Shown here piece after piece: positions 1 to 36,102 of a DNA stretch of 36,102 nt. The notes beneath the pieces were generated by a model. The model did not search any database and was not told the origin of the DNA. It was given only the letters and a program-made list of their open reading frames with translations. Position 1 is the stretch's first letter. Each line of letters opens with the position of its first letter. The stretch is from positions 1 to 36,102 of the IMG/VR virus record IMGVR_UViG_3300020172_000340; one strand, 5' to 3'. The position numbers and the translations under genes are program-made. The DNA comes from a virus.

Positions 1-842
1 ATGTCCTTTAAAACCGAGCGTACTTTGGAAACACCAACATCTTCGATACCCACTTCTAAGCCCATCATCATGGCTATTTGATTTAAAGATTCTGCCTCAT
101 TTGACTGGGGATCGTAACCAGTCATAACCGAATCAAATAACGTCCGGGTACGGTCTACCTCAAAACCAAATACCTTAACCATTCTTTCAAGTTGTCCCTT
201 GTATGAACCGTCTTGAAATACAGGCCATTTTGTGTCTTGCTCACGATAGTAAACAGGTATCCGCTTCCAAATTGCATCTTGAGAGCCTTTATTATCGGGT
301 ACTAATTCTTCTAAGTACGCAACACGTTCGTACCAGTAAGAACCGTCTACACCACTTTGGTTATACAAAACAAACAAAGAATAATAAGACCATTTGTTTG
401 ATTGAACATTTTCATGGTTAAAACGATATGAAACAATACTGCTACCGGGGTCAGATTCAGCAGTGAACTCTAAAAGACTACTGGCCTCTTTAATGGTCGT
501 TCCATCCAGTACGTTCTCTGGGTACCCGGTGTATGAGTGCACTATGCGTACACCAATTATCTTTGTTTCACCTTCTTCTATGTCATTTACGTCAACAACA
601 CCTTCAGTTAACAAGAACTTTAATTTAACTTGTTCGTAGTCGCTGGCACTAGCCTCAAAAAACGAGTTATCTGAAACGATGGATGCAAGAATTAGACCCG
701 TTGACCGTATCGATGAGTCCTGATCAGGAGAAACAACTCCCGTTGATTTTTGTATAGCCGAAGTACCACGGTTAAATGATCCAACACCAATTGAGTCAGA
801 TGTTGCAGTATCTCTACGAAGCCTAAAGGATTGACGAGCCAT
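1..842 (-). CDS. Baseplate/tail protein, gpI-like (3' end beyond window)
   Basis: I translated this from an ATG at 842, 11 bases after the stop of the baseplate J gene. It stays open for 280 codons and leaves the window at base 1. It begins MARQSFRLRRDTATS. The second half contains WKRIPVYYREQDTKWPVF, then a charged stretch and a helix ending QIAMMMGLEVGIEDVG. The 'IPxxYR' segment followed by a long helical stretch is the pattern of P2 gpI-type phage tail proteins, which in P2-like and phage-like contractile systems lie directly after gpJ and help build the baseplate periphery. The order gp25-like, gpJ-like, then this gene matches that arrangement. The N-terminal 170 residues look beta-rich and I cannot assign them. 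Family assignment is likely but not certain, and the C-terminus is not visible. Confidence 0.7.
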   Translation of the reverse strand, partial: MARQSFRLRRDTATSDSIGVGSFNRGTSAIQKSTGVVSPDQDSSIRSTGLILASIVSDNSFFEASASDYEQVKLKFLLTEGVVDVNDIEEGETKIIGVRIVHSYTGYPENVLDGTTIKEASSLLEFTAESDPGSSIVSYRFNHENVQSNKWSYYSLFVLYNQSGVDGSYWYERVAYLEELVPDNKGSQDAIWKRIPVYYREQDTKWPVFQDGSYKGQLERMVKVFGFEVDRTRTLFDSVMTGYDPQSNEAESLNQIAMMMGLEVGIEDVGVSKVRSVLKD

Positions 843-852
843 CTATAGACCT

Positions 853-2421
853 TTACTCGTAACTGCTTGTAATGCCACCAGTGACATTGAAAGTAGGTTG
901 TGATGAATTAAGAATTACTAACATACTTGAGTCACCAGCAGACACACCTGTAAAACTCCCAGATGAGTCAAGTCCGCTGGCTGTACTTGTGGTTCTAAAA
1001 CGAGTCACTACAACATAATCCACACCAGTTACCGATGCACATGTTCTATAAAGTTCTCCTAGTGAAACGCTTTTACCAAATGTCGCATTGTCAAAAGAAA
1101 ACAAATCAAGAACGGCGGTTGACAGGCTACTAGACACAGAATCCGTAATATACCCCGGAAGAACATTCACATTAATAGTTATGTACACAGGGGTCAACGT
1201 AACCGTTGTATTGATGTTCTTTGTTACACCAACTAACTCACGTGGTTCAAGAAAGTTATTTATTGATTCTTCAAGATAGGTAGACATAACAATTGATGCC
1301 GATGCACCGTAGTTGCCTTGTTCCGAAACGGCGTAAATCTGTACAACACTTGAACCATCAACAAAAGCGGTTGCCCTAGACACACCCGGTACTTTAAGAA
1401 GTAGGTCTTTATAATCCTGTAGAGAAACTGCACGATCTTGAGTCCTAAACGCCAAGGGTATGTTTAGTTTCATAGACGCCAGTGATTCTTCGTCGGCGCC
1501 ACCAGAAGCAGGTGTACTATTAGGAACAATACTTAAACCATTTCGAGATACACCATTAGGTCCAGTGCCAAGTGAGTTTGTAAATGTGGTTATGGAGTTT
1601 GCCGATACGTTTCCAACAGCACCACGACCTTTTCGGTAGTTAACCGTAATAACAGAGTTTGGAACTGGTATGTGACCGTTAACACCATTACCAAAAACTA
1701 CGGTTACAAAACCATCAGCGTCTGTCTCTAATGTAAATACATTTTGAGAACCAGTAGATGACGTGATACGTGAAACATACTTGTATGTAACGCTCGCCCC
1801 ACCAGTACCTTCATTAGTGGTAACAATCACTGATGTTGGTATTACATTTTTATTTGACAATGTGAATGTTTGAGCCGAATAAGTGGTTGCATTAAACGTG
1901 TCAGTTTTTGGCTCACCTTCTACCAGCGCAACTGTGGCAGATGCGGATGATGGGAACATTGTGTAAGCCACCCCACCGTACTCAAATGATGCACCGGAAG
2001 TATTAATACCAACATTGTTTTCTGATACAAAAACAACTTTAGAAGTGCCTTGAATAAGTGGATTTGCGGAGAATTGAGTACCAGCAGGAATTAATACTGG
2101 AGATGCGTCTGAAGCGGTGGCACTACCAATTTGAAGCGCAACACTTGTACGTGCTGAGGTGCGCCCACCGGGAACATAATCAAGAAGGTTTGCAATTGCC
2201 AAGACACTCTCACGTTGAGTTGCTGTGTCTAAAAAGGACTCACCTGCCGCACGGTCAACATAGTAATGAAGTACATCTCCCATGTAAGCCCATAGATCGA
2301 TAAGCAACGCAACAAAGTCACCTGAGTCTGTGGTTGACCATTCAGGCAACTGCCTGAGCATACGTGTTGTCAAATCGTCTTTAATCGTGTTGTAATCACG
2401 ACTCGTGTAATCAAAAATCAT
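853..2421 (-). CDS. Baseplate J-like protein (wedge component)
   Basis: The protein has 522 residues. The N-terminus (MIFDYTSRDYNTIKDDL) and the segment around residues 30-90 (DFVALLIDLWAYMGDVLHYY followed by TATQRESVLAIANLLDYVP) are the hallmark of the baseplate J family (P2 gpJ, Mu gp47, T4 gp6). These proteins form the wedge ring around the tail hub. The middle is beta-rich, and the late segment with RTQDRAVSLQDYKDLLLKVP and PRELVGVT is the conserved J core. The start overlaps the stop of the upstream gp25-like gene by four bases (ATGA), so the two are translationally coupled, as expected for partners in one wedge. Length is normal for the family. Identification is confident; fine structural role is inferred from the family. 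Confidence 0.93.
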   Translation of the reverse strand: MIFDYTSRDYNTIKDDLTTRMLRQLPEWSTTDSGDFVALLIDLWAYMGDVLHYYVDRAAGESFLDTATQRESVLAIANLLDYVPGGRTSARTSVALQIGSATASDASPVLIPAGTQFSANPLIQGTSKVVFVSENNVGINTSGASFEYGGVAYTMFPSSASATVALVEGEPKTDTFNATTYSAQTFTLSNKNVIPTSVIVTTNEGTGGASVTYKYVSRITSSTGSQNVFTLETDADGFVTVVFGNGVNGHIPVPNSVITVNYRKGRGAVGNVSANSITTFTNSLGTGPNGVSRNGLSIVPNSTPASGGADEESLASMKLNIPLAFRTQDRAVSLQDYKDLLLKVPGVSRATAFVDGSSVVQIYAVSEQGNYGASASIVMSTYLEESINNFLEPRELVGVTKNINTTVTLTPVYITINVNVLPGYITDSVSSSLSTAVLDLFSFDNATFGKSVSLGELYRTCASVTGVDYVVVTRFRTTSTASGLDSSGSFTGVSAGDSSMLVILNSSQPTFNVTGGITSSYE

Positions 2422-2852
2422 GTCGGTGTTTCCTCGGTCATGTTTGAAGGACTAGTAAACACAGTAGCCGCCGCCGCTACCCCAAACGGTGGTACAGCGT
2501 AAATGACATTGGCTGTAACAGTTGAGTTCTCTGGGTCAAAGGCGCTTATGACGCCCTGAATGCGAAGACTACGTATGTTGGCAATTCTTACATTTCTAGA
2601 CAATTCCTGTGAGGCGTCTACTTCATACTCGTGATACAACAAATCGTCAACAGGTTCAAACATTAGTTCTCGAAGATTTGCTCCGTATCCGGGGAGCATA
2701 ACCCGTTCACCTTTACTGGTGGTAAGTACATCCAGAATTTGTTGTTCTGCCATTTTTAAGGGATCGCTTGTTGTCGATACCCCTCCAGAACCATACCTCT
2801 GGTTGTTTGGGTCATTTGGCACAATCTCAAATGGTATTTTAATTGTGGTCAT
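2418..2852 (-). CDS. Baseplate wedge protein, gp25/GpW-like
   Basis: The protein has 144 residues. The central segment ILDVLTTSKGERVMLPGYG followed by LRELMFEPVD is the signature of the T4 gp25/P2 gpW family: an 'iL.T.kGERvm.P.yG..l..l.Fep' pattern. In contractile tails this protein joins the sheath-proximal part of the baseplate wedge to gpJ/gp6-type subunits. It sits directly upstream of the J gene and overlaps it by four bases. An N-terminal extension of about 30 residues precedes the core. No strong SD is visible before the ATG at 2852, and the gene lies 30 bases after the stop of the hub gene. Confidence 0.92.
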   Translation of the reverse strand: MTTIKIPFEIVPNDPNNQRYGSGGVSTTSDPLKMAEQQILDVLTTSKGERVMLPGYGANLRELMFEPVDDLLYHEYEVDASQELSRNVRIANIRSLRIQGVISAFDPENSTVTANVIYAVPPFGVAAAATVFTSPSNMTEETPT

Positions 2853-2882
2853 GGCTGGGTCCCAGTAATAGAAGGTAAGTAA

Positions 2883-4052
2883 TTAATTATATACATTAAA
2901 GAACTCCCTCTCAGAAACCCATCTATCGTTTACCAAAATACTGTTGGGGGGCACTTTGTATGCCTCTTGATTGATAAGCGTCGGTTCAGCGGTGTTTTTG
3001 GAATCTGTAATGATGTGTAACTCGGTAATGAAGTTAGATCGTGAAACCTTGTGGCAGGCACTGGTGACTAGCCAATACCCATCGAATTGTGAGTTGTAGC
3101 CGACCACCTTGACAATGGACCCCGGTCCGATCTCTGGAACCCCAGTGACCACAACGTCGGCATGGTAAGGGAAAATAAGGCGCTTCATAGAATTAGCGTA
3201 TTTACGAAGAACTTCTAGAGATGTGGCATTGGTAGTGACTACATCTTTAAAACGTGGTGGAACGATCTCACCAAAACTAATATTGTCCAGTTCAGTTTCA
3301 TTGACCACTACAATGTTTCCGTCGTTGTCCAATGACTGGTACTCGTAGGTATTGGATGACCCTTCTGGCGTTATGTCTCCAAATGTTCCTTTAAACTCCA
3401 TTATGTTTCCGGGTCTATGTGTCAAGTCCCCAGCGGTGCCTCGAACGGTGACCAGTTCCGCATAAGGCATTGCTCTAGTAATTGCCTTTAGCGGATCATA
3501 AACATGTATGTGGGTTCCGTTAACAACAAGAGAGTAGCCAAGGGAGAGGCAGGCTTTGTTTAAAACATCCCAATCTGACTCCTCGTGTTGAACAAGGCGA
3601 GGAAATACGAAGTTGTCATTTGGTACAGAAAAGGAATAACGATAAGTTTCTGCTAGTTGCTCTACTAATTGTGGAATAGTTATGGCTGTACGAATACGGC
3701 TGTGCTTTGCTTTCATGTCGTAACTAGAACCAAAGCAATATGCCCGAGCAGTTTGTACTGGGCTTTGATTAATCAAACCACGCCTAGTGACCATCTCTGG
3801 TTCAATGTAAGCAACATAACCATAAAACTCGTTTACTTGTTCTGGACCATGGGCTATAGATATAAAAACTGGTTGTCCGGTGTAATCCGTGATTGCACTA
3901 GGTATTAGACCTACAAATGTAATAATTGCTAGATCGTGCTCATTAGCGTTGAAATGTACTTCGATATTCTGAATACTGGAATAATCAACAGAAGCATTAC
4001 TGATTACCACTGAGGTATCCGGAGACCCCGGATAGTTACTTTTAAAAATCAT
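2883..4052 (-). CDS. Baseplate hub protein, gpD/gp27-like
   Basis: The protein has 389 residues. The order of short beta segments (NIEVHFNANEHDLAIITFVG, then GQPVFISIAHG, then FYGYVAYIEPE) resembles the first barrel of late-control gpD/gp27-like hub proteins, which start with a strand pair and an 'FxGyV' turn. A later segment (ESDWDVLNKACLSLGYSLVV) matches the 'W..l..lA...G' helix typical of these hubs and of VgrG-like proteins. The hub would form the trimeric ring linking tail tube to spike. It follows the LysM gene with a four-base ATGA overlap and precedes gp25, the usual order. I see no lysozyme domain. Assignment comes from pattern and position. Confidence 0.75.
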   Translation of the reverse strand: MIFKSNYPGSPDTSVVISNASVDYSSIQNIEVHFNANEHDLAIITFVGLIPSAITDYTGQPVFISIAHGPEQVNEFYGYVAYIEPEMVTRRGLINQSPVQTARAYCFGSSYDMKAKHSRIRTAITIPQLVEQLAETYRYSFSVPNDNFVFPRLVQHEESDWDVLNKACLSLGYSLVVNGTHIHVYDPLKAITRAMPYAELVTVRGTAGDLTHRPGNIMEFKGTFGDITPEGSSNTYEYQSLDNDGNIVVVNETELDNISFGEIVPPRFKDVVTTNATSLEVLRKYANSMKRLIFPYHADVVVTGVPEIGPGSIVKVVGYNSQFDGYWLVTSACHKVSRSNFITELHIITDSKNTAEPTLINQEAYKVPPNSILVNDRWVSEREFFNVYN

Positions 4053-4303
4053 GCTGGTAAGCGGATAACGGTACCAGCAGGAATGATGTCTGGGAACTTA
4101 ACCTGTGGGTTGATGTCAGCCACTCTCCAATATTGAGTTGGATCGTTAAATATCTTGCTGGCAATCATTTCAAAAGAGTCCCCTTCTCTGGAGACATATT
4201 TGGAGTATGCCGCTGATGGTACGGACTTTCTACGAACCGCAATCAACTTTTCATCTGATGACGATGCTTGGTAGGTGTAACGAGATGATGTTCTAAGAGC
4301 CAC
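4049..4303 (-). CDS. LysM-domain tail protein
   Basis: The product has 84 residues and starts with GTG, which shares a base with the preceding TAG stop (TAGTG). From about residue 35 it reads YVSREGDSFEMIASKIFNDP, continues with YWRVADINPQ and ends PAGTVIRLP. That is a complete LysM fold (start strand, two helices, closing 'P..G..l.lP'). Single LysM tail proteins of this size lie between the tape measure and hub genes in many contractile phages (gpX, or the LysM part of gp53) and are thought to connect hub and tape measure or bind peptidoglycan. There is no signal peptide, so it is a virion part rather than a secreted enzyme. Confidence 0.85.
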   Translation of the reverse strand: MALRTSSRYTYQASSSDEKLIAVRRKSVPSAAYSKYVSREGDSFEMIASKIFNDPTQYWRVADINPQVKFPDIIPAGTVIRLPA

Positions 4304-5970
4304 TATTCTTCATCCTCCGTTGGTCGTTTGCGTAAAGTAATTGGTGGGTAAGTGTCACCCCACGGCTTTAAATCAATTTGTTCGGTGTAATTTAAAGTCC
4401 ATTCACCAAAAGCCTGTTGTTCAGCGGTTATAGAACCAGCAATATCTGAAGATACTTCAAAATCACAAGTAAATGTAATTTTGTATTTTGCATCGTTGTC
4501 TTCATCCGGAAGGTTTAAAGCATCAACTAATCTAGCAGTCTGTAACGTAAGTGTTCTAGTATCACCACCACCACGCAAGTCACCTTTATTAAATGATGAG
4601 GTTGTTTGAGCGTCAACAAGTACGCCCAAGTTTTTATACGGATCAGGTTTATAAAACCTGCCCTTTGGTAGTGCTCTCCCAAGGTACTCAATAATTAAAC
4701 GAGCACTTGCCGTTATGTCAGTTATTGTGCCATTATTTATATTGTCATTAAGTTCTTGAGTGGCCTTGGTTCGTAAATACACAATTTCTTCAAAGTCGTC
4801 CCCAACGTCTTCACCCGATCCTTGTGAACCAAAACCATATGCCGGTAGTCCTATTGGCTTGTTAGTGTTTTTTGCTCCGAAACTGAAGTCCGAGTCTTTG
4901 CCTTCTTGAACAAACTGGAATAGGTTGCCACCAAGGTCTTTGAGCGCATTGGCTTGTTGTTCTTGTAATCCAATAGCCTCGTCAACAATTTGATCAGCAA
5001 TCTCAAACGATTTAGTAAGGAACGTGTCTTTACGAGCATGTCCAATGTAGAGAGCCTGCATAGTAACGTCTATAAAACATTGAACCGGAACCATACTTGG
5101 ACTGAACTTGTTGAATACAACTTGAGTATTAGTAATGTATCCCTCTACCATGAATAGAGAAGAGAAGACCACACGAACAGGATTGGAAATCAAAAAGGCG
5201 GCATTACCAAAGTTGGCGTTTAATACGTTACTTGCTTGATCTGTATCAAAATCCTGTGGTCTTGGGGGTGCTTCTTCTGCGTCAGCATACGTCAAATCGT
5301 ATTGCGCTTGGCTGTATTTGCGGTACCGTTCAGCACGTGTATTTAAATAGTTAACAAGATCACTGTTAATACCTTGACCGATAATGCTGTCAAATACCAT
5401 AACGTCAGCAAGAACGCCAATATCAGTCGCAGATGTATAGTTAATATAGTTGTCACTTGCTTTATTTTCAGAGATATCTAACTCTTGGCTACCTTGTCCA
5501 GCATCTACAACAATTTTATTACTAGTGCTGTTATCAAAACTATAAGTACCGCTGTACACATCTGGCTCACGATTAAACAACAATCGAAAACCGAAGTTTG
5601 AGTCACCCGGAATCGGTTGTGTTAACTGCTCTGGTGATTGGTTCATCCACATTTGGATGTCGTTACGAGCGGTAACGCTTCTTGTAATAGAGTCGGGATT
5701 AAACTGAAAATGTAGTCGCTTGCGCTCCAAAGAGTTATCGGTAATCAAATCGTTCTTTGGCAAAACCATACGAATATAGCCACGCTGTAGTTTTACAGAC
5801 GTTCCAGTAGCGGAGTTTTTAAGGTACTTCGAAGGGTAAATAAAAGGAGGGTTATCTCCGGCAAGAACCGTTTGCTCTTCACCGACGTTAAATACTCCGG
5901 ACTCGTATTCAGCAAAGTTATAGAAAGTATTAAGGGCGTAACGATCTACTGTTTTCGGGGTGTCTGCCAT
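4303..5970 (-). CDS. Tail hub-associated protein with FNP motif
   Basis: The protein has 555 residues. Residues 84-92 (KRLHFQFNP) followed by DSITRSV form the 'l.FqfNP.si.r' motif found at the N-terminus of proteins that cap or extend the inner tube at the baseplate in contractile systems (CIS tube/LysM type). Around residues 265-310 there is another conserved-looking segment with VFSSLFMVEGYITNTQVVFN and then KFSPSMVPVQCFIDVTM, which resembles the strand pair of tube-like folds. The middle is acidic and variable. It shares a TAATG junction with the tape measure gene and a TAGTG junction with the LysM gene, so it probably acts at the tape-measure/hub interface. Precise family is uncertain. 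Confidence 0.6.
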   Translation of the reverse strand: MADTPKTVDRYALNTFYNFAEYESGVFNVGEEQTVLAGDNPPFIYPSKYLKNSATGTSVKLQRGYIRMVLPKNDLITDNSLERKRLHFQFNPDSITRSVTARNDIQMWMNQSPEQLTQPIPGDSNFGFRLLFNREPDVYSGTYSFDNSTSNKIVVDAGQGSQELDISENKASDNYINYTSATDIGVLADVMVFDSIIGQGINSDLVNYLNTRAERYRKYSQAQYDLTYADAEEAPPRPQDFDTDQASNVLNANFGNAAFLISNPVRVVFSSLFMVEGYITNTQVVFNKFSPSMVPVQCFIDVTMQALYIGHARKDTFLTKSFEIADQIVDEAIGLQEQQANALKDLGGNLFQFVQEGKDSDFSFGAKNTNKPIGLPAYGFGSQGSGEDVGDDFEEIVYLRTKATQELNDNINNGTITDITASARLIIEYLGRALPKGRFYKPDPYKNLGVLVDAQTTSSFNKGDLRGGGDTRTLTLQTARLVDALNLPDEDNDAKYKITFTCDFEVSSDIAGSITAEQQAFGEWTLNYTEQIDLKPWGDTYPPITLRKRPTEDEE

Positions 5971-8432
5971 TACGACTTCCTCATCATTGCTAGTTTCATT
6001 TCACGTTCAATAACTTTAACCATTTCTTGAGCAACACGTTTACCATCAGTGTCTGTGCTACCAGAGGAGGTGATGTGGAAAGTGGGCGATACCGATATGT
6101 TGATATCCCCACCTGTCGTTGTAGTCCCCACCATTGGGTACGGCGTAGTAAATGAGTAAGGCTGTGGGTCGCCAATACTCATCATCCTCATCTGGTCTCG
6201 GTAGTTCATCTGAGAATAGATAGGTATTTTCTTTAATTGTGTTGTTAATGGTTGGTTTGAACTTTGACCAGAGGTCATGTATGACGACCCACTAGTTGTT
6301 ACACGCCTTTTAGATGGTGAACTGCTCGTACCACCAGCAGATGTAATCTGAGTGCCATGGGGTGACACACCAGACGCAAAAGCCTCTTTTACAAACGGAG
6401 ATTGGTACGTGCTAGAAGCAGGGTTCTTGGACTTAAATGACTCATACTGTTCCATACCAGTCTTGGAATAACCCTCAACTTGACCAAAGATACCAAGACC
6501 TGCAAACGAGTCGGGTAACTCAGTTGGTTGGAGGTGCCAATCCTCACCGTTCTCGTCACGGAAATGGCGTAGACCATACTGTGGGTTTTTGTCAATGAAC
6601 TCCGCCAGCCTTGCAGTCTCTCCAAACATGTCGATTGCAAAGCCAGCCTCGTGCATGGACTGTCCGGGTGGTGCATATGGCACAGCACCAGCCTTCAATT
6701 TGTAAGGCTTTCCTTCAAAGGTCCAGTCTGCGTCTTCTCCTGCCTTGGCTGGTTGGTAGCGCTTTAGGAATTCTTCTTTTGAATTGGTTCTATAACCAGT
6801 ACCCACACCCACGTGAATACCTGACGCTAGTGCATCTTTGAGAAGGTTAGAAACACGTGCTTGCATTGTCGGGTCCATGTTTCCAAAACTGGACCATTTG
6901 TTTAGTTGGCTCAGTGGGTATGCCTTTGCAAGACTAAACCCAATCGGAACCTGTGGATCAGGAGTTGAGTACGTACCAGTAGTGGGTTTAGTGGTGGGCT
7001 TAACAGTACCTGATGGTCTGGTTGACCTTGACCTACCTAATGGTGGGTCACCAAACGCCATATTTGCCCCAACACCCATCATCGCAGTGCCTGCGATAGC
7101 ACCTGCACCTGTCCACCCAGCGAATATGTTAGTTGCTAGACCACCGATAATTGCGGCGCCACCAAGTACTTTTTTACCGATGTTCCACAATGGGTTGTTA
7201 CGCTGGTTAAGGCGAGCGCCAATAAGACCAGATAGTTTGTCTTCAAGAGCACCAAACACTTTTATAAGTCTTTGAGTTTGCTCTTCTAGTTTGGCGTAGT
7301 TATCTACCTGTCGGCTATAGAAGTTTTCATTTCTTTCTTGAGACGTTCTTTGAGTCTCTTCAAATTGTGTAGCAAAGTTATCTTCGATACCCATACGACG
7401 ACGGTCCGCATCACGGGACGGGTCGTACATTCCAGAGCCACCTTTTTTCTTATAATTAATGTTGGCTTGGGCGTACTGCAAAAGCATGTTCTGCATGTCT
7501 TCCGGCAATCCGTATGCGGATAGACGTGCTCTGGTGACCGATCCAATTTGCATGGCACCTTTAACAACAGACTCCTTAGTTAGACCAGCGCCCTGAACAA
7601 TGTCTTGGAATACTTTGAGCATGGGTCGTTGCCCACCACCAATACCGTACATACCAGTACCAAGGGTCATTGTTAATCGGTTGTTGACCGCAGGATTAGC
7701 CATTGTAGCCATCGCCTGTGTAATGTCCTGAGCGCTGTACATGTAGCCTGTAGCGGCTCGTAGAGCCGATACAGAGGAAGCCTGATTACTTGCTAGAAGA
7801 CCTGTCTGTGCTTGTAGTCCTAATAGCGCATTCATTCCGCCTTCGCCAAGGCGCTGGCCGACTAATGGTCGACGTAATTTGTCGATGTACTGTCGCTGGC
7901 TGATACCCATGGTCTGCTGAAACAACACAGAAAGACGATCATTGGCAAGCATTTCTCCGTATGCAGAATCAATACGGTTATCAATAGCGGCTATTGAGCC
8001 ACCAACCACTTTCATAACGCTGTCAGCCGCCGCCATGTAGCCCCCGGCTTTGCCCATGAAGTTTTGGAACTTGCCAGAAGCAGGGGCGCCATCCGGGGTG
8101 GCAGTTCCTTGGGCTTGTACTTTTGTAGTACCAGCCTTGTTTACAGTAGAAATTTGATTAGCGGTAGTAGTGGTGGCTTTGCTTAGACCAGCACCCAAAC
8201 CAGAAGATGCTTGACCAGCATCCCCCAGCGCCTTAGCGAGGTCAGAAACTTGGGTGATTACACCATCAAGATTCTTTTTAAGCCATTCAACATCGGTGCG
8301 TATGGCTTTAAAACCAGTGACGACCTTATTCATGCCTTCGGCATCAACCTTGAATTTAGTGCGGACGTCAGCCATCTTGCCGCCGCTTGAGCGACCTGCT
8401 AGACCTCCGTCTGACGCACTTTTCTCTGCCAT
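5970..8432 (-). CDS. Tape measure protein with M15 peptidase domain
   Basis: The protein has 820 residues. The N-terminal 120 residues are coiled coil and low-complexity Gly/Ser/Thr. Helical repeats follow to about 415, then a hydrophobic Gly/Ala-rich stretch at 421-465 (membrane-active region typical of tape measures). A disordered Thr/Pro linker (468-495) leads to an M15/VanY-like domain at about 500-640. That domain has S592-x-H594-x-x-G-x-A-x-D601 and the DWH motif with H633, the zinc ligands of D-Ala-D-Ala carboxypeptidase-type enzymes. A Ser/Thr-rich tail and a C-terminal helix end the protein. It would set tail length and locally cut peptidoglycan during DNA entry. Position after the tail chaperone is canonical. 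The SD (AGGAAG) lies in the last codons of the frameshifted chaperone extension. Confidence 0.9.
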   Translation of the reverse strand: MAEKSASDGGLAGRSSGGKMADVRTKFKVDAEGMNKVVTGFKAIRTDVEWLKKNLDGVITQVSDLAKALGDAGQASSGLGAGLSKATTTTANQISTVNKAGTTKVQAQGTATPDGAPASGKFQNFMGKAGGYMAAADSVMKVVGGSIAAIDNRIDSAYGEMLANDRLSVLFQQTMGISQRQYIDKLRRPLVGQRLGEGGMNALLGLQAQTGLLASNQASSVSALRAATGYMYSAQDITQAMATMANPAVNNRLTMTLGTGMYGIGGGQRPMLKVFQDIVQGAGLTKESVVKGAMQIGSVTRARLSAYGLPEDMQNMLLQYAQANINYKKKGGSGMYDPSRDADRRRMGIEDNFATQFEETQRTSQERNENFYSRQVDNYAKLEEQTQRLIKVFGALEDKLSGLIGARLNQRNNPLWNIGKKVLGGAAIIGGLATNIFAGWTGAGAIAGTAMMGVGANMAFGDPPLGRSRSTRPSGTVKPTTKPTTGTYSTPDPQVPIGFSLAKAYPLSQLNKWSSFGNMDPTMQARVSNLLKDALASGIHVGVGTGYRTNSKEEFLKRYQPAKAGEDADWTFEGKPYKLKAGAVPYAPPGQSMHEAGFAIDMFGETARLAEFIDKNPQYGLRHFRDENGEDWHLQPTELPDSFAGLGIFGQVEGYSKTGMEQYESFKSKNPASSTYQSPFVKEAFASGVSPHGTQITSAGGTSSSPSKRRVTTSGSSYMTSGQSSNQPLTTQLKKIPIYSQMNYRDQMRMMSIGDPQPYSFTTPYPMVGTTTTGGDINISVSPTFHITSSGSTDTDGKRVAQEMVKVIEREMKLAMMRKS

Positions 8433-8439
8433 TGTCTAA

Positions 8440-8604
8440 TTACTTCCTCGAATTACGCCATTTCCCCATGGCTACCCAATAGTCACGTTGGCGGACTGTC
8501 ATCGTTTTGATATCAGCGAGCGTAAAGCCCTTGTAAGACGAGGCGATCAAATCGTATTCCCAATAGGTATCTACAATATTAGCCGAATAAAAGTGAGACC
8601 CAAT
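8440..8604 (-). CDS. Frameshifted C-terminal extension of tail assembly chaperone
   Basis: This frame is too short to stand out alone. It is open from 8604 (just after a TAG at 8607-8605) to a TAA at 8442-8440. From 8580 it reads NIVDTYWEYDLIASSYKGF, then TLADIKTMTVRQRDYWVAMG and ends KWRNSRK. The WEYD and 'RQRDYWVAMGKWR' pattern looks like genuine conserved protein and resembles short C-terminal tail-chaperone partners. No ATG with a good SD opens it. The upstream chaperone stops at 8581-8579 in the frame one base behind, so a +1 (or -2) shift between 8604 and 8579 would fuse the two. Tail chaperones encoded just before the tape measure often use frameshifting (phage Mu is known for a -2 shift). 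A separate TTG start at 8553 is the alternative. Confidence 0.65.
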   Translation of the reverse strand: MGSHFYSANIVDTYWEYDLIASSYKGFTLADIKTMTVRQRDYWVAMGKWRNSRK

Positions 8605-9373
8605 CTAAGTACATCGTAAATGGTTCTTCACAATGTGCACAGTGGGCGTTCACCTCCTCAATTTCCGGTCCCGGCTGATTGGCGGTCAGTGCCGAGACTA
8701 GGGCGGACCTATCTGACATGTTCAGTTTCTTTGCCCACAATGCAGTATTTGCTGGGGTTTTTGCGTCACTTTGTTCCCAAACAACACAGCGCTCAATCAA
8801 CAAGGTGTTTTGCTCTGGAATAGTCTTGGCTTTTTTAGCAACGTAAATGCTGTCCGCACCAGTAGGTATGCGGAGGCTTATTGTTGAGCCGTCCTTTAAA
8901 GAAACCTTTAACAACTCTTTGGGGTCATGTGAGACCTTACGGTTTTTAAAAGTGCTGGTGTCTACTTGAATGTCGTTTGACTCATTACACGCACGGCACA
9001 GCATTTGATAATCACGTGTTGTGCCGTAGGTGGCGTTTACCACACCAATAAAAAGGGCGTCACGATCTCCAATAATGAGATTGTCAATGACCTCTGGGTT
9101 ATTTGTAATGTTGATTCCACCAATAGAAACCACAGACCTCTTTAACAAAAAGGACATGTATTCGGCGTACAACAGTTTGGTGTCCAAGCCTGCAAGGGCT
9201 TCTTCATCCTCACCAGTAAGTTCCCTGACCAGTGCAGTAGTTTCCCACAATGATGTTTCAGGGTTAAAGGCGCCTTTGAACAGTTGTACAACTGCATCTG
9301 GGGTGGGCCTAATTTCTGGCAAGGGTTCAGCAATAGCCTCTGATAAGGCATTGGCTTCAGAAGCCAAATCCAT
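8579..9373 (-). CDS. Tail assembly chaperone, CxxC-containing
   Basis: The protein has 264 residues, starts with ATG after AGGAG, and sits between the tail tube and tape measure genes, the standard place of the tail assembly chaperone. It has no transmembrane segment. Two CxxC pairs, C126-x-x-C129 and C245-x-x-C248, could together hold one zinc ion. Similar paired cysteines occur in hub/tail assembly factors of large contractile phages such as T4 gp26-like proteins. The segment around residues 60-110 (LLYAEYMSFLLKRSVVSIGG) is helical. Its stop at 8581-8579 is followed by a conserved-looking +1-frame extension to 8440. The role in chaperoning the tape measure is inferred from position and from that extension. 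Confidence 0.7.
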   Translation of the reverse strand: MDLASEANALSEAIAEPLPEIRPTPDAVVQLFKGAFNPETSLWETTALVRELTGEDEEALAGLDTKLLYAEYMSFLLKRSVVSIGGINITNNPEVIDNLIIGDRDALFIGVVNATYGTTRDYQMLCRACNESNDIQVDTSTFKNRKVSHDPKELLKVSLKDGSTISLRIPTGADSIYVAKKAKTIPEQNTLLIERCVVWEQSDAKTPANTALWAKKLNMSDRSALVSALTANQPGPEIEEVNAHCAHCEEPFTMYLDWVSLLFG

Positions 9374-9397
9374 ATTGTTCTCCTAGTTTTATATTTC

Positions 9398-10042
9398 TTA
9401 GTCGGTAATGTCGCTACCGTCCCACGAGATGTAAAAACCCTCGTGGTGAACGGTCAACTGCTGGATCATAATACCATTGTCTCCAGCATTGAGACCCGTG
9501 AGTGCAAACGCACCGGGCCAGCAGTTATACAGTTTGTATTGCAACATAACCTTACCGGGTACTACGTTACCGTTGGTTGAGTTGCTGAGCGTTCCACCGT
9601 CGTAGGCGTAACGTAGTTGTCCGTCTCCGTTGGTTACCTGCCCACTTGCGGTGTGGGGGTGGTCGTACACCTTGACAACGATGTTACAACGGTAGTTGTC
9701 ATCGGTGTTGGCGAGTCCCTGACCTCCGGTTACACCACCGCCGAGCCATGCATGCATAAACTTCTGCCACTTCCACAGTTGATCCTGCTTAGCAAAAGCA
9801 CCACGTGTAAAGGAAACAGGAGCAAAGTCTGACTGACCGACCATCTTATGTGGATGGGTGTTCATGCCACCTTCACGGTACGAGATGATGTCATTGGTTA
9901 CCGAAAGGTCTCCGACCTGAGCAAACCCAATTTCCCCTACACCATTAAGGTAGGAATCAAGGGTCTCACCAATAGGGAGGATAGACACACGGAACTTAAA
10001 GTTCCTCAACGGGTCTGTTCTCTGAACGATTGCGTCTGCCAT
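9398..10042 (-). CDS. Tail tube protein, T4 gp19-like
   Basis: The protein has 214 residues. It begins MADAIVQRTDPLRNFKFRVS, the 'dPl..f.F.V' opening of T4 gp19-like tube proteins (phage_T4_gp19 family). It continues with IGFAQVGDLSVTNDIISYRE and the GG-N-T-H-P-H-K-M-VGQ stretch, the usual 'y.eGg.n.....pG....d.t..rG' region. The C-terminal half has short strands consistent with the tube barrel, and KVYDH followed by MLQYKLYNCWPGAFAL matches the 'i.l.na.p..w' strand. It lies 17 bases after the sheath gene, in the expected order sheath-tube-chaperone-tape measure. The SD is GGAG in TAGGAGTTAAATCTAATG. It forms the hexameric rings of the inner tube. Confidence 0.93.
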   Translation of the reverse strand: MADAIVQRTDPLRNFKFRVSILPIGETLDSYLNGVGEIGFAQVGDLSVTNDIISYREGGMNTHPHKMVGQSDFAPVSFTRGAFAKQDQLWKWQKFMHAWLGGGVTGGQGLANTDDNYRCNIVVKVYDHPHTASGQVTNGDGQLRYAYDGGTLSNSTNGNVVPGKVMLQYKLYNCWPGAFALTGLNAGDNGIMIQQLTVHHEGFYISWDGSDITD

Positions 10043-10058
10043 TAGATTTAACTCCTAA

Positions 10059-11606
10059 TTATTGAAGTCCACCAGAATACTGGCTGATGTTGATAACGAT
10101 AAATTCAGCAGGGTTTTGCAAGGCAACCCCAACGTCGATGTTTACAAACCCGTCGTCAATCGATGATTCCGTGTTGTTGGTCGAATCGCAAACAATGTAG
10201 AAAGCCTCGCCGGGGGTTGCACCCTTGAGACCACCAGACGCCCAGAACGCTGTGAGTGATGCATTCAAACGGTTGTTAATTTTGTCCCACAGGCGCTGAT
10301 CATTTGGCTCAAACACTGCAAACTCTGTTTGGTTTTTAAGAACCGTACGGAGGTAGTTGAGTGAACGACGAACAGTGATGAACTTGTCAGGACGTACCTT
10401 TGAAAGGGTACGAGCACCGTTAATGATTGCTCCAACACCCGGAACAACACGGAACAAGTTGACATGGTCTGAGTTGTACAACTCTCCTTGATCCGCATCC
10501 GAAATGCTGGCGTTCAGAGAAACTACGTTACGGATGTCAAGGGTGTACCCAGCAGGGGCCTTGGCAACGCCACGTGTAGCCTCAGAGCGAGCATAAGCAC
10601 CAGCAACCGCTCCACCAGCGTAGGTGTTGCGGATAGCCGCCGGACCACTACGTGCAGGGTCAACCATCTTAAGAGATGGGAAGTACACCGCACCCGAGCC
10701 ACTTGAGTTGTAACTAGAGATTGTGGACTGAATGTTTGCCTTGCTGGTGTCTGTCAATGGGCAATCAATGATTACAAAAACGTCACCACGATTGTCAGCG
10801 TATGACAATGCGTCGTTAACAATGGTTGCGGAGGTTTGACCTACGAGGTTCATAACCGCTGGACCGTCGACTGAGTCTTGTGCATCAACAGCAGTAGCCC
10901 AGTTTGAAGAAGTAACGGCGCTACCGTTTGCACCACCAGAGAAGGTCAGTGAAATGGTGTAGTCTCCAGCCGAAACTCCAGCAACAGCAATGTCAGCAGA
11001 AGCGCTGATGGTAGTTACGCTTCCAGAGACCTTTACGTACTTAGAGAAGTTGTCAAGAACGTCCTTGATAAAACGGCTAGATGTTGGGTCAACCGACAGT
11101 TCCTGCCAGCGCTCTACCTCTACAGTAGAAGAACCAGTAGTGAGTGACACGATAAGGCTAAAGACCGTTGCCTTTTTAAAGTACGGTGTGCCTTCTGGGT
11201 CTTCGAGGCTGTTCTTATCGAACACGATTTCAACCGACAGGTCGTCACCCCAAGTGCCAGTAGACGCCGCTTGAAGCGTAAGGATGGTTGATGGTGCAGA
11301 AGCACCGCTTACGGTTCCTGAAAAGACGGCTGTTGAAGCAACAGAACTGGTTCCAACAACACGGGTGATGTAAGCGTCACGACCACCATTTGCAAAGAAA
11401 TGGTAGAGGGCATAACCAAGGTCGATAGTCGTATCAAGTTCGCCAAATACTTGCTTGTACTGGCTCCATGAGTTGATGTAGGTGGGGGTGGTCGGACCAC
11501 GGTCTGCGGTTCCGAGGAAGGCGGTTACGGTCTGAGAAACCCGTGTTGCTACAGCAGACGAGATAGGTGTCTCACGAACATACACTCCGGGGCGTTCGTA
11601 TGCCAT
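10059..11606 (-). CDS. Contractile tail sheath protein
   Basis: The protein has 515 residues. The start, MAYERPGVYVRETPISSAVA, is the classic 'y.sPGVYv.E.........' opening of tail sheath proteins. Residues 26-85 (VTAFLGTADRGPTTPTYINS, then YALYHFFANGGRDAYITRV) complete the conserved N-terminal domain. The C-terminal domain includes RRSLNYLRTVLKNQTEFAVF, then PNDQRLWDKI and AEFIVINISQY, matching the sheath subtilisin-like C-terminal fold, which makes the handshake contacts between subunits. Length is normal. It has an AGGAG SD before ATG. This gene alone establishes the myovirus morphotype. Confidence 0.97.
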   Translation of the reverse strand: MAYERPGVYVRETPISSAVATRVSQTVTAFLGTADRGPTTPTYINSWSQYKQVFGELDTTIDLGYALYHFFANGGRDAYITRVVGTSSVASTAVFSGTVSGASAPSTILTLQAASTGTWGDDLSVEIVFDKNSLEDPEGTPYFKKATVFSLIVSLTTGSSTVEVERWQELSVDPTSSRFIKDVLDNFSKYVKVSGSVTTISASADIAVAGVSAGDYTISLTFSGGANGSAVTSSNWATAVDAQDSVDGPAVMNLVGQTSATIVNDALSYADNRGDVFVIIDCPLTDTSKANIQSTISSYNSSGSGAVYFPSLKMVDPARSGPAAIRNTYAGGAVAGAYARSEATRGVAKAPAGYTLDIRNVVSLNASISDADQGELYNSDHVNLFRVVPGVGAIINGARTLSKVRPDKFITVRRSLNYLRTVLKNQTEFAVFEPNDQRLWDKINNRLNASLTAFWASGGLKGATPGEAFYIVCDSTNNTESSIDDGFVNIDVGVALQNPAEFIVINISQYSGGLQ

Positions 11607-11646
11607 TAGTTCTCCTAAAGATTAAAAACAGGGGTAGAAACAGTGT

Positions 11647-12318
11647 TCACAGGTTGTAATCAATTGTAGTCTGTACAGACTGTACTTGCTTGATGCCGAG
11701 TAGATCAGACGAGGGCATCTCTGCCGACATCTGCAACGTATAGATTTTACGGAATATCCTTTTTCGATATCCGGCTTCGGAATCTAAAAGGTCTGCCGTG
11801 GTCCAGTCCAGAAGGTCAAACCTTCGAGAAGTGTTGTCCGCCTCCACGTAGATTGAGTTAAATCTAAATGGGGCGATCTTAGACAGTATTTTAGAACTTA
11901 ATTGACGGTCGTGCAGGGCACTACGGGTGTAGGTAGAAACCTGATAAAGAATGTCTACCGGAACAAACTCGTTGGTTTGTAGGTAGATGACATTTTCATC
12001 TGTAACTCCGGCTGAGGGGTTACTGTTTGTACTGGGCCAGTATTCAATACGGGCTGGGTTGTTGAGTATCCAGTCGTTTTCTCCACCAGACTCAACATAG
12101 GCGTACAACTCGTGATCAGAATGTTGGCGATTCTTGGCGTGTACGATGTCAATAAGTTCAATGGTGATAAACGGATAATGCTTTTCAGTTTCACCGTCTG
12201 GATATCTAAAGAAGACCTGCACTGGTCGTGACGCTTCACGGTCGTCTGACACGGTGATGCCAGAGAACCTAATTTTGATCGCTTCATCTTCAGCAAGGAG
12301 AAACCCAACTCGGCTCAT
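11647..12318 (-). CDS. Probable neck/tail completion protein
   Basis: The protein has 223 residues, and I do not recognise its family with confidence. It lies between the neck protein of 12315-12731 (four-base ATGA overlap) and the sheath gene, where tail terminator or tail completion proteins usually sit. The N-terminus has RFSGITVSDDREASRPVQVF followed by FRYPDGETEKHYPFITIEL, so a beta-sandwich with the typical 'yPfItiel' strand of tail-terminator-like folds. The second half includes VPVDILYQVSTYTRSALHDR, which resembles the helix after the second strand in these proteins. No signal or membrane segment is present. Tail terminator is my best guess by position and pattern. Confidence 0.5.
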   Translation of the reverse strand: MSRVGFLLAEDEAIKIRFSGITVSDDREASRPVQVFFRYPDGETEKHYPFITIELIDIVHAKNRQHSDHELYAYVESGGENDWILNNPARIEYWPSTNSNPSAGVTDENVIYLQTNEFVPVDILYQVSTYTRSALHDRQLSSKILSKIAPFRFNSIYVEADNTSRRFDLLDWTTADLLDSEAGYRKRIFRKIYTLQMSAEMPSSDLLGIKQVQSVQTTIDYNL

Positions 12319-12731
12319 GCAATGCCCAACTCTTCGTCAAGGTATTTCTGAATCTTTCTTTCTAGGTAACTAGAACGATGTACTGCCGCAGTAGTTTGTA
12401 CACGGGCGGCAGGTTCAGATGGGGTTCCGTATTCGATTTCCCGTGCTCTGTTACCGAGCGATCCTTCTACAACATAAGTGAATGCTTGCGCTTTATCATC
12501 CCATTCAATATCAAACTTGTTTGTGATCGTGGTGTACTCAACGTGAGACCACTTTAGAACGGTGCGAAGTTCACCCACCTCTTCCGTCAAAGCCTTATTG
12601 ACGGCGTTTGCCACAAAAGAGCCGGAGTTTAAAATGAGTTCAAAAAGATAATCTAATTGAGACGGAACCCCAGAAACAACGGGTCTAGAAACGCTTGCGG
12701 CAGTGTTTTTGCGTGATGAGGTAGCAACCAT
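12315..12731 (-). CDS. Neck protein, HK97 gp10-like
   Basis: The protein has 138 residues. The stretch VVEGSLGNRAREIEYGTPSE followed by PAARVQTTAAV resembles the 'A..iEyGt...pa....r' segment of HK97 gp10-like/tail-completion proteins that join the head connector to the tail. Before it, a helical segment at 30-60 and a strand pair (NKFDIEWDDKAQAFTYVV) fit that small fold. Its start ATG follows the SD-like AAGGAAG and it overlaps the next gene by ATGA. A 60-base spacer containing a small hairpin separates it from the preceding gene. Confidence 0.6.
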   Translation of the reverse strand: MVATSSRKNTAASVSRPVVSGVPSQLDYLFELILNSGSFVANAVNKALTEEVGELRTVLKWSHVEYTTITNKFDIEWDDKAQAFTYVVEGSLGNRAREIEYGTPSEPAARVQTTAAVHRSSYLERKIQKYLDEELGIA

Positions 12732-12791
12732 CGGCTTCCTTGCGTTTCTAGGCGTTGTATCGTCTGACGCTCATCAGACTTATTTATTTTA

Positions 12792-13328
12792 TCAGTTTCC
12801 GGCAATGGTCGAAGGCCAAGGAAGGTTTGTAATACCAAGCGAACCCGGACCCGGATCGTTAGGCATTTCTTCACTAACATAGGTTTCGTAACCTTCAACG
12901 ACGATGAGGACGTCGTCCCGTGCTCGCCCTCGTACCCTGTACGTGGCTATGTTGAAGTATCTACCGTCGTACAGGAACATGTCGTTTAAATGGTGCCTGT
13001 ATTCGTATGGGTCAGTAACTCCAGCCCGTCTCCAGTCATCTAACGACGCCACAAAGTTGGTCAACTGAACCGTCTGTCGACCTTCGGGGATAGCACGTCG
13101 CTGATCTTCGTTTTCAGCAATCATAAGAACAGGCAATACAATCCCGTCTCTGTACCTACGTCCACTGGCGCCTTCGGTGCCCTCGTCATAGACGTCATCG
13201 TAAATGGAACCAGCGCTGGCTGGAGAGGTACGGGCTAGGTACTCAAACCAAACTATCGATTCACCGTAATCTCGGTGATACTCTCGATAGTGTTTACGAA
13301 TGTTATTTAATTCTCTCCGTACATCCAT
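12792..13328 (-). CDS. Head-tail connector protein (stopper-like)
   Basis: The protein has 178 residues and is not clearly recognised. Its start overlaps the stop of the 13328-14140 gene by one base (TGATG). It opens with a basic, helical stretch (MDVRRELNNIRKHYREYHRD), then contains a beta-rich half with RQTVQLTNFVASLDDWRRAG, NDMFLYDGRYFNIATYRVRG and VLIVVEGYETYV. The 'yDGryfni..yrvrg' pattern, a strand turn with a G-R-x-F core, is typical of small beta-barrel head-closure (stopper) proteins that sit below the adaptor. Position between adaptor-like and gp10-like genes supports head completion. Confidence is moderate for the general role, low for the exact family. Confidence 0.5.
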   Translation of the reverse strand: MDVRRELNNIRKHYREYHRDYGESIVWFEYLARTSPASAGSIYDDVYDEGTEGASGRRYRDGIVLPVLMIAENEDQRRAIPEGRQTVQLTNFVASLDDWRRAGVTDPYEYRHHLNDMFLYDGRYFNIATYRVRGRARDDVLIVVEGYETYVSEEMPNDPGPGSLGITNLPWPSTIAGN

Positions 13329-14140
13329 CAGTAGAACGCATTCGTAGTAATACCAGTCGGGGGAGACGTGTCAATATAAACATCGTCACGTAATGTTTCG
13401 CTCTCATCTTCAATTTGGATATGACCAGATTCGGCGTCAATGAATATGCGCTCCATTGGTCCGTACTCTCCGATTTCCTTACCAAGGTAGAGGGGAACAT
13501 AACGGTTGGTTGTCCTAGAGATACGGCGCAGGTTAAAGGTATCGATTTTCTCAGGACCGATGTTCAGGTTGTTTGCGTGTCGCCTGTACTCAGCGTCCCA
13601 CATTTGTACTAGACCCTGAAGCATGCGGTAACGCTGTGACCCCGGTATGTGGATTGATTCTGAGGTCATTACGTCGATGTCTCGTGCATACTCCGTCATA
13701 AGCGCCTGTAGAGCCTCTACAAGGGCGCCTAAGCCCACGACATCAATGACCGCAGGGGTGACAGAGGAAAGGTCGTATTTGATCGTATTCTGGTGATAGT
13801 TGATGGAGCGTTGGGCGTAGAACTCAAGGTCTGCTGGCAGAACCCACTCGTAGTAATAACCCTCAACCATGATCTTTGCGCCTGACGCTGGGGTGGAGTT
13901 GAGTCTTAAAATGCCATTACGAGCATCTAAAGAGTACTGAGTGGAGGTTAATTCTGTGGCGCTTGCTCCCGATGTGGTGGCAATCCATAGCGTCGTTGAA
14001 TCAATATTTGGCTGTCCCAATTCATAAGTACGTCCTAGACCATCAAAACTGGTTTGAAAGAACTTTGGAAAGTCACGAAGGTAGTTCCGTGCCACTTCAA
14101 CAATTCGTGCTAGTGGGGTGCTTGTCGTTACGTGAGCCAT
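13328..14140 (-). CDS. Head-tail adaptor-like protein
   Basis: The protein has 270 residues, first in the connector cluster. The N-terminal half looks like a small beta domain (STQYSLDARNGILRLNSTP, GAKIMVEGYYYEWVLPADL). It is followed by a helical bundle with VIDVVGLGALVEALQALMTE, YARDIDVMTSESIHIPGSQR and YRMLQGLVQMWDAEYRRHAN, the arrangement expected of an adaptor whose helices dock under the portal. The C-terminus carries an acidic tail (SGHIQIEDESETLRDDVYID). The beta part suggests a hybrid or enlarged adaptor compared with the roughly 100-residue gp6-like proteins. The function is inferred from gene order (after head, before stopper-like and gp10-like genes). Confidence 0.5.
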   Translation of the reverse strand: MAHVTTSTPLARIVEVARNYLRDFPKFFQTSFDGLGRTYELGQPNIDSTTLWIATTSGASATELTSTQYSLDARNGILRLNSTPASGAKIMVEGYYYEWVLPADLEFYAQRSINYHQNTIKYDLSSVTPAVIDVVGLGALVEALQALMTEYARDIDVMTSESIHIPGSQRYRMLQGLVQMWDAEYRRHANNLNIGPEKIDTFNLRRISRTTNRYVPLYLGKEIGEYGPMERIFIDAESGHIQIEDESETLRDDVYIDTSPPTGITTNAFY

Positions 14141-14149
14141 AATACTATT

Positions 14150-14299
14150 TTACTGGTCTCCTGAACCTTCGCCCGGAACGGTGTCTTGGGAGGGCTGGTT
14201 GACTTGCGATTGTTCTTCACGATGGCGGTGTACATATACCCGTCGAACACGTTTTATATCATCAACACCACCCGTTGGTAAAGGTAGTTGACGAGTCAT
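14150..14299 (-). CDS. Small basic protein of 49 residues
   Basis: This short gene starts with ATG at 14299-14297, overlapping the stop of the collar-fibre gene by ATGA, and ends with TAA at 14152-14150. It fills what otherwise is a 155-base gap. The product reads MTRQLPLPTGGVDDIKRVRR, then VYVHRHREEQSQVNQPSQDT and a short VPGEGSGDQ tail. It has a basic centre and a disordered, polar C-terminus. I do not recognise a family. The tight ATGA coupling and the same pattern in neighbours support a real gene. It could be a small connector or fibre-associated protein. Confidence 0.6.
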   Translation of the reverse strand: MTRQLPLPTGGVDDIKRVRRVYVHRHREEQSQVNQPSQDTVPGEGSGDQ

Positions 14300-15834
14300 T
14301 GTTCTGCCTTGATAATCCAGCGAACGGGGTACGACGGGGGCAGGATAGAGAATGAAGTTCCTCCTCCGGTGCTATTAGTTACTGGAGATGTCAAACCAGA
14401 TGCCGCTGTAGTACCACTAAGTGCGCTTGAGTCAATTGTTATCGATGCCGAGTTGTTTGTAGCGGTGGCAGAATCTACGGAACCAACGCTACGAGCACCA
14501 GATGTCTTGTTATTAGTTCCAGTGGAGTCAACACTTAAGAATGTCTTACGTGTTCCGGTTTCGGTCTTGTCACTGCCAAAAATGTCTGCTGAAGTTTTTG
14601 CGCCACCAGAGAACAAATCAATAGTGTGGTTGTGGGAACCTGCCGATGACGTAGTGGAAGTATCAGTTGCTACTAGCCATGTATAGCCAATTCTTGGGGC
14701 ACTTGAGTCAGAGGGGGTGCCATAGTAAATGCTATGAGAGTGTGTGCCACCACTACCCGTATTACCTTGAGTACGGTGGTAATGTTGCATCCCGTGATCG
14801 TGGGCTGTCTCAGTAACGTCGTGGTCATGCACAATATTTGTATTGTGCGTATGGCTGTCTGTATGAGAGTGGGCGTTCTGAGTATGGTTATGAGCCGTAT
14901 TTGTATGTGTGTGCCCAGCCTCAGACCAAGTATGTGTATGAGCGTTGTATGCCGACAAGTCATGGCTATGGGAGGGCAAATTGCTAGTAGTCAAAGTTGC
15001 AGTAGCCGCACCGGAAGAGGCGTTGGTCGGGGAACCACCTACTAGGTAATAACCGTTATAGTTTGGCAAATTAAAAGTTGTGGAGTTGTCGCCAACTCCA
15101 AAAGTGGTCCCTAAAAGGGCGTACAAAGAAGCATACGTGGTGCGGCTTACAGCCTGACCGTTACACTCCAACCACCTAGTTGGTACCGCCGACACAGGCC
15201 ACGCAACGATTGCACCAACAGGTGTAAGGGTTAGTGGGTCGTATGTGCCGAGTGTTTCCCACCCTGTGTCATTACGGAAATGCAAAGCCGATTGAGCAGT
15301 GGCTTCAGAGAACCCAGTTCGTAGGTAAAACTCTCCTTGAGAACCACCCGTAGGAAAGGCAGTGCCAGTTTTAATTGTGGGGTTAGATATGAGAACACGC
15401 TTGTCTACAACTAGTAAGGCACTAGGAGACTCTGCGCTACGAACAAAAACAGCGTGAAGAACTACACAGTTGGATGGTATAGCAGGGAATATGGCATTCG
15501 TGGCACTGGATGTTCCTTTAGCAATTTGAAAGGCTAAAGTTGAAGCGTTTACACAAACAAGATCAAAACGAGGACTGGCTTCAGCGGCGTCAATAGTTAC
15601 GGTCGCTCCAGACACAGATTTGTATGCGCCCTGAAATACAAACTCAACAGCACTCAGTGTGATATCTAGATAACCGCCACCAGACCCAGCCACTACTGTG
15701 GTTGTTGCGCCACCAGAAAGTACACCGGATGAGCGGTTACCAAGGATTTGAAAATCAACTGAGTCCGGCTCGGATTGGTCAAGCGCTCTAATATTCACGC
15801 CGAACTCAACGGCGTTAGGGATGTTAAAACTCAC
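14296..15834 (-). CDS. Fibre protein with phage tail collar domain and His-X-His cluster
   Basis: The protein has 512 residues, starts with GTG at 15834 and has GGAG upstream. Residues 1-160 form a beta-rich head or virion attachment domain. Around 205-265 lies a Phage_Tail_Collar domain: PVGAIVAWPVSAVPTRWLEC, then NGQAVSRTTYASLYALLGTT and FNLPNYNGYYLVG. A Thr/Ser/Asn/His-rich stretch follows, with 11 HxH motifs (for example SHSHD, AHTHT, GHTHT, VHDHD, QHYHR). In the T4 gp37 fibre such motifs line the trimer axis and bind iron. The C-terminus ends SFSILPPSYPVRWIIKAEQ, the usual end of collar-domain fibres. The gene lies between capsid and connector genes, not with the other tail-tip genes, so it may be a head or neck fibre. 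Confidence 0.85.
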   Translation of the reverse strand: MSFNIPNAVEFGVNIRALDQSEPDSVDFQILGNRSSGVLSGGATTTVVAGSGGGYLDITLSAVEFVFQGAYKSVSGATVTIDAAEASPRFDLVCVNASTLAFQIAKGTSSATNAIFPAIPSNCVVLHAVFVRSAESPSALLVVDKRVLISNPTIKTGTAFPTGGSQGEFYLRTGFSEATAQSALHFRNDTGWETLGTYDPLTLTPVGAIVAWPVSAVPTRWLECNGQAVSRTTYASLYALLGTTFGVGDNSTTFNLPNYNGYYLVGGSPTNASSGAATATLTTSNLPSHSHDLSAYNAHTHTWSEAGHTHTNTAHNHTQNAHSHTDSHTHNTNIVHDHDVTETAHDHGMQHYHRTQGNTGSGGTHSHSIYYGTPSDSSAPRIGYTWLVATDTSTTSSAGSHNHTIDLFSGGAKTSADIFGSDKTETGTRKTFLSVDSTGTNNKTSGARSVGSVDSATATNNSASITIDSSALSGTTAASGLTSPVTNSTGGGTSFSILPPSYPVRWIIKAEQ

Positions 15835-15835
15835 T

Positions 15836-16075
15836 TTAGACTCCTACGGGGCGAACCATTTTTGATTTGTTTAAAAACTCAAACAAATCCGTAGGTAAAG
15901 TATAGATGCTTTCTTTTTCTAGGGTATAAACGACGTTATGCCAAATAACCGTATTGTTGTCTACGGCTTCGCATTTAGTAAAACCTTCTGGCGTTGGTGT
16001 GCCAAAGGAATCAAACTGAGGTTCATCTGTAGGCTCTTCCGGTGGACCAGAATCGGGTTTCTTTGATTTAGCCAT
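15836..16075 (-). CDS. Small head-region protein, paralogue of the next gene
   Basis: The product has 79 residues: an acidic, Pro-rich N-terminus (about residues 1-35), then a compact C-terminal half with NTVIWHNVVYTLEKESIYTL followed by PTDLFEFLNKSK. This half aligns with the upstream neighbour at 16090-16323 (W-x-W/H, 'Y', then a hydrophobic-P-x-D-L-F helix). The two are probably duplicates of a small beta-strand/helix fold. Position right behind the major capsid gene suggests a capsid decoration or head completion role, but I recognise no family. The stop is one base before the GTG of the fibre gene. Confidence 0.7.
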   Translation of the reverse strand: MAKSKKPDSGPPEEPTDEPQFDSFGTPTPEGFTKCEAVDNNTVIWHNVVYTLEKESIYTLPTDLFEFLNKSKMVRPVGV

Positions 16076-16089
16076 CGCCTACCTATCTA

Positions 16090-16323
16090 TCAGAGAGTGT
16101 CGTAAATGTTCCCGTATGCCTTGAGGTGGTGGAAAAGGTCTTCCGGGATGACATAGGTCTTGCCGTCTTCGAAGGGGTAGTTCTTTCCGCCCCAGTGCAT
16201 GACCCATGAGCCTTTGATTCGTGCTCGCTTGTTGCCAGACGTTACGGCTTGAGCCGGGACCGCAATGGTCTCTTCGTCTTCTACTGGTTCTGCGAACATT
16301 GCTTTTGCGGTGTTCTTTGCCAT
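16090..16323 (-). CDS. Small head-region protein (paralogue pair)
   Basis: The product has 77 residues with a very good SD (AAGGAG) before ATG. It is Ala/acidic at its start, basic around residue 33-38 (KRARIKG), then has WVMHWGGKNYPFEDGKTYVI followed by PEDLFHHLKAYGN. The second half is similar in order and spacing to the C-terminal half of the 15836-16075 product. It lies 82 bases after the major capsid gene, and a 10-bp hairpin separates the two. The strong SD hints at high expression, compatible with a decoration protein. Function is inferred only from context. Confidence 0.7.
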   Translation of the reverse strand: MAKNTAKAMFAEPVEDEETIAVPAQAVTSGNKRARIKGSWVMHWGGKNYPFEDGKTYVIPEDLFHHLKAYGNIYDTL

Positions 16324-16357
16324 TTGGTTCTCCTTAAATTAAGTTTTAAATGTGGCA

Positions 16358-16385
16358 ATGGGGGTGGCCCGAGGACCACCCCCAT
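16358..16385 (-). terminator. GC-rich hairpin after the major capsid gene
   Basis: The sequence ATGGGGGTGG (16358-16367) pairs perfectly with CCACCCCCAT (16376-16385), leaving an 8-base loop. It lies 20 bases after the stop of the capsid gene in the direction of transcription. No clear T-run follows on the minus strand, so it may be a weak terminator, a partial attenuator, or an mRNA 3'-end stabiliser that raises capsid message levels relative to downstream genes. Confidence 0.6.
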
Positions 16386-16405
16386 AACACTAGCATTTCC
16401 TAGAA

Positions 16406-17515
16406 TCAGGAAATTGCGCCACCGAGAGTGTTCATGATGACACGGGACTCGTGGGTGATTACACCGAAGCCCCAGATTGCGTACCACGAGAGACCATGCT
16501 CACGACCGAAGTCGATCACACCGCCGTCACGCAGTTCAACCGGGAGGGCAATTGCCTGACCAAAGGCATTGTCACCGATCATGATTGCGTTGTAGGCGTT
16601 GGCGTTCTCTTGGAAGCCTGCTGAACCACTGGTGTCAAGGTCCGAGCCAAGACCGTACAGCGGAGCGGTGCTCGCTGTTGCGTCAAGACCCTTTGCCACC
16701 TGAGTGGTTTCGATGAACACGACGTCATAGAGACGACCGATTTCACCGAGCATGAAGTTGCCGGGAGCGGCGTACTTCGTGACTTCGATGAACTCAGGCC
16801 AGTCACGGAGTGAACGTGCCTGTGCCGGGTGTACGAAGCAGACATAGGTGTCACCGAGACGTGGGATGTTCTGGCTGGCGAGAACCTCAACTGCGTCCTT
16901 AACAGCCGCAGGCGAGAGGTAGCCGGGAGCCGAAGCAGAACCGAGGGTTCCAGCGTCGTATGGGCTGATGGAGCCACGGCTTGCCGCCGCAGTGCGACCG
17001 AACACAACGCTCGGAGCAACAGCCGCACCACCAGAGAACGGAACACCAGCCTTGTAGAGGGTGTTACGAGCCTGAATGTCCATGCTTTGTGCCATGTGAC
17101 GACCGAGGAGACGTGAAGCCGAAGCCATGACGTCGTCGAACGATGCATTGAGCAACAGTTCGGTGACGGCAACAGCCTGACCCTGTTCCTTGACGGTGAT
17201 CTGAATCTGGCTGGCGCTGAGTGCCACAGGCTCCATACGAACACCTTCGGTCAGTTCGGCACCAACCGACTGATCAACCGTGAGGTTGCTGTAACGCATG
17301 AAGTTGATTGTGAGACCCGGCATAACGCCAAGTTCAGTCTTCTTAACTGCGAACTGCTCAAAGCGAAGAATTGGCATCGCTTGGAACAGGATTTCCTTAG
17401 ACCAAATGGTCTGAATTGCTGGGGAGAGGGTTGCATCGCTTGTGTAGCCTGTCGTGCTGATAGCCGACAAGTCTGCACCAGTGATGGTACCTCCTACGGG
17501 ACCGGGAAGGGCCAT
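16406..17515 (-). CDS. Major capsid protein, N4-gp56-like
   Basis: The protein has 369 residues and a GGAGG SD before ATG. Residues 38-90 (IWSKEILFQAMPILRFEQFA, then KKTELGVMPGLTINFMRY) match the N4-gp56 type of HK97-fold capsid proteins: 'w..e.l..a.p.l.f.qfa.....lp...G.ti.f.ry'. Next comes the ELTEGVRMEPVALSASQIQI segment and a long helix (TELLLNASFDDVMASASRLL), the expected spine helix. The later 'YVCFVHPAQARSLRDWPEFI' segment is the conserved 'v.vhP....l..d..f' strand. There is no fused protease or long delta domain. It follows a scaffold-like gene and precedes decoration-sized genes. Confidence 0.93.
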   Translation of the reverse strand: MALPGPVGGTITGADLSAISTTGYTSDATLSPAIQTIWSKEILFQAMPILRFEQFAVKKTELGVMPGLTINFMRYSNLTVDQSVGAELTEGVRMEPVALSASQIQITVKEQGQAVAVTELLLNASFDDVMASASRLLGRHMAQSMDIQARNTLYKAGVPFSGGAAVAPSVVFGRTAAASRGSISPYDAGTLGSASAPGYLSPAAVKDAVEVLASQNIPRLGDTYVCFVHPAQARSLRDWPEFIEVTKYAAPGNFMLGEIGRLYDVVFIETTQVAKGLDATASTAPLYGLGSDLDTSGSAGFQENANAYNAIMIGDNAFGQAIALPVELRDGGVIDFGREHGLSWYAIWGFGVITHESRVIMNTLGGAIS

Positions 17516-17551
17516 GGTTATTATCCTCCGTGATTAGGGATTGTGGTGGGT

Positions 17552-18346
17552 TTAGAAACGACCTCTATTGGGTCGTGATTGCAGGAGCCTGTCTCGCATC
17601 TTTACATACTGATCCATCGGCATATTGCGGATATCATCCGCTGTCAGAGTTTGGTATTCCGTTTGAGTTTCCATTGGCCCAATAGGGGGTGCCGTTGGTG
17701 ACACTCCCCTCAAACGACCTTGCTGTTGCTGGGTCGCCTGTTGGATAGACTCAATAATAGCAGAACTACGTTCACGAAGTACTGCGATTGAATTCTCAAT
17801 CTCTTCTTCCGTGTTACCCGAAACCAAATCAATCAGTTCTGGGATGATGTTCTCCTGTTCTTCAGCCATACGACGACCTGTGTAGGAGTTCAACTCCTGA
17901 AGTCGGCGTTCTTTTTCCAGCAATGCTTCTTGCTGGGTCCGCTGTGATTCGATTTCCTCGAAACGACGGCGGTAGTCCTGATCAATTGACTCTAATTTTG
18001 AATTGAATTCTTCTTCACGCTTAAGAAGAAGTTCCTTAGCGCTCATTTCCTGCTCTTCACGCTGGCGGATGAGTTCCTGCTCCGTACGAGCCTTTTCATC
18101 GGCTTCTTTACGAGCGGCTTCACGCTCAGCAGTAAGTTCTGACATCTGCTCTTCCATGCTTTTAACACGGACGTCAGCCTCTTCAATGCGCTTGTAGAGT
18201 TTGTCCTTTTCCTGTTGGCGGATTCTCTCCACCTCATCTTCAGTAAAAATCTTGCCCTTTGGCTGTGGATTTGTTACTTCTTCATGCCCCTGCTCAAAAG
18301 CAGGAACGATAACGATGTCCCCTTCGGGGACGTTGGTCTTAGCCAT
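17552..18346 (-). CDS. Capsid scaffolding protein
   Basis: The protein has 264 residues, is strongly charged and almost entirely helical. From about residue 35 to 160 it is a coiled coil of Glu/Lys/Arg/Gln heptads. A second helical part (about 165-210) and a Gln-rich linker precede a C-terminal basic hook of the form ADDIRNMPMDQYVKMRDRLL, then QSRPNRGRF. A coiled-coil body with a short C-terminal helix that binds the capsid protein is the general design of scaffold proteins. It stands between the portal and the capsid gene, the usual place. No protease domain is visible. Confidence 0.85.
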   Translation of the reverse strand: MAKTNVPEGDIVIVPAFEQGHEEVTNPQPKGKIFTEDEVERIRQQEKDKLYKRIEEADVRVKSMEEQMSELTAEREAARKEADEKARTEQELIRQREEQEMSAKELLLKREEEFNSKLESIDQDYRRRFEEIESQRTQQEALLEKERRLQELNSYTGRRMAEEQENIIPELIDLVSGNTEEEIENSIAVLRERSSAIIESIQQATQQQQGRLRGVSPTAPPIGPMETQTEYQTLTADDIRNMPMDQYVKMRDRLLQSRPNRGRF

Positions 18347-18380
18347 GTGATTACCTCACTTAGTTGAACTATTACGGACT

Positions 18381-18386
18381 CTTATA
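18381..18386 (-). promoter_or_regulatory. Possible -10 element before scaffold/capsid genes
   Basis: In the 49-base spacer between the portal stop and the scaffold start, the minus strand reads TATAAG (one mismatch to TATAAT), 35 bases before the scaffold ATG. No clear -35 box stands 16-18 bases upstream. A promoter here would boost capsid and scaffold transcripts. The evidence is a single hexamer and therefore weak. Confidence 0.25.
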
Positions 18387-18395
18387 GTTAATGTT

Positions 18396-20084
18396 TTATT
18401 CTTCGTTAGGTACACGTCGCTGGGCGAACCTAGCACCGTATGCCTTTGAGACAATTTGGTTCATCAAGTTTTCTTCAATTTGGGGTAGTGCCCCAGTTCC
18501 GGGGAGTGGACCTTGATTAGGGTCTCCCTCTCCGGCTGGTGTTACATTACCACTTTCTGGACCTGCTGGCTGAGCGCCGTCAGGAAGCATTCCGGTGGTC
18601 ATCATAACTGCCATCTGTATCTGTGCTCGAAGCATGTCAAGGGCGCCTTGATCAAGTGCATCGTCACGGAGTTCTTCAAAGATTTCAAGCATCTTTTCGT
18701 TCGGGAATTCTTCACCAAGCAAGCGCAGTGCACCACGCTTTGACTCAAGACCAATAGCCATCTTTGCTTGCACTTCATTGAGTTTGATAAGCACATCAAC
18801 AGGCAAAGGCTCGGGCCAGTGAATTTCTGTTCTGTAGATCAATGGATCACGAGGGTCCAATTGGGTCAACTGATCAGGCTCCGGTGGAGCGGCGATCATT
18901 GGGTTGTACTGCAACATTTCTGGTTTGAAAATAGCCGCAGTGCGAATAATGATCTCGTTGATTCTTTCTAGACCTTTTGTGAAGTGGATTTTCTTCATCA
19001 TGTAGCGGTTCATCAAAGGCTGATATTGAATAGCCAATGCCACACCAGAAGTATTAGAAACAGGCTGGAATTGCCCAAGAGCGGTCTCTGGGACTCCAGT
19101 GACCTCGTGCATTGTGCGCTTTAAGAAACTTACATACTCCAAGGCGCCAGCCATGTTGCCCTTAGATTCAAGGTTAAAAACGCTTGCATCTTTTGGAAGA
19201 CCAGCCCAAACCTTCTTAGGTCCACGCTCCAACTGGCTTGCCTTAGCGCCAGTAATGATGGTCACAGGTGCGGCGTGGTAGTTGATGATGTCTGATACTT
19301 CGAGCATCTTTTCATTGAGTTCACGGTTCAAAGGAATGATGTCCCAAACGTCGCTTTGTCCCCAAGGAGACGATGAGATTGTTGTATTAGGAATGTGAAC
19401 TACTGGGATTGTGCCGATGGCATTTGGATACTCGTCAATCAACTCGTCGTTAATAAACTGCTGAACCAAGTCCTCTGACAAGATTTCTGTAAAGGTGTAA
19501 ACCTGACGTGTTCCTTCTGGAGAGGTACCCCAGAAACGGTATTTAAGTTTGAAGCGAAGAAGACGATCACGGTCATGAGGATGGTACTCAGGGAAGCAGT
19601 GCGCTGGGTTAAGAGGAATAACACGAATGCGCCCCTCGTGACCAAGACCGATGCTGTCCACGTATGGTTCCTCATAAGCAACCTTGACAAAGCAGTCGCC
19701 AGTTACAGAAGCCAACTGACCCATTTCCCACAATACGTAATGCTTATTGTTGTCAACTTCCCAGACGTTATGGAGGAGGTGTGGAATGATTGCTGAGTTC
19801 TGCTCTGGAGTACGGAACTGTACGCCTTTACCAAAACAAAAGTTAGTGATGTAGTCCGATAGGGTACGGACATAGTTCATGTAGAACTGTGATTCACCCA
19901 TCTCACGGCGATACGACCAGTGATGCCCCAAGTACCAAGCCCAAGCCGCTGAATAACGGTTGAGGCGAGGACCATGAACCTCAAACTCTTCGTCGGCAAG
20001 TTCGACTAGGCCAAGGGGTGAAATGGCAACAGTTAGGTCACTGGAAGATGCTCTATATGATGGTGACCAAAAGTCAATAGCCAT
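18396..20084 (-). CDS. Portal protein
   Basis: The protein has 562 residues. It shows the sequence of segments expected for a phage portal: NYVRTLSDYITNFCFGKGVQ near the N-terminus, DNNKHYVLWEMGQLASVTGD and CFVKVAYEEP, a beta wing (RIRVIPLNPAHCFPEYHPHD), then 'IPVVHIPNT' and SDVWDIIPLNRELNEKMLEV. The last stretch is the helical stem that begins the clip region. Residues around 340-400 (VTGVPETALGQFQPVSNTSG, VALAIQYQPLMNRYMMKKIH) match the 'tgvPe..lG....sn.SG.Al' motif of portals. The acidic, Pro/Gly-rich C-terminus (about 505-540) looks flexible. It forms the dodecameric DNA channel and docks the terminase. Confidence 0.95.
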   Translation of the reverse strand: MAIDFWSPSYRASSSDLTVAISPLGLVELADEEFEVHGPRLNRYSAAWAWYLGHHWSYRREMGESQFYMNYVRTLSDYITNFCFGKGVQFRTPEQNSAIIPHLLHNVWEVDNNKHYVLWEMGQLASVTGDCFVKVAYEEPYVDSIGLGHEGRIRVIPLNPAHCFPEYHPHDRDRLLRFKLKYRFWGTSPEGTRQVYTFTEILSEDLVQQFINDELIDEYPNAIGTIPVVHIPNTTISSSPWGQSDVWDIIPLNRELNEKMLEVSDIINYHAAPVTIITGAKASQLERGPKKVWAGLPKDASVFNLESKGNMAGALEYVSFLKRTMHEVTGVPETALGQFQPVSNTSGVALAIQYQPLMNRYMMKKIHFTKGLERINEIIIRTAAIFKPEMLQYNPMIAAPPEPDQLTQLDPRDPLIYRTEIHWPEPLPVDVLIKLNEVQAKMAIGLESKRGALRLLGEEFPNEKMLEIFEELRDDALDQGALDMLRAQIQMAVMMTTGMLPDGAQPAGPESGNVTPAGEGDPNQGPLPGTGALPQIEENLMNQIVSKAYGARFAQRRVPNEE

Positions 20085-20138
20085 GAATGTGTAATCCTTG
20101 GTGCACTAAGGGGTGTTTAAATTGTATCCCACAGAATA

Positions 20139-20888
20139 TTAGCCGAAAAGTGGTGACTGACGGGATGCCATTGTCGTTTTTGTATTCTTTTGTTCTTTAC
20201 TTGCTTTGCGCTTTTCACTTGCTTTTTGTTTCATCTCGCCTAGAGACTGCTGGCGCTTTTGTTCAGTTTCATCAATGTTTTCTACGGTTCCCGGAAAGAG
20301 GAACATTCCTTGACCAGCGCCTGCTTCAAGTACACGCCTTCCGCCCTCGGTGTAGGTGTGTCGTGGTTTAGTTAGATACCCGTATGACACGTGCGTACCT
20401 ACGGGGTCGGTTGATGAAACGTACTCCTCTGGTGTTTCATCGATTTCAATACCGTGACCAAGCATCTTTTCTCGCACATCAGGCTTACCTAAATTTGCTT
20501 CTGTTACACCACGGTCGATGTTCCACACAGCCCATTGGTCTCCGCTCATAGCGGCTTTACGAGCCTGTTGTGAACCTTCCGGGGTATCTGGAAAGTTCTT
20601 AGAGACGTCTAAAACTCCGACATCTTCTCCTAAGCCGTAGTCAGATGATCTCCAAGTACCCAAGAAGTTGGTGGTGTCTTTAAACAGTTTTGAACGAGAA
20701 GGAGCCTCAACAAAACTAGATACAACTCCCGTATTCAACTTACTTACCGGAACTGGTTCTTCGTTACCGGGGATTGAAACCATAGTTCCCGTTGTTGGGA
20801 CATCCCCTGTCATTGGTTGTACCGTGTAGCCGGTACCTTTTACCGTCTCTTCAACAACCTTAGAGGGGTCGTACTTCCTCTTTGCCAT
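20139..20888 (-). CDS. Unknown protein upstream of portal
   Basis: The product has 249 residues. No domain is recognised. It is hydrophilic without a membrane segment. The N-terminal 110 residues look disordered and Pro/Gly/Ser-rich. A compact stretch includes QWAVWNIDRGVTEANLGKPD and THVSYGYLTKPRHTYTEGGR, then FLFPGTVENIDETEQKRQQS. The last 45 residues are a highly charged Lys/Gln helix. The gene starts two bases after the stop of the small membrane protein gene and precedes portal by 55 bases. A basic C-terminal helix near head genes could mean an internal or head-assembly protein, but this is only context. Confidence 0.7.
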   Translation of the reverse strand: MAKRKYDPSKVVEETVKGTGYTVQPMTGDVPTTGTMVSIPGNEEPVPVSKLNTGVVSSFVEAPSRSKLFKDTTNFLGTWRSSDYGLGEDVGVLDVSKNFPDTPEGSQQARKAAMSGDQWAVWNIDRGVTEANLGKPDVREKMLGHGIEIDETPEEYVSSTDPVGTHVSYGYLTKPRHTYTEGGRRVLEAGAGQGMFLFPGTVENIDETEQKRQQSLGEMKQKASEKRKASKEQKNTKTTMASRQSPLFG

Positions 20889-20890
20889 TG

Positions 20891-21178
20891 TTACGCCTTC
20901 TTTTTAGCGGCTGGCTTTTTAGCGGCTGTTTTCTGCTTGGCTACTTCTTTTTCAACTTCTGCAATAACTTTAGGGGCTTCAGCGGCGATCTTGGTGATGA
21001 AAGAAGCGACGTCCTTGTCACCAACCTTGGTGCTGGCGTAAGCAAGACCAGCGGTGATTACGGGGATGATAGATGCTTGGATTGCTGGGTCAACATTGCC
21101 CTTGGCAAGAAAGTATGCAACGGCGCCGATAACAACGCCTTTAATAGTCTGGTCGGTGACCTGTGAACCTGTGCTCAT
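20891..21178 (-). CDS. Small membrane protein with Lys/Ala tail (holin candidate)
   Basis: The product has 95 residues and an AGGAG SD before ATG. Residues 10-28 (TIKGVVIGAVAYFLAKG) and 34-50 (QASIIPVITAGLAYAST) are two short hydrophobic helices. An amphipathic helix follows, and the last 20 residues are Lys/Ala-rich (KTAAKKPAAKKKA), like histone H1 tails. Two helices followed by a positively charged cytoplasmic tail is the usual design of small class II holins. An alternative is a DNA- or membrane-associated head protein, because the gene sits between the proteasome-like and head genes rather than near the endolysin. Function is uncertain. Confidence 0.55.
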   Translation of the reverse strand: MSTGSQVTDQTIKGVVIGAVAYFLAKGNVDPAIQASIIPVITAGLAYASTKVGDKDVASFITKIAAEAPKVIAEVEKEVAKQKTAAKKPAAKKKA

Positions 21179-21211
21179 TACAACTCCTAAATCGGTTACT
21201 AACCAATAATA

Positions 21212-21817
21212 CTAGGTTTGTATAAATGTGTTAAAAGGAGCACCTGTGAATGGGTCAAACTTTGACGCAATTTGAAGCGCTTTAAGGACCGCTGTTTTGA
21301 TTTGAGACTGCTGTGGCTTCTTAGTACCAATCATCGAAGATAGCGCCCCTAAAGCGTACATAGACCCCGATCCGGTGGCGTATACACCAGAGGCGTCGGG
21401 GGTCCATGAATAGTCCCCGTCAATTAGATAGATGTGTTTGTTTACAACGACCAACACCGACGAGTTGTGTTGCGCCATGTGATCTTTGTCTTCCTTACCG
21501 TCTGGTGGAGAGTACCCCTGAGAATCAAAACAACTCCGTAAAGACGGAACAAACTTGTTAGCGATAAAAGCGTCCAGTTTCTTACCCTTGGTGTTAGGCG
21601 GTGGTACTGGTGGTTGAAATACATGGTGCAGAATATTTATTGCCCTCATGTCACCAGCGGCACCCAACAGGTATTTACCGTTTAGAGCGACCTTGCTGGT
21701 TCCAGAAGCCATGGACATGATCTGGTACGGAACTCCAGATTCGTCTGTGTAGGAGATACGGGTGTCACACCCTACAACAACAAAACCATCCCCTTGAACC
21801 GCCACGAGAGTAGTCAT
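21212..21817 (-). CDS. Proteasome beta-subunit-like Ntn-hydrolase (putative protease)
   Basis: The protein has 201 residues and opens MTTLVAVQGDGFVVVGCDTR. Removing Met exposes a Thr nucleophile directly, without a propeptide. With that Thr as residue 1, Asp is at 17 and Arg at 19, as in 20S proteasome beta subunits. The Lys of the active site is probably K42 (TSKVALNGKYLLGAAGD), after an insertion of about eight residues. GSGSMYALGAL (149-159) matches the 'GSGs.yA.g.L' segment that carries the catalytic-site Ser, and D188-P-F-T191 matches the 'D..t/s' pair. The stop of the phosphoesterase gene overlaps this start (TAATG). Only the beta-type module is present, with no ATPase partner in the window. 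It may act in head maturation or against host proteins; no classical prohead protease is seen here. Confidence 0.85.
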   Translation of the reverse strand: MTTLVAVQGDGFVVVGCDTRISYTDESGVPYQIMSMASGTSKVALNGKYLLGAAGDMRAINILHHVFQPPVPPPNTKGKKLDAFIANKFVPSLRSCFDSQGYSPPDGKEDKDHMAQHNSSVLVVVNKHIYLIDGDYSWTPDASGVYATGSGSMYALGALSSMIGTKKPQQSQIKTAVLKALQIASKFDPFTGAPFNTFIQT

Positions 21818-22974
21818 TAGGAACCGAAGACTTTGCCCTTATAGAACATCTTACCGTCATGTATACAAAGCATCTCTGGGTGAAAAGGTCCTTCACCTTC
21901 TTGGTAATGGATAATTCCGAGACCCTGTTGCCAGTCCTCTACGCAGGTAATGGGGCGACCATCTAGGTCAATACCACCCTTGGTTGACGGTACAGCACCG
22001 TCTACACGGGCAAGACATCCGAATGAGATAGCGGCGATGGTCTTGGCACCATCCCAATCTTGACGGGTGCGCTCCGCCCACTCACGGCGGTGGATGTGAC
22101 CGTAGACCACTGATGTCTTCTCAGTTGCTAGGTACTTGTGAGCAGTAGAACCGTTAGAGGCAACCTTGCTTCCATGAATGATCTTGATGCGGTTATTGAG
22201 CCAGAACTGACTCGCTGGGTAGCCGGGGAGATACTCCACACCAAAGTCGTCAAAACGGCAGAGGAATGGGAGGCTCAACACGGGCCACGAGTCAGGAGTG
22301 TTACCACGCTTCAAACCAAAAGACGCCTTGGCATTGTCCAAGATGTAGTTGGTCAAACGAGCCTCGTGGTTGCCTTCCAACCAAACGATTCGAGCATTAG
22401 GAGCCGCATCACGTAGACGAGCACACAATGTGGTTAGGTAGTCAATTGTTGCTTGTGTGGTGAGCGCAAACGCTGGACTCAAACGGTATTTACCAAACTC
22501 CGGTAGGTCGGCGTTGTCTCCGTTGAGGGCAATGATGTCTGGTTTTTCTTGTTTAGCAATACTGATTGCAAAGTCAATGGCATTCTCGTCATGAGTAGAA
22601 ACCAAGGTTCCGTCCATCGCACGGAAGTATCCAGCCTGAATGTCTGGCAAAACCAAGCACTTCTTCCACTCAGAGATGGTGGACTTTACAGTTACTTTAG
22701 GAAGTTTGATTGCCGGACCTTGATGAACAGGGTTCCACTCTGGTCCGGTTTCCCATGCTGGTGAGAACTGGATACCCATGAGATCGTGAATCTCAGCGTC
22801 ACCTTCCTCGTTCTTGGTCAGTGACTGGTAAAGAGATACACGCTTGATCTCACCAACTTCTTCGATGCTGATGTTCTGACGCTCTAAGAGTTCAGCGAGT
22901 TTGCCTAGTGTCTTAGTTTTTGTTTCTGGAGGTGAGGAAAGGCTTGCCGCAAGTTCACTCACAACCACAACCAC
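21817..22974 (-). CDS. Calcineurin-like metallophosphoesterase
   Basis: The protein has 385 residues. The core has the metallophosphoesterase motifs in order: LVLPDIQAG (D111-x-Q113, where most families have DxH), NGDNAD (G152-D153-x-x-D156), LEGNHEARL (G201-N-H-E204), IIHGSK (H267) and VVYGHIHRRE (G292-H293-x-H295). These coordinate two metal ions for hydrolysis of phosphomonoesters or phosphodiesters. Residues 1-100 form an N-terminal part without a known domain. The start is GTG, and several in-frame GTG codons at 22974, 22968 and 22962 make the exact start uncertain. It overlaps the upstream small HTH-like gene by about 20 bases. The substrate is unknown; a DNA end-processing, RNA-repair or nucleotide-signal role is possible. 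Confidence 0.92.
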   Translation of the reverse strand: MVVVVSELAASLSSPPETKTKTLGKLAELLERQNISIEEVGEIKRVSLYQSLTKNEEGDAEIHDLMGIQFSPAWETGPEWNPVHQGPAIKLPKVTVKSTISEWKKCLVLPDIQAGYFRAMDGTLVSTHDENAIDFAISIAKQEKPDIIALNGDNADLPEFGKYRLSPAFALTTQATIDYLTTLCARLRDAAPNARIVWLEGNHEARLTNYILDNAKASFGLKRGNTPDSWPVLSLPFLCRFDDFGVEYLPGYPASQFWLNNRIKIIHGSKVASNGSTAHKYLATEKTSVVYGHIHRREWAERTRQDWDGAKTIAAISFGCLARVDGAVPSTKGGIDLDGRPITCVEDWQQGLGIIHYQEGEGPFHPEMLCIHDGKMFYKGKVFGS

Positions 22975-23236
22975 CGTTCATGTGACGTTGAACACTGCTG
23001 GTGCTGATTGTATGTCCATGCTTTTTGAGGACGCCACAAAGCCATGCGGTGCTGTAGGTTTTGGACTTACCGTTACCCTCGTCGTGCTTGATAGCAACGA
23101 GTGCCCTGTCCAAGGCTTCCTGTTCGGCTTCTCCCATTTTGGAGCGGATTCTCATTAGTTTGCAACTAATTGTGTCTTTGTCTGCTCGTGGATTGGTTAA
23201 ATCATCCAGCAGAGACGTTTTAATCTCTTTATCCAT
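22955..23236 (-). CDS. Small HTH-like protein
   Basis: The product has 93 residues. The first half is helical and acidic/basic. The second half, SKTYSTAWLCGVLKKHGHTI followed by STSSVQRHMNGGCGCE, reads like a helix-turn-helix with a recognition helix (STSSVQRHM). The tail has two Cys (C-G-C). Such small DNA-binding proteins can act as regulators or as a small terminase subunit. No other small terminase candidate is seen in the window. Its 3' end overlaps the metallophosphoesterase start. SD-like AGGAAA and GGAAA precede the ATG. I do not know the family for certain. Confidence 0.65.
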   Translation of the reverse strand: MDKEIKTSLLDDLTNPRADKDTISCKLMRIRSKMGEAEQEALDRALVAIKHDEGNGKSKTYSTAWLCGVLKKHGHTISTSSVQRHMNGGCGCE

Positions 23237-23298
23237 GTTTCCAATCTTTTCCTAATCATGGATGCCACCATGAATATGAACAAGATTATGGTAACAGA

Positions 23299-23499
23299 CT
23301 ATTTCTTTATGTGCCAGTCGATGTGATCGTTCAAGCGGTCGGATACTTTGTCAACCGATTCAGTAAGATCATCTAGTTTTTTCATCACTTTTCCGTGGTC
23401 GGCAGAGTTTTGCTTCTTCATGTTTATGAAGGCTTTAACCGAAAGACCACCAAAAGTGGTGATCAGAGCAACAATGATGGATGCGAGTTCAGGAGACAT
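23299..23499 (-). CDS. Small membrane protein with coiled-coil tail (holin-like)
   Basis: I prefer the ATG at 23499, which lies one base after the upstream stop (TGA T ATG), over an earlier in-frame ATG at 23613 that would overlap the preceding gene by more than 100 bases. The product has 66 residues. Residues 3-23 (PELASIIVALITTFGGLSVK) form a single membrane helix. Residues 25-60 form a coiled coil with regular Leu/Val/heptad positions, ending in HIDWHIKK. This topology (one N-terminal helix, cytoplasmic coiled coil) fits small phage lysis or membrane-anchor proteins such as holin or antiholin, but it could equally be a membrane tether. No direct link to the lysis enzyme is visible. Confidence 0.6.
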   Translation of the reverse strand: MSPELASIIVALITTFGGLSVKAFINMKKQNSADHGKVMKKLDDLTESVDKVSDRLNDHIDWHIKK

Positions 23500-23500
23500 A

Positions 23501-24211
23501 TCAATCGACGATACCGTGTTGACGGCGCCAGTTGACCCACGCAATGGCTTGTGTTTGGTTTGGGATAGTAACTCCCATATCTGCCAAACGGTGAGTTGCG
23601 GCAACGTGGGCATTTACAAATGTATTGTATCGACCAATGGTTTGAAGACCTAAATCTGGTTCTTCACCGCCAACAGATACCGCTCGTTTGTTAACTGCGG
23701 AAGCGTGTGCGTGACGATCAATGGTTACTGGTTCTGGATCAGATGGGTTATACAAGTTTCTGTAAAAGTGACCAGTTTTTTTAGTCATTGGTAGCACAGC
23801 GCTTGGGTCTTCACCTTCACGAATGCGTCGTGCTTGCGAAACTTGCTGTGCTGTGTGTCCGGCTTTTCCGGTACGCATCATATCTTCAGCAATTTTTATA
23901 TTTAAATCCCACCGCTTTTGAGGACTTAAAGCCGCAATGATTCCGGCTCCCATACGAACATCGCCACGGCCAGTGTTTCCTGCAATTTCCTGTCCTTTGG
24001 GATACCACACCATACCCGACGCAATATCTTCATCGCTTGCAGAACGGACTTGATGTTCAATATTACGAACCATGGTTGAAAATTGGAGTGGGTGTAGAGA
24101 CTTACCTTGTATGCCTATAAGGGATTGTCCCTTTGGAGGATGCACAGTTTTAGGTGTATAACTTATCCCCTTTGGAACAACGAGACCACTTTCTCTTTCT
24201 TCCATGTCCAT
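23501..24211 (-). CDS. Unknown phage protein with IDRHA motif
   Basis: The product has 236 residues. The core from about residue 85 has MGAGIIAALSPQKRWDLNIK, then a helical section, KKTGHFYRNLYNP, VTIDRHAHASAVNKR and a C-terminal helical part with QAIAWVNWRRQHG. The pattern 'iaalSP...W..N', 'K...Fy.nl..P', 'tiDrhA' is one I associate with unclassified actinophage proteins, and its helical layout with an Asp in 'IDRHA' recalls helix-hairpin-helix DNA glycosylase folds. That last link is only a suggestion. The first 75 residues are basic and flexible. Its start overlaps the previous gene's stop by one base (TGATG), and its stop is one base before the membrane protein start. Confidence 0.6.
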   Translation of the reverse strand: MDMEERESGLVVPKGISYTPKTVHPPKGQSLIGIQGKSLHPLQFSTMVRNIEHQVRSASDEDIASGMVWYPKGQEIAGNTGRGDVRMGAGIIAALSPQKRWDLNIKIAEDMMRTGKAGHTAQQVSQARRIREGEDPSAVLPMTKKTGHFYRNLYNPSDPEPVTIDRHAHASAVNKRAVSVGGEEPDLGLQTIGRYNTFVNAHVAATHRLADMGVTIPNQTQAIAWVNWRRQHGIVD

Positions 24212-24663
24212 CAGATACCATCCTCATTCGCAGGATTAGATTTGTTGTATGCCGAAAGACCCTTCTTACGCATACGACCAGTATCGACGGGACGTGAGGG
24301 GCGCCTTACCGCAGGAGGCTTACGGTCCATTTTGTTGGGTTGCGCTTTGAAGTTGTCCAAAGGATCGGTATAAACCTCACCAATTCCTGACAGATTGCGG
24401 CGCATAACACGACCAGCCGGACCACGTAGGGTGTCGGCATAAGGGTTTGTGTATTCACCGTAATCAACGGGGCGTTGGGCTTGAGTACTGTCTCGGAACT
24501 CCTTACGGCGAGAACGGTAGACCGAAGAAAAGTTATAACCCATACCAAAACCTGAATACACAGGTGCTACGGGTATGCCAGAAGACGTAGAGGTCAGACC
24601 CTCGTTATCTGATCCCTCAGCACTCGGTGCGTCGGTAGAGGCGGTTGCATCTCCGCCTTCCAT
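24211..24663 (-). CDS. Unknown protein, Tyr/Arg/Pro-rich
   Basis: I choose the ATG at 24663, two bases after the upstream stop, rather than an ATG at 24720 that would overlap the previous gene by 55 bases. The product has 150 residues. The N-terminal 30 residues are acidic, Ser/Thr-rich and likely disordered. The rest has segments such as SGFGMGYNFSSVYRSRRKEF, VDYGEYTNPYADTL, MRRNLSGIGEVYTDPLDNFK and a basic C-terminus. There is no membrane segment and no domain I recognise. It lies in a coupled run of unknown genes between terminase and portal, so a virion or packaging accessory role is possible. Confidence 0.6.
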   Translation of the reverse strand: MEGGDATASTDAPSAEGSDNEGLTSTSSGIPVAPVYSGFGMGYNFSSVYRSRRKEFRDSTQAQRPVDYGEYTNPYADTLRGPAGRVMRRNLSGIGEVYTDPLDNFKAQPNKMDRKPPAVRRPSRPVDTGRMRKKGLSAYNKSNPANEDGI

Positions 24664-24665
24664 GA

Positions 24666-25064
24666 TCAGTCGTAGACTACGGTTGGGTTCGGGCGGTTCA
24701 TCTTGCCGCCAGTGTTCCACTCGTGCTCGAAGAACGGCATGTTGTCTCCAGCCATAGAACCCTGAACGAATTCAGAAAGAACGCTCGGAGCCTCAATCCA
24801 CGATGCCGCACCAACATGGGCACGTTCACGCATGGTGTCCATTGGGTGCTTGTAGAACATCTCCGGGTTGTTGTGGTTCATGCGACCGTATGGAGCGGTG
24901 TCGTCATAGGCGCCCTTAGCGAAATCGTTAGGAACGTCGGTGTCGGTAGCCACACCCTCTTCAAAACGAAGAGGACCCTTGTTCATTGGGATGCTTGGGG
25001 CAAGCGAACGCTCAAAGACAGTGGGTGACTTTTCAGGAAACATGGGTGCTGGTGAAATTGGCAC
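24666..25064 (-). CDS. Unknown small protein after terminase
   Basis: The product has 132 residues and begins with GTG at 25064, supported by a strong SD (GGAGGATTTAAGTG). It is Pro/Met/Asn-rich: MPISPAPMFPEKSPTVFERS, then PYGRMNHNNPEMFYKHPMDT and WIEAPSVLSEFVQGSMAGD, ending PNPTVVYD. There are no membrane helices, no Cys and no recognisable domain. The sequence suggests an extended, partly disordered protein, as seen for minor virion proteins. It follows the large terminase by 52 bases. Function is unknown. Confidence 0.65.
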   Translation of the reverse strand: MPISPAPMFPEKSPTVFERSLAPSIPMNKGPLRFEEGVATDTDVPNDFAKGAYDDTAPYGRMNHNNPEMFYKHPMDTMRERAHVGAASWIEAPSVLSEFVQGSMAGDNMPFFEHEWNTGGKMNRPNPTVVYD

Positions 25065-25116
25065 TTAAATCCTCCAAATAGGGGACGGATACTTATGTAT
25101 TAACTTTATCACGTTT

Positions 25117-26676
25117 CTAACGATAGAACGGATTGTCTGCCACCGTAATGGAGGGCATAACCTCATGGAAGGTCATTGCACAGGCGATGGCTAGGCTGTC
25201 TGGGAAGTCGTCGAATGCGCCCTTTTCATTTGGGGCGGCGGCAAGCAAGTATGGACCTTTATATACTTTTTCTAGATCAGCCATTTGTTGATTGAACTTT
25301 TTCCAAGTCCTTACACGCCGTGCTTTTGAATGACCCGGAATAATGAGTTGATCTCTTTGAATCAACTCCGTCAAATGAACCCATCGTTCATGTTGTGCTT
25401 TGGCGTCTGACGATACAGCAATTACTTCAATGTCTGGAAGGAGCAACTGAAGGCGCTCCGCTACGGCTCCACCAACACCTTGGGCGTCCACACCCATACG
25501 AAGTACATCGTAATTGCGGATGAAATCTATTATTTGAAAATACTGCGATTCCCACTCTTCGTTGTTGATTTCTAACCAGTTGAGAACACGGTGTTCATAG
25601 AAACCAAAGGGGTCTTGATGATCCCAGTCCACCCATACGGCTGTGACGACCGTTGAGTCCGTAGCACGGGCGACGTCCACACCAACCACAATTGGAGTGC
25701 GCCACCATTGTTTGACTAATCCCATGGACGGGTCATACATGCGCTCCATGCGTTCTTCGGTGACGAACATACCCTTTTCAAGGATGAACTTATTACAATA
25801 AGACATCTGGAACTCGTCTGAGTCTTCGCCAATACGTAGTTTTTCTTTAGCAATGAACTTGGCGTAGTTGTCGTTGTACTTGGCGGCGGTCTTCCAGTCG
25901 TACTCAAAGTGACATGACCGGAGGCGCTTATTGTTTACCATCCGCCTCTTGTTGTATTGGATCATGCGGTAGAAATAGGACTTCTGACGGTTTGCCGTTC
26001 CCGTCAAACAAATGGAGCCGTTATTAAACGCCAGCATCGGCTTGATGGATTTGGTAATCATTACCTCGTCGGCTTCTTGTGCCTCATCCACGAGGACAAA
26101 GTGGTAGGTCTTAGATTCGATCTTGGCTTTCGGGTTACATGTCTGCATACGGCAGAGTGAACCTGACTTACGGAGCGTGATGAGTTTGCCCTTGCCACGG
26201 GAACCTCCTGAATCAGCCTTGTCGTCGATCTCGGGGTCAAGAAGGAATTCAACCGCATGCTCATTGGTTAGTGCGGTCACGATACGACCAAAGACGGTGT
26301 CTGCCTGCTCTTCAACAGGGGCAAATACGCCGACCCAAAAACCCTTAGAGAATTTGCCCAACCACGTTGGGTACACCTTGGACAGACGTGGCAGTAGCAC
26401 CATCATTGACGCCAGAACCTTGGAAAGCACTTCCGATTTACCGGACTGACGGGTCGCAACCACTGTCATTTCTTCACCGTCGCCCAAGATGATGGACTCT
26501 ATGAGACGGTAAGCGATGGGAATCTGGTACGGAAACAACTCAATGTCACAGAATTCCTCTGTAAAGATTATGCACCGTTTAACTAGTTGATCTATGAACT
26601 CAGCAGAAGTCTCATCCAATTCTTCTTGGATGTCTTCAAGTTCATTTGCCTCTAATTGTTGGTCATCTGTGAGCAC
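25117..26676 (-). CDS. terL: Terminase large subunit
   Basis: The protein has 519 residues and pumps DNA into the prohead and cuts it. Walker A is VATRQSGKSE (73-82, T4-like 'RQsGKS'), Walker B is FVLVDEAQE (193-201) and the coupling motif is LTGTANR (224-230). The RNase H-like nuclease domain shows GVDVAR (D334), GVDAQG (D397) and the DDFPDSLA segment (D490/D493). The start is GTG at 26676. An in-frame TAA lies four codons upstream, so no longer start exists, and there is no SD. A -10-like TAAACT ends six bases before the GTG, so the message may be leaderless. The gene directly follows an intrinsic terminator, suggesting a new transcription unit. No small subunit is adjacent. Confidence 0.96.
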   Translation of the reverse strand: MLTDDQQLEANELEDIQEELDETSAEFIDQLVKRCIIFTEEFCDIELFPYQIPIAYRLIESIILGDGEEMTVVATRQSGKSEVLSKVLASMMVLLPRLSKVYPTWLGKFSKGFWVGVFAPVEEQADTVFGRIVTALTNEHAVEFLLDPEIDDKADSGGSRGKGKLITLRKSGSLCRMQTCNPKAKIESKTYHFVLVDEAQEADEVMITKSIKPMLAFNNGSICLTGTANRQKSYFYRMIQYNKRRMVNNKRLRSCHFEYDWKTAAKYNDNYAKFIAKEKLRIGEDSDEFQMSYCNKFILEKGMFVTEERMERMYDPSMGLVKQWWRTPIVVGVDVARATDSTVVTAVWVDWDHQDPFGFYEHRVLNWLEINNEEWESQYFQIIDFIRNYDVLRMGVDAQGVGGAVAERLQLLLPDIEVIAVSSDAKAQHERWVHLTELIQRDQLIIPGHSKARRVRTWKKFNQQMADLEKVYKGPYLLAAAPNEKGAFDDFPDSLAIACAMTFHEVMPSITVADNPFYR

Positions 26677-26682
26677 ACAACA

Positions 26683-26688
26683 AGTTTA
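26683..26688 (-). promoter_or_regulatory. Possible -10 element for leaderless terminase mRNA
   Basis: The minus strand reads TTAAACT, then TGTTGT, then the terminase GTG. The TAAACT hexamer fits TANNNT and ends six bases before the GTG, the distance at which transcription would start on the GTG itself. The terminator lies just upstream, and no SD is present. No -35 box is seen, since that region is inside the terminator. This is inference from spacing. Confidence 0.35.
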
Positions 26689-26689
26689 A

Positions 26690-26737
26690 CCTGATAAAAG
26701 AAAGAGCGCCGGACCACAACCGTAAGGTCCGGCGCTC
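26690..26737 (-). terminator. Strong intrinsic terminator before terminase
   Basis: GAGCGCCGGACC (26704-26715) and GGTCCGGCGCTC (26726-26737) form a perfect 12-bp GC-rich stem with a 10-base loop. On the minus strand it is followed at once by TTTCTTTTATC, a T-rich tract. It would stop transcripts coming from the fibre/lysis block before the terminase gene. It is the clearest terminator in the window. Confidence 0.88.
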
Positions 26738-26738
26738 A

Positions 26739-26780
26739 CCTTGGGTGGTGACAAATTAAGGAGGAACCAGTCACCCAAGG
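26739..26780. repeat. Second inverted repeat upstream of the terminator
   Basis: CCTTGGGTG (26739-26747) and CACCCAAGG (26772-26780) form a perfect 9-bp stem with a 24-base loop. It sits between the stop of the 82-residue gene and the strong terminator. On the minus strand the loop contains CCTCCTTAATTT, a run complementary to an SD. It may be part of the terminator region, a processing site or a protein-binding site. Confidence 0.5.
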
Positions 26781-26781
26781 C

Positions 26782-27030
26782 TCAGAAGGGGGAAGGGATA
26801 ACCCCTTCTGAAGAACCGTCTTGGTATTCCATAGCAACAAACTCCAAGCGGTTTATCAGGTAATCAAGTTCTGAAACCCTGATATAAACCTCATCCTCAT
26901 TGTGTGAGGGGCGCACTACGGTCATGCCACCAAACGCATTGCTCAGGTCATTTAACTTGTAAATAAGACGAGAATCTTCGTGTGTTAGTGGACCAATTGA
27001 GAGGTCTACGGAGTAGTTCTTTTTATTCAT
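26782..27030 (-). CDS. Unknown small protein of 82 residues
   Basis: I place the start at the ATG at 27030, because AGGAT lies six bases upstream, whereas the in-frame ATG at 27123 would overlap the preceding gene and has no SD. The product begins MNKKNYSVDLSIGPLTHEDS, has a helical centre (LIYKLNDLSNAFGG), a strand with VYIRVSELDYL and a helix ending in a Pro-rich tail. No family is recognised. It is the last gene before the terminator, so its transcript ends just after its stop. Confidence 0.65.
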   Translation of the reverse strand: MNKKNYSVDLSIGPLTHEDSRLIYKLNDLSNAFGGMTVVRPSHNEDEVYIRVSELDYLINRLEFVAMEYQDGSSEGVIPSPF

Positions 27031-27085
27031 GTTGTATCCTTTCGACATGTAAGTGGAGTAATGGTATCGATGACTAAGTGCTGTG

Positions 27086-27304
27086 TCAACTTTGTCGTGA
27101 TTTAATTTCGTCCCAAAGTGCAACCAGTGCGTCCAGTGAATCCTGAACGTCGTCTATGGGCTGATCGTGATAACGCCATGCGTCAAATGAGGCACCAAAA
27201 TGCATGATGGTTGTATCAACCCACGATAAAAGAGAAGCCGTGTCCAGCCTCTTGATGCGTGGTGGTATCTCTATCTTTTGAACTTCGTTGCGTCTCCAGA
27301 TCAT
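27086..27304 (-). CDS. Unknown small protein of 72 residues
   Basis: I choose the ATG at 27304, which overlaps the upstream stop as ATGA, rather than a TTG nine bases earlier. The product starts MIWRRNEVQKIEIPP and has a helical second half, FGASFDAWRYHDQPIDDVQD, followed by SLDALVALWDEIKSRQS. It resembles short conserved actinophage proteins of unknown function in its 'FDAWRYHD' and 'DAL.ALWDEI' pattern, but I cannot name it. There is no membrane helix and no Cys. It is translationally coupled to the membrane protein gene before it. Confidence 0.65.
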   Translation of the reverse strand: MIWRRNEVQKIEIPPRIKRLDTASLLSWVDTTIMHFGASFDAWRYHDQPIDDVQDSLDALVALWDEIKSRQS

Positions 27305-27762
27305 CTTTTCCAATCCCTTAGTTCAGATGGAGGGGTGTCCATGTAATGACCATCAAGCATAGTTAATAGGTTTCTTTCTTCGCCTGCTTGGGGTTTATTG
27401 CAAACACCAAATTGAAAACTGTGTTTACGAAGTTTGATTTGAACGCCAGTTCCCATTCTCCATGGAGATGCCGTTTCCCTCATAAAACCTTTTGCTATAA
27501 CTGGATGATTTGGTGCAGTGAAGTCACGAGTGATCCAGTAGAAAGGCCCAATGGACTGGAGTTTGTTCATGGTGTCTTTAAAAACAAAATAACCAGATGC
27601 CAAGGAAACAACTAACGACACTAGGACAATATGCCATGCGACAAACAGACTAATAAGTACAGCGAGAGTAGAAATTAAAAACAACGATAAAGATAGATAC
27701 GCAAAGGTTTTAGTAGTTGTCACTCGGGCCAAATAGAGGCTTAGAGTATGACCTTTCCGCAT
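27301..27762 (-). CDS. Small membrane protein with two helices
   Basis: The open frame continues upstream to 28116, but that part overlaps the KTSC-like gene and reads like noise, so I place the start at the ATG at 27762 (GAAGGTAA 11 bases upstream), giving 153 residues. Residues about 16-65 hold two adjacent hydrophobic segments (TFAYLSLSLFLISTLAVLIS, then LVSLVVSLASGYFVFK). A soluble C-terminal part follows with FYWITRDFTAPNHPVIAKGF and RKHSFQFGVCNKPQAG. Position two genes after the M15 endolysin candidate makes a lysis-related membrane role possible, but I do not recognise a holin family. The overlap with the previous gene is 53 bases. Confidence 0.55.
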   Translation of the reverse strand: MRKGHTLSLYLARVTTTKTFAYLSLSLFLISTLAVLISLFVAWHIVLVSLVVSLASGYFVFKDTMNKLQSIGPFYWITRDFTAPNHPVIAKGFMRETASPWRMGTGVQIKLRKHSFQFGVCNKPQAGEERNLLTMLDGHYMDTPPSELRDWKR

Positions 27763-28270
27763 CTGCGTAGTTACCTTCAAAGTACTTAGATAGTTCATCG
27801 GTTCCGCTGTATTTACCCTGCTCGCTTCTTCCAGTGCTAGTTGTCTTAAAGTAGTTGAACTGGTTGAGAGTGGTATTGATGAAGTGCCCTTTGGAGTTTG
27901 ATCTGGCGAATGCATCGTAAATATCCTTTGGTACGTTTGTGTAGGCATACATACTGTTTTTCTTCCAGAATTGTATGTACACAGTTCCTTTGATGACTGT
28001 TGGTTCTTGTCCTTGTGCGGCCTTTTCGTAGTCCGACAAAAGGTAGTTTGGCTCAAAATAATGCATCTGAACACGTGTGCTACGGTCCGGTCCTTGACCG
28101 TACATCGCTGGGTCACTGTCCGGTGTAACCCGTTCGAGATACTCCGTTTCAGATGGACCCGGCAGTTCTACAGCAGGTCCAGTGTTTTGAATGCGCTCTT
28201 CCTGCTCGGCTATAAGTTCAGACAGGCTCCTACCTAAGACACGTCTTCCTGTGTTGTTTGGTGGAGCCAT
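27710..28270 (-). CDS. KTSC-like domain protein
   Basis: The protein has 186 residues, with AGGAG before ATG. The N-terminal half is charged with an amphipathic helix. Residues about 95-145 contain GTVYIQFWKKNSMYAYTNVP, then KDIYDAFARSNSKGHFINTT, which match the KTSC pattern ('v.V.F..g..Y.Y..VP...y..l..a.S.G.yfn..i'). KTSC domains are small and their function is unknown; they occur next to phage and prokaryotic RNA- or DNA-related genes. The C-terminus (YSGTDELSKYFEGNYADAER) is polar. It is the third gene after the M15 peptidase candidate. Confidence 0.65.
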   Translation of the reverse strand: MAPPNNTGRRVLGRSLSELIAEQEERIQNTGPAVELPGPSETEYLERVTPDSDPAMYGQGPDRSTRVQMHYFEPNYLLSDYEKAAQGQEPTVIKGTVYIQFWKKNSMYAYTNVPKDIYDAFARSNSKGHFINTTLNQFNYFKTTSTGRSEQGKYSGTDELSKYFEGNYADAERSYSKPLFGPSDNY

Positions 28271-28279
28271 ATCTCCTGC

Positions 28280-28441
28280 TTAGAGGTCGTCGTCGCCTTC
28301 GGTGTACGCAACATCTGATGCAACAGTGGTTGTACGTGCTTGAATCTGTTCGATAGCGGCACGTGCAATCGCCAACTCCATTGTTAAACGAGAAACTTCG
28401 TTTGAGAGTTGTTGTATTACTTTTTGTGGATCAACTTGCAT
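28280..28441 (-). CDS. Small coiled-coil protein of 53 residues
   Basis: This gene fills the gap between the endolysin candidate and the KTSC-like gene. It starts with ATG at 28441-28439, two bases after the endolysin stop, with an AGAAG SD inside the end of the endolysin gene. It stops with TAA at 28282-28280. The product reads MQVDPQKVIQQLSNEVSRLT, then MELAIARAAIEQIQARTTTV and an acidic tail (ASDVAYTEGDDDL). The first 40 residues form an amphipathic helix with a heptad pattern. No family is recognised. The tail of its message carries the SD (AGGAG) of the next gene. Confidence 0.65.
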   Translation of the reverse strand: MQVDPQKVIQQLSNEVSRLTMELAIARAAIEQIQARTTTVASDVAYTEGDDDL

Positions 28442-28443
28442 GA

Positions 28444-29133
28444 TTACTTCTTTTCTTTTAGGGCCTTTTCAGCGGCGGCACGGTTCTTCTTGCGAAGTTC
28501 TTTTTCTTCTTTAGAAAGTTTGTTTTCCTCAGCGGCTTTCTTCTTCGCTTCTTCAGCAAGACCTTTGAGGTAATCTTCTACCTTCTTTTGACCTAGGTAC
28601 TTCTCGAACTCAGCCTTGAAGATATCATAGGCTTTCTTTTCGTCAGCCGCCATCGCAGGGGAAATCTCAACGTGGACCCACTGACCACCGGGGGTGCCAG
28701 CGTTGTCATTGGCGTCGTAAATCTTCCAACCAGCAACGCCGTTGCGGTTACAACGCCATCCACGTCCCCACTGTCCAGCAGGGCCAGCGTAGAAGTAGTC
28801 GTGAATCTCTTCAATGCCGAGGGCATCTGCATGCTTCTCAAGGAACTTGATGAAATCCTCAGCCTTGGCACGATCAGTCCAACCAAGGTCTACTGCACGA
28901 CCAGTGGCGTGAACCGAAACCCACTTCTTGTAGTCAGGTGACGAAGGGGTAATTCCGGCAGGTGCCGAGCGCATGAGACGGTTTACAAAGGTACCGATGT
29001 TGGTCAAACCCCAAAACGAAACATCTCCAACAAGGGTCTTACGCTTTTCGGTAGCGGCTTTGATAAAGCCATTCAGACCGGGACGGGTGCCCGTTGCTGG
29101 TGCGTCTGCGTTTCCGGTGTATGGACGAGCCAT
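28444..29133 (-). CDS. M15 peptidase, probable endolysin
   Basis: I choose the second of two tandem ATG codons (29133), five bases after GGAG, giving 229 residues. Residues 73-85 (SVHATGRAVDLGW) and 151-156 (QWVHVE) are the zinc-site motifs of M15/VanY-like peptidases: H75, D82, H154, with E156. These enzymes cleave peptide cross-links or stem peptides of peptidoglycan. Residues 175-229 form a very charged Lys/Glu coiled coil, perhaps for wall or DNA contact. No signal peptide is present, so release would need a holin, and candidates lie nearby. It is separate from the M15 domain of the tape measure, so the phage may have one enzyme for entry and one for exit. Confidence 0.8.
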   Translation of the reverse strand: MARPYTGNADAPATGTRPGLNGFIKAATEKRKTLVGDVSFWGLTNIGTFVNRLMRSAPAGITPSSPDYKKWVSVHATGRAVDLGWTDRAKAEDFIKFLEKHADALGIEEIHDYFYAGPAGQWGRGWRCNRNGVAGWKIYDANDNAGTPGGQWVHVEISPAMAADEKKAYDIFKAEFEKYLGQKKVEDYLKGLAEEAKKKAAEENKLSKEEKELRKKNRAAAEKALKEKK

Positions 29134-29177
29134 CATTACTCCTTGGGTAAAGTTACTGGTCCATTATAGCCAGTGGC

Positions 29178-29444
29178 TCAGGGCTGGTGGCAGTTGCAGT
29201 CCCCACCACCGACGAGCAACCAGAATACGTTGGTCAGGTTTGCGTCATCGGATGCGACAACGATCTGCTCATTGACATCGGGCACAATCCAGACTCCGTC
29301 TTTCTTTTTACGACCAATGTAAGAAATAGGCACTTCGGATTCTACCCCAGTAAAAGAAGGAATCTTTACCCGTATCTCACCAGTAGTTGAATCTGCGTGT
29401 GTTACAAGGGCACGATATACCTGTGGGCTACAGTAATGATGCAT
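29178..29444 (-). CDS. OB-fold-like small baseplate/spike protein
   Basis: I prefer the ATG at 29444, seven bases after AGGA, over the ATG at 29477, which has AGGAG too close. The product then has 88 residues. It contains YRALVTHADSTTGEIRVKIP, then SFTGVESEVPISYIGRKKKD and VPDVNEQIVVASDDANLTNV. This is the usual 'a.V...d....vrVriP..tG......a.......P..gE.V.v......' pattern of OB-fold hub spike proteins (gp5/gp45-like N-terminus). It ends with a Cys/Gly tail (GGGDCNCHQP). A spike tip role is likely, although the rest of the spike is not here. An overlapping micro-ORF in another frame precedes it. Confidence 0.55.
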   Translation of the reverse strand: MHHYCSPQVYRALVTHADSTTGEIRVKIPSFTGVESEVPISYIGRKKKDGVWIVPDVNEQIVVASDDANLTNVFWLLVGGGDCNCHQP

Positions 29445-29472
29445 ATATATTTCCTGTGTATGGTCTAGACAT
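29428..29472 (-). CDS. Micro-ORF MSRPYTGN... overlapping the OB-fold gene start
   Basis: An ATG at 29472-29470 lies six bases after AGGAG and opens a 14-codon frame (MSRPYTGNIYASLL) that ends with TAG at 29430-29428. Its first eight residues match the first eight of the endolysin candidate (MARPYTGN) at seven positions, while three of those codons differ synonymously. It overlaps the OB-fold gene start by 17 bases. It may be the true N-terminus of the OB-fold gene interrupted by an indel or a frameshift, a translated leader, or a duplicated start. Confidence 0.4.
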   Translation of the reverse strand: MSRPYTGNIYASLL

Positions 29473-29515
29473 TTCATTCTCCTATCTAGTTTCCGACGAT
29501 TCTAACCTTGTTGAA

Positions 29516-29521
29516 AGTATA
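29516..29521 (-). promoter_or_regulatory. Candidate promoter before the OB-fold and endolysin genes
   Basis: The spacer after the glycosyltransferase stop holds TATACT on the minus strand (one mismatch to TATAAT), 16 bases after TTAAAA (weak match to TTGACA). Transcription would begin about ten bases later and read the micro-ORF, the OB-fold protein and the endolysin. This is the best promoter-like site I find by eye in the right part of the window. Confidence 0.4.
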
Positions 29522-29534
29522 GGATAAATTATTA

Positions 29535-30572
29535 TTATTTTAAGGAATCTTCATAGAACTTAAGGTTTGAAGAAAGTCTCTGGTCGTTTTGGTTATGAGA
29601 AAGAGCAAGTTTTCCATTTTCAAAAGCCGCCGAGAATTCCCCAAGACGATATGAAGCAATTGCTAAAAGGTCATGCGGCAACCAACTCCATGAGTCTGAC
29701 TCGCAAAGATAATCCATTGGCTTTGTAGTAATTCTCAAAGCCCTACTTGCAAAATACTTACAGGATTCCCAATCAGCACATTCATAAAAATGCTGGCTTA
29801 GTAAAACCCATGTTTCTCGTCTGTTGCGATCTTCGGCAACTGCCATCCAAAGGTATTTTTCGTCTTTGGTTATTTTGTAAAGATACCTATAGGCAGAGGC
29901 TCGCTCTGGGGTCCAATTTGCCAATTCCAAATAGCGGTTGAATTGCTCAACTGCTTTGTCATTCATTCCATGAAAAAAGTATTCTCGCCCTAAATAATAT
30001 CTGTTTCTATCATTATTTGGGTCTTCCTCTACTGCCAGTTCAAGCAAGGGAAAATACTGACTTCTTGATTTTGAAGAATCTGGATGATGATGGATTATTA
30101 ATCCACACCAATTTTGTATTTCTTGTGTGACTGGATAAAGGACTTCGTGAACTGGATGCTTCCAGATATAACCATGACGTGCGTGGATTTTGTCTCCACC
30201 ATAAACTAATCCTTCAGACCCATCATCGTTCCACGACCAGACATACTTATAGCGTGGACGGGTTGTCTCTTTAGGCATTGCCTCTAGACACTCTCTCCAT
30301 CCTTCTTGTAGGACTTCATCCATATCTAAAGCAATACAGATGTCAATATCATCCGGGATGAGGCTCAGTGCTTTGTTGCGAGCAACATCAAAGCGCCAAG
30401 GGTTGAACACTTCCTTGCTTACATTGACACCGCAATTGAGTGCTTCAACCATTGTTCCGTCAGTTGAGCCAGTATCAAGAATTAATCTGAAATCTGCATC
30501 CCGACATGAATTGGCCCAGCGCTTGACAAACTGTTCTTCGTTTTTAGCGATTGTATAAACCGCAATTTTCAT
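29535..30572 (-). CDS. GT2-type glycosyltransferase with TPR tail
   Basis: The protein has 345 residues. Residues 1-115 hold a GT-A nucleotide-sugar fold with MKIAVYTIAKNEEQFVKRW, LILDTGSTDGT (30-40) and IALDMDEV (D83-x-D85, the metal/nucleotide motif). Then follow WKHPVHEVLYPV and about 160 residues of TPR-like helices (NRYYLGREYFFHGMNDKAVE, then YECADWESCKYFASRALRIT). Such GT2-TPR proteins transfer sugars to proteins or surface polymers, using the TPR to bind the acceptor. The gene stands between the Thr-rich collagen-like fibre and the OB-fold gene, 11 bases after the fibre stop. The likely acceptor is the fibre, but this is inference. Confidence 0.88.
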   Translation of the reverse strand: MKIAVYTIAKNEEQFVKRWANSCRDADFRLILDTGSTDGTMVEALNCGVNVSKEVFNPWRFDVARNKALSLIPDDIDICIALDMDEVLQEGWRECLEAMPKETTRPRYKYVWSWNDDGSEGLVYGGDKIHARHGYIWKHPVHEVLYPVTQEIQNWCGLIIHHHPDSSKSRSQYFPLLELAVEEDPNNDRNRYYLGREYFFHGMNDKAVEQFNRYLELANWTPERASAYRYLYKITKDEKYLWMAVAEDRNRRETWVLLSQHFYECADWESCKYFASRALRITTKPMDYLCESDSWSWLPHDLLAIASYRLGEFSAAFENGKLALSHNQNDQRLSSNLKFYEDSLK

Positions 30573-30582
30573 ATTGTTCCTA

Positions 30583-36102
<5,520 letters not shown>

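Follow-up and report, generated by a model that had tools for sequence, protein, structure and literature searches.

A proteasome-like peptidase gene of phages that is present or absent beside one and the same head module

The viral DNA examined here (positions 1 to 36,102 of IMG/VR virus record IMGVR_UViG_3300020172_000340; this whole 36,102-nucleotide stretch is called the window) carries at 21212-21817 a gene whose product is a real proteasome-family Ntn hydrolase, with a resemblance to that family far beyond chance. The protein is probably an accessory, propeptide-free Thr peptidase of the BPH/HslV type that acts on proteins in infected, probably actinobacterial, cells. A sequence-only reading of this DNA had considered the arrangement to be new; the kind of gene is in fact already known, from phage proteasome homologues published in 2021 (PMC8665760) and from a named PHROG family. 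What is new is the detail: the coupling of the gene to a phosphoesterase gene, its strict either/or exchange with a slot protein of ~95-110 amino acids, and a nearly phage-only clade in actinobacteriophages.

Family, fold and active site

The gene product matched PF00227 (Proteasome) in Pfam with an E-value of 8.9e-7 (29.2 bits, with the cut-off at 22.4), and in PHROGs it matched PHROG 1040, "peptidase HslV family", with an E-value of 2.4e-21 (77.6 bits). Two narrower assignments from NCBIfam were rejected: the HslV equivalog, at 32 bits vs. a cut-off of 137-158 (137/157.75), and the bacterial 20S beta (PrcB) equivalog, at 14.3 bits vs. a cut-off of 191.9. When profiles were compared, 20S_bact_beta yielded an E-value of 0.025, vs. 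5e-8 for HslV.

The AlphaFold2 model of the 201-residue protein had a pLDDT of 90.8 and a pTM of 0.87. Structure prediction had been proposed as a check of the sequence-only reading, and an Ntn fold was indeed predicted. The closest solved fold was that of BPH (5ovt; Z 20.4, rmsd 2.4 Å, 173 residues aligned), with 20S beta subunits and HslV next at Z about 18-19; among the best 1000 chains from Foldseek, every one had a Z of at least 8. Model residues 2-201 align to residues 1-187 of the BPH chain, and T2 pairs with BPH Thr1. Helices are predicted at 57-65 and 78-99, the helix H2 being present, while the model is less confident in the loop at 100-119, whose charge is mixed. Thirty-four viral models in BFVD matched the model (E up to 1e-3), the top one annotated as an HslV peptidase of an uncultured Caudovirales phage.

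The gene and the codons of its active-site positions are as follows.

21212-21817, minus strand: proteasome-like Ntn hydrolase (phrog_1040), 201 amino acids, ATG start; the subject of this report
21812-21814, minus strand: Thr2, the catalytic Thr1 once Met is removed; invariant, aligned to BPH Thr1
21764-21766, minus strand: Asp18 (Asp17 in Thr1 numbering); at least 90% conserved, Glu in one homologue
21692-21694, minus strand: Lys42, the Lys33 equivalent; invariant
21653-21655, minus strand: Gly55 (Gly47 region), within the clade signature GAAGDMRAINIL; invariant
21362-21373, minus strand: GSGS segment, residues 149-152; G149 and G151 invariant, aligns with GSGS of BPH
21245-21256, minus strand: Asp188-Pro-Phe-Thr191 (Asp166 to Ser169 region); D188 and T191 at least 90% conserved

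Conservation was assessed in an alignment of 30 sequences, with homologues 38-93% identical to the window protein. In this alignment T2, K42, G55, G149 and G151 never vary, and conservation is at least 90% at D18, R20 (Arg19 in Thr1 numbering), D188 and T191. K42 falls at position 41, in the K33 region, preceded by an insertion of ~6-8 residues in the hairpin; G55 sits in the oxyanion-hole region, GAAGD; and the GSGS segment continues as G149-S150-G151-S152-M-Y-A. The claim that the proteasome active-site layout is intact (T2, D18, R20, K42, GSGS, D188-P-F-T191) is thus borne out by both the sequence and the alignment, as is the claim that the protein has no propeptide, Thr following Met directly. 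The N-terminal Thr, whose loss in homologues had been named as a point to check, is kept in all 30. An internal TAG in one homologue (G053) falls after residue 200, which is the natural end of the protein. Because dN/dS between pairs of homologues was 0.04-0.09, the gene is under strong purifying selection.

Comparison with known proteasome-like proteins

Of the 22 proteasome-like families newly described by Fuchs, Alva and Lupas (2021), PPH, AAH and CPH occur in phages (PMC8665760). The window protein resembles these three in that it is a group I proteasome-like protein without a propeptide, with the catalytic triad kept, and spread by phages. Membership in PPH was rejected on the basis of length and secondary structure, as PPH has ~140 residues and lacks helix H2, whereas the window protein has 201 residues and possesses it. 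As to carriers, the same survey reported AAH from no Actinobacteria-specific phage (PMC8665760), whereas the phages studied here look actinobacterial. BPH (5ovs/5ovt, 5ovu) is the best structural match and also the best profile match (E 1.6e-6), but the two share only ~20% identity and the BPH gene lies on a bacterial chromosome. BPH is a tetradecameric double ring with a long, highly acidic pore loop; for comparison, the loop at 100-119 of the phage model, of lower confidence, has mixed charge. HslV is similar in fold (Z about 18.6), in its C-terminal half and in its Met-Thr start; no HslU partner was found for the phage protein in the window-like phages searched, whose records are fragments, and a host HslU might serve instead. 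PHROG 1040 itself, represented by Moorella phage MTATph1 and Geobacillus virus E3, is scattered over unrelated phages in non-structural contexts; the window lineage differs from these in its location in a head/packaging operon and its coupling to a phosphoesterase gene. The window protein and those of L037, L055 and L058 (DSL-LC01) matched this PHROG with E-values of 6e-19 to 4e-24. Our search of the literature found no paper showing the function of any phage proteasome homologue, these proteins being known mainly from sequence surveys.

The protein could instead be a non-protease Ntn enzyme that kept the active site, for example a connectase-like protein ligase or a small-molecule amidase. 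The proteasome-like family does include connectase, a ligase (PMC8665760), and the phage members often lie near genes of nucleotide or NAD metabolism. Connectase, however, lacks H1-H2 and has a two-helix insertion, whereas the model shows both helices (57-65 and 78-99) and lacks that insertion; in addition, the nearest fold is that of BPH, a ring-forming homologue. We therefore deem a non-protease activity unlikely.

Neighboring genes in the window

The peptidase gene lies in the packaging/head block, as had been noted from the sequence, with two ORFs, of 95 and 249 amino acids, between it and the portal gene. Its neighbors are given below.

25117-26676, minus strand: terminase large subunit
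21817-22974, minus strand: metallophosphoesterase (PF00149, phrog_20266), whose stop overlaps the protease start by 1 nt (TAATG)
20891-21178, minus strand: small protein of 95 amino acids with one apparent hydrophobic stretch; no family above cut-off
20139-20888, minus strand: ORF of 249 amino acids adjoining the portal gene; present or absent among relatives, another variable slot
18396-20084, minus strand: portal protein (phrog_64), by phrog match
17552-18346, minus strand: charged, probably coiled-coil, scaffold-like protein, so called from its sequence and position; weak unrelated matches only
16406-17515, minus strand: major capsid protein (PF25209, PF13252, phrog_1357), by family matches

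The overlap of the phosphoesterase stop with the protease start suggests translational coupling. Elsewhere in the window, a DUF7178 protein (PF23802, E 1e-41; phrog_3842) is encoded between the terminase and phosphoesterase genes at 23501-24211 (minus strand). A glycosyltransferase of phrog_13126 (E 2e-105), assigned to the class moron/host takeover, lies at 29535-30572 (minus strand) and adjoins a gene at 30583-35412 (minus strand) for a collagen-like protein of 1609 amino acids with GPTGATG repeats. The C-terminus of the latter resembles a tail-spike intramolecular chaperone, and the protein is probably a tail or fibre protein.

Presence and absence of the gene beside one head module

A protein that matures the head should be inherited with the head genes. 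We fetched loci with a related portal and capsid and counted those with 2.5 kb or more of sequence on the upstream side of the portal gene. The protease gene was present in 65 of 98 such loci and absent from the remaining 33. After near-identical portals had been collapsed, 57 of 85 distinct portals had the gene and 28 did not. The portals of head-module relatives are 73-85% identical to that of the window (73-83% in protease-less loci), and the capsids of the protease-less loci are 76-88% identical to the window capsid, with one locus at 88%. The portal tree calls for at least five changes between presence and absence, two of them forced by well-supported branches.

In the protease-less loci an unrelated ORF of ~95-110 amino acids fills the slot between phosphoesterase and portal. 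The distance between these two genes is mostly 321-351 or 687-696 bases there, vs. 942-1023 bases in protease-bearing loci, or 1628-1772 where the 249-residue ORF is also present. Among loci with both flanks, 79 had the protease only, 34 the slot protein only, four neither and none both, in a tally that counts some contigs twice because two scans fetched them. The slot protein, recognizable by a W-x-D-A...GW... pattern, was seen in L148, L150, L104, L107, L112, L128, L161, L163 and others; two of the three variants scanned matched phrog_25889, of unknown function. Relocation of the protease gene in the protease-less phages was considered and rejected: a whole-record profile search of 16 records without the gene at the slot (15-95 kb) revealed no copy elsewhere, although, most virus records being fragments, this does not establish the absence for every single phage.

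These data bear directly on whether the protein is a head maturation protease, cleaving scaffold, capsid or portal inside the assembling prohead; such a protease was one of the options that the sequence-only reading had offered. Its appeal is plain, as in this phage group the gene is placed between those for terminase and portal, and no S78 or S14 protease was found in these phages. The earlier observation that no prohead protease is recognizable nearby also stands: S14 was not found in the window or in five related records, and neither S78 nor S14 was found in 25 related records, whether protease-bearing or protease-less. (An S77 profile was also searched, but its controls gave no signal.) The search of the 25 related records likewise speaks against replacement by another known protease, S78 or S14, in the protease-less phages. 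Since neither family was found in either set, the head lineage with a PF13252/PF25209 capsid seems to need no recognizable protease at all.

For this lineage we rejected a head-maturation role, as the same portal/capsid module occurs without the gene in a third of close relatives, despite their similar capsids. The capsid N-termini are alike in relatives with and without the protease; we saw no long pro-domain, and none that differed with the presence of the protease. Among the other homologues, some are encoded away from head modules and some occur together with an S78 protease. The S78 prohead protease is, like the window protein, a phage protease encoded near portal and capsid, but it belongs to an unrelated family that was not found in this head lineage and that occurs alongside the Ntn protein in group D (see below). 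A match to S78 was obtained in eight of 31 records carrying the Ntn gene (seven over the cut-off). In DSL-LC01, a metagenome-assembled genome, annotated capsid maturation protease genes lie directly upstream of the capsid gene, and the Ntn gene is ~25 kb away from them, next to WhiB. Finally, the capsid belongs to PF13252/PF25209, families that we take to include N4-like capsids, which presumably assemble without a protease. The published virion proteomics examined provided no answer on this gene. Taken with the evidence on both sides, head maturation is very improbable.

Distribution, exchange and hosts

By gene neighborhood, the 31 distinct homologues can be sorted into about six types.

Group A (window, L003, L022, L029, L034 and kin): terminase, phosphoesterase, protease, small ORF, portal
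Group B (L004-L006, L010-L012, L015, L020, L027): phosphoesterase, protease, WhiB regulator, Arc-like repressor
Group C (L007, L009, L013, L016, L026, L028; large phages for the most part): unknown genes
Group D (DSL-LC01 among them): small-ORF arrays and WhiB
Group E (L035, L056): in L056, genes for an exonuclease, a helicase and a primase lie beside the protease gene
L055: stands alone

L037 matches group B in part, with an exonuclease-family homologue in the place of the phosphoesterase. Where groups A and B have an upstream phosphoesterase, the protease start overlaps its stop or lies within 6 nt of it in 12 of 13 cases; for this reason the phosphoesterase gene, not the portal gene, is the more regular companion. 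Recognizable homologues also occur in 17 GenBank phage records, where they adjoin genes for ThyX, tRNA, RNA ligase, polynucleotide kinase, NAD metabolism and deaminases as well as small ORFs, and not head genes. Cultured actinobacteriophages with a homologue include Arthrobacter phages Pitbull and Hum25 and Microbacterium phage Pumpernickel.

The protease appears to have moved relative to its neighbors. The window protease shares 64% identity with group B proteins from loci without a detectable portal or capsid homologue, but only 53-56% with proteases of those group A phages whose portals and capsids reach 82-85% identity over full length. Group A is united with full support in the phosphoesterase tree but not in the protease tree, which thus conflicts with the head grouping as well. 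Replacement of the protease between phages within the group is likely but not proven, since the AU test of protease non-monophyly within the phage group was borderline (p 0.054-0.061); the protease may instead have evolved faster.

Two short patterns, run once against 84,980 prokaryote species genomes, found a single matching contig, which suggests that the clade is phage-specific or nearly so. This sole match (L059:6380-6982, plus strand) is on a contig binned into a gammaproteobacterial MAG; its WhiB-bearing relatives suggest that the contig is a misbinned actinobacteriophage. WhiB genes are present in 22 of 25 related records, and Corynebacterium is the sole one of 14 control genomes to have the WhiB family. 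The hosts are, on these grounds, probably actinobacterial.

Many Actinobacteria have a 20S proteasome. The phage protein might accordingly act on or join the host 20S particle, as a decoy or an extra beta subunit, a second option of the sequence-only reading that would fit both WhiB-bearing hosts and a fold similar to that of bacterial 20S beta (Z about 18). Yet bacterial 20S beta is more distant from the protein, in both sequence and fold, than BPH and HslV are, and related genes are also carried by phages whose hosts (Psychrobacter, Moorella, Ruegeria and Xanthomonas) lie outside Actinobacteria; we thus give such a role very little credence. Degradation of host proteins is the more likely of the options that had been put forward.

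Proposed mode of action and a possible unfoldase

How, then, would an accessory Thr peptidase of this type work? The gene would be expressed from an operon transcript on which its start codon overlaps the metallophosphoesterase stop, and removal of the initiator Met would expose Thr1. By analogy to BPH and HslV, the subunits would most likely assemble into a self-compartmentalizing ring, which might break down or trim proteins of the infected cell that are unfolded or brought by adaptors, either by itself or together with a host unfoldase. The gene would be exchanged between phages and be dispensable for head building. We infer a host-directed use because of this accessory behavior and the non-structural neighbors of the gene elsewhere. 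It should be weighed against the accessory reading that the gene is in the head operon here and is presumably co-expressed with head genes.

In a more elaborate arrangement, an AAA+ ring from the phage or the host would partner the peptidase to give an HslUV-like machine. Five of ten peptidase-bearing group C records encode a single-ring, ClpB/ClpA-D2-like AAA+ protein (E about 1e-53), and a search of eight group C records revealed no ClpP; both observations favor such a pairing. These genes are at the following positions.

L226:934-2382, plus strand: ClpB/ClpA-D2-like AAA+
L227:1174-2238, minus strand: ClpB/ClpA-D2-like AAA+
L228:1168-2589, minus strand: ClpB/ClpA-D2-like AAA+
L231 and L232: ClpB/ClpA-D2-like AAA+, also present

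An [AT]GF tripeptide, read by eye, lies at the position of the ClpP-docking loop of ClpA/ClpC. The AAA+ gene is not adjacent to the peptidase gene, however, and no AAA_2 protein was found in the window-like phages searched, whose records are fragmentary; this agrees with the earlier remark that no ATPase ring partner is visible, and a host unfoldase might still take part. An HslUV-like machine is an improbable explanation, and the group C AAA+ points to a possible unfoldase partner for no phages but those of group C.

The accessory peptidase favored here is a small, simple member of its family with well-defined relatives. For one lineage, natural presence/absence data argue against head maturation, an attractive role, and the coupling to the phosphoesterase gene, the either/or slot exchange and the possible phage AAA+ partner in larger relatives offer testable leads. 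It is conceivable, although we would put no great weight on it, that the GAAGDMRAINIL clade is an interchangeable host-takeover or counter-defence module of actinobacteriophages that replaces the ~95-110-residue slot protein and, in large relatives, may pair with a phage unfoldase. If so, the peptidase and the phage ClpB/ClpA-D2-like unfoldase would constitute a complete viral HslUV-like machine in those relatives.
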